This document shows, piece by piece, positions 1 to 64,000 of a stretch of 64,000 bases of DNA. The notes under the pieces were generated by a model. That model did not search any database. It had not been told where the DNA came from and worked only from the letters and a program-made list of their open reading frames with translations. Made by a program: the position numbers and the translations under genes. Numbering within the stretch: position 1 is the stretch's first letter; each line of letters begins with the position of its first letter. Source of the stretch: Spirosoma pollinicola (lineage in GTDB: Bacteria > Bacteroidota > Bacteroidia > Cytophagales > Spirosomataceae); contig NZ_CP025096.1 in NCBI RefSeq assembly GCF_002831565.1, positions 4,202,501 through 4,266,500 on the forward strand, written 5' to 3'.

Positions 1-110
1 TTACCCTATAGAATGCTTGCCTGCCAGCCAACAACTCATTTAGTGGCTACGATGACGATGTATTCGTTCCTAACAGACCAGTTTCACGCAGTAAAAACAA
101 ACCATTTCTC

Positions 111-359
111 ATGAAAAAAGTACTCGCATTAGCCTTTGTAGCGGCTATAACCCTGTCCACCGCCTCGTTTGCTCAGGACAAGATGAAGAAAGACAAGATG
201 TCATCCTCAAAAATGAAAGACGATAAGATGGCGAAGGATAAAATGTCGGATGATAAGATGATGGACGACAAAATGAGCGACGGTAAAATGGCGACGGGTA
301 AGATGAAGAAGGATAAAATGAAGATGAAAAAAGACAAGATGAAGACGGATAGTCAATAG
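111..359 (+). CDS. Secreted MXKDX-type repeat protein
   Basis: An 82-residue protein with a clear Sec signal peptide (residues 1-22, ending SFAQ). The rest is almost entirely a Lys/Asp/Met repeat: about a dozen units of the form (D/G)KM plus two variable residues, such as DKMKK, DKMSS and DDKMA. This matches the small-protein family known as pentapeptide MXKDX repeat proteins, whose function is unknown. Methionine spacing and the lack of hydrophobic residues suggest an extended, charged periplasmic or surface peptide. Metal binding or oxidant scavenging by methionine is only a guess. It stands alone, with no gene on either side in the same orientation. Confidence 0.85.
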   Translation: MKKVLALAFVAAITLSTASFAQDKMKKDKMSSSKMKDDKMAKDKMSDDKMMDDKMSDGKMATGKMKKDKMKMKKDKMKTDSQ

Positions 360-460
360 GCCATTTTGACGGCCAAAACCTTTAGCAATTGGTTGAGGAG
401 AGCCTGTTCAGATCACCTATGTATCTGGGCAGGCTATTTTTATGTCTAGTATTTTACCCC

Positions 461-1207
461 TTACCAATGGTAGGCAATGGCCCCTAAAATACGGGCATTG
501 CTACTGCGAAACCGGTCGTTGTCAAACGTCAGTTTACGGCTGGTGGTGTATTCGTTGAATTGAAAACTGAGCCCTCCACGCAAACTGAAGCGATTAGTAA
601 GTCGATACCGGACATAGCCTTCGGAATTCAAGCTTCCCCGGTCACTTTTATCACCCAGCAGGATATTGAATGCCGTCAGGCTGGCTTCCTGGATGGTGCC
701 ACTTAAAGGGGATCGAGATGGGCTATTGGCGATGAACGTACCCGATTGTTTAGGCCCGACCGTAAACCCAATCAGGTCGATATTGACGCCGAGGTCAAGC
801 CGGTGGCTTAAAGCGTATTCCAGATTAAGACTGATATTGACCGAATGAGCCAGGGTGTTTGAAAGCCGTAACGTATCGATATGTTCCTCCAGATCTTTAC
901 TGAACAAACCGACCACGCTTGCTTTTCCGTTACCCTTGACTAAATCAGCTGGTGCTGTGCGATAGTCGGTAGCCTGACCAAAGGCCGATGTAAGCCGAAG
1001 ACCATAGCCAATTTTAAATCGATGTAATTTCCCCAGACCATACAGGCGGTTAAGCGACAACGCAGCGGTTGTCAGACTTCCTTTTGTAGCCAGACTCAGA
1101 TCGAGTGTCTGGGTGACCGCCTTGAAATCAGGCTGTCCTGCGTCAGTTTGTGCCGAGACAATAGCAGGGAGCCAGATCAAAAATAAAAAACCAAGCCGTC
1201 GAATCAT
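461..1207 (-). CDS. Putative outer-membrane beta-barrel or exported protein
   Basis: About 248 residues when started at the internal Met that begins MIRRLGFLF; an upstream start at 1231 is possible but puts eight residues before the signal peptide. The N terminus is a typical signal peptide (VSAQ cleavage region). The remainder alternates polar and hydrophobic residues and ends in an aromatic residue (AIAYHW), as outer-membrane barrels do. Repeated phrases such as 'RLDLGVNIDLIGFTVG' and 'RFSLRGGLSFQFNEY' read like barrel strands. I do not recognise a named family. It is transcribed towards, and convergent with, the small repeat protein. Confidence 0.7.
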   Translation of the reverse strand: MIRRLGFLFLIWLPAIVSAQTDAGQPDFKAVTQTLDLSLATKGSLTTAALSLNRLYGLGKLHRFKIGYGLRLTSAFGQATDYRTAPADLVKGNGKASVVGLFSKDLEEHIDTLRLSNTLAHSVNISLNLEYALSHRLDLGVNIDLIGFTVGPKQSGTFIANSPSRSPLSGTIQEASLTAFNILLGDKSDRGSLNSEGYVRYRLTNRFSLRGGLSFQFNEYTTSRKLTFDNDRFRSSNARILGAIAYHW

Positions 1208-1779
1208 GGTAAAGGGAAGATTTAACCGCACTAATAAGGGCTAATTTATTGTCAAATCGCCTATTGATCATCAATTATAACCAGTGTGGTCCATACGAGT
1301 ATTGGTTTGAAAGTGCCAATGTTGATCACACAACTCGAGTCGCTTTATCTCAGTGTCAGAGTAATGAAAAAATTAGCCGAAAAATGATTGATTTTCAGCA
1401 ACGAAACGACGATTTTACCAGAGAAGTTATCACAGAAGTATAACATTTTGTAGATTGGGATGCGCTGGCGTACAGACCCCGGGTTGGCAAAATTGACCAA
1501 ACTTCGGCGCACGTTAAACACAGGTGTAAGCTGCTCCACCTGACCACCGGCCTTCCTGGAACTTGAACAAATGCCTTTATGAAACAGCCATCAACACAAA
1601 ATGCCTATAGGTTAGCGAATAAGCATTCTGATTGCAGGACTTTTCATAAGATTCCTGTATTCTCAGGAAAGCCAGACAACAGATCGACCAAATCGTATCT
1701 ACCTGAAAATGTTATACTTCTGTGATAACTTTGACGTAAGGCTTCGGTTCTGACTAATGAACTAACATTCGTCAGCGTG
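1208..1779. other. Non-coding stretch with a 26-bp inverted repeat
   Basis: No convincing gene is seen in this stretch of about 570 bases. A perfect 26-bp inverted repeat occupies 1424-1449 and 1706-1731, flanking 256 bp of unrecognised sequence. The short open frames here have no start context or recognisable composition. The repeat could be the ends of a degraded small element or a very long-range hairpin. Confidence 0.6.
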
Positions 1780-3090
1780 ATGAAAAAAACAGTGTTTGCC
1801 ACCGAAGGAATCAACCTATACGCCTGTTGTATGGCGTTGGTAATGATGTTTCTCATTACTTTTTTTAGTGGTTGCCAGGACCACAGAGATCCGGAAACGC
1901 CTGATAGCAGTTTACCGACGAATGTACTCTACATTGAAAATAACGTAGCAGTTGATAATCAGAATGCCATTCTGGCCTATCGCAGGGGAGGGGATGGTAC
2001 GTTAACAGCATTGGCAGGGAGCCCATTTGCCACTGGTGGTAAAGGCGTGAGTAACCCGACCCAAAAGTTAGGGCCGGATGATTCCGATCAGTGTATTGCC
2101 CAAAGCGAAGACAAAAAACGATTGTTTGCGGTAAACTCCGGGAGTAACACAATCGCCGTGTTCAACGTAGCTGCCGATGGATCGTTAGCACCCGTAACGG
2201 GCTCGCCATTTGCTTCAGGAGGCATCAATCCCACCAGTGTGAGTGTGGCGGGCAACAAGCTGTATGTGGTTAACAAAAACGACGACCCCCTGCAACCTAA
2301 CCCGGCCAAACCAAATTACACGGTACTAACAATCGAAACGGATGGCCGCCTAACCCCACTGGCCGGTTCAACGATTGAAACCGCAGCCAGTGTATCACCC
2401 GGTCAGGCGCACCTGGCACCGGGCAAAAGGCTTTTATTCGGCGCTGATTTTTTAGCTTTCATGCTGCCAACACCCATTGGTAGCTTGCGGGCCTTTACCG
2501 TTGGCGAAGATGGCAAATTGGCCCCAACGGCAGGTACACCCATCACCATCAGCGGTATGGGTGGCGCGTTAGGCTTATGGGCCCATCCCTTGCAAAATGT
2601 ACTGTACGTTGGCCATCCCCTTGAGGGGATGATTGGCGTCTACTCCTATGATTCAAACACGGGAGCGCTTACCTTTCAGACTAAAGTAATGGCTGGGAAA
2701 GCAGTTTGTTGGCTACGGGTCAATAAGACCGGAACGCGCCTGTATGCGCTGGTAAGTGGCGAAAATAGAGTGGCTGTTTATGACTTGACGAATCCGCTGG
2801 CGCCGGCCAATGTGCAGTTTCTGGACTTAAAAAATTCTGGTCCTTCTTATGAGGTTCCCATGGCTGGAGCTTTTACAACCAGTGAACCCTTTCACGAGGA
2901 ATTATCACCGGATGAAAAGTATCTATATGTCATTAACCAGCATACCAATCCGGATTTTACCATCAGTGGTAATTATAATTACCTGCACACGCTGGTTGTT
3001 GGTACCAATGGGCAGATCTCGGAACCGGGTGAGCCCCTTCAAATTCCAGTGGATAAAACCGTTCGTCCTCAGGGAATTGTCGTGTATTAA
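1780..3090 (+). CDS. Beta-propeller lipoprotein, lactonase/YncE-like
   Basis: A protein of about 436 residues with an N-terminal lipoprotein signal: a hydrophobic stretch, then SGC with Cys at about residue 32. An ATG directly after a GTG is taken as the start. The body has repeated blades such as 'DKKRLFAVNSGSNTIAVFNV', 'NKLYVVNKND' and 'KYLYVINQHT', typical of the 7-bladed 6-phosphogluconolactonase/YncE-like family. Members are often annotated as lactonases, but most exported ones have no proven activity. The likely location is the outer or inner membrane facing the periplasm. It is monocistronic, and no signal links it to neighbouring genes. Confidence 0.8.
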   Translation: MKKTVFATEGINLYACCMALVMMFLITFFSGCQDHRDPETPDSSLPTNVLYIENNVAVDNQNAILAYRRGGDGTLTALAGSPFATGGKGVSNPTQKLGPDDSDQCIAQSEDKKRLFAVNSGSNTIAVFNVAADGSLAPVTGSPFASGGINPTSVSVAGNKLYVVNKNDDPLQPNPAKPNYTVLTIETDGRLTPLAGSTIETAASVSPGQAHLAPGKRLLFGADFLAFMLPTPIGSLRAFTVGEDGKLAPTAGTPITISGMGGALGLWAHPLQNVLYVGHPLEGMIGVYSYDSNTGALTFQTKVMAGKAVCWLRVNKTGTRLYALVSGENRVAVYDLTNPLAPANVQFLDLKNSGPSYEVPMAGAFTTSEPFHEELSPDEKYLYVINQHTNPDFTISGNYNYLHTLVVGTNGQISEPGEPLQIPVDKTVRPQGIVVY

Positions 3091-3253
3091 ATTAGACCTT
3101 TAAATAAACGACTTTTGGGTAGGAGCGGAATAAATTGATGTTCAGTACCCGTCAGCTACAAGCCATAGCGTCCCCGGAGTAGTGGGGTTTCTTCCTATTA
3201 GCGGGCTGAGTCGGTATGTTCAGCCCACCCTAAACCTGACCTGGCTGCCTGGT

Positions 3254-3667
3254 TCAACGTATCGTGGCCGGTCGGCTTAGTCTACGCCTTTCCAGCCAGT
3301 AGCCAACACTAAGTAAGAAAAACAAAATCCCGTCCAGGATGAGTTGATCGGGCCATTGCCCTGGATGAGTAAACTCAGGATCAAACAGGGCCGTACCGGG
3401 AAAAAAATAAGCCCCTACCTGACCCAGCCAGTACAAACTCCCGAAAAGCACCGCTAATTGGAGTGTAACCCGTTTTTCGCCTTGCTGAAACCACAAAAAC
3501 CAGACCGACAAAAAGCCCAATAGTGCACCCAGAACCATGGTCTGGGCATTGTGGAACTTGGCGTGAGGTGGCCAGCGGGGGTTAAATATGTGGGTTTCAT
3601 TCCAATCGAAAACGAAGCCCCCCAGCATCGTTACCAGTGCCACAATTGTGATCAATACCTTGCCCAT
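3254..3667 (-). CDS. Small integral membrane protein of unknown function
   Basis: A 137-residue protein with four hydrophobic segments (about residues 4-20, 43-62, 70-90 and 108-125). Between the first two is a conserved-looking soluble block, 'DWNETHIFNPRWPPHAKFHN', which I associate with an uncharacterised membrane family (possibly DUF6640), though this could not be checked. The C-terminal tail is basic, which suggests it faces the cytoplasm. The gene stands alone between the propeller gene and the glycosyltransferase. Confidence 0.75.
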   Translation of the reverse strand: MGKVLITIVALVTMLGGFVFDWNETHIFNPRWPPHAKFHNAQTMVLGALLGFLSVWFLWFQQGEKRVTLQLAVLFGSLYWLGQVGAYFFPGTALFDPEFTHPGQWPDQLILDGILFFLLSVGYWLERRRLSRPATIR

Positions 3668-3801
3668 CAGAACTAGTTTAGTTCGGTAAATTAGGCAAAA
3701 ACAGCTTTGCTTCGTAAAAAATTGATGGGCTCGATGGTCGGGGCTTACTGGCCTTGATTGGCAAACAAAAATTGATTGATCAACAAACCCCTCCTGCTAT
3801 C

Positions 3802-5373
3802 TTACAGATAAACGCAGTCAAGAATACGATGTCCGGCTATCGGAACGGGAATTATCCGGACCACCTTAACCCGATGCGTAGCAATAAAATACTCGATCTG
3901 ATAACGACTAGCCTCATCAACGACGTAGAAATGAGGATACTGTTGTTTGGTGAACTCCGTCGACCAGACAATTGACTTAACATTGTATTTTTCCCGTACC
4001 GATTTGAGAATGTTATAGTCCGTAGACGAGCTTTTCCGATTCCCCTTCGTTAAAGCCGTCTTCCGGTGCAGCAAATAGCGGGCATTGGCTACTTGATGGT
4101 GCCAAATCGGCAAGAAGTAGTCAGCCGATTCAAAGAAGATCGGATAGGTAGCCTTGGTAGTGGGCAGGTAGTTCAGGATGCCGCTGGGGAAATTAACAAG
4201 TTTCCGATTCTGGTAAAAAATGAACCCCATCATTAAACCCACATATAGGGGTACAACGCGAGTCATGTAAGGGGGCGTTGCCAGCGTTGGCGCAAAATAG
4301 TGGTAGGCATACACTAGCTGATACAACAGCAACAAGTGGCTAGGCCATTGATACCGACTTAAGAATACAGATAGATACGTTAGTGACACCACCAGGGAAG
4401 TAAGGGCCGTTAGGAACATAACAAAACCCGCAAACAGATAAAAACTAAGCGCCCCATTGTTGGTAACGTGTTGATATCCTTGCTTTTGGTGGGGAATAGC
4501 AATATAGATAAATAACGCAAAAACGATACCGACACGCAACACGGGCAGAAAAGAGAGGAATGCACTGGCTTCAAGGCGCGAAGACAGGGTTGGGATCAAC
4601 TCGCCGATGGTTTGAAACGAGAGCAGAAACGTTGGGTCTGGAATCCAGGAGTAGGGCTTGCCCGCCAGCGATTGAATTTTAAAGTTGCTATACCATAACA
4701 GGAACCAGGTCCCAAAAATCAATAGGTGGGTCAAGGCTACCCACCAGTAAGCTTGCCGCCGAGACCATAAGTACAACAGGGCAAAAAAGCTAAGGGAAGC
4801 GGCTATATAAAAAAAGCCGAAGTTATGGGTCAGGATGAGCGCTGAGCCAGTCAGCCAGTGCATTGCTAACAAACGGGGGGTAGCAGGATTTTTTATGAGT
4901 GGTTGTATACTGATAAAATAGATACCGCTCAGCAGTAAGTACAAGGCATACGAGCGAATTTGTGTCAAAAGTAAAAAATTCAGATACGTCAGGCCAATGA
5001 CGAGGGTGAAGATAACGAAATTGCGAATGGGACTGCCCACTAAGCGTGTCGTATGGCGATAAAATAAAGCAACCGCGATGGAGAAAAAAGCAACGGAAAG
5101 CGCCCGTAAGAAATAGGGATTCAAGCTAACCTTATTGGCTACTAGCCAGACAAGATTAAAGTAGAGGGGCGGATTGGCATCGATATTGGCAACGAGCGCA
5201 TCATTCATATGCGCCCAGGAGGGATCGGATAAGAGAATGAAGCTTAAGACTTCATCCAGCCAGAGCCAGGATGGTTTAAAAAATAGGGAAGCGGTTAAAC
5301 TCAGCCACAACATCAGGCCAAGAACGAAGCTGAAAATGGTGGTTTGGCGCTCGAATAATTTGTCGGTGGGCAT
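3802..5373 (-). CDS. GT39/ArnT-like membrane glycosyltransferase
   Basis: A 523-residue polytopic protein with about ten transmembrane helices. After the first helix comes 'WLWLDEVLSF', the position of the catalytic acidic pair in GT-C enzymes. This is followed by 'NANPPLYFNLVWL'-type sequence (here DANPPLYF), the equivalent of the HPPLY motif of dolichyl- or undecaprenyl-phosphate-sugar-dependent transferases. The C-terminal 130 residues are soluble and periplasmic. Such enzymes move a sugar from a polyprenyl-phosphate donor to a lipid, glycan or protein acceptor at the outer face of the inner membrane. The acceptor cannot be inferred, and no neighbouring gene suggests one. Confidence 0.8.
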   Translation of the reverse strand: MPTDKLFERQTTIFSFVLGLMLWLSLTASLFFKPSWLWLDEVLSFILLSDPSWAHMNDALVANIDANPPLYFNLVWLVANKVSLNPYFLRALSVAFFSIAVALFYRHTTRLVGSPIRNFVIFTLVIGLTYLNFLLLTQIRSYALYLLLSGIYFISIQPLIKNPATPRLLAMHWLTGSALILTHNFGFFYIAASLSFFALLYLWSRRQAYWWVALTHLLIFGTWFLLWYSNFKIQSLAGKPYSWIPDPTFLLSFQTIGELIPTLSSRLEASAFLSFLPVLRVGIVFALFIYIAIPHQKQGYQHVTNNGALSFYLFAGFVMFLTALTSLVVSLTYLSVFLSRYQWPSHLLLLYQLVYAYHYFAPTLATPPYMTRVVPLYVGLMMGFIFYQNRKLVNFPSGILNYLPTTKATYPIFFESADYFLPIWHHQVANARYLLHRKTALTKGNRKSSSTDYNILKSVREKYNVKSIVWSTEFTKQQYPHFYVVDEASRYQIEYFIATHRVKVVRIIPVPIAGHRILDCVYL

Positions 5374-5604
5374 GAGTCAATCAGCTTGTTTTTCTGGTGA
5401 ATAGGTAGGCAAATGAATCCCATTTTGGAAGGAGTGGACTAACTTGATTAGTCAGCGGTTTCTGGTCCTTAAAGTGCTAAAAGTTACCAGTTAGTTGAGC
5501 CATCCTGGGCGGGTATTGACGTTTGCAACAGCCACTCTAATTATGTAAAGAGATTAAGTCAAGATGGCTACCTCTTTTTTGGTTGTTTTCAATCTAAGAA
5601 TTAC

Positions 5605-6402
5605 TCATTTAAACGCAGCTCCTTTCTCGCCAACTAAATAATAATAGCTGTTTTCCAGTCGATAGCCGCCCGACGCCGTTTTAAAGGGAGAAATAGCCGC
5701 TGTAACAGCGTCAATAGCCGCTTCCGGCGACGAGGCCAGGATCGCCCGGCGAGCGGGACCAGCCGACAACAGACCTTTCAGAGCCTCTTCCAGGCTAGCA
5801 TAGACGAAGGGGCTGGAGACACTTTCCTTTTTGACTACCTTAAAATTAGCTTGACTAACGAAGGATTCTAAGGCCCCATCTTCGGATAAGGCAAACGGAC
5901 CGGGGGTGCCAAACGGAGGAGGGGGCATAAGTGAACCTAACGCCTTTAAATAAACGGCCGCTTGACAGGCTTGCGCTTTTCCCCAAATGACAATCCCTAA
6001 TTTACCCGCCGGTTTTAGAACCCGGTAGGCTTCCTTTAGAGCCTGGACTGGCTGAGCCGCATATTGGAACGAGTTAAACCCGGTTACGAGGTTAAAGCTT
6101 TGATCCGCATACGGTAAGTCTTCCATATCACCGGTCTGGAAATCGCCCGCAGGCGTTTTATACTGGGCAATCTCAATGAATTCAGGCGTGGCATCAAAGC
6201 CCCAAACTTGAAATCCTTGTTGAGCCGCCAGTTGACAAAACAGTCCTGATCCACACCCCACATCCAGTATCTGGTGAGCCGATGCCGTTTTAAGGTCCTT
6301 ACTAACGTGTTCAAACACGGGTTGCAGGGTAACTTCTTGATAGGAAGCCCAATCTTGAGCGGAGGCTCCCCAAAGTTGAGCTTGGATTTTTTGAGTACCC
6401 AT
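5605..6402 (-). CDS. Class I SAM-dependent methyltransferase
   Basis: A 265-residue cytosolic protein. Motif I is 'ILDVGCGSGLF' at about residues 45-55, followed by an acidic residue ending strand 2 (WGFDATP), motif II-like 'GDMEDLPYADQSF' and post-II 'EAYRVLKPAGKLGIVIWG'. This is the Methyltransf_11 (UbiE-like) layout, and the length is normal. The C-terminal half carries a proline-rich cap region likely to bind substrate, so the substrate remains unknown. The next gene on the same strand (an erythromycin-esterase-like lipoprotein) lies upstream with about 120 bp between, so co-transcription is possible but unproven. Confidence 0.85.
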   Translation of the reverse strand: MGTQKIQAQLWGASAQDWASYQEVTLQPVFEHVSKDLKTASAHQILDVGCGSGLFCQLAAQQGFQVWGFDATPEFIEIAQYKTPAGDFQTGDMEDLPYADQSFNLVTGFNSFQYAAQPVQALKEAYRVLKPAGKLGIVIWGKAQACQAAVYLKALGSLMPPPPFGTPGPFALSEDGALESFVSQANFKVVKKESVSSPFVYASLEEALKGLLSAGPARRAILASSPEAAIDAVTAAISPFKTASGGYRLENSYYYLVGEKGAAFK

Positions 6403-6525
6403 AATTTTTAGGTTCTTGGTAGGCTTTAAAAGTAGTCTTTATCTTGCCATAGGGCTTGTAAACCAGGTTTGTTGTATAAATGCGACTCATGTTAAGTTGC
6501 CCAATTGATTCTGTTCCCTGCCGAA

Positions 6526-7878
6526 TCAAGGTAATAACTGAGTCGGACTGGTGTCTCGAAAATGAATCAGTACATCAAAGCCCGTACTCAGGCCGATTGA
6601 GTAGTAGGCTTGGTCAGGTTTACGTTCGTCATACCCCGCCCCGGCTAAAAAAAAGGAATAAGGTGTACTTAGCCAACTCCCTAAACTAGACCCCGCATCA
6701 AATCGATGCAGGTTTAGAATGAAATTCGCCGACTGGCTTCTGCCCAATAGATAGTTGTAAGACCGTGGTGTAGCAGCCCCACTCACCGATAAGACCGACA
6801 GAGGAGTAGCCGCCAGGGCGCTGTTTCGCCCCGTAAAGCGCCCATTCGCTAAACTCGTTCCAATCGTTACATACTGATCCTTTAGCTGCTGCTTCAGATA
6901 GCTGCCCATCGTGGGCTGGCCGCAGTTAACGGTAGGCAAATCCCCGATATGGGTACTATGAGCCCACAAACTTAATTTACTCACCTTCAGCTTGGTCAGC
7001 AGCCATTGAGCATTTTCAGCTAAATAGCCATCCCGTTTGGCGCTTTTCTGGCAGAGATCGCTTATACTAGCCAAATTCTGTTGCTGAATCAACACACGAG
7101 CCGCTTGCTTTGCCACTTCGTACGCTGGACTCCCGCTAGCACTCGTCCAGTTGGTTTCATTGCTAACAAACAGGTTGTATAATTCGGGTAATTTTTGGCT
7201 GTATTGTTGAGCCGGTAAGGGCGAGTTTGCCCCGATCGTAAGATTGAATAACGTAGCGATCGAGTCAATTTTTGCCAAGGAGCCAGGATCTACTTTTGCT
7301 ATGAATTCACGGATCAAGGGAAATTCGTCGGTTGCTTCCGGGCAATCAAGCCCATAGACTGAAATTTGTTGCGTACTGCTTTTGCCGGTGTTGTACTCCC
7401 GCATCCATTGGAGCCATTGGGCGACTTCAGTCGTCGAGAGTGGCCAGGAGTTTAAGCTCTTGGCCGCCACAGCCGCGTCGGTAAAGGATGAGCTTTCCCC
7501 ATGGATGAAGCGGTTGACCAGTATCGTGCGGCCGAAGCTAGCCTCAATGCCAATTGCCTGGTGATGATGGGTTTGAACCAAATAGCGAAATAAACGATCT
7601 TTGGTCTGCGCAAATTCATGGGTGCCATGGGTGGATTCACCGATACCCACTACCTGGGCTTTGGCTAGAAGCGTATCTAAAACAGCCAAATCGCTAAACT
7701 CTCGGGTTGGATCAGCATCTTTGATGGGATAGTTACTTTTATCCAAAGCTGCCACTACGGTTTGCTGTTCCGTGGTCAAATCAGATGGTGGCTGGGGCTC
7801 AGCCTGTTTACAGCCGATCAAGGTAAAGCGTAGCAGAATTGAGAAACTAGTGAAACGAAAAAGCCATCGGGAAGCCAT
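6526..7878 (-). CDS. Erythromycin esterase family lipoprotein
   Basis: A 450-residue protein with a lipoprotein signal (TLIGC, Cys23). The motif 'VVGIGESTHGTHEF' and 'AIGIEASFGRT' are the signature of the erythromycin esterase (Ere/succinoglycan biosynthesis) family, where the Glu and His residues take part in catalysis. 'LWAHSTHIGD' later supplies the second conserved His. Family members hydrolyse macrolide lactones, but many chromosomal homologues have no known resistance role, so resistance should not be assumed. Location is likely periplasmic and membrane-anchored. Confidence 0.85.
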   Translation of the reverse strand: MASRWLFRFTSFSILLRFTLIGCKQAEPQPPSDLTTEQQTVVAALDKSNYPIKDADPTREFSDLAVLDTLLAKAQVVGIGESTHGTHEFAQTKDRLFRYLVQTHHHQAIGIEASFGRTILVNRFIHGESSSFTDAAVAAKSLNSWPLSTTEVAQWLQWMREYNTGKSSTQQISVYGLDCPEATDEFPLIREFIAKVDPGSLAKIDSIATLFNLTIGANSPLPAQQYSQKLPELYNLFVSNETNWTSASGSPAYEVAKQAARVLIQQQNLASISDLCQKSAKRDGYLAENAQWLLTKLKVSKLSLWAHSTHIGDLPTVNCGQPTMGSYLKQQLKDQYVTIGTSLANGRFTGRNSALAATPLSVLSVSGAATPRSYNYLLGRSQSANFILNLHRFDAGSSLGSWLSTPYSFFLAGAGYDERKPDQAYYSIGLSTGFDVLIHFRDTSPTQLLP

Positions 7879-8162
7879 ACGTATGATTGGTATAGAAAGA
7901 AATGCCTTAGTTCAAGGTCATCGAATTAATTCACTAAGTAAGGCCACCAAATATATAATTATTTACCCTATACTATTGTACTATAGTAATTAACTCTGTT
8001 AATAGAAGTTGTTGTATAATCTTGATGGCTGTGGCAAAAGTCAGCTTCTCAAAACTTCACTATCTAATGCACTGTTATTCCTTTGATTATCAGGGCCCCA
8101 TAAGTTTTTTTACTTCCGATAAAGAATGCTATATATTCGCACCAATCGGACTAAACAGCGCT

Positions 8163-8285
8163 ATGAACAGGAACAAGAACTTCTTTCCGTCTCTATTGCC
8201 TTTTAATGTGTTCTTCGGCAAGTGGCGGGCTATTTTAGCCTTAATCAGTTTTGCTATTCTAGCGTTGATTAAGATGCTTCGCTAA
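8163..8285 (+). CDS. Possible 40-residue membrane peptide
   Basis: A short frame starting at an internal ATG encodes 40 residues with one hydrophobic helix (AILALISFAILALI) after a basic, aromatic N terminus. The frame is open further upstream, to 8022, but that part has no membrane or family signature. It ends 10 bases before the next small membrane protein, so the two could be co-translated. Function unknown and reality uncertain. Confidence 0.3.
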   Translation: MNRNKNFFPSLLPFNVFFGKWRAILALISFAILALIKMLR

Positions 8286-8295
8286 CCGCTGGCAG

Positions 8296-8616
8296 ATGGC
8301 TAAACTCACCAAAATACTCCTAACCATCAGTATGGTCTTGGCTTGGGGATGGACTCTCTTTATGGGAACGTTTGCTACTCACACGCATGGTCGAGCAGCA
8401 AGCTGGCTCATTGGTCTTAGTCTCATTGTGGTGCTGAGTGCCGTTTATAGCTACTTGAAACGCGCCCTAAAACAATCAAGGAATGGTTTAACATGTAATC
8501 GTTTTGAGTTGTGCAACAGCCACCTTGGTTATGTTACCTACAGGCATTATATGACTAAAAATAAAGTAGTCTGGCTTTTTATCGGACACTTAATTTACAG
8601 GGTTTTATCCGAATAA
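8296..8616 (+). CDS. Small two-helix membrane protein, hypothetical
   Basis: A 106-residue frame whose first 55 residues hold two hydrophobic segments (ILLTISMVLAWGWTLFMG and AASWLIGLSLIVVLSAVYS) joined by a short loop with 'THTHGR'. The C-terminal 45 residues look less protein-like and may run through non-coding sequence, so the real protein may have lost its original stop. No family recognised. Confidence 0.4.
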   Translation: MAKLTKILLTISMVLAWGWTLFMGTFATHTHGRAASWLIGLSLIVVLSAVYSYLKRALKQSRNGLTCNRFELCNSHLGYVTYRHYMTKNKVVWLFIGHLIYRVLSE

Positions 8617-8655
8617 GGTGTTTTCTGACGGCGGAATTCGCTGCCTTTTTCCTGG

Positions 8656-8799
8656 TCACTGGGCCCCAATTTCGAACTCATCAATGGGTATCAATGGCTC
8701 CAGTTTACCAGCCCGCATGGGCTTTTTCCGGATGATGTAAGCGGTCTTGTCCCAAATCAGTCGGACCTTTTTTTGGACGGATTGTGGCCTTGAAGACAT
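8656..8799 (-). CDS. Possible small basic protein of 47 residues
   Basis: An ATG-to-TGA frame of 47 codons reads MSSRPQSVQKKVRLIWDKT followed by a basic middle (IIRKKPMRAGK) and an acidic end (PIDEFEIGAQ). The amino-acid make-up is plausible for a real protein, and the frame fills an otherwise empty 270-bp gap. It resembles no family I can name and could also be a fragment. Confidence 0.35.
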   Translation of the reverse strand: MSSRPQSVQKKVRLIWDKTAYIIRKKPMRAGKLEPLIPIDEFEIGAQ

Positions 8800-8885
8800 G
8801 GGATAGTCTAGCTCACTGAATTTATGCTAGCGTCCACTTGGCCAAGCCTTTTATGAGAAAAGGTATTTTAAATTCGAAACGCGTC

Positions 8886-9446
8886 TTAAAGGAGTTTCTG
8901 TTTTCTCAACCAGGCTTGTATTATGGTTTCGGCCTCTTTTGCTCTGGCTCCCTGAATGACCAACAATTGCCCATCTCGTTCCGAACCGCCCCTGGTCATA
9001 AAGCCTTCTAGTATGTTGCTGTTAGGGCAAAGCTCGGCGACTGTCTGAAAACTACTACCAATGCCATAGCCACCGTTGCTATTGAACGGGATGACGAGTT
9101 TACCCTTCAAGTCATATTGATGCAGAAAGCTTTTTATCGGTGGGGGCAATTGCATACCCCAGGTTGGAAAGCCAACAAACACCACATCGTATTGCTGGAT
9201 ACGACCAATTTTTGTTCGTAAAGGCGGTAGAAAACCCGTTTCATTTTCATGGACTATCTGTTGAACCGTGGCCTGATAGTTCTGCGGGTAAGGCTTTTCT
9301 AATTCGAGAGAGACTAAAGTGCCGCCAATCTGTTTATGAATAATTTCAGCTAAGGCTTTTGTATTGTTCGTGCGCGATAGGTAGACAATCAAAATCTTTT
9401 TTGACGATAGCGATTGCGCATGCGTGATTGTCGAAGGAAAAAACAA
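8886..9446 (-). CDS. Flavodoxin family protein with signal peptide
   Basis: A flavodoxin fold of about 186 residues: 'ILIVYLSRTNNTKALAEII' is the FMN-phosphate-binding loop, 'VFVGFPTWGMQLPPPI' the second FMN loop and 'PFNSNGGYG' the third. The N terminus reads as the end of a signal peptide (FFPSTITHAQS), so the protein is probably exported, unusual for a flavodoxin but common in Bacteroidota. There is no ATG: the frame is open only to 9473, where a TAA lies directly upstream, and the complete hydrophobic signal would need a CTG at 9470 or TTG at 9446. It follows the SMP-30-like gene on the same strand with a short gap and is likely in the same transcript. Confidence 0.75.
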   Translation of the reverse strand: MFFPSTITHAQSLSSKKILIVYLSRTNNTKALAEIIHKQIGGTLVSLELEKPYPQNYQATVQQIVHENETGFLPPLRTKIGRIQQYDVVFVGFPTWGMQLPPPIKSFLHQYDLKGKLVIPFNSNGGYGIGSSFQTVAELCPNSNILEGFMTRGGSERDGQLLVIQGARAKEAETIIQAWLRKQKLL

Positions 9447-9515
9447 AGCCAGTAATAGAGATAAAGTCAGGCTTTACTGACCTCGCAGCCGAGCCGGTTG
9501 AACGATATTGATGTC

Positions 9516-10319
9516 TTATTTTACGCTATAGGCAATGATCCGATTTGTGCCAAAGGAGGGCACATAAAGCGTTTTGGTTCGGCTGTCGTAGCTTATATCG
9601 TTGGCCATGATGCGATTGGCCCGGCTATCCAATAACACTTGATTGGTTCCATCCGCCATCACATAGTACAAAATCCCTTTGTAGTTGCTGAGAATAAATT
9701 CATTCCTGCCGACCATCACAATGCCATCGAGTCCGCTTTCAAAGCCATTTCCAATTTGGGTAATCTCTTTGGCTGCATTTACTTTTTGGAACGTAGTCGA
9801 TCCCGCAACATATAGATCAGAGTTTACGCACAGCAATCCATTCGCACCGGGAATATTTTCGAGGTAAAGAGTGGGTTTGTCTCCCTCGATCCGGTAAACT
9901 TTACCCGTGCGCGTATCGCTCACATAAACCACGCCCTTGGCATCCACGGCCAAATCATTCAACATCACCGCGTCTTCAATCGGAATGCGTTTGATAACGG
10001 ATGCTTTGGCGACATCGATCACCGCAACGGCGGCTAATTCGGCGGTATAGAATAACCCATTAAACAAGGCCGATCCTTTGTTGGCATTCAGACCCGTTAC
10101 CCAATCAGACTTGATAATTTTCCCATCAAGACTCATGCGCACAACACTGCCCGCATTCATGCTGGATACGTAAAGGGATTTTGAGATTGGATCGAATAAT
10201 GCGGACTCTGGACCTTTCAAGGTGATCGAGTCGGATTCCCATAATTTCCTGAGCTGATGCTGAGCGAAGGATGCTGAGGAAAACAATAGTAGGATGGTCA
10301 CGACTAGTAACTTGTTCAT
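9516..10319 (-). CDS. Exported SMP-30/gluconolactonase-like propeller
   Basis: A 267-residue protein with a signal peptide (ASFAQ cleavage region). The blades contain 'ESALFDPISKSLYVSSMNAG', 'MLNDLAVDAKGVVYVSDTRTG' and 'ANDISYDSRTKTLYVPSFG', the pattern of SMP-30/gluconolaconase and NHL-type six-bladed propellers, including acidic and Asn residues that bind the divalent metal in true lactonases. Such proteins hydrolyse sugar lactones or related esters. It sits within a minus-strand cluster of reductases, so it may act on their products, but this is inference from context. Confidence 0.75.
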   Translation of the reverse strand: MNKLLVVTILLLFSSASFAQHQLRKLWESDSITLKGPESALFDPISKSLYVSSMNAGSVVRMSLDGKIIKSDWVTGLNANKGSALFNGLFYTAELAAVAVIDVAKASVIKRIPIEDAVMLNDLAVDAKGVVYVSDTRTGKVYRIEGDKPTLYLENIPGANGLLCVNSDLYVAGSTTFQKVNAAKEITQIGNGFESGLDGIVMVGRNEFILSNYKGILYYVMADGTNQVLLDSRANRIMANDISYDSRTKTLYVPSFGTNRIIAYSVK

Positions 10320-10343
10320 AGCGATTAGGTTTAGGATTCCGTT

Positions 10344-11513
10344 TTAGGGCTTTTTTGGGGCTTCAACGTTCGAGAAATTTAATACTCCCTGTGGCAATCG
10401 CAACCCTTTGATCGTAATGGCCGACAATTCTTGATCGAACTGCTTCCACTCATCCGTCATAAATTTCACGTCGGCAGCTCCTGCGTTTTCCAGCATGTGC
10501 GCCATTTGGGTGGTGCCTGGAATGGGCACAATCCACGGTTTTCGAGCGATAAGCCAAGCCAGCGAAATCTGGGCAGGAGCGGCCTGTTTACGCTCAGCCC
10601 AGCTCTGTATCAATTTCACCAAGGCCATATTGTTGGGTAGATTCTCCGGGGAGAACCGACCTTCAATGCCGCGAATGTCACCAGAAGCAAACCGCGTATT
10701 CGCATCAATGGCTCCGGTCAAAAAACCGACACCCAACGGACTCCAACAAACAAAGCCAATGCCCAATTCCTCACAAAGAGGAAGGATGGCTTCTTCCGGC
10801 CCTCGCCATAGCAGCGAATATTCATTCTGAATCGCTGTTACTGGATGAATGGCATGGGCGCGTCGAACGGTTTGTGGGCCTGGTTCAGACAAGCCGTAAT
10901 GCAAAACTTTACCCTGACCGATAAGATCTTTAATCGCCCCAACAACGTCTTCAATCGGAACCGCCGGATCGACCCGATGCTGATATAATAAATCAATTCG
11001 GTCAGTGCGAAGGCGTTTCAGCATGCCTTCGACTACTTCCTTTATGTGTTCGGGACGACTATTCAAACCAGGCAGACGCTGGCCTGTTTTCTGGTCGATG
11101 TTCCAACCGTACTTGGTTTCGATCACAATTTTGTTTCGGAACGGGGCAACGCTTTCACCCAGAATCCGCTCACATTCAAAGGGGCCGTAGGCTTCTGCCG
11201 TATCAAATAAGGTAATCCCACTATCAAAGGCTTTCTGAATGATTTTGATCATGTCGGGCCGGTAGGGAATCGTTGTTTGGTAGGTACGATGCATATTCTG
11301 CACACCCAGGCCCACACTGGAGACCTCTAATGTGCCTAATTTACAATGTCCTGGTTTAGCCATTGGAGCAAATGAAGCGGGTTGATTTGTTGAAACCGTT
11401 GCGCCTTTCGTATCGTGCCTAAACAATGCCCCGCCTGCTAATGCCAATCCTGTTTTAAGTAGGTTGCGCCGGGTTGAATCCGTATTCTGGTTGCCGTTCG
11501 TTATAGGCTGCAT
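10344..11513 (-). CDS. Tat-exported aldo/keto reductase
   Basis: A 389-residue protein. The N terminus has a twin-arginine-type signal (STRRNLLKTGLALAGGA), so it is likely exported folded with its cofactor. The AKR barrel carries the catalytic tetrad Asp ('LFDTAEAYG'), Tyr of the same motif, Lys ('VIETKYGW') and His ('LLYQHRVD'), plus the C-terminal NADP region 'PIPGTTQMAHMLENAGA'. Its general resemblance is to the YghZ/AKR14-like group. It reduces or oxidises aldehydes or sugars with NADP(H). The gene lies 24 bp upstream of the SMP-30-like gene and just after the NTF2-like gene, suggesting one operon. Confidence 0.85.
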   Translation of the reverse strand: MQPITNGNQNTDSTRRNLLKTGLALAGGALFRHDTKGATVSTNQPASFAPMAKPGHCKLGTLEVSSVGLGVQNMHRTYQTTIPYRPDMIKIIQKAFDSGITLFDTAEAYGPFECERILGESVAPFRNKIVIETKYGWNIDQKTGQRLPGLNSRPEHIKEVVEGMLKRLRTDRIDLLYQHRVDPAVPIEDVVGAIKDLIGQGKVLHYGLSEPGPQTVRRAHAIHPVTAIQNEYSLLWRGPEEAILPLCEELGIGFVCWSPLGVGFLTGAIDANTRFASGDIRGIEGRFSPENLPNNMALVKLIQSWAERKQAAPAQISLAWLIARKPWIVPIPGTTQMAHMLENAGAADVKFMTDEWKQFDQELSAITIKGLRLPQGVLNFSNVEAPKKP

Positions 11514-11538
11514 AGTGATCGGGTTTTAAAGACATTGG

Positions 11539-11988
11539 CTAATTTTTAACGGGCCTCATCAGCCGAGAGAACGAGAGTTGTCCTAACGACCATTTGCCGT
11601 TTTGGTTGACGAAAACTTCCGTCACCATAAAGGGATTGGTGACCTCGTTTCCACCCACAACGGCCACCAGATCTAGGTCACTTAACAAGATGGCTGTATT
11701 GCCAATCTGATGAAAGGTCGTTGAATAGACGTTCGCTTTTTTGTACCAGATATTCCCGCTTTTGATGACCTCTAATTCCTGGCTTTTCCCCCAACTTCCA
11801 CCCATGTGAACAAACATGGATTGGTCGTTAAATAAGGTCGTTAGCTTGTCCACATTCTTATCGGACATCCAACCCCATTTATCCTTTGAGAGCGTAATGA
11901 TTTCCTGTTCCTGACTGCTGGCAGATTGGGCGAAGGCCAGTTGCAAACTGGCAATAGCCACAAAAAAACTGATAACCAAGGTTTTCAT
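11539..11988 (-). CDS. Exported NTF2-like (SnoaL/DUF4440-type) protein
   Basis: About 149 residues when started at the Met of MKTLVISFFVAIASLQLAFA, which begins a clean signal peptide; an open frame upstream to 12045 adds 19 unlikely residues. The mature part has the cone-shaped NTF2-like pattern: 'SKDKWGWMSDKNVDKLTTLF', 'FVHMGGSWGKSQEL', 'TAILLSDLDLVAVVGG' and 'WSLGQLSFSRL'. These small folds act as isomerases, dehydratases or binding proteins. The role here is unknown but the position between a cupin gene and a reductase gene implies shared regulation. Confidence 0.75.
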   Translation of the reverse strand: MKTLVISFFVAIASLQLAFAQSASSQEQEIITLSKDKWGWMSDKNVDKLTTLFNDQSMFVHMGGSWGKSQELEVIKSGNIWYKKANVYSTTFHQIGNTAILLSDLDLVAVVGGNEVTNPFMVTEVFVNQNGKWSLGQLSFSRLMRPVKN

Positions 11989-12051
11989 GCTGATTCGTTG
12001 TGGGTTTAGATTGGGGTGGAGATCATTTTTTACCGGCGTATTCATCGTCGG

Positions 12052-12486
12052 TCACTCGTTTGAACCAGATTGTTTTCCTTTCTGAGTTGGGGTTGTCGCT
12101 AGGTAGGTAATACCACTGGTTGGGGTAGCCCCATGCCAGTGTTCGACATCAGGCTGACATTTGATGATTTCACCTTTGCGGACGGTTTGCCGTGGTTTAC
12201 CTCGTTCCTGATAATACCCTGTCCCTTCAGTGAAGAGCAGAATCTGCCCAGCGGGGTGCGTATGCCAGTCGAGCCGGGCACCTGGGTCGAAAACGGCCTG
12301 GGCGATGCTGTAGGCAAAAGTGCTATCTGGCCCACTCAATTCGTTGAGCCAAACATTACCTTGGTGATTAGGTGTCGATGATAGGTCACCTTTTGGGAAA
12401 ATAGGGGATGACTGCGCAATCGCTCCACATGACAGGGTGAGCAGGACTAAAATTGCAGCGAATTTGACCTGGGATTTAGTGGTCAT
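12052..12486 (-). CDS. Exported cupin-domain protein
   Basis: A 144-residue protein with signal peptide (SCGAIAQS). The cupin core is clear: 'DPGARLDWHTHPAGQILLFTEGTG' carries the His-x-His...Glu-like first motif and 'GEIIKCQPDVEHWHGA' the second motif with metal-binding His. The layout resembles the single-cupin (R)-mandelonitrile-lyase/carboxymuconolactone-associated proteins. A Mn or Fe ion is expected. The gene is 12 bp downstream of the AKR gene at 12498-13349 and directly upstream of the NTF2-like gene, so they are likely co-transcribed. Confidence 0.8.
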   Translation of the reverse strand: MTTKSQVKFAAILVLLTLSCGAIAQSSPIFPKGDLSSTPNHQGNVWLNELSGPDSTFAYSIAQAVFDPGARLDWHTHPAGQILLFTEGTGYYQERGKPRQTVRKGEIIKCQPDVEHWHGATPTSGITYLATTPTQKGKQSGSNE

Positions 12487-12497
12487 TGTTTAGTGGT

Positions 12498-13355
<858 letters not shown>

Positions 13356-13476
13356 TTACAAATGACAGGAGCAAAGGTCTCCCCATTTATTAGCCCGATT
13401 GGTATACAGATTACGGGGATTACTACCATTATTCCTGATTCATGATTTTGTCTCTGGTAAGCAGATCAGAAAGCGG

Positions 13477-13484
13477 TAGTTTTG
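13477..13484 (+). promoter_or_regulatory. Putative -7 promoter element for the AraC gene
   Basis: TAGTTTTG fits the Bacteroidota sigma-ABfr -7 consensus TAnnTTTG and lies 23 bases before the AraC start. A clear TTG at the usual -33 spacing is not seen, so the call is modest. Confidence 0.4.
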
Positions 13485-13506
13485 GAATAGAGAAACTGAC
13501 AATACT

Positions 13507-14403
13507 ATGGATACGCTACGCCGATTTGAGACCATAAGCGACTACAACACGTTTAATAAAAATGAAACCCTTCATCCGCTGATTAGTGTGGTGGATCTCT
13601 CAAAAGCCGATCCCCGGCAAGGCTCTCGCATGTATTTTGGGTTTTACACCATTTTTCTAAAAGAGGTTAAATGCGGGGATTTGGTCTATGGACGGCATAC
13701 ATATGATTATCAGGAAGGAACCTTAGTATTTATGGCACCTGGGCAGGTAGCGGGCATGAATAGCAATGGCGAAACGTATCAGCCCAAAGGCTATGCGCTA
13801 GTCTTTCATCCCGATCTCATCCACGGGACATCACTAGGGCGAACGATTCAGGAATACAATTTCTTTAGTTATCAATCGTATGAATCACTTCATTTATCCA
13901 GTCGAGAGCGAAGTATTGTGATGGACTGTTTTTCTAAGATTGATTACGAACTAGAACACGCCATCGACAAACATAGTAAACGCTTGATTGTCGCCAACAT
14001 CGAATTGTTCTTAGGGTATTGCATACGGTTTTACGACCGTCAATTCATTACGCGAAATACAGTCAACAAGGGCATTCTGGAACGATTTGAGCGTTTATTG
14101 AATGAATATTTTCAGACCGATAAACCTCAATTGATTGGCTTGCCTTCGGTTACTTACTGTGCGGGTGAATTGAATTTGTCATCTAACTATTTTGGCGACC
14201 TAATCAAAAAAGAAACCGGCAAAACGGCTCAGGAATATATCCACGCAAAGGTGATTGATGTAGCCAAAGAGCGGATTTTTGATCAAGGTAAATCAGTTAG
14301 TCAAATCGCTTATGGCTTAGGCTTTAAGTACTCTCAACACTTCATTCGGTTGTTCAAACGGCGAGTTGGCCAATCACCCAACGAGTATAGGATGCTAAAC
14401 TAG
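13507..14403 (+). CDS. AraC-family transcriptional regulator
   Basis: A 298-residue protein with an N-terminal cupin-like sensing domain ('LVYGRHTYDYQEGTLVFMAPGQ') and a C-terminal double helix-turn-helix from about residue 200. The second HTH shows the conserved 'SQIAYGLGFKYSQHFIRLFKR' region and the 'GQSPNEYR' terminus of the family. It is divergent from the reductase/cupin cluster and is the natural candidate for controlling it. The ligand is unknown, although the cluster composition suggests an aldehyde, lactone or oxidative stress signal (inference). Confidence 0.9.
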   Translation: MDTLRRFETISDYNTFNKNETLHPLISVVDLSKADPRQGSRMYFGFYTIFLKEVKCGDLVYGRHTYDYQEGTLVFMAPGQVAGMNSNGETYQPKGYALVFHPDLIHGTSLGRTIQEYNFFSYQSYESLHLSSRERSIVMDCFSKIDYELEHAIDKHSKRLIVANIELFLGYCIRFYDRQFITRNTVNKGILERFERLLNEYFQTDKPQLIGLPSVTYCAGELNLSSNYFGDLIKKETGKTAQEYIHAKVIDVAKERIFDQGKSVSQIAYGLGFKYSQHFIRLFKRRVGQSPNEYRMLN

Positions 14404-14456
14404 AGCTACATAGGACTTGACCGTCTCTATAAACGCCCCATTTTATAAAGCAGCCG

Positions 14457-15010
14457 TTACTTTACTTCTTGCCAAGCTAAGTAGCGGTAAACCGTCGCTC
14501 GGCTTAAGTGAAATAACTGGCCAAGCTCTAAAATCGTATGAGTTTTAAGAGAGTACATAGACTTAACAGCCCGTGCTTTCGCTTGGGCTTCGGGCGTACG
14601 TCCGCCGTGCGTCCCCTGGCTCGAGCCGCAGCTAAACCTGCTTTGGTTCGTTCCCGGATCAAATTTCTTTCAAATTCAGCTAATGACGCAAACAGGTTAA
14701 ACACCAAGCGACCTTGGGCGGTGGTGGTATCGATGGTATCATTCAGACTGCGAAAACCAATTCCTTGGGTCTGAAAGTCGTTGACTAGCGTGAAAAGTTC
14801 TTTTAACGACCTGCCCAGCCGGTCAAGCTTCCAGACAATAACCGTATCATCTTCTCGCAGAATTTCCAGTAGCTTCCGCAATTGGGGTCGTTCTTTAGCC
14901 GAGGAAACTTTCTCCTGAAAGATCTTTTGACAACCTGCTTTTTTCAGGTCATCCAGTTGCAGGGCTAAATTTTGATCTTGCGTTGATACGCGTGCGTTGC
15001 CAAATAACAT
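14457..15010 (-). pseudogene. Frameshifted serine resolvase (Hin/TnpR type)
   Basis: The N-terminal catalytic domain is intact (MLFGNARVST with the nucleophile Ser, 'IVWKLDRLGRSLKEL', 'LAEFERNLIRERTKAGL'). After 'AAARARG' the frame is lost. Reading one frame over gives the missing C-terminal HTH, 'THGGRTPEAQAKARAVKSMY' then 'ATVYRYLAWQEVK' and stop at 14457-14459. The break coincides with a run of four C (four G on the coding strand) at 14613-14616; a fifth would restore the protein. The start is the ATG at 15010; the open frame upstream of it has no resolvase similarity. A normal Tn3-type resolvase is about 185 residues, matching the repaired length. Confidence 0.8.
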
Positions 15011-15258
15011 AAAAAAGCCGAAACCGTTTCGAAGATGTGTACTGATAAAGCTCACTTTTGTGAAGATGCATCTAATAGTCAGTTGGTTGCGGCCGTATGC
15101 TACGAGATAGGGATGAGAGATATGAATTATTAGCTTTTCAACAAATAGAGCCTTTGATGGGATAGCGAGGTTCAATATCTGCCCAATACTATTCAACGTA
15201 TGCATTCCAACTATTTTCGAATTCCCTTATCAAGGTCTCTATACCCTCAAAAGGGAAC

Positions 15259-15306
15259 TTGCAATTGTCAACTGATTGTTATATAATTGTCAACTGATAA
15301 TTGCAA
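15259..15306. promoter_or_regulatory. Likely autoregulatory operator of the toxin-antitoxin pair
   Basis: A 14-base direct repeat (AATTGTCAACTGAT) occurs at 15263-15276 and 15285-15298, exactly 22 bases apart, two helical turns. The whole is framed by an inverted pair TTGCAATT (15259-15266) and AATTGCAA (15299-15306). It lies immediately upstream of the antitoxin start at 15309, the usual place for a DUF2384/Xre antitoxin to bind. Confidence 0.6.
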
Positions 15307-15308
15307 CT

Positions 15309-15719
15309 ATGAAAACTAATCAGCACTTAGCCCCCCACCTAACGGGACTGCGAGCCAAAAGACCTGTTCAAATTAAACCCAACGGACTGGATATACGGCT
15401 TAATCAGTTAGCTCAACAACTCGGCGTTACCCTCAAAGAATTAGCTCCCTTATTGCAGCTCTCGGAAAGTACCCTACACCGACTACGGCGACAAACGGCT
15501 TTGAGCGGACCCACGGCCGAACGGGTTGAGTTATTGCAGCAAGTGATCCAGCATGGTCTGCGGGTGTACGCTGACGATGAGCAGGCCTTGCAGGACTGGC
15601 TGCGCTATCCGCTAGGCGAGTTAGATGGTCGTACTCCGTTGCAAACGCTAACGACCATTGCCGGTTTCACCCAAGTCAATGATGTGTTAGGCAGGATTGA
15701 ACACGGCATCTTCTACTAA
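15309..15719 (+). CDS. Xre/MbcA/ParS-type antitoxin (DUF2384)
   Basis: A 136-residue protein from the ATG that follows the operator. An N-terminal HTH ('LGVTLKELAPLLQLSESTLHR') is followed by the DUF2384 toxin-binding domain: 'LLQQVIQHGLRVYADDEQAL', 'DWLRYPLGELDGRTPLQTL' and the C-terminal 'LGRIEHGIFY'. In family members the C-terminal residues plug the active site of the RES toxin. The toxin gene follows after 29 bases. The pair is a type II system and stabilises mobile DNA, which fits its place among resolvase and IS genes. Confidence 0.9.
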   Translation: MKTNQHLAPHLTGLRAKRPVQIKPNGLDIRLNQLAQQLGVTLKELAPLLQLSESTLHRLRRQTALSGPTAERVELLQQVIQHGLRVYADDEQALQDWLRYPLGELDGRTPLQTLTTIAGFTQVNDVLGRIEHGIFY

Positions 15720-15748
15720 CACGCTCCTCGAATTACCCACCTGACTAC

Positions 15749-16222
15749 ATGCTGGTTTACCGCTTACTACAGGCCGCTTATCGTCATGAGCCCCTGTCTG
15801 GACAAGGAGCTGCCTTGTACGGCGGCCGTTGGAACCCCAAGGGGCTATCGCTGCTGTATACCACCGAATCCCCAGCCTTAAGCTTGCTGGAAGTGATGGT
15901 ACATCTTAATCCTAAACACATACCTCCGTATTACTTAGTCACCATTGAGGTGCCAGACTCGATACGTTCTTTTCAAGAGCAGGACCTGCCAGCTGATTGG
16001 CGAGCCACGGGGAGTGGCCCCCTGTCCTCTCAAACCTTTCTAATGGATTGGCTTCAAAGTCCGGACCGCTTAGTTGTCCAGGTGCCCAGTACGGTGGTAC
16101 CCATCATGGCAAACTATTTGATAAATCCCCGTCATGAACTGTTTTCCCGTTGTCAAGTCGTCAGGTCGGAAGTATTCGAAATTGATGAGCGGCTGTATGA
16201 TTCTTCGCGACGCGGACACTAG
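15749..16222 (+). CDS. RES-domain toxin (NAD+ phosphorylase type)
   Basis: A 157-residue RES-family protein: 'GGRWNPKGLSLLYTTESPALSLLEVMVHL' (in parts GGRWNPKG and SPALSLLEVM) carries the conserved Arg and Glu, and 'LINPRHELFS' the Ser region. Characterised members such as MbcT and Res degrade NAD+ and stop growth until neutralised by the partner antitoxin. It is full length compared with the family (about 150-170 residues) and has all signature residues, so it is probably active. Confidence 0.9.
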   Translation: MLVYRLLQAAYRHEPLSGQGAALYGGRWNPKGLSLLYTTESPALSLLEVMVHLNPKHIPPYYLVTIEVPDSIRSFQEQDLPADWRATGSGPLSSQTFLMDWLQSPDRLVVQVPSTVVPIMANYLINPRHELFSRCQVVRSEVFEIDERLYDSSRRGH

Positions 16223-16309
16223 TTAGCTGAAGGCCAACTAATTAAACAGGCATGATTATGAACATTTCTCTGTCTCAAGGGGGAGCATTTAGATGAGATA
16301 ACTATATAG

Positions 16310-16635
16310 CTAAATCAATTTGCTTGCCTCCTCTACCACGGCTTTAATAAAGGCCGATGAGACGGCTTTGGGACGCTGATCGGTCGTAATTAAATTATGT
16401 CTACGTGCTTAATTCGCCGGATTGGATACGCCTGATTAACCGTGTTGAACACTTTTTTGAATTCGATCAGTCGCTTAGAGAGCAGACCTTCCACTTCACT
16501 ATCTGAAAACAATAAACCGATTGGGCAACTCAATTTCTGGTAATAAACAGTAGGTTTTAAGCTTAAGTAGTGTTGCTCCCAACGAGATAGCACTGAACTT
16601 GCTACATTTGACTGGAGACTTTTTTTAGGCAGATT
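16310..16635 (-). pseudogene. C-terminal remnant, probably of an alpha/beta hydrolase
   Basis: A minus-strand reading frame of about 80 codons ('SRWEQHYLSLKPTVYYQKL', 'CPIGLLFSDSEVEG', 'PIRRIKHVDII') stops at a TAA. Continuing in another frame gives 'LITTDQRPKAVSSAFIKAVV' and 'EEASKLI' to a TAG at 16310-16312. Together they look like the last third of an alpha/beta hydrolase (cap strand, catalytic His region, final helix) with one internal frameshift. The 5' part is missing where the IS3 element begins, so insertion probably destroyed it. Family assignment is tentative. Confidence 0.5.
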
Positions 16636-16671
16636 TGAGGCCAAACTTCAATTTGACCATGGTTAAACGAC

Positions 16672-16687
16672 CGCAATGGCGGACCAT
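16672..16687 (-). repeat. 16-base hairpin module, copy 1 (IS3 OrfA start)
   Basis: ATGGTCCGCCATTGCG read on the minus strand: stem ATGG/CCAT, loop TCCG, tail TGCG. Removing it joins the ATG at 16659 to the [10 protein letters not shown] coding frame. Confidence 0.8.
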
Positions 16688-16719
16688 GTGTGTTTGACGA
16701 AGCATTCAAGGAAATGGCC

Positions 16720-16735
16720 CGCCCCGGCGTACCGG
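16720..16735 (-). repeat. 16-base hairpin module, copy 2 (IS3 OrfA)
   Basis: CCGGTACGCCGGGGCG on the minus strand: stem CCGG/CCGG, loop TACG. It separates codons for FKEMA and VELSYAKG. Here removal of 15 bases, not 16, restores the frame, so one boundary base is ambiguous or has changed. Confidence 0.7.
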
Positions 16736-16925
16736 TCGAGCTGTCTTATGCAAAAGGATCCATTCAAGAGGCAGCTCGCGAATTGGACATCGATCCGGGA
16801 CGAATCAGCAAATGGAGACAACGGCACAAAAAAAACGATCGAATTCTCCCTGACAATACCACCCTTACGGACGAACAGCAACAGATCAGAAGGCTACAAC
16901 GAGAGCTCAGAGAAGCTCAGATGGA

Positions 16926-16941
16926 TCGGAGCGCCGAAGCG
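16926..16941 (+). repeat. 16-base hairpin module, copy 3 (IS3 OrfA end)
   Basis: TCGGAGCGCCGAAGCG: stem TCGG/CCGA, loop AGCG, tail AGCG. It splits the conserved OrfA sequence AQM-ERDILKKA; exact 16-base removal restores it. Confidence 0.85.
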
Positions 16942-17482
16942 ACGCGATATACTAAAGAAGGCGGTCAGCATCTTCTCCAGGGGAGACGGGAAATTTTCCG
17001 ATTTATAAAGGAACACGCCAACGAATTTCCCACGGTCCGCCGCGCGGTTGAGAAGATGTGTAAAGTACTGAACGTGAGTAGCAGTGGCTATTATTATTGG
17101 CGTAAACATCCAGTTGGAAGCAGGCAACTGAATCAAGATAAGTTGATCAACCACATCCGACAAGTGCATGGCAAAAGCCAATCTCGGTACGGTAGCCCCC
17201 GGATTGCGGATGAACTCCGCGAGCAGGGAGTGAAAGCCTCCCGTAACCGCATTGCCAGACTGATGAAGAAGGTAGGTCTTCGTAGCCTCATGTACAAAAA
17301 GTTTCGAGTGCAAACTACGGAATCAAATCACAACTACTCCATAGCTGAAAACGTGCTGAATAGAGAGTTCACGGCCGATAAACCAGGGCAAAAGTGGGTC
17401 TCAGACCTCACTTATATCGCCACTGGTCAAGGGTGGCTTTATCTGACGGTAATTTTAGATCTGGCCGACCGAAAAGTGATTG

Positions 17483-17498
17483 CAGGGCCGCCTGTGCG
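17483..17498 (+). repeat. 16-base hairpin module, copy 4 (IS3 OrfB)
   Basis: CAGGGCCGCCTGTGCG: stem CAGG/CCTG, loop GCCG, tail TGCG. It splits [17 protein letters not shown] in the DDE domain; exact removal restores the frame. Confidence 0.85.
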
Positions 17499-17675
17499 GC
17501 TGGGCCATGAGCGATAGTATGAAAGCGATGGAGACAAGTGTGGCAGCTTGGCGTATGGCCCTCACAAATAGAGCAATAAGTGGCCAACTTCTGTTTCATT
17601 CAGACCGTGGCATTCAATTTGCCTGCACGGACTTTAAGGATGAACTAAAGGACTTGCCGGTGGTGCAAAGTATGA

Positions 17676-17691
17676 CCGGGCTGCCGATGCA
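17676..17691 (+). repeat. 16-base hairpin module, copy 5 (IS3 OrfB)
   Basis: CCGGGCTGCCGATGCA: near-stem CCGG/CCGA, loop GCTG, tail TGCA. It splits VVQSM-SRKGNCWDNAVAES; exact removal restores the frame up to the catalytic Glu. Confidence 0.8.
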
Positions 17692-17950
17692 GTCGGAAGG
17701 GAAACTGTTGGGATAATGCCGTTGCCGAGAGCTTTTTCAAGACCCTCAAGTGCGAGATGGTCAATCATACTTATTTTACCACACGGGCAGCGGCTCGGTT
17801 GGCTACCTTCGAGTATATCGAGAGTTGCTACAACCGCCAACGGAAACATTCGGTGTTGAATTACCGCACGCCCAGTCAGCAGGAATCTTATTTTTACACT
17901 TCCTCAATGGCTGCCTAAAAAAATCTCCACTATAAAGTTGCAAGTCCACA

Positions 17951-18424
17951 TTCACTATTTGCACTAAAGCAATAAACGTAGTTATGATAAGTATCAAAAA
18001 TTCTATTACTAAAATGGTATATTACTAAGATTAAACCTGCTGCCTTTTACTAGGCAATATTGTAAAACGAGCTTATGACTCTGTCCAGTAAAAGGAAGCA
18101 AGACCAAACAGCGCAGGAAGCCACTTATAGGGGCTATCAATAATAGGAAAAGTAGCTACATAACTGTTGTATGTATGCAACAGCAGCCCCCTACCAGACG
18201 GCAACTGTTTCGTTGAAAACACCTTCCTATAAATTGTAGTTTACTGATTACCCCTTGCTATTCACACCTATGCTTCGTTCATCCGATTCTGCTGACCAAC
18301 CAGCAAAACCAAATGACTACGCTAACGACCGTCCGGAAATCGAGCAGCTTACTCGGCTATTTCTGAGCTGGCAGCGCCACCTGGCCAAGGCTATAAGACG
18401 GGGTGATACTAAACCACTACACCC
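17951..18424. other. Intergenic region before the histidine kinase
   Basis: About 470 bases, AT-rich for the first 110. I see no RNA gene or repeat. A frame from 18270 to 18533 (87 codons, beginning MLRSSDSADQPAKPNDYAND and continuing PEIEQLTRLFLSWQRHLAKA) has a protein-like first half and overlaps the kinase start in another frame. It could be a short upstream gene or a former N-terminal extension. Confidence 0.45.
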
Positions 18425-20059
18425 ATGTTGGACGAGCAAACACCTTCCCATCACGATAAGGCTCTCGCTGAGCGAGTTGACCTGGACTTTGCCTTACAGG
18501 CGGCTGGTCTGGGAGTCTGGGAGATCGACTTAACCACCAACCTGATCCGCTGGGATCAGCGATGCCAGGCCCTGTTTGGCTTGACGGCTTCGAATTCGGA
18601 TCAACTTCGGTATCAGGAAGCGATCCGGGGCATTCATCCCGATGACATCGAGCGGGTCCGACTTGCCCTTCAGGCGGCCATGAATCCATCCACAGACCGA
18701 CCTTTTGATCTAACCTGCCGAACGATTGGTGCCGAGGATCGACAGCTGCGCTGGATTCGGTTTACGGGCCGAAGCTATTTTAGTCAAACCGGCCAGCCCC
18801 TTCGGTTAGCCGGTATTGCCCACGATATCACCCGGCAGGTAGACGAGCAGTTGCAGGCCCAGCAAACCGCCCAGCATCTCCAGGCCGTGTTAGATAGCTC
18901 ACCGGCGGTCATTAGCTTTCTCAAGCCGGTCCTCAATGAGACCGGTGAGGTGGTAAATTTTGTGCTGGTGGTCTGCAACCAGCGCTTAGCCCAACTCAGT
19001 CAAAAATCAATCGATCAACTCCGGCATCAGTCCTTTACTCAGCTTAGTCATATCCTGTGGCAAAACCAGACATTCACCAATCTGCTGTACGTGTTGCAAA
19101 CGGGCGAGCCGTTCTACCAGGAACAACCCGAACAAACGCCCCAGGGCGAGCGCTGGTTCAGTATTTCCGTGACCAAATGGGATGGTGGGGTGGTCCTGAC
19201 CGGACTTGATATTAGCCCCCTCAAAGAGAGTCAACGGCAACTACAACAGGGGCTAGGCGAACTTAACGAATTTAAAGAAAGCCGGGCCGACCTTCAGGCG
19301 CTACTAGCCCTGGTGCAACAGCGGGGCGAGCTGCTGCGAGCGGCCTCCCATGACCTCCGGGGTAATCTCAACATTCTGTCTGGCGTCATCGGTCTGCTGG
19401 AAATTAATGTCCAGCCCAACGAACGCATCCCCCCCATGCTGGAACTCATGCGCCGGAACGTCCGACAGGCCGCCCAGATGATAACGAACTTGTTGGACTA
19501 TGTCCGCCTGGAAGAAGGCCAGGAACAACTTAATCCGGCCGTTGTTGACGTGTCGGATCTGTTAACCGGCTTAGTAAGGGGCATCAAATCGGTCGCCTTA
19601 GAGAAGGGCCTGATGGTGACGGCCACTGGCCCCAAGCGCCTACTGGTCGAGGGCGATGCGCTCAACCTGAACCGGATTGGGCAAAACCTGTTCTTAACCG
19701 TCATTAAGTTCACAACGCAAGGGCCCCTTCGGGTGAGCTGGGACGTCGATCCGGATCAAGACTGGTGGTGGTTTAGTGTGGCCAATATCGCATCCGACGA
19801 AGAATTACTTCATACTCTGCAGGAAGAGCTCACGGATCTATCCGGCCACCCGGCCACCCTAGAGCACCAATCACTAAGTAGCGCCTTCCCAACACCCCAA
19901 ACTACCGCAAAAGGTCGTTCGGGGGACGAGATCGGACTCCGCATCGTGCGGCAGTTAGTGGGCCTGTTACGGGCAAAGTTCCAGGTAAAACGCGAGCCAG
20001 ATGGAGGAGTTAAACTCATTGTTAGCTTGCCCATAAGCTATTCATCGCCTACCCAGTGA
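18425..20059 (+). CDS. PAS-domain sensor histidine kinase, degenerate ATPase
   Basis: A 544-residue cytosolic protein without membrane helices. Two PAS regions are seen: 'GLGVWEIDLTTNLIRWDQRC' to 'GIAHDITRQ', and 'VLDSSPAVISFLKP' to 'GLDISPLKES'. A coiled coil leads to the HisKA helix with 'LLRAASHDLRGNLNILSGVI' (phospho-acceptor His). The ATPase domain is unusual: the N-box reads 'GQNLFLTVIKFT', and the D-x-G-x-G box is replaced by 'VANIASDEELL'; only a G2-like 'GDEIGLRIVRQLVGLL' is present. ATP binding may be weak, or the protein may be a signalling scaffold. No response regulator gene is adjacent. Confidence 0.8.
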   Translation: MLDEQTPSHHDKALAERVDLDFALQAAGLGVWEIDLTTNLIRWDQRCQALFGLTASNSDQLRYQEAIRGIHPDDIERVRLALQAAMNPSTDRPFDLTCRTIGAEDRQLRWIRFTGRSYFSQTGQPLRLAGIAHDITRQVDEQLQAQQTAQHLQAVLDSSPAVISFLKPVLNETGEVVNFVLVVCNQRLAQLSQKSIDQLRHQSFTQLSHILWQNQTFTNLLYVLQTGEPFYQEQPEQTPQGERWFSISVTKWDGGVVLTGLDISPLKESQRQLQQGLGELNEFKESRADLQALLALVQQRGELLRAASHDLRGNLNILSGVIGLLEINVQPNERIPPMLELMRRNVRQAAQMITNLLDYVRLEEGQEQLNPAVVDVSDLLTGLVRGIKSVALEKGLMVTATGPKRLLVEGDALNLNRIGQNLFLTVIKFTTQGPLRVSWDVDPDQDWWWFSVANIASDEELLHTLQEELTDLSGHPATLEHQSLSSAFPTPQTTAKGRSGDEIGLRIVRQLVGLLRAKFQVKREPDGGVKLIVSLPISYSSPTQ

Positions 20060-20084
20060 AAAGGTAATGACTGGCTGGTCCATG

Positions 20085-20986
20085 TCATTGGGCCAGGATC
20101 GCCTTTAAGGCTGGGAAAAAGACGGAGCTCCGCTGGACACTATGGCCCAGGGTCGGCAGCACGGTCACGCTCACCAGGGATGGCAGGTGATGGGTTGCCC
20201 GGGTCAGCGATGCCTGGTAGGGATAGAGCTTGTCCTGAGCACCCAGCATCAGATAAAGCGGGGTTTGTACCGCTTCTAACTCCTGGTTGGAGAGCGCCTG
20301 GCGCCACCAGGGGCGAGCGCGAATGACCCCAGGGTGTAAAGCTGAAAATCGATCAGCAGCTTTTCCTGAGCCAGAGGTAGGGGTGGGTCGAGTGGACTAA
20401 AAACAACTTCTCGCAAAAAGGCCTGAACCGAGGCGTAAGAAGGGCCTCGTAAGGCCAGTAAGTAAAAGCGGAGTAGAGCAGTAGAAAGTGAGAGCGACTG
20501 CAACCCGGCGGGATTGACCAAAACAACCTTCTTGACGAACTGAGGAGCCAGGCGGCAGGCTTTCAGACTAATCAGGGCGCCTAAAGCGTGGCCGATCAAC
20601 GTAGCCCGGTTAGTACCCAATTGCTCGAGTACCTGGCGGGCCCAGTGACCATACTCATCGGTTCCCGCCTTGGGACTCACGCCCTCGCTAAAGCCGGGCT
20701 GTCCATTAATATCGACCAGGCACAAGCGGTAGTTTTTGCTGAGGCTCGTCATGCCCTGGCCAATCAGCCAGACCAGGGAGCTGGCGTTGAAGCCGGGTAA
20801 AAACACTAAGGTTTCGTAGACCCGTCGCTGGGGGGTATGGATCCAAACCCGGGCTTGGCCCCAGTCTGTGGTAAGCGTAAGGGGCTGTAGCCACAGGCCG
20901 TTGAGCTGCTGAAGGGTGCGGGCCCACTGCTCATTAAACTGGGTCGCCTGAAGCGGATCTTTGTAGCGGGAGACCATAGACAGCAC
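20085..20986 (-). pseudogene. Alpha/beta hydrolase with a C-terminal frameshift
   Basis: The first 220 residues are a good alpha/beta hydrolase: 'FLPGFNASSLVW' (oxyanion loop), 'YRLCLVDINGQPGFSEG', and 'LIGHALGALISLKA', where Ala replaces the usual Ser of the nucleophile elbow (GHSxG becomes GHALG). After 'YTLG' the frame is lost. Adding one G to a GGGG run (CCCC at 20327-20330 on the given strand) continues 'RARPWWRQALSNQELEAV', 'YLMLGAQDKLYPY' (Asp region) and 'TVLPTLGHSVQ' (His) to a stop at 20085. Both the frameshift and the missing Ser argue for loss of hydrolase activity, though a single homopolymer change may be a sequence error. Confidence 0.75.
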
Positions 20987-21444
20987 ATAAAGCCAAATGG
21001 GTTAGAGGTTAGCCTAAAGATGAGCAAAAAAAGGGTTACCTGTACCGGATGGCGGTTTATATTTTACTTTTTCTGAAGCGGGTTCAAGCCAGAGTGATGG
21101 TTAGCGGACCAGTAGGTCAAGCAGCTTTGAGGCTGCTTAGTGGAAGCTCGATTATAAACGGAGTGCCCTCGCCTGACTCTACGAGCAGGGCTTGTAGATC
21201 GTTACGATTCCGACTGCTACATACTGAGCGTTCGCCCAGATTCCTCATGATCGTGGCTGGGAATCGGGCAGTGATGAAAAAAGAGCTTCTTTCGTAAAAT
21301 GCGACAGCGACTTGAACGAACCGGTATTGTAATTGACTTGGAAAGGCTACCTGAACCCTGCCATTGGGAACAATGGGTAGCGGTGTGCTAGAGGGGTGTG
21401 AGTTGTCGGCTTCAGTAAATAGTTAGACGGGCTAACCAAGCCGG
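20987..21444. other. Intergenic region with one small hairpin
   Basis: No supportable gene in about 460 bases. A short stem AAGCAGC/GCTGCTT at about 21119-21138 could form. A 30-codon frame from 21299 exists but is too short to support. Confidence 0.4.
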
Positions 21445-22062
21445 TTGTATCCACTACTTTATCGACCATCCTTTATCTACGTATCCGCACTGTCCATGTT
21501 GTCAAAGTTGAGTACGATGATCAATTCTTTTTTAGTCGACAAGCAATCGCAATCAATCTGGACATCGTATATGCACCTTTCCCAGTTTAGCATAAATAAC
21601 CAACCTGTCCTGATGGATATACGGATCAGTCCCAACGAACTGGACACCATTGAGCAGTACCTCAAGCTGGCCAGTAGCGACCAATTACAAGAACAGTTGC
21701 GGTATGCAACCTACTCTCAAGAGGAGTTGACCCTTATTTTCCCATCCATCCGAAAGCTGTTGGAATACGGAGCCAGGCAAAACAAAAAGTTAACCCGCCC
21801 CGCTATCCGTCACAATTACGCCTATATGTACCAGGCGGGCCAAAACAACCCCAGGCACACACTTATGCTCGTACTGACCTATACCCGGGTATTGGAGGAG
21901 CTACTAGGGACTTACAAACTTGCCTTGGACAAACACCGCCTGGAGGAGGCCAACAAGCACTTCATGGAGCAGAAACGCGTTAAAGACTGGCTGTTTTCGT
22001 TGCCCATTGCCGATATGAGCGAAGGGCAATACAGCCAATTTCGCCAACTTATTGGCGGTTAA
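21445..22062 (+). CDS. Hypothetical cytosolic protein
   Basis: A frame of up to 205 residues; internal Met codons at 'MINSFLVDKQ' or 'MDIRISPNEL' are alternative starts and the first 25 residues look unlikely. The core is helical, with 'ELDTIEQYLKLASSDQLQEQ', 'YSQEELTLIFPSIRKLLEYG' and a basic, aromatic 'RPAIRHNYAYMYQAGQ'. No family recognised. It precedes the esterase gene on the same strand by about 125 bases. Confidence 0.55.
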   Translation: MYPLLYRPSFIYVSALSMLSKLSTMINSFLVDKQSQSIWTSYMHLSQFSINNQPVLMDIRISPNELDTIEQYLKLASSDQLQEQLRYATYSQEELTLIFPSIRKLLEYGARQNKKLTRPAIRHNYAYMYQAGQNNPRHTLMLVLTYTRVLEELLGTYKLALDKHRLEEANKHFMEQKRVKDWLFSLPIADMSEGQYSQFRQLIGG

Positions 22063-22188
22063 CAACCTAGCAGCTGCCTTGATTTACGAGTGCCAACGAC
22101 TGAGCCAATTTATAAAATCAGTACGCTTAATAGATTTACTAAAACTAGGCGTTTGTTACCGAGTTACCTTAACAATTAACTACTATTT

Positions 22189-23292
22189 ATGTCTACCCTT
22201 TTCAAAACAGCGCGCCTGCTATCAGCTATACTCACGTCCCTGTTTATCTTGACCCTGCCCGGCTGCCAGGATCACCGCCTCCCTCAACCCGGCCAAGTGA
22301 TTCAACCCACCGGACCTAAACCGGACTGGGGTCCAACGATTGGGGCCCAAATGCAGGCCGTCATTGAGGAACTGGGACGACTTAGCCCTATTCCTCTCAA
22401 CGAGTTAACGCCCCAGCAGGCCCGTCTCCAACCCTCCTTCAAGGATGCGGTGAATTCGCTGCTTGATAAAAACAACATTCCCCGGCCCACAGCGAATGTT
22501 ACCGTGAGCCAGCAGATGATTCCCGGCGCGGGGGGAACGCCCATTAGGATTGTAGTTTATACTCCTAAAAATGCTATGGGTCCCCTACCCGTGATTGTCT
22601 ACTATCATGGGGGCGGCTGGGTGATTGCCAGTCCCGAAGTCTATGAGTACTCCACATTGGCCCTGGCCGAGGAGACTGGTGCGGTGGTGGTTTCGGTCGA
22701 TTATCGACTCGCTCCGGAAAATAAATTCCCAACGGCCCATGAGGATGCCTTTGCGGCCTATCAATGGGTGAAGACCAACGCGGCCAGCTTGAACGGCAAT
22801 CCAGACAAGATAGCCGTAGCCGGTGAGAGTGCCGGAGGCAATATGGCTATTACGGTAAGTATGATGGCGCGTGACCAGAACATTGGGTTGCCGGTCCATA
22901 TCTTATCGGTGTTCCCGGTGGCGAATAATGATCTGAATACGCCCTCCTACAATCAATATGCCAATGCCAAGCCACTCAATCGGCCCCTGGTCCAATACTT
23001 TACCAGCAATTATTTTAACTCGCCGGCTGATGGGGATAGTCCGCTAATCTCTTTAGTAGATGTGGCTAACCTGAAGGGTCTACCCCCCACGACCATCATC
23101 GGGGCCGAGATTGACCCCTTGCAAAGCGAGGGTATGCAGTTGCGCGATAAGCTTCAGGCTTCGGGGGTAACGGTGAGGTATCAATTATTTACGGGGGCTA
23201 CCCACGAGTTCTTTGGTATGTACGCCATTGTGCCTCAAGCTCAGCAGGCGCAGGAACTAGCGGCTACTCAGTTAATAAATGCCTTTAAGTAG
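22189..23292 (+). CDS. Alpha/beta hydrolase esterase, HSL type, lipoprotein
   Basis: A 367-residue protein with a lipoprotein signal (LTLPGC). The hormone-sensitive-lipase family motif 'VYYHGGGWV' forms the oxyanion hole, 'VAGESAGGNMA' holds the nucleophile Ser, 'IGAEIDPLQSEG' the Asp and 'GATHEFFGM' the His. All catalytic residues are present. Such enzymes hydrolyse short-chain esters. An Asp-rich 'SVDYRLAPENKFP' block follows the oxyanion motif, as is normal. It ends in a very strong hairpin, so it is likely monocistronic. Confidence 0.9.
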   Translation: MSTLFKTARLLSAILTSLFILTLPGCQDHRLPQPGQVIQPTGPKPDWGPTIGAQMQAVIEELGRLSPIPLNELTPQQARLQPSFKDAVNSLLDKNNIPRPTANVTVSQQMIPGAGGTPIRIVVYTPKNAMGPLPVIVYYHGGGWVIASPEVYEYSTLALAEETGAVVVSVDYRLAPENKFPTAHEDAFAAYQWVKTNAASLNGNPDKIAVAGESAGGNMAITVSMMARDQNIGLPVHILSVFPVANNDLNTPSYNQYANAKPLNRPLVQYFTSNYFNSPADGDSPLISLVDVANLKGLPPTTIIGAEIDPLQSEGMQLRDKLQASGVTVRYQLFTGATHEFFGMYAIVPQAQQAQELAATQLINAFK

Positions 23293-23349
23293 GGCCCATA
23301 CTAATCCGCTCCCTTATAGCCATGAAGGGAGCGGATTAGTATGGAGCCC
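23292..23349. terminator. Long hairpin after the esterase gene
   Basis: Arms CCATACTAATCCGCTCCCTT (23296-23315) and its exact complement (23325-23344) form a perfect 20-bp stem with a 9-base loop, extended by GGGC/GCCC after one bulged base. No T tract follows. A second small stem (GGGCT...AGCCC) follows at about 23352-23374. Confidence 0.65.
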
Positions 23350-23422
23350 ACGGGCTAAACCTTTCGGTAAAGCCCCAGCCATTGATGGCCGCTTGATTCC
23401 CTTCACCATTTGTTTACTCAAC

Positions 23423-23987
23423 ATGAACTACATTTCGTCTACGGAAGACGCCCTGGTTGATGCATTACGAAATCACCAGTCAGCCGATTTTTCCCGGCTT
23501 TATAGGGCTTACGCACCCGCTTTGTACGGCGTCCTGCTGCGGATGGTCAACGATCCGATTCGGGCCGAAGATTTACTCCAGGATGCTTTTATCAAAAATC
23601 TGGTTAAATAGCCAACAGTACGATCCTGCCCAGGGTCGGCTGTTCACCTGGTTGCTCACTATCACTCGCAATGTGGGCTTGGATGAACTGAGGGCCAGGA
23701 AAGTAGAGCAAAAGAGAAGCGTGTGTAGCTATGATTGGACCGATGAGGTAAGCGCACCTGATCTTCTGGAGGGTACGCTTACTGGATCCCTGATAAGCTC
23801 ACTGGCGCCGAACTACCAAGCCGTGGTGGCGTTGATGTATTACCAGGGCTTCACCAGCCAGGAGGCAGCTAAAAAACTAAAGCTGCCGTTGGGGACGGTT
23901 AAGACGCGGGTACGTACCGCCTTACAACAATTGAGAGCGCAGTTTAACGCTGATATCCGGCAGTACCAGACGGTGAGTAGCTTCTAA
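23423..23987 (+). pseudogene. ECF RNA polymerase sigma factor with a +1 frameshift
   Basis: The N-terminal frame (MNYISSTEDALVDAL..., region 2 'LYRAYAPALYGVLLRMV' and 'AEDLLQDAFIK') ends early at 'NLVK'. Reading on in another frame gives 'IWLNSQQYDPAQGRLFTWLL', 'TITRNVGLDELRARK' and region 4 'EAAKKLKLPLGTVKTRVR'. The shift lies at AAAAA (23594-23598), where four A would keep the frame. The repaired protein of about 187 residues is a normal ECF factor, much like the sigma at 44573-45127. No anti-sigma gene follows. Genuine loss or a homopolymer error are both possible. Confidence 0.75.
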
Positions 23988-24190
23988 CTCTGCATGATGC
24001 CAAGCTACCTGTTGCCCACTGGCCAAATAGCAGCGTATCTAGTTAACGAATAGTTGGCATAACAGGTTTGAGTCTACTGGTTTTCGCTTAATGCCCCTAT
24101 TATCTCCAACTAATCAACCCTAACCCGGTCCAGTAGCGTTTTAACCTACATCGGATAAAACGCGCAGTCTTGGGCCGTTTTAAAGCCGAA

Positions 24191-24823
24191 CTAGTTGAGT
24201 TTATCAGCTATTTCGGTATAGGTTTTTCTACCCCTACGTAGCTCCTTAGCCAGGCCCTCCGCTTTGCGGGATTCGGGGTTATCAATAGCCCGCTGCCGGT
24301 TGGCTGCGGCTCCCTTTGCCTGAGCCTCGAAAGTCATGTTCTCAGGTTTGCCCAAAGTCGCTCCCTGGGCAATCTTTGCCTGCAAAGCCGCCTTGGTGCG
24401 TGAGCTGATGAGTTCCCTTTCGTGCTGCGCCAGTGTCGCAAAGATGCCAATGGTTAAGGTGTTGGCATCGGGCATATCGACACACTGAAAGTTGACGCCC
24501 GAATCCCTCAGCGTGAAGATAAATGATGCGTTACGGCTCAAGGGGTCCAGCTTGGCAATGACCAACATCGCGTTTTCTTTCTTTGCCCGGTCGATGGCCT
24601 CCGCCAGCTTTACCCGCTGGTTGTTCTTGCTGGATTCGATTTCTGTAAACTCAGCAAGTATAACCGCTCGGCGGTCCGACCCTTTCACGTAGCCAGCCAC
24701 GGAGGACCGCTGTGCTTCTAAGCCTAAACCGGAATCCCCCTGCGCCCTGATCGATACCCGGTAATAAGCTACGTACTTAGTTTGGCCGCTGGCCAAGGTT
24801 GAGATTGTTTGTTTCTTTGTCAT
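24191..24823 (-). CDS. Serine recombinase (resolvase family)
   Basis: A 210-residue protein. The catalytic domain starts at 'YVAYYRVSIRAQGDSGLGLE' with the nucleophile Ser in YRVS, then 'AMLVIAKLDPLSRNASFI' (family Arg of KLDRLSR replaced by Pro in KLDPLSR, unusual), and 'TLAQHERELISSRTKAAL'. The C-terminal part is short, with a 'TYTEIADKLN' HTH start, typical of the small recombinases of Bacteroidota accessory regions. It is the last of four genes in a tight minus-strand operon. Confidence 0.8.
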   Translation of the reverse strand: MTKKQTISTLASGQTKYVAYYRVSIRAQGDSGLGLEAQRSSVAGYVKGSDRRAVILAEFTEIESSKNNQRVKLAEAIDRAKKENAMLVIAKLDPLSRNASFIFTLRDSGVNFQCVDMPDANTLTIGIFATLAQHERELISSRTKAALQAKIAQGATLGKPENMTFEAQAKGAAANRQRAIDNPESRKAEGLAKELRRGRKTYTEIADKLN

Positions 24824-24829
24824 TGCCAG

Positions 24830-25018
24830 TTAATTAAGTACTTGGTTGAGCCGAAACGTTAAGCCTAGATGCCGTCTAGCCAGCGAGTCGACCAATGCCT
24901 GCGCTAGGTTTAGCCGTTCGTTCTGGGTGATGGAGTTCGTATGTTGAAAAGCCTTAATCAGGTACCAACCCTGTCTATGCCAATCCCACACCTCTACCTG
25001 ATAGTCAATCATTAACAA
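24830..25018 (-). CDS. Small hypothetical protein in recombinase operon
   Basis: A 62-residue protein ('MIDYQVEVWDWHRQGWYLIK' core, then an Arg/Leu-rich tail) starting at 'MLMIDYQ'. It ends 6 bases before the recombinase gene and starts 5 bases after the preceding gene. The first half looks like a small beta-rich domain. Unknown function. Confidence 0.6.
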   Translation of the reverse strand: MLMIDYQVEVWDWHRQGWYLIKAFQHTNSITQNERLNLAQALVDSLARRHLGLTFRLNQVLN

Positions 25019-25023
25019 ATTGT

Positions 25024-25380
25024 TTACGTCGCTGAGCTGAATCGTCGCGTCCGCTCATTGTATAAATCTAACACCCGGTCATCCATTACAGGCGCATGTC
25101 TCAGCTCAAGGGCTAACAACTCTTCCCGGCCGATCGAGTGCGCCAGAATTTCGAACTTGACTTCGCGTTCCACCCAAAGTGAGCTTTTTCCCAACTCAAC
25201 GGCTTGATCCAGGATAGCTGTGAAGATCTGGCTGGTGCGCTGTTGATTCTGAGTTGCTGTTAGTAGTCCCCCAATAATCTTGATACAGTCAGCATAGTCA
25301 AAGTCCAAACCGGGTAGTTCTACACTTACCCATTCATCAGCTAATTGCCGGATGAACTCTTTTTGTGGTTCTGACTCCAT
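25024..25380 (-). CDS. Hypothetical protein in recombinase operon
   Basis: A 118-residue acidic, helical protein beginning MESEPQKEFIRQLADEW; the ATG lies two bases beyond the stop of the previous gene, so translation is probably coupled. No motif recognised. Contents such as 'GGLLTATQNQQRTSQIFTAI' and 'SIGREELLALELRHAPVM' suggest a helical regulator or adaptor. Confidence 0.6.
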   Translation of the reverse strand: MESEPQKEFIRQLADEWVSVELPGLDFDYADCIKIIGGLLTATQNQQRTSQIFTAILDQAVELGKSSLWVEREVKFEILAHSIGREELLALELRHAPVMDDRVLDLYNERTRRFSSAT

Positions 25381-25382
25381 CA

Positions 25383-25574
25383 CTACGGGGCTTTGGCTTT
25401 TAGGTCATCAAGCTTTACCTGGAACCGGTCTAACCGATCTTGCAGGGCTGGTACTCTATTTAAGTTGTTCTGTTGCTTTTGCCAAGACCACTCAAAGGCC
25501 TCAGCAGCTTGTTCAACCGACCGGGCCAAGGCGAGTCGTCTGGTCAAATTGGTTTTGATCCATGCTGTATCCAT
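25383..25574 (-). CDS. Small hypothetical protein, first gene of recombinase operon
   Basis: A 63-residue, strongly helical protein ('RLALARSVEQAAEAFEWSWQ', 'LQDRLDRFQVKLDDLKAKAP') with coiled-coil character. First of four tightly packed genes that end with the serine recombinase. Upstream DNA to 25827 holds no other gene. Confidence 0.55.
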   Translation of the reverse strand: MDTAWIKTNLTRRLALARSVEQAAEAFEWSWQKQQNNLNRVPALQDRLDRFQVKLDDLKAKAP

Positions 25575-26444
25575 GACGAATGCCTGGTTATTATCTCTTA
25601 AATATACCTGTTTTATAGCCTTTTTAACAAGGCTTGAACGTCTGTTGAAGACCTTTTGTAAAAATCATCCTTGCTCATAGGCCACGAACCCGCATTTCTA
25701 TCTGAAGACAACGTCTAAGATATCCCAGCCGAGTCTTTAATCGGTCCAAAGGTCGTAAGCTTTGCCGACGCGTTAAGGTACCTCTGCTGGGGTTGGTCGC
25801 TCACGCTTTGTGAGTGGCATCAAGTTACAGACTACTGGACATTTTGAGAACATTAGTCTAGTCTGGTTAAATTGGAGCTATCTAATACTTAGCCCCTACT
25901 TCCAATGCTGCCTGCTACTTTTCAGCAAATTACGCCCCATCTGGCTCCCTTCAGTCGAGGAATTATCAAAAACTTGTTCCTCATTGCTCAAGCTCTGCTC
26001 ACTAGCCGCAGCAGCAATCTGAACACCGTCAAAGACCGTTTAGGTGCGCTCCTGGGCAAGGCCAACCGGCAACCCGCCAGCCACTATAAACGACTCATCC
26101 GTTTTTTCAATACGAGTCAGCTGCATCAGTTGACTAGGGCCATTCTGAGGTGTACGGTTACGCTCCTCAGTGGCCGAGTCAGGTACCTTATTCTAGATGC
26201 AACTACTTGGCGATTAGGTCAGAAAAATGTGCATTTGCTCGTATTAAGTCTTCTCTATCAAGGGGTTGCCATACCCATTCTGTGGCGTGATCTAGACAAA
26301 AAAGGCCACAGTAATGCGCGTGAGCGGCAGTCATTTATGGAGGAAGCTACTCAACTTTACAACTTAAAGGGAAAGATTCTACTGGCTGACCGGGAGTACA
26401 CGGGCCAGCTCTGGTTCACTTTTCTCCATCAACAGGGGATTGAC

Positions 26445-26460
26445 TGCGCCGGCAGCCCGG
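26445..26460 (-). repeat. 16-base hairpin module, copy 6 (IS4)
   Basis: CCGGGCTGCCGGCGCA on the minus strand: stem CCGG/CCGG, loop GCTG, tail CGCA; closest to copy 5. It splits HQQGID-FVIRLQRE; exact removal restores the frame. Confidence 0.85.
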
Positions 26461-26729
26461 TTCGTGATTCGCCTGCAACGCGAATGCTACAAGCATGATA
26501 CGCTAAAAAGCTATCGAAGTCTAGAGAAAAAGGCCTTGCGCCGGAAGCGGGCCGTGTGGACGTGGCTAAACTAGCCCGACTGTCGACTCAAACTAGTGAT
26601 GTGTCGCAACGAAGACCCACGTCCGCCAAAGGACCCGCGCAAACGGGTAGAACCAGTCTTTTATTGGCTGACCAGCCTGGACAATGCTCAGGCTGCGCCA
26701 GCTCATTACCGCAAGCGGTGGCGCATCGA

Positions 26730-26745
26730 CCGGGGCGCCGGAGCG
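26730..26745 (+). repeat. 16-base hairpin module, copy 7 (IS4)
   Basis: CCGGGGCGCCGGAGCG: stem CCGG/CCGG, loop GGCG, tail AGCG. It sits inside the Y-R-E-K motif (RWRI-EQCFKALK); exact removal restores it. Confidence 0.85.
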
Positions 26746-26797
26746 ACAGTGTTTCAAAGCACTCAAAACGAACGGTTTTGATTTGGAATCGATGAAA

Positions 26798-26813
26798 CGC
26801 TCCGGCGTCCCGG
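26798..26813 (-). repeat. 16-base hairpin module, copy 8 (IS4)
   Basis: CCGGGACGCCGGAGCG on the minus strand, 15 of 16 identical to copy 7 but in opposite orientation, 52 bases away. Removal restores LESM-KFKQSAKIEL. Confidence 0.85.
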
Positions 26814-27179
26814 TTCAAACAATCGGCCAAGATTGAACTGCTACTGGCCCTGGTGGTCTTTGCTTACGTGCTGAGTGTAGAAGCGGGCGAAGCGGACAGC
26901 GAGCAAATCGGAACGAAAACTTACCGGAATGGCACTAGCAGTCCGGCGCAGTCGCTGTTCAAGAAGGGATTGGAGGTGCTTAATGCGACGCTGCTGGTCT
27001 TTGATCAGTTTATGGGCTACCTGCTAGGTATTTTCAAGTCGGCAAAACCGCGTCGATTCCGTTTTGTCCAGTAGTCTGGCGGTTATACCCCAACTGTGTT
27101 AGGTACCCCATAGTTGTTAATCCTCTTTTGTATTGATCTGTATGCCACTACAATCTTGCCCAATTAGAGTTGATCGCTA

Positions 27180-27653
27180 CTAATGAATCAAATCTTTTTC
27201 TCGAACATGAGATCCGTACAAGGCGTAGGTTAACATCACCACTTCACAAAAAACGGTAAGCAGCCAGGTCCACCGCCAGGAACCCAATAAATCGGCTAGC
27301 CCTCCCTGTAGCAGCGTAAAAACGGCTCCCCCGAACACGGCAGAAATAAAGATGCCGGATGCTTTTGAGGTATATTGGTTCAGCCCTTTTATCGTTAGTG
27401 AGTAAATGCAGCTCCACATCGAAGAATGCAGTAATCCGATCGCCACTAACAACCACAAATTCTGGGTAAGCATGGCGGTAACCGCAAACGCCGTAGCTAG
27501 CGTGGTTGTGGTAATCAACTGCGTCCGGGCCGAAATCCTCCCTAAAAAGCTGGAAATGGCTCTCCCTACCAGAAAGCCGCCCCAGTATAGCGTCGACAAC
27601 AGGGCATGAATGCCCAGATCGAGTCCACCCAGAACGATATCTGTTTTGCCCAC
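27180..27653 (-). pseudogene. C-terminal half of a FucP-like MFS sugar transporter
   Basis: 157 residues match the second half of a sugar:H+ symporter of the FucP/glucose-galactose type: 'LYWGGFLVGRAISSFL', 'IGLLHSSMWSCIYSLTIKGL', 'SKASGIFISAVFGGAVFTLL' and 'LADLLGSWRWTWLLTVF', followed by a basic end (GSHVREK). A whole transporter has about 420 residues and 12 helices; here only five or six remain. The N-terminal half is gone at a junction with transposase sequence, so it is almost certainly non-functional. Confidence 0.7.
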
Positions 27654-27667
27654 TAGCTAGCTAGTGG
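27650..27667. repeat. Perfect 18-bp palindrome at a gene-fragment junction
   Basis: CCACTAGCTAGCTAGTGG lies exactly where the transporter fragment meets the ISAon1-like fragment, and supplies the stop codon of the latter. It marks the rearrangement breakpoint. Confidence 0.7.
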
Positions 27668-27888
27668 AGGAAAACCTGGTGCCCACGAATGGGGAAATCT
27701 TGAACCGTGATAGTCGGAAAGAAACCTTTGGAGAGTAGGTTTTTACGTTCCGGATCCCGCTGATCGGCATTTTTCTCTTCGATATGAACGTGAAAGACGC
27801 CCTGGAGCCGGTCAATGGATGTCAATTCGAAATTTTCCAGAATAAACTCAGGCAACAGGAACTGGATGATGGGTAAGAAACTCTCCAA
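27661..27888 (-). pseudogene. ISAon1-type transposase N-terminal fragment
   Basis: 75 residues (MESFLPIIQFLLPEFILENF..., 'NLLSKGFFPTITVQDFPIRG', 'HQVFLH') resemble the short N-terminal-region protein of ISAon1-family (IS1595/IS256-like) elements found in Bacteroidota. The family continues with a basic tail after 'VFLH', here cut off at the palindrome. No partner transposase ORF follows. Confidence 0.6.
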
Positions 27889-28001
27889 AGCAAGTAGGTT
27901 TGATTAAGAACACAAACCTAGAAAAATACAACGCTCTCCACAACTTTTGGAATTGATCCATTGATCCCACAAACGAGCATTTCAAGTAAGCTCAAAAAAA
28001 G

Positions 28002-28040
28002 AAGAAGCCTCTAATTCACTGTGAATTAGAGGCTTCTTTT
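28002..28040. terminator. Bidirectional terminator beside tRNA-Asp
   Basis: AAGAAGCCTCTAATTCA and its exact complement pair across a short loop, followed by T-rich tracts on both strands (TTCTTTT on plus; the A7 run at 27994-28000 gives U7 on minus). It lies just beyond the 3' end of the tRNA and should terminate it. Confidence 0.85.
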
Positions 28041-28042
28041 GT

Positions 28043-28119
28043 TGGCGGTCCGGACGGGGCTCGAACCCGCGACCCCCTGCGTGACAGGCAGGTATTCTAA
28101 CCAACTGAACTACCGAACC
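28043..28119 (-). tRNA. tRNA-Asp (GTC)
   Basis: The minus strand folds as a full cloverleaf: acceptor GGTTCGG/CCGGACC with discriminator G and encoded CCA (28043-28045), D arm 'AGTTCAGTTGGTTAGA', anticodon stem CCTGC/GCAGG with loop CTGTCAC and anticodon GTC, and T arm 'GCGGGTTCGAGCCCCGT'. It is the only tRNA in the window and separates the degraded accessory zone from the backbone. Confidence 0.95.
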
Positions 28120-28305
28120 AACTTTTTGACTTCCGGTTGACGTTGCCGTCTTCCTTTATCGTGGCACAAAAGTAGGCGTTCGGGGTATTCCATGCAAGGG
28201 ATGCGCTGAAAAAAAAGTGAATAAATTCGCCTTTAACAGTCTATACGTTGGAAATCAAGCGGTTCGTTCAGGGATTTTTTTTACTTTCCTTGTAAAATTT
28301 CTAAC

Positions 28306-29451
28306 TTATTTTCCCGTAGCCTGCTTTATTGCCGTTACTTCTGCCGGATCGACGGGTGTTCCATCCTGTTTAAATACTTCGTGAAACCAGACGGCCGGTT
28401 CGCGACCGTTTACATACGGCTTCTGCCAGCTATCCCAGGGTAAAAACGTTTGTGTTTTGCCCGCTACAAACCCCCAGTTAATCATGCCAATTTTCGCTTT
28501 CTTAGCAATGGGCAGGTGGGTTTGAAACTTGCTGTTTACACCCCGCGCCATGTATTCGGTACAGATGATTGGGCGGCCAAAGGTTTGTAAGGCTGGAATG
28601 ACCTTTTCCAGATCTTCTGGTTTTGAGTACTGGTGAAATGTGATGATATCGGAATTCTCGAACTGCACTTTTTCCATGGGCGACCATTTCGCTGCGTTCT
28701 GCCAATCGTCGGGGGAGCGATAAATCCAGACGCCCGATGTGAGGGGCTGGGTAGCACCCGCCGACCGTACCCATTGGAATACCTGCGGAAGTAGCCGCGT
28801 GATGATCGCGATCTTGCGGTCTTTGGCCAATTCTGTTTTTAAGTAATTCTGTCCGTAATTGTTATCGTTGGCATTATCGGGTTCGTTCCAGGTGTCCCAG
28901 GCCAGTATTCGAGGGTCGTTTTTGAATGCGCCAACAACGCCCTTTACGTAGGCTTCCAGCCGTGGATATTGTGAAACATCCGAAAGGGCATCGGCCCCCG
29001 GACTTTGCACCCAGCCCGAATTGTGGATGCCTGGTGTTGGTTCGTGCTGCTTGCCCAGTTTTGGGTAGGGGTCCCAGCAGGAATCGAACAAAACCAGCAT
29101 GGGCCAGATTTTGTGTTTAGCGCAGATCGTCAGGAATTGATCGAGCCGTTTGGTAAAACCGGCCGCGTCCTGCCAGAGTAGATCGTGCAGAAAAACCCGC
29201 ATGGTGTTCATGCCAATGCTTTCGGCCATAGCCAGTTCTTTATCAATCGTTGCCGGGTCGAAATTTTCGGCCTGAAACATTTCCAGTTCGTTGATCGCAT
29301 TGGCAGGGGCGTAGTTGGACCCTACCAGAAACGGTTCTTTGGCATACCAGGCATTTGCCTTGGCCGCCGACCAGCGCGTAAGGACAGTGTTCTGCTGGGC
29401 CAGTGAAATCGTGGAAATGAACAGGAGCACTAAAAAAGATAAACGCTTCAT
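28306..29451 (-). CDS. Secreted GH5-like glycoside hydrolase
   Basis: A 381-residue protein with signal peptide (TISLAQQ). It has the (beta/alpha)8 cues of clan GH-A: 'SIGMNTMRVFLHDLLW', 'ILAWDTWNEPDN' with the acid/base Glu, 'ITFHQYSKPED' and 'PIICTEYMARG' with the nucleophile Glu. Sequence style is closest to GH5-type endo-mannanase/cellulase-like enzymes of Bacteroidota. It acts in the periplasm or outside on plant-type polysaccharides. It lies 51 bp after the GH43 gene on the same strand and likely forms an operon with it, although no SusC/D genes are nearby. Confidence 0.85.
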   Translation of the reverse strand: MKRLSFLVLLFISTISLAQQNTVLTRWSAAKANAWYAKEPFLVGSNYAPANAINELEMFQAENFDPATIDKELAMAESIGMNTMRVFLHDLLWQDAAGFTKRLDQFLTICAKHKIWPMLVLFDSCWDPYPKLGKQHEPTPGIHNSGWVQSPGADALSDVSQYPRLEAYVKGVVGAFKNDPRILAWDTWNEPDNANDNNYGQNYLKTELAKDRKIAIITRLLPQVFQWVRSAGATQPLTSGVWIYRSPDDWQNAAKWSPMEKVQFENSDIITFHQYSKPEDLEKVIPALQTFGRPIICTEYMARGVNSKFQTHLPIAKKAKIGMINWGFVAGKTQTFLPWDSWQKPYVNGREPAVWFHEVFKQDGTPVDPAEVTAIKQATGK

Positions 29452-29502
29452 AAAAGAAAATTGGGGTTGTTAGGAATGATTGCTTCGTGAGTAACGGATA
29501 AA

Positions 29503-30561
29503 TTAGTGATCCGAGGGTACGGGCATGGGTGTTTTCGGCGCGGGCTTGCCAAAGTTGGGAGACCCATCGGTGTTCCAGGTAAAGGGCTGTATATGGGGTG
29601 CGCGTTTGTTGCCGCATCCATCCGTTGCCGACGGGTTGGCATGGTAGATCATCCAGTCTTTTCCATCGGCAGCGCGGAAAAAACCACCATGACCGGGGGC
29701 CCAAACGCCGTTTTCGGGAGCCTGCGTAAAGACCGGTCCTGCGCTCTTTGTCCAGCTTTTTGGGTCGAGCAAATCACCTGCTCCAGTATAGGTGAGCAGC
29801 CCAAGGCAATAGTCGAGCCAGCAGGCGTTAGCCGAGTAAGCAATAAACAGCCGATCATTATGAGGCAGGAATTCCGGGCCTTCATTCACGTATATTTTGG
29901 CTACCTCGCCATTCTTTTGCCAGGCTTGAGGTACATCGCCATGCATCTCCCAGGGTTGATCAGGTTGTGAGATTTTAACCCGGTCGCCATCAATCGTCCA
30001 CGGATTTTTGAGTCGGGCAATGTAAATGTCCTGCCGACCATTACCAGCCCCTTCCCAACCTGACCAGGTGGCATAGAGTTGCCCTTTGTAATCAATAACC
30101 GACATGTCGATTTCCCAGTGATTGTCCTTATCGCCAATTTTCCCCTTCATCGTCCACTCGCCCTGCATAGGGTCGGGCGATGGGTTTTCAATCACCCAAA
30201 CGCGGTGTGTGAGGTTGTTGAGCGAGTCGGCAGAGAAATAGATATACCAGCGAGCGTCGCCCCGGTTATCCTTGAAGGAATGAATTTCGGGCGCCCACAA
30301 CTCCCGTGAATAGGGCTGCCCGGCAGGGGGCGTATAGATGACTTTGCTTTCAGCCGTGGCGAGGTCGGCTATGTTCCTGGTTTTCCAGAGGGTTAGGTTG
30401 CTGCCTGTGGTATTCATGTAATAATACCAACCATCTTTTTGCAATACCCAGGGGTCGGGGCCAGAGTTTTTAATGGGGTTGGTAAAGGTGCGTTGGGCCA
30501 GCAGCGTATGACTCGATGCCAGCAGAGTAACGACAAGCAACAGCCGTTGGAGGGAATTCAT
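29503..30561 (-). CDS. Secreted GH43-type glycoside hydrolase
   Basis: A 352-residue protein with signal peptide (HTLLAQR). GH43 five-bladed propeller marks: 'SGPDPWVLQKDGWYYYM' (catalytic Asp), 'RELWAPEIHSFKD' (WAPE motif), 'HWEIDMSVIDYKGQLYATW' (transition-state-stabilising Asp) and 'IYVNEGPEFLPHND' (acid Glu). Later repeats include 'GVWAPGHGGFFRAADGKDWM'. Such enzymes release arabinose or xylose from hemicellulose side chains. Its GH5-like partner follows, so together they would attack backbone and branches of one polymer (inference). Confidence 0.9.
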   Translation of the reverse strand: MNSLQRLLLVVTLLASSHTLLAQRTFTNPIKNSGPDPWVLQKDGWYYYMNTTGSNLTLWKTRNIADLATAESKVIYTPPAGQPYSRELWAPEIHSFKDNRGDARWYIYFSADSLNNLTHRVWVIENPSPDPMQGEWTMKGKIGDKDNHWEIDMSVIDYKGQLYATWSGWEGAGNGRQDIYIARLKNPWTIDGDRVKISQPDQPWEMHGDVPQAWQKNGEVAKIYVNEGPEFLPHNDRLFIAYSANACWLDYCLGLLTYTGAGDLLDPKSWTKSAGPVFTQAPENGVWAPGHGGFFRAADGKDWMIYHANPSATDGCGNKRAPHIQPFTWNTDGSPNFGKPAPKTPMPVPSDH

Positions 30562-30633
30562 ACGAAAAAGGAAGAGTACAAAAAGATAAAGGAAGAAACC
30601 CCTTTTTTTAACCCTTTAGGTAGGGAAATAATT

Positions 30634-30734
30634 AGTTGTTAGTGGTGAAGTGGGTGAAGTAGTGAAGCGAGTAACGCGCGTGTTGCTTTCGCGTCAGCCA
30701 CTTCACTAATTCACCCACTTCACCACTAACAACT
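30634..30734. terminator. Long GTGAAG-type hairpin between tamB and GH43
   Basis: Two 34-base arms (30634-30667 and 30701-30734) are reverse complements with one mismatch and enclose a 33-base loop. The arms are built from GTGAAG/GTGGTGAAG units. It follows the tamB stop directly and probably ends that transcript. Confidence 0.75.
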
Positions 30735-33700
30735 TACTTGTCAAGTACACTAACCGTTGGGGTCGGGCTGGGTGACGGTGTTGGTTCATCAGCTGGCTTA
30801 GTGGGCGTTAGTCCGGGGGCGTTTCGTTTGTTGCCAAAGAGCCGGTTGAACGAACGCGTGTACAGTAGACTCATACCTCCACCAGTGGTGATGGTACTGT
30901 TAAAGCTGGTTTGGCTCAGAATACTTTGCTGATTTCGGTTGTAGACCTTTGCCCGCAGGTGACCATCGGGCGTAATGAAGTATTCGAGTGTCCACTCGCC
31001 CAGCAAACTGGCTGCGTTGTATTGACTTTGACCGTATGTAAAGCCACCGTCGCGACTGATGCGCAACCGGTCGTTTAGTAAGCGATACGAGAATCGGAGT
31101 TGTAAGTTATTAAGCAGGTTGTCACTTTGGGTGCCACCGGTAAAGCCGCCGAAGGAAACACCTACATCGAGTTTATCATTCAGGTTAGAGGCTAACCGAC
31201 TAATTTGGTTGGAAAGTAATTCACTTACGCTGTTGGCTACACCGCTGTTTACCTGCCCCTGATCGAATAAGTTTTGCCCTTCAGACAGTAACTGATTAAA
31301 CAACAGAACACTACTTACTTGCCGGGTAAGCTCCTGATCGTTGCTTTGAATCCGTGATTTAAACGCCGTCACCGCCTGCCGGAAGTCCGATGATGAAGGA
31401 TATTCCTTCACGTCCAGATCGTAGCTGATGGTGGGCGTGCCCAGTTCACCGGTCAATTTAATAACCAGATCGACAGGGTACCGACGTGTTTGGTCGGCCC
31501 GTGTGTTGGTTGTTGTGCCGTTTGTGGAGAGCAGGGGCGCCAGCGAAGTATATTGGGTATAAGCGGCCGTTACGTCCAGCAAAGCGCCGTAAGGGTCACC
31601 CGTCCAGGTGATGCGGCTGTTGGGGCGAATCTGGAAGCGTTTGTTGATGATATTCTGGAAGGTAAAGGTGTACTCTCCCTTTTGAATTTCGTAGTTGCCG
31701 GTCATGGTAAAATCGCCCTTGGTATCGACTTTCATCGCTACCCGACCTTGTCCGTAGGCACTGATGATATCGCCCGTTTGACGATCCAACTGAATTTCAC
31801 AATAGGCATCGGGCGTGATGTCGAAGTTGAAATCCATCTGGATGTTCGACAAATCCAGATCGCCATCTGTTTTAGTTGCTGTCTGGCTTCCCGGTTTCCC
31901 CGTGACTCCGCCGGGTATATGGTTGACAAACCGAATCTGATCATCGGCGGCTACTGATGTGGCCCCATCAAGCGGAATATAAATCCGCGTGCCTTTATTA
32001 CTGGCTACGTTGGCGCGAACAGTCAGGTTACTTATCGGGCCGTATAGCTCTGCCCGCCCGGTCACAACTGCTTGCCCATAAAAGGCATCGTTGTCGGCAG
32101 CCAGCGTATTCATGATCTTGAAATTCTTGAAGTCAGCGTCGAAACCGAGCGTAAAATACCGGAAACCGTCGTGGTAAACGCCCCCCCGAAGCGCTGCTGT
32201 GTTACCCTGCGGATCGTGTAGTATAAGCTGCCGGGTAATAATCTCGTTCTCGCCAAAATAGATCTTATCGTCGAAGGTGAAGTCGGCTTTCAGATAATCA
32301 AATCGCCCCCGCCCACCTTGTATAGCTACTTCACCCTTCAGGACTGGCATGGCAGGTTTTCCGCTAACGGCCACCACACCAGTGGCAATACCGCCCAGAT
32401 TGGAAAATAAGCCCTTTGTAAACGGTTCCAATAATGACAAATCCGCATTGTTGACGGTGGCATTCAGGGCAAGTGGATTGGTTTTTTGCTGGGGAGTAAA
32501 GTTACCTTTCAGCGTAACTACATCGGCCCCGTTTCGACTCACACGCGCATCGACGTTCAAGCGTTGCGCCAGTTGATCCCAGGCACCCTGCCCGTCTATG
32601 TCGCCAATAAGTGCGTTCTCGTAAGAGAGTTCTTTTACCGATAATGAACTCTCAAGAATGGGCGTCTTGTAGAGGTTCCGAATAGCCATAGAGCCATTTA
32701 AAATCCCGCCCAGCTTGGTGTTCAGAAGCGAATTCAGGGAGGCCAAGAGGAAATTCTGGGCGTCGACCGCCAGATGCGCGGACGTATCGGACGAAATCTG
32801 GCCCGACGCCTGAATCAATTGATTATCGTTCAGTAAGGAGAGATCCCGAATCGTATAGTCATCACCTACTTTCCGAATCAGACTTTGTGGATTCAGCGTC
32901 CAGTCGCCATCGAGTACACGCAGTTTCGACTGGCGAAAGGTCAAGTCAATCGCGTCGCCTTTAAAACTCAGGTCGCCGTTCAGATCGGCCCGGTTAACGA
33001 ATCGGCCACTGCTATCGGCCTGCTCAATGCGGCTCGTGAAATTGATATGGTCAACATCCCAGGAGGCTTCTGCCTGTAAATTACGTGTGGGTAGATAGGA
33101 CGTAAACCGCTGCCGTTTTGATGAAATAACGGCCGATGCCAGCACTTCCTGGCTGTTGGTAAACTTGGACGTGGTAAGATCGAGGTCGCTTGGACCAAAA
33201 CCGATTTTCCCGAATCGCACCGAATCCGTTTTGACCGTTGCCGTCAAAAAAGACGTATTGTCGACGGTAAAACGACCTTCCATCCGGGTGGCCGGAGCGA
33301 CATAAACGGTCGATTTTAAAAAGGTAAGCAGGGGTGTACTGTTCTTCGTGATTAGTTGATAGTCAACGCCATATCGTTGCGTAGGGTCAGTCAAGCGTTG
33401 TTTTGCAAGTCGCTCCGTCTGCCGCTGTTTTTGTTCGTAATAGGCTTTCATGCCAGCGGCATCGCCTGCAAAATAGAGTTGATATTCTTTCGCCAACCGG
33501 GTTAGGTCATCAATCGTGCGTTGTGGCTGAAACGTTCCCTGCAATCGGGTTGTCAGGAAATCGGAATCAAGGTCAAAATAACGTTGGGTACTCTGGATAC
33601 TGCTTGAGTCAGCCGAAAGCCCGACCCGCTGTTCAATGGTGGAGGCAAGGGTGAGTTTGTCGATAGGCAAGGTGCGTTCGGGCTGGCTGAGCGTTAGGGT

Positions 33701-35431
33701 AGCGTTTGTGAACACGGCACTCCCCACAATGTCGTCGAGCTTACTGCCTTCCAGTCGAACATCCAGATTCGTTTTAATTACCAGTGAGTCACGCAGATAC
33801 CCCAACTCACGCAGATCGGCATGATTGACAAGACCATGGAAGTCATAATGATTACGAGAGCCGCTTAGGTTGAACTCGCCATCAAGATTAAAGGCCAGAT
33901 TGGGGTCGTTGATGTTCAGTTGCCCTTGGAAGATAGCTTTCTGTAAATTGCCTCGGGCGGCCACATTCCGATAAGCATATCCCTGCCAGCCAAACTGACT
34001 GAACTGGCCGTCGAAATCTACACTGGCTCGTTTCAAGTCGGTGCCTCGCCCGGTAAGTTTACCTTCGCCATTGAGTTTGCCAAATTCGTCGGGCTGATTG
34101 ATCAACTGGCCAAGGTCAAGGTTTTCGCCTTTCAGATTGGCTGTGTAGGTCGTTAAATCTGACTTATCGGCAAGCTTCAGCACCACGTCGCCCGTAACGT
34201 TGCCAATGCCGGTTTTGAACGTTCCTTTCGTTTTGAAATCATCGAATGCACCCACAAAAGTAGCGTTGAATGCTACCGTGCCAAGCTTTTGAATGGTCTT
34301 GTTAAACGAGCTATCGGGGTAATACTGCCGAATATCGGCCATACTAACCACCGAGGGCGTGAAATTGAAGTTGACCGTTGTATGATCCATATCGGGCAAC
34401 CCTTTCCAGGCAATGTCGCCCGTTAGCTGGCTGCGTCCATTTGCCCCAAACCGCAGATCGGTACGCCGAAGCTGAAGGTCGTTGACGGTGCCGGTAAAGA
34501 TTCCGGATAGCAACCAGGTTTCGTTGAGGCCCCGTAAATAATCAGAGAAAAAGCCAAGGTCTTTCGACTCTACTTTACTGTTTTTGAAGTTGGCATATAA
34601 CCGCACCCGACTATTAAAATCGCCAAAGGCGGAGGGTTTATCGTACGCAAAAATCAGCTCGTTCCGGATAATTGAATTGCCAATGTGAGCATACAAACGG
34701 CCCAACTCCATTTTGGTGTTGCAATACAAAAAGCGCGTGTCTAGCTGGCGGATTTTTATGCGGGAATCGCGGTCGACTCCCGTTAACCCTTTGGCATCGA
34801 AGGCAATGGTATCGCCCAAGACTAAAAAATCACTAACCTCGGCGGTCAGGTGCTGGAGCGTAAAATGGTTATAATCGAAGCTGGCCCGGTTGTGCAAAAA
34901 AGGCTCGCGGGGGTCTTCGAGGGTATAGGCGCCCTCAACCAAATGAATATGCCCGATGGTAAAGGGAACATTCTGATTGGGAACGCTTGGTTTGGTGGGG
35001 TCTGATGTTAATGCTTCGATACGGGCAATGAATTCATCAAGATTTGTATCGCCATTCGTTCGATTTTTGATCATTCGAACATCAGGCTTATATAACACTA
35101 CTTCATCTAAATGAATGTTGTGCGCCGATGAGTCAAGTAAATTTCTAAGATTATAATCGGCATCAAGCCGCTTGACCGTAATCATTGGTCGCCCCTGACG
35201 GTCGTTGATCTGCACGCCTTCGAGGGTTAATGAATCGAACCATTTGATAGAAACCCCGTCAATCGTAACCGGGAAGAGAAGTTTTTCGGATAGCCAGGTT
35301 GCACCTTTCTGGGCCAGGCGTGTTTGTACCGCCGGGAGTTGGAGGCTCAGCAAAATGCCCAAAGTCAAGCCTAATACCGTGAGGATCAGGTAGAGCAGTG
35401 TTTTAAGAAATATGGCGAAAAACTGACGCAT
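30734..35431 (-). CDS. tamB: TamB-like translocation and assembly module protein
   Basis: A 1565-residue protein: N-terminal signal anchor ('FLKTLLYLILTVLGLTLGIL'), a very long series of beta-strand repeats (AsmA/DUF490 type bridge), and the C-terminal TamB domain with 'QIRPNSRITWTGDPYGALLD' and 'LFNQLLSEGQNLFDQGQVNS' followed by 'SELLSNQISRLASNLNDKLD' and a proline-rich tail. It spans the periplasm and supports outer-membrane assembly or lipid transport together with a BamA-like partner, which is not in this window. Divergent from tsaD. Length is at the top of the usual range (about 1200-1600). Confidence 0.9.
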   Translation of the reverse strand: MRQFFAIFLKTLLYLILTVLGLTLGILLSLQLPAVQTRLAQKGATWLSEKLLFPVTIDGVSIKWFDSLTLEGVQINDRQGRPMITVKRLDADYNLRNLLDSSAHNIHLDEVVLYKPDVRMIKNRTNGDTNLDEFIARIEALTSDPTKPSVPNQNVPFTIGHIHLVEGAYTLEDPREPFLHNRASFDYNHFTLQHLTAEVSDFLVLGDTIAFDAKGLTGVDRDSRIKIRQLDTRFLYCNTKMELGRLYAHIGNSIIRNELIFAYDKPSAFGDFNSRVRLYANFKNSKVESKDLGFFSDYLRGLNETWLLSGIFTGTVNDLQLRRTDLRFGANGRSQLTGDIAWKGLPDMDHTTVNFNFTPSVVSMADIRQYYPDSSFNKTIQKLGTVAFNATFVGAFDDFKTKGTFKTGIGNVTGDVVLKLADKSDLTTYTANLKGENLDLGQLINQPDEFGKLNGEGKLTGRGTDLKRASVDFDGQFSQFGWQGYAYRNVAARGNLQKAIFQGQLNINDPNLAFNLDGEFNLSGSRNHYDFHGLVNHADLRELGYLRDSLVIKTNLDVRLEGSKLDDIVGSAVFTNATLTLSQPERTLPIDKLTLASTIEQRVGLSADSSSIQSTQRYFDLDSDFLTTRLQGTFQPQRTIDDLTRLAKEYQLYFAGDAAGMKAYYEQKQRQTERLAKQRLTDPTQRYGVDYQLITKNSTPLLTFLKSTVYVAPATRMEGRFTVDNTSFLTATVKTDSVRFGKIGFGPSDLDLTTSKFTNSQEVLASAVISSKRQRFTSYLPTRNLQAEASWDVDHINFTSRIEQADSSGRFVNRADLNGDLSFKGDAIDLTFRQSKLRVLDGDWTLNPQSLIRKVGDDYTIRDLSLLNDNQLIQASGQISSDTSAHLAVDAQNFLLASLNSLLNTKLGGILNGSMAIRNLYKTPILESSLSVKELSYENALIGDIDGQGAWDQLAQRLNVDARVSRNGADVVTLKGNFTPQQKTNPLALNATVNNADLSLLEPFTKGLFSNLGGIATGVVAVSGKPAMPVLKGEVAIQGGRGRFDYLKADFTFDDKIYFGENEIITRQLILHDPQGNTAALRGGVYHDGFRYFTLGFDADFKNFKIMNTLAADNDAFYGQAVVTGRAELYGPISNLTVRANVASNKGTRIYIPLDGATSVAADDQIRFVNHIPGGVTGKPGSQTATKTDGDLDLSNIQMDFNFDITPDAYCEIQLDRQTGDIISAYGQGRVAMKVDTKGDFTMTGNYEIQKGEYTFTFQNIINKRFQIRPNSRITWTGDPYGALLDVTAAYTQYTSLAPLLSTNGTTTNTRADQTRRYPVDLVIKLTGELGTPTISYDLDVKEYPSSSDFRQAVTAFKSRIQSNDQELTRQVSSVLLFNQLLSEGQNLFDQGQVNSGVANSVSELLSNQISRLASNLNDKLDVGVSFGGFTGGTQSDNLLNNLQLRFSYRLLNDRLRISRDGGFTYGQSQYNAASLLGEWTLEYFITPDGHLRAKVYNRNQQSILSQTSFNSTITTGGGMSLLYTRSFNRLFGNKRNAPGLTPTKPADEPTPSPSPTPTVSVLDK

Positions 35432-35533
35432 TCAGGGTGGAAATGCCTAAGCTACAACAAATAACGAAAAATGGTTATCCTTTAGACTGTATAACCGAGT
35501 GAACGGTTTAGTCGTAACTTCCATTGTTCATTT

Positions 35534-35561
35534 TTGTAGAAATCATTATCCATTAGTTTTG
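35534..35561 (+). promoter_or_regulatory. Putative tsaD promoter
   Basis: TTG at 35534-35536 and TAGTTTTG at 35554-35561 fit the Bacteroidota -33/-7 promoter with a 17-base spacer. The -7 box ends four bases before the GTG start, implying a leaderless or near-leaderless transcript. Confidence 0.6.
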
Positions 35562-35565
35562 CACG

Positions 35566-36564
35566 GTGAACATTTTAGCCATTGAGTCTTCCTGCGACGA
35601 AACGTCGGCGTCTGTTATCGCCAACGGGCATATCCTGTCGAACGTAATTGCCACTCAGTTAATTCATGAACAGTATGGAGGAGTTGTGCCCGAACTAGCG
35701 TCAAGAGCGCATCAACAACATATTTTGCCGGTGGTTGAGCGGTCGTTAGCCGATGCAAATCTACCAAAAAATGAGCTATCGGCCATTGCTTTCACGCGGG
35801 GGCCGGGCCTGCTTGGTTCGTTGCTGGTTGGGGCTTCCTTTGCCAAGGCACTGGCGCTGGGGCTGAACATCCCGCTGATTGAGGTCAATCATATGCAGGC
35901 CCACGTGTTGGCCCACTTTATTGAAGCGCCCCGGCCTGCGTTTCCGTTTCTGTGCCTGACGGTTAGCGGAGGACACACGCAGATTGTGCGTGTCGATGGT
36001 CCACTCGATATGACCGTGATGGGCCAAACCCTGGACGATGCGGTTGGTGAAGCCTTCGACAAATCGGCCAAGTTGCTGGGTTTGCCTTATCCGGGTGGCC
36101 CGTTGATCGACAGGTACGCCAAAGAAGGGAATCCGCTGGCGTTCCGGTTTCCGATGAGCGAAATGGCTAATCTCGACTTTTCATTTAGCGGCATTAAAAC
36201 CGCAATCATGTATTTTCTGCGGGATAACACCAAAACGAATCCTGAGTTTATTGCCCAGCATCTGGCAGATATTTGTGCCAGTATTCAGCATACGTTGGTA
36301 CAAATGCTGTTGACCAAACTAAAACGTGCTGCCCGTGAAACCGGAATTCGGGAGATCGCGATTGCCGGGGGCGTATCGGCCAACAGCGGGTTACGCGCTT
36401 CATTAACCCAACTGGGGCAGGAGCAGGGTTGGAATGTGTATATTCCCCGCTTCGAATACTGCACCGACAATGCAGCTATGATTGCGATGGCCGCCCAGTT
36501 TAAATATGAACAGGGAGAGTTTACGGCTCAAACCGTTAGCCCAATGCCTAGAATGAGTATGTAG
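35566..36564 (+). CDS. tsaD: tRNA N6-adenosine threonylcarbamoyltransferase
   Basis: A 332-residue protein, normal length, with a GTG start. It has 'ILAIESSCDETSASVI', the metal-binding 'NHMQAHVLAHFIE' (HxxxH), 'LTVSGGHTQIV', 'VGEAFDKSAKLLGLPYPGGP', 'FSFSGIKTA' and 'AIAGGVSANSGLR', the signature of Kae1/TsaD/YgjD. With TsaB, TsaE and TsaC it makes t6A at position 37 of ANN-decoding tRNAs. Essential housekeeping gene in the cytosol; first gene of a plus-strand run. Confidence 0.97.
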   Translation: MNILAIESSCDETSASVIANGHILSNVIATQLIHEQYGGVVPELASRAHQQHILPVVERSLADANLPKNELSAIAFTRGPGLLGSLLVGASFAKALALGLNIPLIEVNHMQAHVLAHFIEAPRPAFPFLCLTVSGGHTQIVRVDGPLDMTVMGQTLDDAVGEAFDKSAKLLGLPYPGGPLIDRYAKEGNPLAFRFPMSEMANLDFSFSGIKTAIMYFLRDNTKTNPEFIAQHLADICASIQHTLVQMLLTKLKRAARETGIREIAIAGGVSANSGLRASLTQLGQEQGWNVYIPRFEYCTDNAAMIAMAAQFKYEQGEFTAQTVSPMPRMSM

Positions 36565-36569
36565 TTCTA

Positions 36570-36589
36570 GCGCGGGTAAATACCCGCGC
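36570..36589. terminator. GC-rich hairpin after tsaD
   Basis: GCGCGGGTA and TACCCGCGC (36570-36578, 36581-36589) form a 9-bp stem with a 2-base core. No T tract; it may act on both strands. Confidence 0.5.
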
Positions 36590-36611
36590 CACACGCCAAA
36601 TCACTAACTCA

Positions 36612-37496
36612 ATGACCATTTCTGAACTATTTATTTATCCAATAAAATCACTTGGGGGTATTTCTGTAACTGAAACTGTTGTGGAAGAGAAGGGCTTTCG
36701 GTATGATCGGCGGTTTATGCTGGTCGACCCCAGTGGCGAATTTATGACGCAGCGTACCAACCATGCAATGGCCCTGCTCGATGTAGCCATTGAAGGCGGG
36801 GATATTTTGCGTGTCTGGCACCGGCATCGCCCCGATGATGTGCTAAAACTGCCATTAACTATACCCGAACACACCAACGATGCCACCGAAGCCCGCGAAA
36901 CCATAAAGGTCACGATCTGGGATAGTAAAGATGTTCCGGCACTAACCGTTAGTGATGATGCCGACCGCTGGTTTACGAACGTGCTGGAAAAACCCTGTCG
37001 GCTGGTGTTTATGCCCGAAACAACCCACCGGGCTGTCGATGAGGCTTATGCCCGCCAGAACGATGCGGTGAGTTTTGCCGATGGATACCCGTATCTGCTC
37101 ATTGGTCAGGCTTCATTGTATAACCTGAATCAACGGCTCGATAGGCCCATGTCCATGCTGCGTTTCCGTCCGAATATAGTGGTGGCTGGAAGCTTACCCA
37201 ATGAGGAAGATGCCTGGCAACACTTTAAGCTAGGCGACATGGATTTTTATGGGGTTAAACCTTGCGCCCGGTGTGTGCTCACCACCATTGACCCCCAAAC
37301 CGGCCAGACGGGTAGGGAACCGCTGCGCACGCTGGCAACGTATCGGCAGTGGAAGAATAAAATTCTATTTGGCCAAAACGTACTGGCAAAGCCCACCGGC
37401 GAGTTTGTGCTGGGGACGTTACGGGTGGGACAGCCTGTTGACGTAATTGCCCGGCAGGAGCCGTGGCTGGCTCCTCCAATAGCTGGACTAAACTGA
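36612..37496 (+). CDS. MOSC-domain protein (YcbX-like)
   Basis: A 294-residue cytosolic protein: MOSC N-terminal beta barrel ('ISELFIYPIKSLGGISVTET', 'GFRYDRRFMLVDPSGEFMTQ') and the MOSC domain with conserved Cys in 'FYGVKPCARCVLTTIDPQTG'. MOSC domains bind the molybdenum cofactor. YcbX homologues detoxify N-hydroxylated base analogues with a reductase partner. No molybdopterin biosynthesis genes are visible here. Confidence 0.9.
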   Translation: MTISELFIYPIKSLGGISVTETVVEEKGFRYDRRFMLVDPSGEFMTQRTNHAMALLDVAIEGGDILRVWHRHRPDDVLKLPLTIPEHTNDATEARETIKVTIWDSKDVPALTVSDDADRWFTNVLEKPCRLVFMPETTHRAVDEAYARQNDAVSFADGYPYLLIGQASLYNLNQRLDRPMSMLRFRPNIVVAGSLPNEEDAWQHFKLGDMDFYGVKPCARCVLTTIDPQTGQTGREPLRTLATYRQWKNKILFGQNVLAKPTGEFVLGTLRVGQPVDVIARQEPWLAPPIAGLN

Positions 37497-37521
37497 TTTC
37501 ACGCAGATAATCAAAAACAAG

Positions 37522-38364
37522 TTGCTCCAATATCTACGAAATAGCTATTACCTGAGTTTCCCCGTCGTGATGGGAGCTGTGTTTTCCAATCGCATGGCTA
37601 TACGCCTGTCGGACGTTGACCCCGTGCATTGGGCTACCTCTATCATACTTGCTCTGGTCGTGTTTATCATTTACACGGTCGACCGGCTACTTGATGTCAG
37701 AAAGTTTACTATCGACCCCGCCAGCCAACCACTTACGGCCCGTCATCGGTTCCATCGCGACCATGCCCCGCTGCTATGGTGCGTTGTGATTGGTGCGGCT
37801 GTACTGGCCTTTATTCTAACGTTTTTTCTGCCCGGCAGCGTCATTAAGTTCGGGCTTGTGTTGGGCGGTGTTTGTATTGCTTACGTTGGCGCTGTTTTCA
37901 GATTGCCTGCACGGCATCCGGCTTTGCTGCTGAAAGAACCACTCGTTGCCGTGTTATATGCGGCTGGTATTTGGGGGAGTGTGTGGGTACAACGCCCGTC
38001 GGTGAGTATGATTGAGATACTACAAGGGCTGATGTTTGCCGGAATCGCGTTCCAAAACCTGTTGTTGTTTGCGGTTATGGAACAGTTAGAAGCACCTCAT
38101 GAAGCCCAGTTTTCCTTAGCCACTGCCTGGGGGTTGGGTAACTGTGCCCTGATTTTACGCTGGTTAACACTCATCATTGTGCTGACTGGCTTTGCTCTCT
38201 GTTTCCTGACCGAAGATCGATTCGCTCAACGGTCTGCCCTAATGCTTTCACTAATGAGCCTAACGCTCTATGGAATTCAGCGCTATCCAGACTATTTCCT
38301 TAAAAATGAACGGTATCGCTGGCTCGGCGATGGGGTATTCTGGATGCCGATGCTGGTGCTGTAA
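37522..38364 (+). CDS. Hypothetical polytopic membrane protein, UbiA-like
   Basis: A 280-residue protein with about eight hydrophobic helices. A TTG start is needed for this frame. 'VVFIIYTVDRLLDVRKFTID' and 'LTARHRFHRDHAPLLW' resemble the first acidic region of UbiA-type prenyltransferases (D-x-x-x-D), but the second Asp-rich loop is not evident, so activity is uncertain. It follows MOSC by 25 bases and may be co-transcribed. Confidence 0.65.
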   Translation: MLQYLRNSYYLSFPVVMGAVFSNRMAIRLSDVDPVHWATSIILALVVFIIYTVDRLLDVRKFTIDPASQPLTARHRFHRDHAPLLWCVVIGAAVLAFILTFFLPGSVIKFGLVLGGVCIAYVGAVFRLPARHPALLLKEPLVAVLYAAGIWGSVWVQRPSVSMIEILQGLMFAGIAFQNLLLFAVMEQLEAPHEAQFSLATAWGLGNCALILRWLTLIIVLTGFALCFLTEDRFAQRSALMLSLMSLTLYGIQRYPDYFLKNERYRWLGDGVFWMPMLVL

Positions 38365-38413
38365 ACCTTAGTGAAGTGGTGAAGTAGTTGTATTGGTTAA
38401 GTAGTCAAGCAAT

Positions 38414-38446
38414 AAACCTACAAGGTCTTTGAGACCTTATAGGTTT
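38414..38446. terminator. Hairpin between membrane protein and VOC genes
   Basis: AAACCTA-C-AAGGTCT...AGACCTT-A-TAGGTTT forms a 14-bp stem with short loop. Just before it (38366-38395) is a single run of GTGAAGTGGTGAAGTAG, the same unit that builds the hairpin at 30634. Confidence 0.7.
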
Positions 38447-38495
38447 GTAATCATAAAAGTTGGGGGTCTATTGTCGATTAGTAACTTTCCTACAA

Positions 38496-38891
38496 ATGCA
38501 CATCGAACACCTTGCCCTGTGGGTTCGCGATCTTGACCGGATGCGAACTTTTTATGAAACGTATTTTCAGGCTACAGCCAACGACAAATACGTCAATTCC
38601 AAAAAAGGTTTTTCGTCTTATTTTTTGACGTTTCCCGATGGCGGTTCCCGGCTGGAAATTATGCATATGCCGGGGATTCCCATTACGAAAAATGATGCCC
38701 TGAACCAATTTACGGGGCTTATTCACTTCGCTGTCACCGTGGGCAACGAGGCCGCCGTAGATGCGTTAACGGCCAGGCTCAGAATAGATGGATATGCTGT
38801 CGTTGGCGAACCCCGCCGAACGGGCGATGGCTATTACGAAAGTGTTGTATTGGACCCTGAAGGAAATCGAATCGAGCTAGTGGCTTCGTAG
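38496..38891 (+). CDS. VOC (glyoxalase/bleomycin-resistance) family protein
   Basis: A 131-residue protein starting at MHIEHLALWVRDLDRMRTFY; an upstream extension to 38460 has no family match. The paired beta-alpha-beta-beta-beta units are plain: 'HIEHLALWVRDLDRMRTFY', 'RLEIMHMPG', then 'GLIHFAVTVGNEAAVDALTA' and 'GDGYYESVVLDPEGNRIELV'. Metal ligands His3, Glu/Asp-type residues and the C-terminal Glu are present. Substrate unknown: glyoxalase I-like or dioxygenase-like. Confidence 0.85.
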   Translation: MHIEHLALWVRDLDRMRTFYETYFQATANDKYVNSKKGFSSYFLTFPDGGSRLEIMHMPGIPITKNDALNQFTGLIHFAVTVGNEAAVDALTARLRIDGYAVVGEPRRTGDGYYESVVLDPEGNRIELVAS

Positions 38892-38900
38892 GGGTATTTG

Positions 38901-39869
38901 CTATAGCTTGGGCGTCTCTTCCTGCTTCGATTTTACGGCTATCGTTTTAGCTTTCGCCGTTTCCTTAACATCGCGTTGCGTCAGGATGTCGAGGATAATT
39001 TGCGTCATGTATTCCCGCTTGTTGAACACAATATCATGGCGGTTTTCGGGAAGGAGAAACTGCTTCACTTCGGCATTTACTAGGTGATTTTGAGCAAACG
39101 AAACGTTTGTTGGATACACCAGTTCGTCGCGCTGGCCATGCAGCATGGTAATGCTGGCTTTGATTTTGGGCCAATCGGGCAAAATAGCTTCCAAAGCGCG
39201 ACGGTGGGCCAGTTTCTCATCGTTTGCCAGCCGCAATAGGGGAGGAACACCCCAATGAATTAGCGGACTGTCGGCAAAATAGCTGATTGGGTAGGTTCGT
39301 TCGAGTCCAGGTCCAAGGGCTGAGGAAACGAACACAACATGGTCGACCCTGTCTGGATTATTCATCGCCAGTCGCGCCGTGACAGACCCGCCATACGACG
39401 AGCCAACAACCATTAAATAGGGTGCTTTTTTGTACCGATTAATGAGCGGTTGCAGCAATTCGGCCTGTCGAATAATCGACGTTTCGACTCGACCATAATC
39501 CGAGTATCCATATCCGGGGCGGTCAACGGCTACCAGCTGCGCCCGATTAAGCAGCGTTGTATCCTTAAAAAACTCGTTGAAAAAAGAGAGCGAACTTGGG
39601 GCACCATGAACGAAAAGTACGACTGGCAATGTCGAATCGGTTTCCGAAACGGGCGTTTCCATAAACCGAATGGTACGAGGTTCCTGAGTTCCCTTTTGCT
39701 GAACGTGGTAGTAATGAACGACAGGGTGAACGCGCTGATCCTTAAACTCATCGACTAACTCCTGATCTGTTTGACGGGAGTCAACAAACCAGCCTGCAAT
39801 GACTCCACCAACGGCCAATATTAGTAGGGTAAAAATAGTCCAGCGAAAAATTTGTGTGAATAGCTTCAT
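38901..39869 (-). CDS. Membrane-anchored alpha/beta hydrolase
   Basis: A 322-residue protein with one N-terminal transmembrane helix (about residues 7-29). The hydrolase domain shows 'VVLFVHGAPSSLSFFNEFF' (oxyanion), 'LVAVDRPGYGYSD', 'LMVVGSSYGGSVTARLA' with the nucleophile Ser, 'MLHGQRDELV' (Asp) and 'NRHDIVF' (His). The C-terminal tail is Lys-rich. Probably faces the periplasm and hydrolyses an ester or amide. Convergent with the VOC gene; nine bases separate them. Confidence 0.85.
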   Translation of the reverse strand: MKLFTQIFRWTIFTLLILAVGGVIAGWFVDSRQTDQELVDEFKDQRVHPVVHYYHVQQKGTQEPRTIRFMETPVSETDSTLPVVLFVHGAPSSLSFFNEFFKDTTLLNRAQLVAVDRPGYGYSDYGRVETSIIRQAELLQPLINRYKKAPYLMVVGSSYGGSVTARLAMNNPDRVDHVVFVSSALGPGLERTYPISYFADSPLIHWGVPPLLRLANDEKLAHRRALEAILPDWPKIKASITMLHGQRDELVYPTNVSFAQNHLVNAEVKQFLLPENRHDIVFNKREYMTQIILDILTQRDVKETAKAKTIAVKSKQEETPKL

Positions 39870-40070
39870 GATGCCAGGGTGTGTATTTATAACTACGAAT
39901 ACCCTGCCAAAAGTTTAAATAATTGTCGTCACTCTGCTCGGAGTTTATCGACTGGTACAGTACGTTTCTTGAAAAATGTATACAATTCGTTAATTATCAA
40001 TCAATTATAAATATTCTAGGATATAACGCAAGTGTTGATCAAACCCAACAAGTATGTATTTTCCATAATT

Positions 40071-40106
40071 GCAGTAGTGTCAGGTCCTGAGACCCGACAC
40101 TACTGC
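40071..40106. terminator. Hairpin terminator after PBP1A
   Basis: GCAGTAGTGTCAGGTC and GACCCGACACTACTGC form a 16-bp stem with one mismatch and a 4-base loop, just beyond the minus-strand stop at 40121. Confidence 0.75.
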
Positions 40107-40120
40107 TACACAATACCAAT

Positions 40121-42682
40121 TTATTGATTCCTTGTCGTATCGGGGGGCGTAGTTGGGTCCGGTGCAGGGGCAACAGGAACGAGAGTTGAGTCGCCTGTTT
40201 CGCTTGAAATATCGGTTGAATCCGATTCAGTAGTTTCCTGTTCGTCGCCAGAGTAGCCGCAATTCAGGTATTCTTTTGTGATACCATCAGCCTTTGGAAA
40301 GGGCCCTTGCAGATTTTTGAATCGGGAGTCATGATAGACCTTCTCCAGAAAACGACCCACTAGTGGTAAAGCTGTTTTCGCGCCTTCGCCAAGGTCGGTT
40401 GAGCGGAAGTGGATACTTCGGTCATCGCCACCGACCCAAGCACCAACAATCAGGTTGTTGGAGACGCCCACAAACCAGCCGTCGGAGTTGTTGGACGTTG
40501 TTCCCGTTTTACCACCCATTTCATTGTGATTTTTGAACAGGTCGTACGACCACAGGTTTTGCGACGTGCCGCCGGATTCCTGCAAGCCGCCCTGTAGCAT
40601 ATACCGCATCAGAAAGGCCGTTTCGGGGCTTATTGCCCGTTTGTGCTGGCTCGTGAATGTCTCGATTACATCACCATCGCGATTTTCTATGCGCTGAACG
40701 ATAATGGGTTCGGTCGATTCACCATCGTTGACAAAGGTACAGTAAGCTCCCACCAGTTCGTAGAGAGACACATCCGATGAACCCAGCCCGATGGATGGTA
40801 CGGCTTCCAGCCTGCTTTTAATACCCATTCGGTGTGCATATTCGGCTACACGTTCGGGGCCAACGTCATCAGTCAACTGAGCTGTGATTGAGTTGACCGA
40901 ACGTGCCATAGCCCGGCGAAGTGTCAAATGCGCATACGAATAATAGCCTGTTGAGTTGCGGGGTTCCCATATCTTGTCTTCCCCATTTTCGCGGTATTCT
41001 TTGCGGAATGGCTTGTCCTGAATGCGGTCACAGGGGCTAAGGTTGCTAAGCGTATCATCAATAGCCGTAGTATAAACAAAAGGCTTGAAGGTCGAACCCG
41101 GTTGGCGTTTCCCCTGTTTGACGTGATCATACTTAAAGTAGTTGTAATCCAGACCGCCAACCCAGGCCCGAATGTAGCCCGTGCGCGGGTCCATGGCCAC
41201 CATACCCGACTGCAAAAAGTGCTTGTAGTAGGCAATCGAGTCATAGGGAGTCATTGATGTTGAATCATAACCACGCTTATTCGTCCAGCTAAAGACTCTC
41301 ATTTTGTACTTCACATTCTTCATGTAGTACATGATCGAGTCTGGATAAAGGGGCATGAAGCGTCGTTTCAGCGTTTTGTAGCGTTCTGTCCGATGGGCTA
41401 CAGAATCAATAAACCCCGGAATCTCATTACCATCTTCGTCTGTCCACGGGTTTCTACCGCGCCAGTGGTTATCAAATGAGTGCTGTAACTGCTTCATCTT
41501 TTCGCTCGTAGCCTCTTCAGCATACGTTTGCATGCGCGAGTCGATCGTTGTGACAATCCGCAACCCATCGGTATACAGATCATACCCGTTTTCCTCGCCC
41601 CACTTTTTTACGTAATCCAGAACAACATTTTTGAGGTAACTGGCTGGCCCGGAGTAAGGATTTTCGGGTGTAAATTCCGTTATAAGCGGTAAGGCACTAA
41701 TCGAGTCGGCCTGGGCTTTTGTCAGGAATTTATACTTGGCCATTTGGCCCAGCACGATATTCCGGCGTTCGCGGGAGCGTTTGGGATTTCTTAATGGATT
41801 GTAGTTTGTCGTGGCTTTTTGAAGGCCGACCAATACCGCTCCTTCCTGCACATTCAGGCTGTCTGGAACCTTGTTGAAAAATGTCTGGGCGGCAGTTTTC
41901 AGGCCGAAGGCGTTCTGGCCGAAATCCACCGTATTGAAGTAATAGGTGATGATCTGATCTTTCGAGAAATTCCCTTCCAGTTTAAGGGCCATCAGCCATT
42001 CTTTCGACTTATAAATGACTTTTCGGATCAATGGAATACGGGTTAACAGGCCCGTATTTGTTTTTCGGCGAGTTTTAAAGAGGTTCTTGGCTAACTGCTG
42101 CGTAATGGTAGACCCTCCTCCATCGCGGCCGAAACTAATAACGGCCCGGCCTATAGCCCGTGGATCGACGCCACCATGTTCGTAAAAACGGGCATCTTCG
42201 GTGGCGATCAGGGCGTTAATTAACGGTTTTGGGATGTTCTCGAACTTGATAGGCGTCCGGTTTTCGGCGTAGAATTTACCGATCATAACGCCATCCTGCG
42301 AATAAATTTCGGACGATTGATTAAGCTTTGGGTTGCTTAACTCGCCCACACTCGGCATTTCGCCGGTGAGATACAGGAAGTTGTAGTTTAGAACAAATAC
42401 GTAAATACCCAGAGCCAGAGAAGCCCAAAGAATACCTTTCGTTGTTTTTTTTAGGTAAGGATAATACCAGGATTCAGGATCGATGTACTGATGAACGAAT
42501 GCGCGAAACTGATTACGATAGCTATGATAGGTGTTTGCCCAAGCATTGACACGCTCCTCGCCGGCAACCCGTGCGATATGGCGGCCTACTCTGCTTCTAA
42601 CGTTGCCTGCTACTTTCTGGCGTTTCCGAAATTCGCCAAAAGCGTGCCGAACAGCGCGGAATCGCTCCCTGTATTGACTCAT
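40121..42682 (-). CDS. Penicillin-binding protein 1A-type transglycosylase/transpeptidase
   Basis: An 853-residue bifunctional PBP: cytosolic basic N terminus, one membrane helix (about 85-105), GT51 domain with 'ALIATEDARFYEHGGVDPRA' (catalytic Glu), 'GGSTITQQLAKNLF' and 'YFNTVDFGQNAFGLKTAAQT', and the transpeptidase domain with 'RQPGSTFKPF' (SxxK Ser), 'ARSVNSITAQL' (SxN) and 'GGKTGTTSNNSDGWFVG' (KTG). An acidic, Pro/Thr-rich tail follows. It polymerises and cross-links peptidoglycan at the outer face of the inner membrane. It is monocistronic with its own terminator. Confidence 0.95.
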   Translation of the reverse strand: MSQYRERFRAVRHAFGEFRKRQKVAGNVRSRVGRHIARVAGEERVNAWANTYHSYRNQFRAFVHQYIDPESWYYPYLKKTTKGILWASLALGIYVFVLNYNFLYLTGEMPSVGELSNPKLNQSSEIYSQDGVMIGKFYAENRTPIKFENIPKPLINALIATEDARFYEHGGVDPRAIGRAVISFGRDGGGSTITQQLAKNLFKTRRKTNTGLLTRIPLIRKVIYKSKEWLMALKLEGNFSKDQIITYYFNTVDFGQNAFGLKTAAQTFFNKVPDSLNVQEGAVLVGLQKATTNYNPLRNPKRSRERRNIVLGQMAKYKFLTKAQADSISALPLITEFTPENPYSGPASYLKNVVLDYVKKWGEENGYDLYTDGLRIVTTIDSRMQTYAEEATSEKMKQLQHSFDNHWRGRNPWTDEDGNEIPGFIDSVAHRTERYKTLKRRFMPLYPDSIMYYMKNVKYKMRVFSWTNKRGYDSTSMTPYDSIAYYKHFLQSGMVAMDPRTGYIRAWVGGLDYNYFKYDHVKQGKRQPGSTFKPFVYTTAIDDTLSNLSPCDRIQDKPFRKEYRENGEDKIWEPRNSTGYYSYAHLTLRRAMARSVNSITAQLTDDVGPERVAEYAHRMGIKSRLEAVPSIGLGSSDVSLYELVGAYCTFVNDGESTEPIIVQRIENRDGDVIETFTSQHKRAISPETAFLMRYMLQGGLQESGGTSQNLWSYDLFKNHNEMGGKTGTTSNNSDGWFVGVSNNLIVGAWVGGDDRSIHFRSTDLGEGAKTALPLVGRFLEKVYHDSRFKNLQGPFPKADGITKEYLNCGYSGDEQETTESDSTDISSETGDSTLVPVAPAPDPTTPPDTTRNQ

Positions 42683-42934
42683 GTTTTAATAGTCGAATAT
42701 AATCTGATTATTCACCAGCTGGCCCACCGATGGTGTCCAGTCTATCTGGTCCGGATTGCCCCGATCAGGTCCGGGTCAATCCAGAACGGGTCAGTCCGGA
42801 CCGGGGTCCAAATATAACGGATTTTCGACCGATGTAATATACAAAAGCCGGGTCGCTCACACGGCCCGGCTGATTTTTGCCTGGTTATTTTTTACGAATC
42901 AATATACGCTTTCGGGCAGAATAACGCCTTACAT

Positions 42935-43402
42935 CTATTTTTTCTCGAATGTCATAGCCACACCATTCATGCAGTAGCGAAGCCCCGTTGGTTTGGGGCC
43001 ATCGTTGAACACATGGCCCAGGTGACCACCACATACGTTACAAAGCACCTCTGTACGAACCATGCCATAGGTTTTGTCGGAGTTCTCCTTTACGGCGTTT
43101 TTGGCGATGGGTTGATAAAAACTTGGCCAGCCTGTGCCGGAGTCAAATTTAGTATCAGACGCAAACAACGCGTTATGACACCCTGCACAATAGAACGTGC
43201 CGTGGTCGTGAATCTCGTTGAGCGGACTGGTGAAAGCCCGTTCGGTTCCGTGTTCGCGAAGCACGGTGTATTGGTTTGGTGTTAGAATTTTTTTCCACTC
43301 TGCATCGGTTTTTACTACCTTATGAGGGGGCGTGTCGTCTGTAGTAAAGGCTAAAGCTGTAAACAGACAAGCTGATAATAGAATTGACAAAATGAGTTTC
43401 AT
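42935..43402 (-). CDS. msrB: Exported peptide-methionine (R)-S-oxide reductase
   Basis: A 155-residue MsrB with an N-terminal signal ('[15 protein letters not shown]'). Zinc-binding Cys pairs '[11 protein letters not shown]' and '[14 protein letters not shown]' are present, with '[11 protein letters not shown]' and the catalytic Cys in '[12 protein letters not shown]' (RYCMNG for the usual RYCINS). It reduces methionine-R-sulfoxide in periplasmic or surface proteins. No MsrA fusion. The long perfect palindrome lies 180 bp upstream. Confidence 0.95.
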
Positions 43403-43580
43403 ATCGTTTTTTAGATTTTAGCGCAAAGACGCAAGTGTAAACGCAAAGGTTATAGTCTGAGCATGGTTGCCAGGTCGTCAATGCAAGCTAAGGTATAAAG
43501 GCACTCTTTTCATTCGCTATAAATAGCGTCGAAAACACAAGCATTGAGCGCCGGATTTGGCGAAATATGCTATGAGGTTG

Positions 43581-43718
43581 TTTAGGATTTTGATTCCGAA
43601 CGAGTTTTTGTCATCCCGACGAAGGAGGGATCTTCGGGATAAATGAAAAACTCTACCTACCCCGAAGATCCCTCCTTCGTCGGGATGACAAAAACTCGTT
43701 CGGAATCAAAATCCTAAA
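43581..43718. repeat. Perfect 58-bp inverted repeat
   Basis: Arms 43581-43638 and 43661-43718 are exact reverse complements of 58 bases with a 22-base loop. The arms start TTTAGGATTTTGATTCCGAA and contain GTCATCCCGACGAAGGAGGG. It lies between the anti-sigma gene's end and the msrB promoter region; it may serve as a terminator or be a MITE-like intergenic repeat. Confidence 0.9.
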
Positions 43719-43757
43719 TAATCTCTATTATAAAAACAGTAAAAACGTGCGTTACGT

Positions 43758-44576
43758 TCAGGCGTTTATGGGAGCAAGCGCGAGCAATGTGGAGAGGGTA
43801 GGCGTTGGGCTTCCTCCCCGTTTTTCGACCGTGACGGCGAACGCTTCGGCCCGTGCCACGTTACGATTCATGCGTTGGACCGCAGCTGATGATGTTTCGA
43901 ATACACCTGCATCAACGGGTTTGCCACCCACCATCGACCAGAGCTGATATTGCTTGTCGGCTGGTAAAGGAGGCAGTGACCCAACCTGAACAGCTACCTG
44001 ATGGGTTTGGCTATTCCAGAAAACGAGCATAGTACCCTGGGGTGCTTTATCATTACCCTTCAATTCCAGCGTTCGGGTACCGGGTTGGCGGACAACGGCC
44101 AGTGCCTGATCGGCCAGTGTTTTTTGATCGCGCAACTGGCGCACCTCAGCCAGCATTTTGCTGTTATCGGTTTGAGTAGACGTCAGTCTTTTTTGGGTTG
44201 TTCGCAGCTGCGAAAGGAGGTAGAACGAAAATAAGAAAAGCAACAAACCCATTGAGGCAGCCACAATCCAGGTAACCCGGAAAGTAGGAGACGAATTAGT
44301 TGTCGACATATCAACCGGCATTGGCCGAACGATGGTTTCCTGCACCGGCTTGTCGAAGTCAAGTTGATCCATCAATTTGGCCTTCACCGATTCGGGTGGT
44401 TCAACGCTGTGCGAAAGCGCGTAATTTTCAAGGACTTCTGAAAGCTGGTCAAGTTCGAGTCGTATATCCGGATAAATAGACGATAGGCACTCGACCTCGC
44501 GTCGCTCTTGGTCGCTAACCGCACCCATGACGTAAGACTCCAAGATACCAGATGCTATGTACTCCGTAACGTTCAT
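43758..44576 (-). CDS. Anti-sigma factor (RskA/FecR-type membrane protein)
   Basis: A 272-residue protein with an N-terminal helical domain ('NVTEYIASGILESYVMGAVS', 'EVECLSSIYPDIRLELDQL'), one transmembrane helix (about 102-122, 'WIVAASMGLLLFLFSFYLLS') and a periplasmic anti-sigma-K type domain ending in 'GSLPPLPADKQYQLWSMVGG' and 'FAVTVEKRGGSPTPT'. This is the RskA (anti-sigma-K) layout without the zinc motif. Its start codon overlaps the sigma gene's end by four bases (ATGA), so the two are made together and the sensor holds the sigma at the membrane. Confidence 0.88.
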   Translation of the reverse strand: MNVTEYIASGILESYVMGAVSDQERREVECLSSIYPDIRLELDQLSEVLENYALSHSVEPPESVKAKLMDQLDFDKPVQETIVRPMPVDMSTTNSSPTFRVTWIVAASMGLLLFLFSFYLLSQLRTTQKRLTSTQTDNSKMLAEVRQLRDQKTLADQALAVVRQPGTRTLELKGNDKAPQGTMLVFWNSQTHQVAVQVGSLPPLPADKQYQLWSMVGGKPVDAGVFETSSAAVQRMNRNVARAEAFAVTVEKRGGSPTPTLSTLLALAPINA

Positions 44577-45127
44577 GATTTAAATAATTGCTTTAATTCC
44601 TGCAAGGCTGCCCTGACACGAGTTTTTACCGTTCCCAACGGCAGTTTGAGTTCTTCGGCGGCTTCTTCATGGGTATATCCCCCAAAATAGACCAGATCAA
44701 TTAACTGTTTGCGTTCGGGTCTCAACTGGTTTACAACTTCCTTTATACCAATGTGGTCTGGGTTGGGCTGCTCCGTATTGTGTTGCCGGTCAACAATATG
44801 TACGTTGTCTTCGTCGGTTCGGATTGCCGCAAAGGGTTGCGTTTTTTGAGAGCGTAGCGAATCAATGGCCGTATTTCGGGAAATATTCAGCATCCAGGTA
44901 AACAAACGACCCTTACTGGCGTCGTATGCGTCCAGGTTCTTCCAGATCTTGACGAAGATGTCTTGTAAAAGGTCAGCCGCCTGCTCATCATCACGCACAA
45001 TGCGAAGCACCACCCCAAAAAGGGCGGGTGAATATTGATCATAGAGCCATTGAAAAGCCTGCTGATCGCGCTGGGTAAGCTTTTCAATCAAGACGCTTTC
45101 TGAAACTAAAGAAGACTGGCGTTTCAC
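44573..45127 (-). CDS. ECF RNA polymerase sigma factor (SigK-like)
   Basis: About 184 residues from a GTG start; the open frame reaches 45211 but those extra residues look unreal and would start inside a terminator hairpin. Region 2: 'FQWLYDQYSPALFGVVLRIV' and 'AADLLQDIFVKIWKNLDAYD'; 'GRLFTWMLNISRNTAIDSLR'; region 4: 'YTHEEAAEELKLPLGTVKTR'. It is followed by its anti-sigma gene with a 4-base overlap. The regulon is unknown; neighbouring msrB and fasciclin genes are possible targets. Confidence 0.88.
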   Translation of the reverse strand: MKRQSSLVSESVLIEKLTQRDQQAFQWLYDQYSPALFGVVLRIVRDDEQAADLLQDIFVKIWKNLDAYDASKGRLFTWMLNISRNTAIDSLRSQKTQPFAAIRTDEDNVHIVDRQHNTEQPNPDHIGIKEVVNQLRPERKQLIDLVYFGGYTHEEAAEELKLPLGTVKTRVRAALQELKQLFKS

Positions 45128-45198
45128 GAGGGGGGTGTTAAGTGAGCCAAATATATACAGTTTTTTAAAAAACCAGTGTTTATGTGCCAGATTAAGGT

Positions 45199-45245
45199 GA
45201 TAGACCCGCACCGCCGACGGTCAGCCGTTGCTGTGCGGGTCTATC
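45199..45245. terminator. Hairpin between fasciclin and sigma genes
   Basis: GATAGACCCGCA and TGCGGGTCTATC form a perfect 12-bp stem enclosing a small inner palindrome. It lies just after the fasciclin stop on the minus strand. Confidence 0.7.
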
Positions 45246-45270
45246 GAAGATAATCGTTAGATTATTCTGG

Positions 45271-46263
45271 TCAACGAAAAGAATCCATACCCGATTTGGG
45301 CATCAACACACCACTTATACTATAAACGACTCCGTTGGCCTGAGGGTTATCGCTACCGTCAATGGAGGCTGTATGTCCCTGTTCATCGGTAAGCGTCATA
45401 CGCCCGTTTGATTCCTGAATAGTCAAGTTAGTACCCGATAACGTTTTCAAAGTTGCTTTCCCATTACCGGCTTTTATTTGACGACTCAATTCTGCGGGCG
45501 ACAGCGTGCCGCTTACCACATGATAGGATAGAAGCTGTTTAAGGGCAGCGCGGTTACTGCCTTCCAGCAAAGCACCCTGCACCGTAGTTGGAAGGGTTTT
45601 GAAAGCCGCATTTGTTGGCGCGAAGACCGTGTAAGGGCCGCTGCCTTTGAGTGTTTCCCACATATCGGCCGATTGCAGGGCGTTTTGCAGGGTTGTGTAG
45701 TTGGGCGATGACGAGACAAAATCGCCGATGCTGGTGTTTCGAACGGTACTGCCTGCTTTCACGGCTGGGGTTGGGCTGGATTTAGCCCCCTCAACAGCTG
45801 CTGCAGTTCCGGCGTTGGAATCTGCTAGCCCCGAACTACCTGATGAACTGCGGGTAGCACTGTTGTTTTGCGCGTTATTCACCGGATCGACAGGCGCAGC
45901 ATTTGGGTTGCTACCTGCACCGGTTGGCGCGTTGGTTACATTGTTGCTGTTGTAATTGGTTGTGTTACTGTTGTTTATCGCTGTGCCATCGCTGGATGAA
46001 CTCTGCCGATAGCGGGCGTCTTGTGGCGACGTGTTTGTGGTGGTGGCGGCACTGCCCGCTTTTTGATTAGTCATTTTTCGGTTGCGTTTCATGGCACGCT
46101 TTTGATCGCGGGAGGGTTTTGCCGGCATCGAATCCGGAGCAATGGCTCCCTGCGGATAGGTTGTTGAGGTAGCGGCTCCCGTTGGGGTTGTTTGCGCCCA
46201 GCCGGTGGTAGCGATCAGCGCTGTTCCCAACGCGAATAGGCTAATGTGTTGCTTGATTTTCAT
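45271..46263 (-). CDS. Exported fasciclin (FAS1) domain protein
   Basis: 330 residues starting at MKIKQHISLFALGTALIATT, a clear signal peptide; upstream codons up to 46506 are not part of the protein. A low-complexity Ser/Thr/Asn/Ala linker (about 30-180, with many TNTSN and NNSNT runs) precedes one FAS1 domain: 'TTLQNALQSADMWETLKGSG', 'PYTVFAPTNAAFKTLPT', 'LLSYHVVSGTLSP' (H1/H2 boxes) and 'GVVYSISGVLMPKS'. FAS1 proteins mediate adhesion. The linker suggests a surface-exposed stalk. Confidence 0.9.
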   Translation of the reverse strand: MKIKQHISLFALGTALIATTGWAQTTPTGAATSTTYPQGAIAPDSMPAKPSRDQKRAMKRNRKMTNQKAGSAATTTNTSPQDARYRQSSSSDGTAINNSNTTNYNSNNVTNAPTGAGSNPNAAPVDPVNNAQNNSATRSSSGSSGLADSNAGTAAAVEGAKSSPTPAVKAGSTVRNTSIGDFVSSSPNYTTLQNALQSADMWETLKGSGPYTVFAPTNAAFKTLPTTVQGALLEGSNRAALKQLLSYHVVSGTLSPAELSRQIKAGNGKATLKTLSGTNLTIQESNGRMTLTDEQGHTASIDGSDNPQANGVVYSISGVLMPKSGMDSFR

Positions 46264-46402
46264 ACCGTTGTCGATTAAGAGTATATCGGATATTCTTCCT
46301 GTTTTAACCGAGTTACAGGCAAAAAGTTTGGGGTCAATTTTGTGTTGTTTGCGTAAAGGCGGGTAGATTTGCTGTTGTCTCAACAAACCACAAAACCCTT
46401 TT

Positions 46403-47947
46403 ATGCAGTCTATTCTTCCATTACCCACCCAGCCCGTTAAGCCCGGTACCAGCACCGGACAGCACTTCTGGCACGCTACCGATTCGTCGACCGGCCAACC
46501 CACCAAAACCCTCGATTCTTATTCTCCGGCCGATGGGCAACTCATTGCCCGCGTTACCCTAACGAGCCGTGCTGACTATGACCACGTTATTGAAACGGCA
46601 CAGGCGGCTTTTGCGGAGTGGCGATTGGTACCTGCTCCACGTCGGGGTGAGATTGTCCGACAAATGGGCGAACAGTTTCGGCGGTATAAGCGGGAATTGG
46701 GAACGCTCGTTAGTTACGAAATGGGTAAGTCCTTGCAGGAAGGCTTAGGTGAGGTACAGGAAATTATAGACATCTGCGATTTTGCCGTTGGGCAGTCGCG
46801 GCAGCTGTATGGCCTGTCGATGCACTCGGAGCGGCCCGCCCACCGAATGCTGGAGCAATGGCATCCGCTGGGGGTGGTTGGTATTATCTCTGCGTTTAAT
46901 TTTCCGGTTGCCGTCTGGTCGTGGAACGCCATGCTGGCCTGGGTGTGTGGCGATGTCTGTGTATGGAAGCCGTCCGAAAAAACACTACTTACGGCCCTGG
47001 CCTGTCAGCAAATTATTGGCGAGGTGTTGCGCAACAACGACGTACCCGAAGGGGTGTCGTGCCTGATTACGGGTGGCCGCGATACGGGCGAGTGGCTGGC
47101 GCGTGATCCGCGTGTAGCGCTTGTGTCGGCAACGGGGAGCACCCGAATGGGCAAAGCCGTTGCCGAAACAGTGGCGGGTCGGTTAGGTAAAAGCCTGCTT
47201 GAGCTGGGCGGCAACAACGCCATTATTGTCTCGGAACATGCCGACCTTGATCTGGCCATTCCGGCCATTGTTTTTGGGGCCGTTGGTACTGCCGGTCAGC
47301 GCTGCACCAGCACGCGCCGAATCATTGTGCAGGAAAGCATATACGACGACGTAAAAAGCCGATTAAAAAACGCTTACGCGCAACTGCGTATAGGGAATCC
47401 GTTAGATGAATCGTTCCATGTGGGGCCGGTTATCGACCAGGCTGCTGTACAAAGTTACGAACTGGCCATTGCCGAGATTCGGACATCGGGCGGGCAGTTT
47501 GTGGTGGAGCCGGGCCTTATTGACGGTCTGGGTTTTGAATCGGGTTGCTACGTACGGCCCTGTGTGGCCGAAGCAGAAAACCATTGGCCTGTGGTGCAGC
47601 GTGAAACCTTTGCGCCAATTCTATATCTGCTTAAATATACCACCCTCGATGATGCCATTCGCCAGCAAAATGGCGTACCTCAAGGGCTTTCGTCAGCTAT
47701 TTTCACCCTGAATATGCGCGAAGCTGAGCGGTTTCTGGCAGTGGCAGGGTCTGACTGTGGTATTGCCAACGTGAATATCGGTACATCGGGTGCCGAAATA
47801 GGTGGCGCTTTCGGGGGCGAAAAAGAAACGGGCGGAGGCCGCGAATCGGGTTCCGATGCCTGGAAAGCCTACATGCGCCGACAAACGAATACCATCAACT
47901 ACGGCACAACCATGCCCCTGGCGCAGGGGATTACATTTGAGTTGTAG
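46403..47947 (+). CDS. Aldehyde dehydrogenase, ALDH7 (AASADH-like) family
   Basis: A 514-residue enzyme. 'GVVGIISAFNFPVAVWSWNA', 'VWKPSEKTLLTAL', 'VSATGSTRMGKAVAETVAGR' (Rossmann part), catalytic Glu in 'SLLELGGNNAIIV' and catalytic Cys in 'GTAGQRCTSTRRIIV' are present. The C terminus 'GGAFGGEKETGGGRESGSDA' and 'TNTINYGTTMPLAQG' is typical of the antiquitin/piperideine-6-carboxylate dehydrogenase group, which oxidises alpha-aminoadipic semialdehyde in lysine breakdown. Cytosolic and full length. Confidence 0.92.
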   Translation: MQSILPLPTQPVKPGTSTGQHFWHATDSSTGQPTKTLDSYSPADGQLIARVTLTSRADYDHVIETAQAAFAEWRLVPAPRRGEIVRQMGEQFRRYKRELGTLVSYEMGKSLQEGLGEVQEIIDICDFAVGQSRQLYGLSMHSERPAHRMLEQWHPLGVVGIISAFNFPVAVWSWNAMLAWVCGDVCVWKPSEKTLLTALACQQIIGEVLRNNDVPEGVSCLITGGRDTGEWLARDPRVALVSATGSTRMGKAVAETVAGRLGKSLLELGGNNAIIVSEHADLDLAIPAIVFGAVGTAGQRCTSTRRIIVQESIYDDVKSRLKNAYAQLRIGNPLDESFHVGPVIDQAAVQSYELAIAEIRTSGGQFVVEPGLIDGLGFESGCYVRPCVAEAENHWPVVQRETFAPILYLLKYTTLDDAIRQQNGVPQGLSSAIFTLNMREAERFLAVAGSDCGIANVNIGTSGAEIGGAFGGEKETGGGRESGSDAWKAYMRRQTNTINYGTTMPLAQGITFEL

Positions 47948-48074
47948 TGGAGTCGGTGGATTAGGTGTAATGAGTGGAGTTGGTGGAGTAGGTGAAGTTA
48001 GTCACTCAACCTACTCCACTCACTCCACCAACTCCACTCATTACACCTACCCCACTCACTCCACCGACTTCACT
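47946..48074. terminator. Long hairpin between convergent genes
   Basis: Arms built from GTGGAGT units (GGTGTAATGAGTGGAGTTGG and its complement) pair across the whole gap between the aldehyde dehydrogenase stop and the HTH-gene stop, with two extra GTGAGTGG-like units bulged from one arm. It is a likely bidirectional terminator. Confidence 0.7.
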
Positions 48075-48315
48075 AATTCACTGGCTTCCCTTCTCCTGTT
48101 AGTACATAGCGCATATTCATAGTTGGAAACTTACTCGCTATCTCGGCCAGCGACTCGCTGCTGAGGTAAGTTTTATTACCAATATGCCGGTAAAATTTCT
48201 CCCGGCTATATCCTAATTCTTTCGCTAATCGGTAGACCGACATCTCTTGTGCGGCCAGGGCTTCCTTGAGCCATTTTCCCTGAATATTGCTCTTTTTTTC
48301 TCGTCGTCCAGCCAT
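48073..48315 (-). CDS. Small helix-turn-helix regulator
   Basis: An 80-residue basic protein: 'WLKEALAAQEMSVYRLAKEL' and 'GYSREKFYRHIGNKTYLSSE' form a Cro/Xre-like HTH, then 'SLAEIASKFPTMNMRYVLTG', the 'P..N..WLLTGEG'-type ending common in phage and island repressors. It is divergent from the GIY-YIG gene across a 67-bp, AT-rich promoter region, so it probably regulates both. Confidence 0.8.
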   Translation of the reverse strand: MAGRREKKSNIQGKWLKEALAAQEMSVYRLAKELGYSREKFYRHIGNKTYLSSESLAEIASKFPTMNMRYVLTGEGKPVN

Positions 48316-48382
48316 GAAACAAAGGTAAAAAATATATGTATTAATTGTTGTATATAAGTATTGTTTGTAGTATATTTAATGC

Positions 48383-48955
48383 ATGGAAAACAGCGAAAAA
48401 ATAGCCAGAATGGGCCTTGATTTAGGGCGGATTATAGACGGAGAAATGCCATTTAAAGCCCATCCGTGCATTTATTATTTAATTAATGCCATGAATGATG
48501 TTGTTTTTGTTGGGCAAACAGTAGACCTACAGTCGCGGCTGTTGGAGCACAAACGTGCGGGCGTAAATTTTGTCCGATTTCGCTTCTTCGGTTGCGAAGA
48601 GCGTGACCTGGATCGGCTTGAACAAGGCGCTATTGTTCGGCTCAAACCTGCGCTGAATAAAGCGCCAAAGATGCCAAAACTCAAATCGGCATCGGGACAC
48701 TTGAGTAAGCAATTGATCTGCCTCAAACACAACATCACGCCCATTGCCTTTGATCGACTACGGGAGGCATTTGGGTTACACCCAACCAGTTCATTTGGCA
48801 ATGCAAAGTATTATAAGCCCGAGGATGTGGAGTTGTGGGTAAGGCGGTTCAAAGGGCTGGTTGTGTCGGGGCGGCATGTACTTCAAGTTAAGCCAACATA
48901 TCTGGCAGTGGGTATCAGCAGCCGAACTAGGCAAATTCAGCTCTTTACAAAATGA
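48383..48955 (+). CDS. GIY-YIG nuclease-type protein
   Basis: A 190-residue protein. The GIY-YIG fold appears as 'CIYYLINAMNDVVFVGQTVD' (IYY for GIY, FVG for YIG), then 'LQSRLLEHKRAG', 'FRFFGCEERDLDRLEQGAIV' with the catalytic Glu, and 'LKPALNKAPK'. The C-terminal half is a possible DNA-binding region ('DRLREAFGLHPTSSFGNAKY'). Found just upstream of the recombinase gene on the same strand, it may take part in mobility or defence of the island, but function is not established. Confidence 0.75.
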   Translation: MENSEKIARMGLDLGRIIDGEMPFKAHPCIYYLINAMNDVVFVGQTVDLQSRLLEHKRAGVNFVRFRFFGCEERDLDRLEQGAIVRLKPALNKAPKMPKLKSASGHLSKQLICLKHNITPIAFDRLREAFGLHPTSSFGNAKYYKPEDVELWVRRFKGLVVSGRHVLQVKPTYLAVGISSRTRQIQLFTK

Positions 48956-48992
48956 ATAGGAGAGGAGGTGTGTAAACATAGCTTGCTTAGTG

Positions 48993-49054
48993 ACGAATAC
49001 AGGTTTTTCGTGTCCATGTATTGAATTAAATGGTTACAAAAAGCCTGTATTCGT
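48993..49054. repeat. Inverted repeat abutting the recombinase start
   Basis: ACGAATACAGG followed by TTTTT at 48993-49008 is repeated in reverse at 49038-49054 (17-base arms, one mismatch); the right arm ends directly before the ATG at 49055. Candidate operator of the recombinase gene, or a recombination site. Confidence 0.6.
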
Positions 49055-50242
49055 ATGGTAACTATTCGTATTGATGAGAAAGAAACGTCTCTTTTATCGG
49101 TTTCCTTTCCAGAAGACCCAATTGGCAACGATTTGGTGGGGCAAATTCCGGGTAGACGATGGAGTCGTTCGCGCCGGTGCTGGCTGGTGCCCAACACCCG
49201 CGAAGCCGTTGTACAGGTGGGTAAACTTTTCGGGAAAGACCATTGTCGGTTCGATGAAGCTGTGGTGCGGCTCTACAAGCCCACGGCCACAGTGCCGGAA
49301 ATTGAGCGGGCTACAAATCCGATGTGGCCGCCAGTTGGGAAGGGTATTGCCCCAAAAAGGGTTCGGTATGCTAAGCCCCTGCGTGAGTATGATCGGCATC
49401 CGGTTGTTGTTTCCCTTTGCGATGCCTTACAATTGCACCAATACAGCTACAAAACGCTTAAAAATTATAAACAGGCAAGTATTGCGCTAATTCGATATGC
49501 ATCGCCTAGGTCTGTAGAGGAATTGACTAAACATCAATTTCAAACGTATCTGCTGTATTTGATCAGGGCGAAACGGCTCAGCAGCTCTACCATTAACGTC
49601 CATATTAACGCCTGGAAATTTTATTGCGAGAAGATTCTACAGCGCGACAAAGAGTTTTACAATATCGAGTATCCACGAACTCCGGATAAACTACCCACGG
49701 TTTACAGCGTGGCCGAAGTGAAAGCTATTTTTAGTGCGACGACCAGTTTGAAATACCGGACGTTGTTTCAATTGGTATATGCCACGGGTTTGCGTTTAAA
49801 CGAAGTGGTTCATCTTCGTCTTTCAAATATTGATCGTTTCAGGCGGCTCATTATCGTTCGGGCTGGTAAGGGAAAAAAAGACCGCGTTGTCATGCTTAGT
49901 CATAAGCTCGAAGCGATACTGGATATATATCTGACGAGCTATAAACGAACAGGCGGATCACCCCAACTTTATCTTTTTGAAAATTCGGAGAATCATGAAC
50001 CCATTGCGAACCGAACGATACAGATGGTTTATAGTGAGACGGTGCGTTTTGCCGGAATCCGGAAAAAAGGGGGCATCCATACATTGAGGCACAGTTTTGC
50101 CACTCATCTGCTCGAATCGGGTCTGGACATCCGGTATATTCAACAATTGTTGGGCCATACCAGTATTCTGACAACCATGCGCTACACCCATGTTTCGGCC
50201 GACAGGATCAGTACCTTTAAAAGTCCGCTGGATGATTTTTAG
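49055..50242 (+). CDS. Tyrosine recombinase, XerC/D-like, heading the cassette array
   Basis: A 395-residue protein. An unusual 95-residue N-terminal domain ('SFPEDPIGNDLVGQIPGRRW', 'SRSRRCWLVPNTREAV') precedes the core-binding SAM-like domain ('LQLHQYSYKTLKNYKQASIA', 'TKHQFQTYLLYLIRAKRLS') and the catalytic domain: Arg in 'LVYATGLRLNEVVHLRL', Lys in 'AGKGKKDRV', His/Arg in 'GIHTLRHSFATHLLESGL' (about 342/345), His in 'LLGHTS' and Tyr in 'TTMRYTHVS' (about 377). It ends in 'KSPLDDF', as IntI proteins do, but lacks the roughly 20-residue extra helix that IntI carries before the His-Arg box. It is upstream of, and co-oriented with, the repeats and cassettes. Confidence 0.85.
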   Translation: MVTIRIDEKETSLLSVSFPEDPIGNDLVGQIPGRRWSRSRRCWLVPNTREAVVQVGKLFGKDHCRFDEAVVRLYKPTATVPEIERATNPMWPPVGKGIAPKRVRYAKPLREYDRHPVVVSLCDALQLHQYSYKTLKNYKQASIALIRYASPRSVEELTKHQFQTYLLYLIRAKRLSSSTINVHINAWKFYCEKILQRDKEFYNIEYPRTPDKLPTVYSVAEVKAIFSATTSLKYRTLFQLVYATGLRLNEVVHLRLSNIDRFRRLIIVRAGKGKKDRVVMLSHKLEAILDIYLTSYKRTGGSPQLYLFENSENHEPIANRTIQMVYSETVRFAGIRKKGGIHTLRHSFATHLLESGLDIRYIQQLLGHTSILTTMRYTHVSADRISTFKSPLDDF

Positions 50243-50537
50243 CGGGCTCGTCTCGGTTGTGCCATCGGAGCATTGGGCGAAGTTGGGACAGGCTAAAGAA
50301 ACGACTTTTCAGGACATACCCCTGTGTATATCGTTTCATCGTACGTTTAAGCGGTATTACTTCTCCACGTGCATTGAAGCGATAGAAGGCTCCTTTTGCA
50401 TCGAAGAAGTAAGTTGAGTAGCCGTCTATGTCCCAAACCCGATTGACCCCAACAACAATTTGCCTTGTCTTCATTTTCTTGTAACTACTATTTGCAATTA
50501 AGGTATATGTTTTCTTACTTGCAATGACCCGCAGCAT
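50217..50537 (-). CDS. Hypothetical protein, antisense-overlapping recombinase end
   Basis: Up to 106 residues; 'MKTRQIVVGVNRVWDIDGYS' is an alternative start. A beta-rich central part ('YSTYFFDAKGAFYRFNARG') and a basic C terminus suggest a small nucleic-acid-binding or structural domain. Its 3' end overlaps the recombinase gene by about 26 bases on the other strand. No family recognised. Confidence 0.5.
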   Translation of the reverse strand: MLRVIASKKTYTLIANSSYKKMKTRQIVVGVNRVWDIDGYSTYFFDAKGAFYRFNARGEVIPLKRTMKRYTQGYVLKSRFFSLSQLRPMLRWHNRDEPAKNHPADF

Positions 50538-50810
50538 TTAACCTGGAAATTTAGTGAGTGCGGAATTAGTGATTGCTGATTGATAGGAGTTTATAGTTCC
50601 GCAAGTTCGCGCCCATATATATGTTGGGTGGCGGGTCCAAAATGGGCGTCAAAGGCGGGTTATCTGTGACAGTGGAGCCGCCCCGACAGGCCAGCGGTTT
50701 GGTTTGTTGGTCAGCTTCCGGTTGACAGAGCGCGCTCCCTAAAAGTTTAGTTTAGGCTTAACCGTCTAACTTTCCTGCGACAGGTTGAACAACCCGCTTA
50801 CATCAAGAAA

Positions 50811-51287
50811 ATGATTAGAATCAATACTCAATTTTTTCTCAGGATTTTGCTGTGCCTATTTTTGGCATCATGTGGTGCCAGGAATGAGAAAAAAGAGTGG
50901 AACAGTAAGCAACCACAGAATGAAATAGAAAATTTTGATACGTTCTATAGACGATTTTATGCAGACAGTCTTTTTCAGGCAAACCGCGTAATTTTCCCTT
51001 TAGAAGGCTACAACCAAAATTTACATGAACTGGGTGAGGACGGGCCGAAAGAAGATACGATCCCAAAAGTTTACTACACGCAGAGGAGTGAATTAGGTTT
51101 CCTGAATCCTCCGCCCTTAAAGGACTCGATTTACGAAGATGTGTTATATAAAGTAGGTTTAAAGAAGACGGACACGCTTGTTGTAGAGAAGTTTTGGATA
51201 GATGAATCTGGTTCTATGATAGAAAAACACTTTAAGCCAATACAAGGCAAATGGCATCTGGTGTATTTTTACTACATAGACAATTGA
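50811..51287 (+). CDS. Lipoprotein, DUF4348-like
   Basis: A 158-residue protein with a lipoprotein signal (LFLASC, Cys21). 'FDTFYRRFYADSLFQANRVI' followed by 'FPLEG' matches the style of DUF4348 lipoproteins of Bacteroidota, a small uncharacterised domain with mainly beta structure towards the C terminus ('KWHLVYFYYIDN'). It is cassette 1 of the array, preceded by the solitary GTTGGGT box. Confidence 0.65.
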   Translation: MIRINTQFFLRILLCLFLASCGARNEKKEWNSKQPQNEIENFDTFYRRFYADSLFQANRVIFPLEGYNQNLHELGEDGPKEDTIPKVYYTQRSELGFLNPPPLKDSIYEDVLYKVGLKKTDTLVVEKFWIDESGSMIEKHFKPIQGKWHLVYFYYIDN

Positions 51288-51361
51288 ATTGTGCATGGTT
51301 ATTCACTGCGCGCAGGCAGGCTCCCGGTGACAGGCAGCACGCCCCAGAAGGACGCTTTTCA

Positions 51362-51447
51362 GCCCAACATGACGGGTGTGTAAAGGTGGAAGTGGCTTGT
51401 GTTCAGGCCAGTGACTCGCCCACCATCAACACCCGTGGTCGTTGGGT
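51362..51447 (+). repeat. attC-like palindrome 1
   Basis: GCCCAAC (51362-51368) and GTTGGGT (51441-51447) bracket 86 bp. Inner boxes ACGGGTGT and ACACCCGT pair. The next gene starts 22 bases later. Confidence 0.7.
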
Positions 51448-51469
51448 GAAATTATAAAAATAAAATCCT

Positions 51470-51967
51470 ATGGTCAGTTTTCGGGCGACAGTGGAGCGAC
51501 TCCTTAAGAAAATCTGGAAAAATGTTTTTGTCTTTCGGCTGACAGGCGAACCACCTCAGTTAAGAGAAATAATTGAATCTGCGTATATACCGCCGTCTGT
51601 AAAAACGCAAAAAAAGGAAAGTCTAGAGCTTTTATTTCTCAATGAACAATATGTGAAAGAAAATTATGATGATTTCATGAGCCGATATTCGGGTTTCGGT
51701 GAAGACTTATATAGTTTGCTAAGTGAACAACTGCCAGAGGTTTTCAGGAAGCTAACTTTTTATAAGGGCATCGTTTATCAAACAGAAGATAGCTATGCTG
51801 TATTTATAGGCGAACCTGCATTTGGAATACAACTTGACCCGCTAATTGAAGTAGTTGTTATTTGGGACCACTCAAGGCATGCCGAATTTAGTTCGTGGCT
51901 AAACGATGGGCATTCAGCAGTACTTGAGTATATTCAAAAAGGAGTAGATGGTGCTTGGCTTGACTGA
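51470..51967 (+). CDS. Hypothetical cassette protein
   Basis: A 165-residue soluble protein ('LLKKIWKNVFVFRLTGEPPQ', 'NYDDFMSRYSGFGEDLYSLL', 'EVVVIWDHSRHAEFSSWLND'). Alpha/beta character, acidic; no family recognised. It begins 22 bases after palindrome 1 and is followed by palindrome 2, so it forms a single-gene unit. Confidence 0.6.
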   Translation: MVSFRATVERLLKKIWKNVFVFRLTGEPPQLREIIESAYIPPSVKTQKKESLELLFLNEQYVKENYDDFMSRYSGFGEDLYSLLSEQLPEVFRKLTFYKGIVYQTEDSYAVFIGEPAFGIQLDPLIEVVVIWDHSRHAEFSSWLNDGHSAVLEYIQKGVDGAWLD

Positions 51968-52035
51968 CTAACGGTTTTCGCTTCGCGTGGGTAGCTTCCC
52001 GGCGACAGGTGGCCCGCCCCGTCAGCAGGCAGGCA

Positions 52036-52120
52036 GCCCAACATGATGAGTGTGTAAAGGTTCAAGTACGTGTGTCTAGTTCAGTAACTCGCTCACCATC
52101 AACACTCATGGTCGTTGGGT
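52036..52120 (+). repeat. attC-like palindrome 2
   Basis: GCCCAAC (52036-52042) and GTTGGGT (52114-52120), 85 bp. Inner boxes ATGAGTGT/ACACTCAT differ from palindrome 1 by two matched changes that keep pairing. The 250 bases that follow, up to 52372, hold further short modules (GGTTACGTGTGACA, TTGGCTGACAAGCGAGC) and no gene. Confidence 0.7.
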
Positions 52121-52372
52121 GGCGGGTCCATGCTGTGAGTGCAAGGCGGGCTACCTGCGACAGTGGAGCAACGAGTTAGTAAAGCCGTTGCTCATAGGCG
52201 GGTTACGTGTGACAATTAAAATGCCCAGGTTAAGCAGGTTTGGACTTCCATTTCGAAGTTTTGGCTGACAAGCGAGCGACACATGCAAGGCGACTTATCA
52301 AGTCTGAGTAAAAAAACCGTAACCACTTAAACTATCTATACGGAAGTTAGTACTTCTACCCCTGTCTCGTTA

Positions 52373-52747
52373 GTGTTTCCGCCACTCTGGAAGCGAATTG
52401 GAGCAAGCCTAATTGACGTTTACTTTATTTTTATGTTAGCTTATGCAATGGTTAGCATCTTGCCAGAGTCCTTCGTTGACCAATTTCGCTTAATCATTTT
52501 TGGGCTAGCCGTCCTCTATGACCCCATTTGTAATTCAACTTTGGGCTACACATTTGGCACTTTCCTCTTTAAAGTTAGGGTCAGAAGTCGAGCAGATACT
52601 ACCCAGAAATTGTCTTTTCCCAAAGCGCTAATCCGCTTCATAGTCAAAGCTGTATTAGGCTGGATTTCGTTTCTGACCATTCACTCTGACAGTATGCGTA
52701 GAGCAATCCATGACCGTGTTGCCGACTCAGTTGTAATCAGCAAATAA
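52373..52747 (+). CDS. RDD-family membrane protein
   Basis: A 124-residue protein with a GTG start. 'LWKRIGASLIDVYFIFMLAY' holds the Arg-Asp(-Asp) RDD motif region, then 'STLGYTFGTFLFKVRVRSRA' and 'HDRVADSVVI' as in RDD proteins with three or four helices. Known members include Na+/H+-type transporters and many unknowns. Single gene between palindromes 2 and 3. Confidence 0.8.
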   Translation: MFPPLWKRIGASLIDVYFIFMLAYAMVSILPESFVDQFRLIIFGLAVLYDPICNSTLGYTFGTFLFKVRVRSRADTTQKLSFPKALIRFIVKAVLGWISFLTIHSDSMRRAIHDRVADSVVISK

Positions 52748-52837
52748 GTATTTCAAAAAAGGATTTGTGCATTGCTGTCCGCTCCGCGTGGAATAGCTTA
52801 CCGGCGACAGGGCACACGTCCCAGAGGAGGGTCCGCA

Positions 52838-52923
52838 GCCCAACATGATGAGTGTGTAAAGGTGCAAGTGGCTCGTGTTGAGTTGAGGTATGTGCTCACC
52901 ATCAACACTCATGGTCGTTGGGT
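52838..52923 (+). repeat. attC-like palindrome 3
   Basis: GCCCAAC (52838-52844) and GTTGGGT (52917-52923), 86 bp; inner boxes ATGAGTGT/ACACTCAT. After it come CCAAAATGGGCGTCAAAGGC and GACAGTGGAGCCGCCCCGAC, which also follow the solitary box at 50623; the 150 bases up to 53091 hold no gene. Confidence 0.7.
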
Positions 52924-53091
52924 GGCTCGTCCAAAATGGGCGTCAAAGGCGGGTTACCTGCGACAGTGGAGCCGCCCCGACAGGTCGTTTTGGATTCATT
53001 TGCCAGCTTCCGGTCGACAGGTTGAACGCTCCGGTTAGGCGAACTCAAGCTTCCATTTCGGCGGCTCGGCTGATAATTCAAACTAGTGACA

Positions 53092-53370
53092 ATGATAAAG
53101 CAGACACTCATTACCATAGGTAGACTCAAACTATATCATGAGTATAGCGGTGATGGAGATGGTTTTGCCCGTGTTGGCCACCCTGACGAGAAAACCGTCT
53201 TCGGTTCTATGCAAAGCCAAATATGGTCAGCCATTGAGGGCGCTATACAAGGTGTTGAATTGATTGCAGAGGGCTTGGTCTCGAATGAGTATGCAGCAAA
53301 AACACTGCAAAAGCTACGTGAATCTTGCGATGATGAGAGTTATGAAACTTTGACGGCAAAACTGAATTAA
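53092..53370 (+). CDS. Hypothetical cassette protein
   Basis: A 92-residue protein (MIKQTLITIGRLKLYHEYSG..., 'IWSAIEGAIQGVELIAEGLV'); a GTG six bases earlier is an alternative start. Charged and largely helical, no family recognised. It is separated from the next gene by only 74 bases with a truncated module and no palindrome, so both may form one cassette. Confidence 0.55.
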   Translation: MIKQTLITIGRLKLYHEYSGDGDGFARVGHPDEKTVFGSMQSQIWSAIEGAIQGVELIAEGLVSNEYAAKTLQKLRESCDDESYETLTAKLN

Positions 53371-53444
53371 TAAAAGTTACGCTCCGCGTGGGCAGGCTAC
53401 CGCTGACAAGACGCACGTTTCTATGTTTCGATTAACTTTGCTAA

Positions 53445-54281
53445 ATGGAGACAGGCGTTTACATTCCCATTATTTCAAATTACGGCTTCAAAGCTACTTT
53501 CGGCAACGAAGCTGACAGTTTGTTCCTTCGTACAGCCTTGCAGGCCCTTATCAAATCGGATACACCTATCCAAGAAGTACATTTCGATAAAAATGCTTTC
53601 GAGGCTCTGACTATTGACAGCCGGAGTGGCATTTTTGATTTAGCCTGTACAGACGAAAACGGAAGTCAGTTCATTGTTGAAATGCAATTAGGTTTTGCAC
53701 CACATTTTGTGCAACGCATGAAGTTTTATGCACTTCACAAGTTTAACACGGTCGTGGAAAGAGGAGAGTTTGATTATGCCAACCTGCCCAAAATCTATGC
53801 CATCGCCATTTTAGCGAAGAGCATTTTGCCAACGGCTCATTTTCATACCGTTGCTAATCTACGAAGCGAGACCGGTGAAATCATTGATACTCAAATGACG
53901 TTTATCACCGTAGAATTGGCTAAGTTTAACGAACAAGTAGCTGAGATAGAGACTGACTTAGAGAAATTAGTTTATACTATGAAGACGCTCCATACAACCG
54001 AACCGACTCAGTACCCTGCTTTCTGGAATGAGGAATGGCTTAAGCGGGCCATTGATGAGTTAGACACCCGGAAAATGACTCCAGAGGAAAGAGCTTACTT
54101 TGCCCGTGTGACAGCGGCCAATGCTGAAGCGGTCAAAGCAGAAAAGCAAAGAATTATAGAGGTCAAAAAAGAGACTGTAAAGAATTTATTAGCTCTTGAA
54201 ATTTTAACAATTGAGCAAATCGCTAATTCTGTTGGTGTCTCTACTGATATAGTTATAGAAATCCAAAAAAGAAACGAATAG
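53445..54281 (+). CDS. Rpn-type PD-(D/E)XK nuclease/putative transposase
   Basis: A 278-residue protein with 'GFKATFGNEADSLFLRTALQ', the nuclease core 'SGIFDLACTDENGSQFIVEM' (Asp...Glu-x-Gln at FIVEMQ) and 'KIYAIAILAKSILP', then a helical C terminus ('MTPEERAYFARVTAANAEAV', 'ILTIEQIANSVGVSTDIV'). This is the PDDEXK_2/Rpn family common in Bacteroidota; characterised Rpn proteins are DNA nucleases promoting recombination or acting in phage defence. Its place in a mobile array fits. Confidence 0.85.
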   Translation: METGVYIPIISNYGFKATFGNEADSLFLRTALQALIKSDTPIQEVHFDKNAFEALTIDSRSGIFDLACTDENGSQFIVEMQLGFAPHFVQRMKFYALHKFNTVVERGEFDYANLPKIYAIAILAKSILPTAHFHTVANLRSETGEIIDTQMTFITVELAKFNEQVAEIETDLEKLVYTMKTLHTTEPTQYPAFWNEEWLKRAIDELDTRKMTPEERAYFARVTAANAEAVKAEKQRIIEVKKETVKNLLALEILTIEQIANSVGVSTDIVIEIQKRNE

Positions 54282-54331
54282 TATTCAATCTCTCCTGTGA
54301 CAGCAAGCACGTCCCAAATTCAACGTTTTCA

Positions 54332-54395
54332 GCCCAACGTGGGCAGGGGTGTAAAGGCTCTCTTCGCTCACCATCAACACCCGTGGTCGTTGGGT
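54332..54395 (+). repeat. attC-like palindrome 4 (short)
   Basis: GCCCAAC (54332-54338) and GTTGGGT (54389-54395), 64 bp, with a shortened central loop. The outer boxes and ACACCCG inner box are kept. The following region to 54768 (about 370 bases) holds several tandem non-coding modules and no gene. Confidence 0.65.
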
Positions 54396-54644
54396 GAACC
54401 GGCCAAAATGGGCGTGCAAGGCGGGTTACCGGCGACAGAGTGCTCGTGCCAACGGTTCGCTTTGGGCTCGTTAGGCGGGCTGCCGGCGACAGTGGAGCCG
54501 CCCCGACAGGCCAGTGGTTTGGCTCTTTGGCCGGTTTGGGTCGACACCAGAACCGCCCTGAGTGCGGGCTTGGACAAGTTGGGCCGCTTCCGGTCGACAA
54601 GGCAAACGCCCCGGTGGGCAGGTTGGCCAAAATCGGTTAAGTGC

Positions 54645-54660
54645 CGCTCCGGCGTACCGG
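54645..54660 (-). repeat. 16-base hairpin module, copy 9 (array DNA)
   Basis: CCGGTACGCCGGAGCG on the minus strand: stem CCGG/CCGG, loop TACG, tail AGCG. It is in non-coding array DNA, the only copy found outside a transposase gene. Confidence 0.75.
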
Positions 54661-54768
54661 TGGTTGAGCTACGCGCTGGTCTATACAAATCGGTTCCGTG
54701 CGTGGTTGTCCGCTCCGCGTGGGTTGACTTCCTGGTGACAGGGAGCACGCCCCGAAGGTGAGTTTGCA

Positions 54769-54844
54769 GCCCAACATAACGGGTGTGTAAAGGTGCAAGT
54801 GACTCGTGTTCAGGTGAGTGACTCGCCCACCATCAACACCCGTG
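54769..54844 (+). repeat. attC-like palindrome 5, left part
   Basis: GCCCAAC (54769-54775), inner box ACGGGTGT and ACACCCGTG (54836-54844) are present, then the IS110 element begins. The missing right box GTTGGGT reappears at 56282-56288 beyond the element. Confidence 0.7.
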
Positions 54845-54884
54845 TGGTACTGTCTTCCAATCCAAGAAAAACGCTGGTAATATT

Positions 54885-56022
54885 TCAAGAGTCCACTAAC
54901 TCGCCTATATTTACTTCCTTAAGCACGGCCCCCTGGGGTTGATGCCGGGTAGCCTCTTGAGTTGGGGCTACTTTTTTTTGAGTCACGGGCTCGTAAGTCG
55001 GATCATAGGGCTCGTCCTTTTTCCACAAAGCGAAGATCAACGTGAGCAGTTTGCGCTGCACGGCTACATAGCCTTTCATCTTGATATTAGTCTGTTTAAA
55101 GACCTGTTCATAGAGGTCAATGAAGGGTCTTTGCTCAAAGGTCACCATCATCAAAGCCGGCATGTGTAACGCCCGTCGAATGCGAGTGTTGCCCCGTTTA
55201 CTAATGCGGGTCTTGCCTACCCGTTTGCCACCGCACGGGCGGCCCCGTTTGATTTTCTACCACGTCATAGCCTGCAAAGCTCACCAGTTGCCGTTGATTC
55301 TCGAAGAGAGCGAACTCGTTGGTCTCGGTGATCAGATTGGCTACGGTCAGTTCGCCCACGCCCTTGATGCGGCAGATCTGCTCGGTTTTTCGTTTCCATT
55401 CGGCATTCTCCTTGATAGCTTTGTGGATAAGTTTGAGACATTGGGCCAGTTGTTTATCCAACTCAGCGATGAGCGTTTTCAACTGCACTTTAACCGTCAG
55501 CGAGTGATACATGCCTACTTCAAGGGACATCAGTTGATTATTTACCTGCGTTTTAAAGGTTTGTAGATCAGTATATTGACGGGTTAGCTGATGTAGGATA
55601 TACATGGCTTCGCTAATGGGTCTCCAGGCTTCCAGGGCCTGCTGACAAACCATCATAGCCAGTGCCTGAGCATCAACCCCATCGGTCTTTGTTTTGATGC
55701 CCAGGGCTTTGATGTAGTACTTGGCTTTCTGGGGTAAGACTACGCAAACATGCACCTGCTGGCGGTGTAGAGCCAGAGCCAATTACTCGTAGTAGACCCC
55801 TGTGGCTTCCATCAAATAATGGACAAGTATACCCGGCTCTTTACAATGATGGTCGCTCCACTGGAGGAAATCAAGAATGCCGGTTGGAGTATTTTTGAAG
55901 GCTCGGGTCGCCTTTACTTTAACGCGTTGAGTAGGATCGATAGCACTGACGCAGGCATGAAATTCATCCTTACCCATGTCAATACCAACACCATATTTGA
56001 GCGGTTTTAGGTTCGCTTCCAT
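54885..56022 (-). pseudogene. IS110 transposase broken by one TAA and one 16-base insert
   Basis: DEDD RuvC-like domain at the N terminus ('YGVGIDMGKDEFHACVSAID', 'VHYLMEATGVYYE'), then a TAA at 55783-55785 where CAA (Gln) would fit, then 'LALALHRQQVHVCVVLPQKA', 'IKTKTDGVDAQALAM', helix-hairpin-helix 'ICRIKGVGELTVANLITETN' and 'LVSFAGYDVVENQ'. The 16-base insert at 55232-55247 breaks it; removing it gives 'SGKRVGKTRISKRGNTRIRR' with the conserved C-terminal Ser region and runs to the stop at 54885. Otherwise complete. Start taken at MEANLKPL; an upstream Met lies at 56046. Confidence 0.8.
55232..55247 (-). repeat. 16-base hairpin module, copy 10 (IS110)
   Basis: CGGGGCCGCCCGTGCG on the minus strand: stem CGGG/CCCG, loop GCCG, tail TGCG; closest to copy 4 in the IS3 element (14 of 16). 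Exact removal restores VVENQ-SGKRVGKT. Confidence 0.85.
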
Positions 56023-56046
56023 AGTGAAATAGGTTGGGGGAAACAC

Positions 56047-56279
56047 TTGTTTAGGTCATTAACTTTCCCGACTTTGCACATAATGCTGGATCGAGGCTAT
56101 GCCTCGTCCTTGGGTACTGTTCATTCTACCGGAAAGGGTGGTGAGTAGGGCCAAGCCACACGATGTATGTCGTCTTTATAGCGACGCATTTGCGTTGGGT
56201 TCAAGCTTTTTCTACTCACCAATGACTGGGCTACAAATTGCATTATTTTAAGCGAATAACCTTGGATCCAAAGATATGG
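56047..56279 (-). ncRNA. Candidate bridge RNA region of the IS110 element
   Basis: The non-coding DNA upstream of the transposase contains a 9-bp stem (GGTGAGTAG at 56140-56148 with CTACTCACC at 56212-56220). Its loop holds GCGTTGGGT (56192-56200), identical to the right flank of the insertion (56280-56288), and CCACACG (56156-56162), the complement of the left junction CGTGTGG (54841-54847). Outside the stem, GGTACTGT (56113-56120) equals the element's own left end (54846-54853). This is how target-binding and donor-binding loops of IS110 bridge RNAs are built. Transcript ends are not known. Confidence 0.5.
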
Positions 56280-56462
56280 GCGTTGGGTGGCGGGTCCAAA
56301 TTGGGCGCGCAAGGCGGGTTACCGGCGGTATGTGGCAAGCCCCGACAGATAAGGCCCTGAATGATACAGTAATACAAAATGCGTGGTACGTATTTTGTGT
56401 TGAAAGTGCGGTACTAGGAGAGTTAGCGGTAATTAACAGACCATGCCTTCCACAGAAAGATT

Positions 56463-57026
56463 ATGATAGAGTTGAGCAACTTCATAAAATCACAAATCAA
56501 TATTTCTAACGACGATTTGCAAACTATCCTCTCAAATTTTCAAGAACGGACTATTGACAAAGACAAGTTTGTTATAAAAAAAGGGCAAATTGTAACATCG
56601 TATTATTTTATCAAATCAGGCGGACTTCGCATTTACTTTGACAAAGACGACAGACAAATAACAGGTTGGTTGGCTTTTCAAAATGATTTTTTCACTGAAC
56701 TCAATAGCCTTAAATCAGGACAACCAACACAATTTAATATTCATGCAATTGAAAGTTCAACTTTGCTAACGATTGACAAGTCTCAAATGGAACTACTCTA
56801 TAGACAATTTCCTTTGTGGCAACAATTTGGCAGACAAATTTGGGAAAACGCTTTCCTTAAAGTCATAAATGGGATATTGAGCTATCAAACTATGACAGCC
56901 GAAGAGCGTTATTTGGGTATGATGAAACAATCAGACCTTTTACAAAAAGTCCCACTAAAACAACTTGCATCTTACTTGGGTATTACGCAAACCTCATTAA
57001 GTAGAATTAGAAAAAACATCAAGTAG
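56463..57026 (+). CDS. Crp/Fnr-family transcriptional regulator
   Basis: A 187-residue protein: cyclic-nucleotide-binding fold ('RTIDKDKFVIKKGQIVTSYY', 'FIKSGGLRIYFDKDDRQITG', 'FTELNSLKSGQPTQFNIHAI') and a C-terminal winged HTH ('VPLKQLASYLGITQTSLSRI'). No Fe-S Cys cluster. AT-rich compared with the backbone. It lies 72 bases before the TspO-like gene, and such regulator-TspO pairs are frequent in Bacteroidota. The stretch 56289-56462 before it holds array modules (GGTCCAAATTGGGCGCGCAA, CAAGCCCCGACAG) and no gene. Confidence 0.85.
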   Translation: MIELSNFIKSQINISNDDLQTILSNFQERTIDKDKFVIKKGQIVTSYYFIKSGGLRIYFDKDDRQITGWLAFQNDFFTELNSLKSGQPTQFNIHAIESSTLLTIDKSQMELLYRQFPLWQQFGRQIWENAFLKVINGILSYQTMTAEERYLGMMKQSDLLQKVPLKQLASYLGITQTSLSRIRKNIK

Positions 57027-57098
57027 CATATTAATTGCCATTTGGCAATTTTGTCAAAGCATTTTATTTTGAAGTTTGTATCATAAAACAATAAAGAG

Positions 57099-57593
57099 AT
57101 GCAAGCTTCAAAGAACAAAAACATTAAAATACTCATCCTATTTTCAATAGGCACTTTAATAATCGGGTTACTGACGGCTTATATTAGTTTTGCGTTATTC
57201 CCATTGGAGAGAACTTATCATCTACCTAAAATATATCCACAACTTTGGGTATTTTGGCTAGTGTGGGTAATTTTATATCCAACAATGGGCTTGGCAGCAG
57301 GACACATTTGGGTGAAAAGAAAAGAGTTTGACGTTAGGGGGGCTATAATTTTTTATATATCTATTCTCTTGACAAATTTTCTGTTTCTACCAATTGCAAA
57401 CGTTTCAAATGGCAATCCAGCAATCATGACGTTTATGGATATTAACGGAGTGTTGACCTCACTACTTTTGGGATGGATATTTTCAAGGTATTCAAAAGCT
57501 GCCTTTTACTATTTGTTGCCCTTGATATTATGGATGCCCATAACTGCAATTTTCAAAATAGCATTGTGGGTAAACAACCCCATCCATTTTTGA
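57099..57593 (+). CDS. TspO/MBR-like membrane protein
   Basis: A 164-residue protein with five helices. The TspO signature region reads 'YPQLWVFWLVWVILYPTMGL' then 'AAGHIWVKR', followed by 'FYISILLTNFLFLPIANVSN' and a last helix 'LLPLILWMPITAIFKIALWV'. TspO proteins bind porphyrins and sterol-like ligands and respond to oxidative stress. AT-rich; paired with the Crp/Fnr gene. Confidence 0.7.
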   Translation: MQASKNKNIKILILFSIGTLIIGLLTAYISFALFPLERTYHLPKIYPQLWVFWLVWVILYPTMGLAAGHIWVKRKEFDVRGAIIFYISILLTNFLFLPIANVSNGNPAIMTFMDINGVLTSLLLGWIFSRYSKAAFYYLLPLILWMPITAIFKIALWVNNPIHF

Positions 57594-57756
57594 CTGACAA
57601 TAACTACTAAAATGGGGTTTGCTACAAGTGTGGATTGACGTTTGGAGCTTTGTCAGCAGTTCGCCCCATTCGTCGGTTACGGTAAGTGCGTTGTGTGGGC
57701 TCCGCATTGGCATGTTTTCGAGCGACAGGTTGCTCGCCCCCGAAGGAGCGTTTTTA

Positions 57757-57842
57757 GACCAACTTACAAAGGGTGTAAAGGTAGAAGTGACCTTGTAAAC
57801 GTGAGCTAAATTGCACATCATCAGCCTTTTGGAGCATTGGGT
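57757..57842 (+). repeat. attC-like palindrome 6 (degenerate)
   Basis: GACCAAC (57757-57763) and ATTGGGT (57836-57842), each one base off the box rule, again 86 bp apart; inner GGGTGTAAAG is retained but the opposite inner box has decayed. The DNA on either side (57594-58056) carries more modules (GCGACAGGTTGCTCGCCCCC, GGTTGACAGGTTGAACG) and no gene. Confidence 0.5.
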
Positions 57843-58056
57843 GGAAATGCAACAAGTGCTTGCTTGGTAGGTTTCGGTTGACAGGTTGAACGTTTTGGTA
57901 AGTCGAGTTTAGTGCTTGCATTTGCTGCTTCTGTGTGACAAAGGGAGCGCCCCGACAGGCTAAGGTTATATTTACACTACGGGGTTGCGACTGACAAGCC
58001 GAACGCCCTTTGGAGAAATACTCAATAAGGATTTAAATCATAAAACTTAGTCTGCT

Positions 58057-58239
58057 ATGACAAATCGAAAAGAACTTTCTTTGTTACTTGGCATCGTCGC
58101 CGGTTTCGTCTTTTTACTTTCTTTTTTTGTTGGTTTGGGCGTACCGACTGATTCTTTGTTGGTGGTAGGAGGCTTTTTCAGCATCGTCGCCATTGCAATT
58201 TCTCTACTGTTATTTCCGAAAAAGAAGCCAACACAGTAA
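58057..58239 (+). CDS. Small two-helix membrane protein
   Basis: 60 residues with two helices ('LLLGIVAGFVFLLSFFVGLG' and 'LLVVGGFFSIVAIAISLLLF') and a basic tail (PKKKP). No family. Single gene between degenerate palindromes 6 and 7. Confidence 0.6.
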   Translation: MTNRKELSLLLGIVAGFVFLLSFFVGLGVPTDSLLVVGGFFSIVAIAISLLLFPKKKPTQ

Positions 58240-58320
58240 CAGCCTGATATGATTTTGTTTCGCTCCGCCTGGGGGTAGCTTTCCGTCGACAGCTTGATCG
58301 ACCCATAATGAAAGCGTTCA

Positions 58321-58468
58321 GCCCAACCACCACCGTGTTTTTGGGAAAAAATTCCCAACAGGCTGTAAGTTTACGGCCTTTGATTATCAGTGTATTATAG
58401 AATTACAACACATCCGGCCATGTGTGTAAAGACTCCTGCGTCACCATCAATACTCAGCGGTGTTGAGT
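58321..58468 (+). repeat. attC-like palindrome 7 (expanded)
   Basis: GCCCAAC (58321-58327) and GTTGAGT (58462-58468), 148 bp, still fitting RYYYAAC/GTTRRRY. The core phrases GTGTAAAG and CACCATCAA persist near the right half, and about 60 extra bases sit between. No gene in the region 58240-58644. Confidence 0.5.
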
Positions 58469-58644
58469 GTATGTTTACAAAGTTATCGGATTTCGGATCT
58501 TGTGGGATGAAGTGAATGACCTGTTTTATAAGATTGAGTTTTCATTTTTAGTTTTCGGCCGATAGGCAAAACACCCCCGTTGACCAGGTAGAGTTATTGG
58601 TGTATTTTTGTATATCAGGCAGGTGGATTTTACCATAAATAAAA

Positions 58645-59235
58645 ATGAAAAATGTCAATCTATTGAAGCAGGTCGATTTTATAAAGGAAATTGATGAGCT
58701 CAAATATATACAGCGTAAAACCAGGTTATTTAACAGTGACAGGCATGAAAATGATGCTGAACACAGCTGGCATTTAGCTATGATGACAATTGTTTTAGCA
58801 GAGCATTCAAATGTTCCAGTCGATGTACTAAAAGTACTGAAAATGGTCTTGATCCATGATATTGTGGAGATTGATGCGGGTGATACATTTATCTATGACA
58901 CGCAAAAAAATCACACGAATACTCGTGAAGAACTAATTGCCGCAAAACGAATATTTGGGCTGTTACCACAAGAGCAAGCTGATGAGTTTATTGCAGTTTG
59001 GGAAGAGTTTGAGGAATGTTCAACCAATGAAGCGAAATTTGCCAGAGCAATGGATAGGTTTGAACCGCTACTACAAAATACGTCAAATGATGGTGGGACC
59101 TGGGTAGAATTTGATGTAAACTACCAAAAGGTTTATGACAAGAAAAAAGCTATTAAAAATGGGTCAACTATAGTTTGGGATTACGCAGAGGGCCTAATCA
59201 ATGAAAGTGTTGATCGTGGAATACTAAAAAAGTAA
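58645..59235 (+). CDS. HD-domain phosphohydrolase (YfbR/HDDC2-like)
   Basis: A 196-residue protein: 'KYIQRKTRLFNSDRHENDAE' then 'HSWHLAMMTIVLAEHSNVPV', with metal-binding His residues, then 'VLIHDIVEIDAGDTFIYDT' (HD motif) and 'AKFARAMDRFEPLL' (final Asp). This set defines the HD_3 group of 5'-deoxynucleotidases. It would dephosphorylate dNMPs. AT-rich cassette gene. Confidence 0.85.
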   Translation: MKNVNLLKQVDFIKEIDELKYIQRKTRLFNSDRHENDAEHSWHLAMMTIVLAEHSNVPVDVLKVLKMVLIHDIVEIDAGDTFIYDTQKNHTNTREELIAAKRIFGLLPQEQADEFIAVWEEFEECSTNEAKFARAMDRFEPLLQNTSNDGGTWVEFDVNYQKVYDKKKAIKNGSTIVWDYAEGLINESVDRGILKK

Positions 59236-59340
59236 TGTAAAGTACAGCAACTTTCTGGAGCGGTATACCTATCCTCCAAGAAGCATTTTCAGCTCAACAT
59301 AGAGAGGGAAAATTGCTGTAGTATTAAATTAAAAAATAAG

Positions 59341-59763
59341 ATGATGCTGGCAAAATACCTCTGGATAACAGGTTCAGTATTTATTTTCCTATTAGGAATT
59401 ACTCACTTGTATTATACATTTTTTACCGACGTATTTTCGTCAAAAAATGCAAGGATGATTGAAGAAATGAAAGTTTCATCGCCCATTTCAACCCAGAAAA
59501 TAACCATGTGGAAAGCGTGGATTGGTTTTAATGGCAGTCATAGCAGTGGGGCAATTTTTATCGGCGTTATTAATGTCTATCTAGCCCTTCAGTATTTTAG
59601 AATTTTACAATCCGATCATTTCTTTTTTCTTTTTAATATTCTTACAATTGGCTTTTACATTTGGCTGGCAGAAAAATATTGGTTCAATATCCCCTTCATA
59701 GGGTTATCAATCACGTTAGCTTGTTTTCTTATTTCCTATAGCCTCACCTTACTGAATATATGA
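59341..59763 (+). CDS. Four-helix membrane protein, hypothetical
   Basis: 140 residues, four helices ('WITGSVFIFLLGITHLYYTF', 'SSGAIFIGVINVYLALQYF', 'FFFLFNILTIGFYIWLAEKY', 'FIGLSITLACFLISYSLTLL'). 'MWKAWIGFNGSHSSGAIFIG' holds a His in the loop and resembles small uncharacterised membrane proteins of Bacteroidota. Upstream is a fragment of a module (CATTTTCAGCTCAACATAGA) reminiscent of the palindrome's left box. Confidence 0.6.
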   Translation: MMLAKYLWITGSVFIFLLGITHLYYTFFTDVFSSKNARMIEEMKVSSPISTQKITMWKAWIGFNGSHSSGAIFIGVINVYLALQYFRILQSDHFFFLFNILTIGFYIWLAEKYWFNIPFIGLSITLACFLISYSLTLLNI

Positions 59764-59879
59764 TCTAGTGCGCTATTACTTTTCTTTGTGTGGGGCGGCC
59801 TTCCGATAACAGCGAGCACGTTCAGAAATATAGTTTTCAACGCAATTAAATAAGGCATCAATCGAAATCCTCCACCCAT

Positions 59880-60182
59880 ATGATTTACTTAACTCAGTTA
59901 ATCTTCATTAAGGAAGGTCAGGAAGAAGTGTTCAATCAGTTCGAAGAGGTTGCCATTCCATTGATCGGGAAGTATAACGGACAACTTTTACTACGAATAC
60001 GACCAACTGATGATGCATATATTGAGCAACGTATGGAAAAACCTTATGAAATACATTTTGTGCGATTTGACTCGGAGCAGGACCTGGCAGCTTTCCAGCA
60101 AGACGAAAGTTGGAAGCAGTTTTTACACCTGAAAGAGCAATCGGTAAGAACAGCTATCCTGATTCAAGGAGTAAAACTGTAG
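59880..60182 (+). CDS. Small DUF1330/antibiotic-biosynthesis-monooxygenase-like protein
   Basis: A 100-residue ferredoxin-like fold: 'IYLTQLIFIKEGQEEVFNQF', 'VAIPLIGKYNGQLLLRIRPT', 'YEIHFVRFDSEQDLAAFQQD'. This is the pattern of DUF1330 or ABM-type dimeric alpha+beta barrels. Last plus-strand gene of the island; preceded by a fragment of the GCGAGCACG-type module at 59790-59830. Confidence 0.7.
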   Translation: MIYLTQLIFIKEGQEEVFNQFEEVAIPLIGKYNGQLLLRIRPTDDAYIEQRMEKPYEIHFVRFDSEQDLAAFQQDESWKQFLHLKEQSVRTAILIQGVKL

Positions 60183-60231
60183 GTTGTACCTAACTGGCTT
60201 TAGGCTACTAATCCGTATCTGCTAAATGTGC

Positions 60232-62460
60232 TTAACCGGCTGTGGGCAGATCAATAATGAATTCAGAAAATTCACCAACCTGGCTCTTTGCCGTTAGCCG
60301 GCCACCATGTCCCTTCGTGATAATATCATAACTTAACGACAAGCCAAGGCCTGTACCCTGACCGGCAGGCTTCGTTGTAAAGAAGGGTTGGAATATTTTG
60401 GCCAATACGGGCTGAGCAATGCCCGTACCATTATCGACGACGCGAATTTCGACCCGCCCATTCTGTTGTTTAGTGCTAATGTGTACAGTTGGGTGGTACC
60501 CATCCAGACCAGCATGCCGTTTTGCCCCGACTGCATAAAAAGCGTTGTTAAACAGATTCAACAGCACCCGTCCCAACTCCTGCGGAACAACGTCGACCTT
60601 GTTCAGGTCATCAGCATAGTCAGTAACGAGATCAGCATAGAAATCTTTGTCTTTTACGCGTTGGCCGCTATAAGCCAGCCGCAGATACTCCGCTGTAAGG
60701 GCATTAACATCGGTGGGCTGTTTACGGCCCGTACCCGTTCGGGAGTGTTCGAGCATACTTTTGACGATGTTCGATGCCCGCCCGCCGTGATAATTTATCT
60801 TTATTAAATTCCCCGAAAGATCGCCCAGTATCTCTTCTTCAAGCACTTCATCACGTTGCTCCTTTTTTCGTTCTGCCCGAATATCTTCCAGAAGTTCTGC
60901 CGACACCTCCGAGAAGTTATTCACAAAGTTTAGTGGGTTTTGGATCTCGTGAGCAATGCCGGCTGTCAACTCGCCCAGGGAAGCCATTTTCTCCGACTGA
61001 ATAAGCTGGGTCTGGGTGGATTGAAGCTTGGCGAGCGTTTGCTCAAGTGTTTTCTTCTGTTGCTCAAGCAAGGCGTTCGCTTTTTGTTTTGTGCGATAAG
61101 CGTATAAACTTATGGCAGCAACGAGTAACATCAGGCCCATACCGGCCACTAGTGCCCATTGACGGGTTTGGGCCAGTGCATTTTGTTTTTGTTGTTCGGC
61201 ATCTGCTGCCTGTTGTTTTTTAGTGAACGCATAATTCATGGACAACTCCGTGGCTTTACGAACATTCTCTTTGCCCCGTACTGAATCTGTAATAGCCGCC
61301 GATTTTTTATACGTATCCAACGCTCGGCGGTAGTTGCCGGTTTTCTCGTAGCAGGCAGACAACTCCGCGTAGATCTCTCCCGTTTGTGAATCATAAATAT
61401 CGGCCTCTTTAAGCACGTCGAAACTGCGCTCGTAATAAGGGATCGCGGCTGGGTAACGGGCCTGCTGGTTCAGGATTGTCCCCATGGCCGCGTAGGTCTG
61501 GTGAATGTTCAGCGGTTGCCTGGTGGCATCGGCGAGTGCCATCGCCTGCCGGTTCAGTTTTTCGGCTTCGGCAAACTTTTTCTGTCGGGCCAGGTTCGTG
61601 GCGGCTTTCGATAAACTGGTTGCCTGAATGGCCTGATCACCTGTTTCTTTCCCCAGTGCTGCTGCTTTAAGAGCAACTTCATACGCCTTTTCAGGAGCTT
61701 TCATTTCACTGTACACATCCACCAGATTGGTATAAGCATATAACTCCACATTCTTTATACCTTCCTGATTGGACAGCTTGATAGCCCGTAAGTATCGTTG
61801 CTCGGCTCCTTTCCAGTCACCCATCAGCTTATACGTATTGGCCATATTGACCAGACAATAGGCTTGTGTATTAACATCTTTGGTGGATTCGGCCCGAGTC
61901 AAAGCCTTTTGTTGATATCGAAGTGCCTGTGGTCGATTCGACTGCATATCGTAGGAAATGCCGATGTTTAAATAAATCGAGCCTAAATCAGACTTGTTGG
62001 CAGAATGCTCGGCCAACACCATACCCTTCTCAAAGAATATAATAGAGCTGTCGTACTTGCTCTGCATGCCATACATAGCACCATAGGTATTATACACTTT
62101 TATTAAACGAGCCGTATCGTTTAAGGCGATGTAGGTTGCTTCGGCTGCTTTAAGGTTCGCTTTGGCTGCGGCATAATTCCCCTTCACGCTGTAGTTAAAC
62201 GCTAATCGTATTCGGGCAATACCTTCCCCCTGTGGGTACTTGATTCGCTGGGCATCAGCAATTGTTTTGATGCTCAGGCTTATAGCTGAATCAATATTTA
62301 TCTGACTCAATAGATTAATCTTGGCATTGATTCGATTAATCCGTCCGGTATCTGTTGTGGCCTGACGAATAAGACGATCCAGACTGTCTAGTTTTAAACT
62401 TTGTCCCTGAAGCGTAGCTAGATTGAAGAGGATAATTACAACGGTAGTCAGATATTTCAT
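60232..62460 (-). CDS. TPR-containing sensor histidine kinase
   Basis: About 742 residues starting at MKYLTTVVIILFNLATLQGQ, a signal peptide; an upstream start at 62517 is less likely. A periplasmic array of eight or nine TPR-like repeats ('LGSIYLNIGISYDMQSNRPQ', 'EIYAELSACYEKTGNYRRAL') leads to one membrane helix ('LVAGMGLMLLVAAISLYAYR'), a coiled coil, HisKA with 'LGELTAGIAHEIQNPLNFVN', and HATPase with N-box 'LLNLFNNAFYAV', 'VVDNGTGIAQPVL' and 'GQGTGLGLSLSYDII'. A common Bacteroidota orphan kinase layout; no regulator gene is adjacent. Confidence 0.92.
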   Translation of the reverse strand: MKYLTTVVIILFNLATLQGQSLKLDSLDRLIRQATTDTGRINRINAKINLLSQINIDSAISLSIKTIADAQRIKYPQGEGIARIRLAFNYSVKGNYAAAKANLKAAEATYIALNDTARLIKVYNTYGAMYGMQSKYDSSIIFFEKGMVLAEHSANKSDLGSIYLNIGISYDMQSNRPQALRYQQKALTRAESTKDVNTQAYCLVNMANTYKLMGDWKGAEQRYLRAIKLSNQEGIKNVELYAYTNLVDVYSEMKAPEKAYEVALKAAALGKETGDQAIQATSLSKAATNLARQKKFAEAEKLNRQAMALADATRQPLNIHQTYAAMGTILNQQARYPAAIPYYERSFDVLKEADIYDSQTGEIYAELSACYEKTGNYRRALDTYKKSAAITDSVRGKENVRKATELSMNYAFTKKQQAADAEQQKQNALAQTRQWALVAGMGLMLLVAAISLYAYRTKQKANALLEQQKKTLEQTLAKLQSTQTQLIQSEKMASLGELTAGIAHEIQNPLNFVNNFSEVSAELLEDIRAERKKEQRDEVLEEEILGDLSGNLIKINYHGGRASNIVKSMLEHSRTGTGRKQPTDVNALTAEYLRLAYSGQRVKDKDFYADLVTDYADDLNKVDVVPQELGRVLLNLFNNAFYAVGAKRHAGLDGYHPTVHISTKQQNGRVEIRVVDNGTGIAQPVLAKIFQPFFTTKPAGQGTGLGLSLSYDIITKGHGGRLTAKSQVGEFSEFIIDLPTAG

Positions 62461-62669
62461 GCTGGATAAGAACCTTAAAAAATATGCATACACTCCTTCC
62501 TGCCAATTAAATGTCAATATACATTAACGTATTAATTTCCAGAGTTATAACATGGATTTTATAGGCAATGACTTAATCAACGACCGAACATAAAATTACG
62601 GTAATCAAATTTGTCCATGAATGAACTGATTGTCAGTTCCTGATTAGTTAGACTAGCCGTAATCGGAAA

Positions 62670-63701
62670 TTATTCCAGCCGTACCCAGATAGTACCGGAA
62701 AGTGTTTCTCCCGGATTTAAAATTGTTAGGCCTTCGCCATTATTAAAGGCATCTACATTGGCCGTTAGAGGCTCAATAGCGATACTATCGCGCCGGATGG
62801 GGGTGTAACAAACCAGATAATTAAGTTTGTTTTCACCGGTTTCCTGTCCTACGATCAATTGAATCCCCATGTCAAGGGAGGTGAGTATGGTTTCGGCAAA
62901 AGGATTTGGATTTTCGGGATTGCTGGTTGGTTCGATAGCAAAAGCGGTATCCATTTGTACGTCATTCAGCTCAATTGTGGCGGCTGGCTCGAACGCCTGT
63001 TTACCCTTTGGGATCATGTACTCATCGAGGAGAACAGGCGTGCGATTCGGCAGTGACAGGCTCATGTTATTGACCGATTCGTTCGTAAACGTAAAGTAGG
63101 GATGCCAGCCAAAAGCAGCCGGAGAGCGTCTGGAACCTGTATTAAGTGCCGAATATTTGACTTCCAGCGCACACATACGGTCGTTTTCGGAATGGTTTCC
63201 GTTGGGTAGCAAATTAGCCTGAACTAACGTATACGTAACCGTCAGGGTGAACGGGAAAGGATAGCCAACGGTATCGCCTTCATACGTGTATTCAACTACT
63301 AACCGGGCATGTGTCGAGGTAACTTCCTGACTAACGACCGAAAAGACACGGCCATGAACAAAACCGTGCAAGGAATTATCGCGCTTTATCTCATTGAGCT
63401 TCAGCGCATGATCTTCGCCATCAAAATGATAAATGCCATGTCGAATACGACTCGGAAACGGGTACAGCAACGCACTGGCGTAACTCTCGTCACTCAGAAG
63501 TGCCTGCGGTGAATCGGGCGATTGGAGTAAAGCGAATAAATGATGTCCTTTCCGCAAAACCAATCGGCGCAGAATACCCCCGTATTCTGGAATGACTGTT
63601 ATAAATTCACCCGTTTCGGTGTGTTCGAGGATGTATTCGGTAAGCGGTTCCGCTCCGGTGGCCAATGGGCCAAATGGCTGGGTTGTTATCTGAAAGGGCA
63701 T
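62670..63701 (-). CDS. Aldose 1-epimerase family protein
   Basis: About 343 residues from MPFQITTQPFGPL (the open frame continues to 63797 but without galactose-mutarotase similarity). 'YGGILRRLVLRKGHHLFALL', 'LYPFPSRIRHGIYHFDGED' (Arg), 'LNEIKRDNSLHGFVHGRVF' (catalytic His), 'AFGWHPYFTF' (second His) and a late 'RRDSIAIEPLTANVDAFNNG' with the catalytic Glu identify it. It interconverts alpha and beta anomers of hexoses in the cytosol. Confidence 0.9.
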   Translation of the reverse strand: MPFQITTQPFGPLATGAEPLTEYILEHTETGEFITVIPEYGGILRRLVLRKGHHLFALLQSPDSPQALLSDESYASALLYPFPSRIRHGIYHFDGEDHALKLNEIKRDNSLHGFVHGRVFSVVSQEVTSTHARLVVEYTYEGDTVGYPFPFTLTVTYTLVQANLLPNGNHSENDRMCALEVKYSALNTGSRRSPAAFGWHPYFTFTNESVNNMSLSLPNRTPVLLDEYMIPKGKQAFEPAATIELNDVQMDTAFAIEPTSNPENPNPFAETILTSLDMGIQLIVGQETGENKLNYLVCYTPIRRDSIAIEPLTANVDAFNNGEGLTILNPGETLSGTIWVRLE

Positions 63702-63799
63702 GATATAAAAGATGCAGTCAGTCAATAAGTAAGCCTTCCAACGATTGTATTGTTTTGATAAAGCGCATAAAAATAAGCAAATCGTGCGCTGGGTCAACG

Positions 63800-64000
63800 T
63801 TACAACTCGCCTTCAACGCCAACCCCAAAAAGCGCAAAATCATACCGTACGGGATCGGTTGGGTCAAATTGCCGGAGCGTTTCGGTGAGTTCGAGCGCAG
63901 CTTTCCAGTCGGTTTGTGGCCTGGATAGCAACTTCAAATGGCGAGCTACCCGGTTTACGTGAACATCAATCGGGATGACTAACTGAGCTGGTTTCAGGCG
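63800..64000 (-). CDS. C-terminal end of a TIGR02757/DUF2400-type protein (partial)
   Basis: The last 66 codons of a gene that enters from the right edge: 'LVIPIDVHVNRVARHLKLLS', 'DWKAALELTETLRQFDPTDP', 'VRYDFALFGVGVEGEL' and stop. The pattern 'PxDxHxxRVAR...LTxxLRxFDPxDPVxYDFALFGxG' is that of TIGR02757 family proteins, which are uncharacterised. Confidence 0.75.
   Translation of the reverse strand, partial: RLKPAQLVIPIDVHVNRVARHLKLLSRPQTDWKAALELTETLRQFDPTDPVRYDFALFGVGVEGEL

Follow-up and report, generated by a model that had tools for sequence, protein, structure and literature searches.

Six inserts of 15–16 nt interrupt an IS3-family transposase gene in a 64,000-nt stretch of the Spirosoma pollinicola genome (hereafter the window), and each of them is probably a copy of a tiny mobile DNA element found in Spirosoma and related bacteria. 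We infer the movement of these modules from empty and filled sites and from their dispersal, not from direct observation.

An IS3 copy interrupted by six modules

The IS3 copy of the window was aligned with L002, L003, L004, L006, L007, L008 and L010, all from the same genome (G000). The alignment revealed that all six segments are exactly missing in L003 and L004, and likewise in the partial copies L007, L008 and L010 where these were covered (Table 1); in the uninterrupted paralogue L003, Pfam matched HTH_Tnp_1, HTH_21 and rve. The original prediction, made from the sequence alone, had named five inserts splitting one transposase, and measured against these same-genome paralogues all five proved to be real, correctly located insertions, and a sixth, the in-frame 15-mer at 17032–17046, had been overlooked. 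The predicted length of 16 nt, with one insert perhaps 15, needs amending, because two inserts measure 15 nt, namely the one at 16720 (net) and the module at 17032. As claimed, OrfA and OrfB are restored once the inserts are set aside, with neither a stop nor any other frame-changing indel.

Table 1 Features of the IS3 copy and further modules in the window
Feature	Position	Strand	Remarks
IS3-family element (OrfA/OrfB), six modules inside	16610..17935	+	full-length DNA match to L002, L003, L004
Left terminal inverted repeat of IS3 copy	16620..16632	+	perfect 13-nt repeat with 17911-17923
Module 1	16672..16687	+	16 nt, CGCAATGGCGGACCAT, shifts frame, IS3 site 63
Module 2	16720..16734	+	15 nt net, CGCCCCGGCGTACCG(G), in frame, IS3 site 95
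Module 3	16926..16941	-	16 nt, minus reading CGCTTCGGCGCTCCGA, IS3 site 286
Module 4	17032..17046	-	15 nt, minus reading CGCGCGGCGGACCGT, in frame, IS3 site 376
Module 5	17483..17498	-	16 nt, minus reading CGCACAGGCGGCCCTG, IS3 site 811
Module 6	17676..17691	-	16 nt, minus reading TGCATCGGCAGCCCGG, T1-A10 type, IS3 site 988
Right terminal inverted repeat of IS3 copy	17911..17923	-	partner of 16620-16632
Further module, in transposase-like frame (by eye)	26445..26460	+	T1-A10 type
Further candidate module	26730..26745	-	
Further candidate module	26798..26813	+	
Further module, same family	54645..54660	+	
Further module, in IS110-type transposase gene (gene on minus)	55232..55247	+	PF01548, PF02371 on upstream half

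Two of the six modules are in frame and four shift it, and a full transposase should therefore not be made; two read in the plus and four in the minus orientation. Module 1 is missing in L002, L003, L004, L007, L008 and L010, and module 2 is common to L002 and missing in L003, L004, L007, L008 and L010. Overall, L002 has two of the six window modules (16720 and 17676) and L006 has one (17483, filled at the same site).

A dispersed family of short modules

Read in one orientation, the modules share the form C1 G2 C3 N4 x5 y6 G7 G8 C9 G10 N11 N12 C13 C14 y'15 x'16, which together with the insertion point gives the family pattern C|CGCN-xyGG-CGNN-CCy'x'. The net insertion length is 15 or 16 nt, and 14 at one site (527); the 15-mers have one base fewer within N4-y6 or, at site 95, a target base that is apparently replaced. 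Across the whole 8.79-Mb genome, CGCNNNGGCGNNCC matched 317 times versus 30 for its backwards-read control. In 400 kb of unselected sequence, the paired model gave 17 matches; a control with reversed anchors gave 1, and three Markov-resampled controls gave 1, 2 and 4. About six of the 17 lie in genes and appear to be fortuitous. From the CGCNNNGGCGNNCC count and the 400-kb matches, with about 6 of 17 taken as chance, we estimate roughly 250–350 modules in G000.

A survey of 150 genomes of the same family, which we take to be Spirosomataceae, revealed many that are enriched and many that are not; enriched examples (matches versus control) are G005, Spirosoma profusum BT702 (350 versus 40), G337 (382 versus 26), G230 (299 versus 41) and G251 (45 versus 1). 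Among 198 genomes across the phylum, those beyond the family that had over 20 matches all stayed within fourfold of their control, the nearest to this limit being G164 with 66 matches versus 17. Of 80 IS3-type loci among the matches listed, the three from Spirosoma and Arsenicibacter (L122, L129 and L134) contain 13 module matches and the remaining 77 (one from Dyadobacter, the rest from other groups by title) contain 2. Rfam gave no known RNA at 15000–19000 of the window up to E 0.5, and a search of the accessible literature returned no account of these modules in Spirosoma or relatives.

Covariation supports crossing base pairs

For the covariation analysis, 27 unique 16-mers from real IS3 insertions of the genus were fitted to the conserved anchors only, which avoids selecting for pairs; the set comprises only 16-mers with all anchors and so contains no 15-mers, no mutated copies and none of the 14-mers from site 527. 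Watson-Crick pairing was found between positions 5 and 16 in 23/27, between 6 and 15 in 26/27 and between 1 and 10 in 26/27, and the pairing at 5-16, 6-15 or 1-10 was equalled in 0/20000 shuffles, which retain the kinship of the module types. In some modules C1-G10 is swapped for G1-C10 and T1-A10. The hairpin consists of 5-16, 6-15, 7-14 and 8-13 and is crossed by 1-10 and 2-9, where positions 7, 8, 2 and 9 are fixed anchors. Single-strand DNA folding of six modules yielded either of two competing hairpins, and one of the six folded clearly better than its own shuffles, so that covariation, not folding energy, is the basis for the structure. As energy folding alone gives one helix or the other, both a pseudoknot and a switch are possible.

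Precise insertion beside a retained target base

Comparison of empty and filled sites in the IS3 copies and in three unrelated non-coding sequences revealed that insertion is precise, occurs on either strand and proceeds without target duplication. The non-coding contexts are a CTCTGTG repeat (CTCTGTGC|CTCTGTGG), the terminal repeats of an IS1182-type element (CTTTTGCAAC|AGCCAC) and a single palindromic repeat entered at two sites, TTTTGTCAT|CCCGA and CCTCCTGC|GTCGG, where one insert is 15 nt net. The target duplication of a MITE is hence absent at the empty and filled sites compared, and insertion 3' of a retained target without duplication is the behaviour of IS200/IS605-type elements. The base before the insertion point (base 0) is usually C and sometimes T, and is already there in empty copies, as in TTTTGTCAT|CCCGA, at IS3 site 913 (ending CAT) and in CTCTGTGC|CTCTGTGG.

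Base 0 pairs with base 11 of the module in 56 of 66 cases (36.4 expected) in G337, a genome of another genus, and in 63 of 75 (47.7 expected) in G000, with 0/2000 shuffles as good in each. The combinations are C0 with G11 and T0 with A11; exceptions are C0 with T11 in 6/75 cases of G000 and T0 with C11 at IS3 site 723, where base 0 itself varies between copies. For G337, the first 100 matches out of 365 (76 in the control) were considered; two exact duplicates were dropped, and of the remaining 98, 66 passed the pair filter, which took no account of bases 0 and 11. Base 0 versus base 12 was positive in G337 alone (13 versus 7.3, p =.0035) and not in G000, and none of the other flank pairs tested was positive in both genomes.

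Among 12 loci that have paired arms or paired terminal repeats, both copies of the site were filled in five cases and both empty in seven, and none was mixed, counted with patterns that accept both states and with single-arm matches left out. The filled loci are L062, L245, L061, L087 and L069, the last an IS1182-type element with a module at the same position of both terminal repeats. In the window, a palindromic intergenic repeat at 43606–43680 has TTTTGTCATCCCGA in both arms, that is, an empty site; at L062 and L245 the corresponding site holds a module in either arm.

Recurrent sites in IS3 copies

Thirty-one IS3 loci were aligned, and 26 together with the reference L003 entered the site and identity analyses; L008, L010, L017, L030 and L097, the latter with a module at site 913, were dropped. 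In rows from 15 genomes, 72 listed insertions occupy 20 sites, and two odd inserts (L023 at 312 and L099 at 130) stand outside this list. The same sites are filled across backbones mostly about 75% identical: site 63 in 10 rows, of which the nine besides the window copy all come from other genomes, site 988 in 8 rows, with two module types at one nucleotide, site 95 in 7 rows and site 286 in 5 rows, all of xy type TC/GA. The Arsenicibacter rosenii copy L134 is filled at 527 and 988 according to the alignment and at 95 and 286 according to the flanks. Module type is tied to site: when modules of different genomes are compared in pairs, xy agrees in 70 of 143 same-site pairs versus 270 of 1847 different-site pairs, with 0/5000 shuffles as good (67 of the 72 insertions, shuffles that retain kinship). 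A single target base cannot account for these fixed sites.

L092 and L093, copies of two genomes, have 99.35% identity over 1222 nt (8 substitutions). L093 differs further by a deletion of 2 nt and by two extra modules, one at site 63 and one at site 988, whose flanks are unchanged. Because L091 also lacks both modules, we take the two as probable gains in L093. The identity excess within 10 nt of a site amounted to.063 for filled-filled,.048 for filled-empty and.022 for empty-empty comparisons, and since filled copies are hardly more alike near shared sites, copying of longer tracts fails as the cause of recurrence; very short conversion tracts could add to it. In another IS3 subgroup, L070 has a module near 9202 which, by eye, lies at a protein position like that of IS3 site 913, ahead of the second catalytic D motif, in surrounding DNA unlike that of site 913.

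Convincing modules lie in intergenic DNA and mobile-element genes

Placement was surveyed in 864 kb, made up of 40 stretches and the window; the stretches were picked partly for matches, so that densities are biased. The unselected 400 kb is a separate set without this bias. Frames of 200 codons or more hold 25 of the 91 modules in the 864 kb, versus 689/1000 random positions. These 25 comprise 16 in transposase frames (seven of them in the window IS3 copy and the L009 copy), two in recombinase frames, three in host genes and four ahead of a gene start, and the letters of the three host-gene matches have the look of native coding sequence. Open frames make up 90% of the unselected 400 kb, yet ten of its 17 matches fall outside or at the edge of frames, one precedes the start of a purK-like gene and six lie inside genes; of these six, three look native when translated and the other three are of the A1-T10 kind. 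Convincing modules inside host genes were found neither among the 25 of 91 in long frames nor among the 17 of the unselected 400 kb, in a reading that centred on frames of at least 200 codons. So far, convincing modules have turned up only in intergenic DNA and mobile-element genes.

Module removal rejoins conserved transposase parts of IS110 types (window 55232, L063, L078), of IS3 types (L070, and L078 at 15119 with HTH_21 only) and, according to Pfam, of an IS1182 type with DUF772 (L064); these family labels are in part our own presumption. The joins were found by reading frames and not by an automatic joining test, in which removal yielded a frame of at least 150 codons for 3/91 modules versus 23/1000 random positions, that is, without enrichment. 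One of the three automatic joins, at window 45217 (A1-T10 kind, near a sigma-factor-like frame), is probably due to chance. The searched half of the transposase-like frame at 26445 had no Pfam match.

Constraint and decay in module-bearing copies

Ordinary stops or indels occur in 14/21 module-bearing IS3 rows, some of them doubtful and at alignment ends, versus 1/6 module-free rows. Among eight full-length lesion-free copies, six carry modules, and L023 combines 11 inserts (one odd) with no other lesion. Comparison of L023 with L024, which have 11 inserts each and five sites in common, gave dS 0.76 and dN 0.058 (ratio 0.076). The private changes of the module-bearing copies L001 (9N:27S) and L023 (8N:38S) are similar to those of the intact copies L003 (16:28) and L004 (11:47), the neutral expectation being about 2.8–3.7 to 1. 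In the module-rich draft genome G355, two copies 98.5% identical outside the inserts have one frame-shifting module each at different sites, and differ by 5 non-synonymous and 10 synonymous codons without any other lesion. L092 and L093 differ by five non-synonymous changes and one synonymous change, which are small numbers.

We prefer to read the lesion-free module-bearing copies as dead after a fast burst, and the constraint that they exhibit is then explained by short time, because L093 suggests that two modules can be gained within about eight substitutions. L023, with its 11 inserts and 8N:38S, asks for a very fast burst and counts against the mobile-element reading. Interrupted IS1182-type copies were considered as support for a protein that is still made and rejected, because three of four aligned copies (L223, L224 and L225) have stops by eye.

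Y1 transposases as candidate mobilisers

Y1 transposases were searched with PF01797 in 36 genomes of the genus and in 14 chosen genomes, and 37 Y1 loci were scanned for modules. Strong matches were obtained in G000 and in seven of the eight module-rich genomes of the 14-genome set; the eighth, G355 (80 contigs), had no PF01797 match, and the module-poor genomes G236, G254 and G233 had strong ones. At 4/37 loci, the Y1 domain either contains a module or has one at a distance of no more than about 200 bp. The one striking case is L113, where inverted modules at 1454–1469 and 1892–1907 flank an IS200-type Y1 gene 30–40 bp from the domain. No consistent link emerged, and Y1 (RAYT) enzymes are somewhat unlikely as the mobiliser. 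As for the tag of REP elements, the position profile has no GTAG or CGTC and reads A/G-C|CGCN; with 15–16 nt (14 at one site), the modules also fall short of the 20–40 nt of REP elements. At L284 near 2338, in Spirosoma profusum, a module lies within the start of an IS200-type Y1 transposase gene.

A possible route of movement and its alternatives

Judged from these patterns, the module may travel as folded single-stranded DNA that an enzyme would cut and join. The site would be chosen partly by pairing of the target base with N11, by analogy with the IS200/IS605 guides that pair with their target. Copies would last in intergenic DNA and transposase genes because insertions in host genes are lost by selection, and the window IS3 copy would be otherwise undecayed because the burst was recent. 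The complete picture, a 16-nt element with two crossing helices that homes to fixed sites by its own base pairing, is handled by an unassigned enzyme and through its hits in transposase genes acts as a brake on insertion sequences, is tentative and in our view rather doubtful as a whole.

That the modules represent REP elements of exceptionally small size, mobilised by REP-associated Y1 transposases, is somewhat unlikely: precise insertion beside a retained base, a hairpin, guide-like pairing, intergenic inverted module pairs 60–140 nt apart, the strong Y1 matches in most module-rich genomes and the module on each side of the L113 gene are all of the kind expected, but the missing tag, the short length, the absence of a Y1 match in G355, its presence in three module-poor genomes and the rarity of modules beside Y1 genes argue against it. 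We also regard it as unlikely, and slightly more so, that the modules are old and that their spread, between IS copies and between palindromic repeats, is mainly due to gene conversion over short tracts and not to new transposition. The tie between module type and site and the uniform state of paired arms at all 12 loci are consistent with such copying; it is opposed by the little local identity excess between filled copies, which is all that our identity tests for conversion revealed, by the unchanged flanks at the two additional modules of L093 relative to L092, and by the occurrence of one family in many unrelated contexts.

The original prediction had left two readings side by side, a recent burst of a tiny mobile module or inserts tolerated by a bypass at the RNA or translation level. 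The first has gained from the dispersed family, the covariation, the empty and filled sites and the two-module difference between L092 and L093; the second has lost ground. It would have the ribosome skip the modules, or the RNA lose them, with transposases still at work as in the case of the Magnusiomyces byps, and it draws on the lesion-free copies, on the low dN/dS of L023 versus L024 with their five shared sites and on the G355 pair. Against it stand the lack of a convincing host-gene module in the long-frame set and the unselected 400 kb, the stops and indels in two thirds of the module-bearing IS3 rows, the 5N:1S of the closest pair and, by eye, insertions in all codon phases without matching take-off or landing codons, and we consider it very unlikely. 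An assembly artefact or ordinary pseudogene decay would fit a broken transposase in what is, after all, an assembled sequence, but the same family in many assemblies from at least two named genera, with covariation and empty and filled sites, leaves this account with next to no probability. A mobile element thus remains the reading that we prefer.

If this is true, the module would rank among the smallest mobile DNA elements known, and it occurs in bacteria that can be cultivated; its empty sites are clear, its structure covaries, and pairing apparently serves to read the target base. The movement of enzyme-free micro-repeats such as SDR and REP would become directly testable, and a compact, possibly guide-paired insertion system would be on offer. 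The IS3 copies also show that a transposase can be broken many times without other decay, and if the brake reading is true, modules act as a natural brake on insertion sequences via catalytic transposase stretches.

Relation to known small elements

In 2008, Elhai reportedly described small dispersed repeats, among them SDR5, from Nostoc and further cyanobacteria. SDR5 inserts precisely inside HIP1 sites (PMC4390886), and cyanobacterial small dispersed repeats are also treated in PMC2884548. Likened by description, the Spirosoma modules are likewise very small, dispersed and precisely inserted: the cyanobacterial repeats are modules of about 20 nt that insert at a specific short sequence and are possibly mobile, but they belong to another phylum, and the Spirosoma modules differ by their 15–16 nt, crossing pairs and target-base pairing. 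REP and REPIN elements with RAYT (PMC3733652, PMC3116915) are similar as short dispersed hairpins in intergenic inverted pairs, whereas the modules are shorter, have neither a GTAG/CGTC tag nor a regular Y1 neighbour, and often lie inside transposase genes. IS608 of the IS200/IS605 family (PMC5934647) shares insertion just 3' of a retained target, and pairing between element and target may be a further likeness; in contrast to it, the modules are enzyme-less and 16 nt long, and the pairing would involve a single target base where IS608 uses four.

Short frame-interrupting inserts whose removal restores the frame are also known as byps from Magnusiomyces mitochondria (PMC5009743). There they occur in most of the protein genes, and translation proceeds past them, whereas for the modules no toleration in functional host genes was found in the 400 kb or in the frames of at least 200 codons that were read. 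Rickettsia palindromic elements are also small palindromic repeats within genes, but measure 105–146 bp and lie in frame in host genes (PMC2229807). The nearest known relatives are cyanobacterial small dispersed repeats and REP/REPIN elements and, for the target pairing, IS608.

Neighbourhood of the IS3 copy

Directly upstream of the IS3 copy, at 15303–16222 on the plus strand of the window, lie two genes, of which the first encodes an antitoxin of the Xre/MbcA/ParS type (PF09722) and the second a RES-domain protein (PF08808). Elsewhere in G000, at 7.3–8.7 Mb, short copies (L010–L020) match only the first or last approximately 280 nt of the window IS3 element and are possibly internally deleted derivatives. 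A resolvase-type serine recombinase gene (PF00239) is located at 14528–15205 on the minus strand of the window, and a similar gene at another place in G000, L052, has a module near its start, close to position 975.
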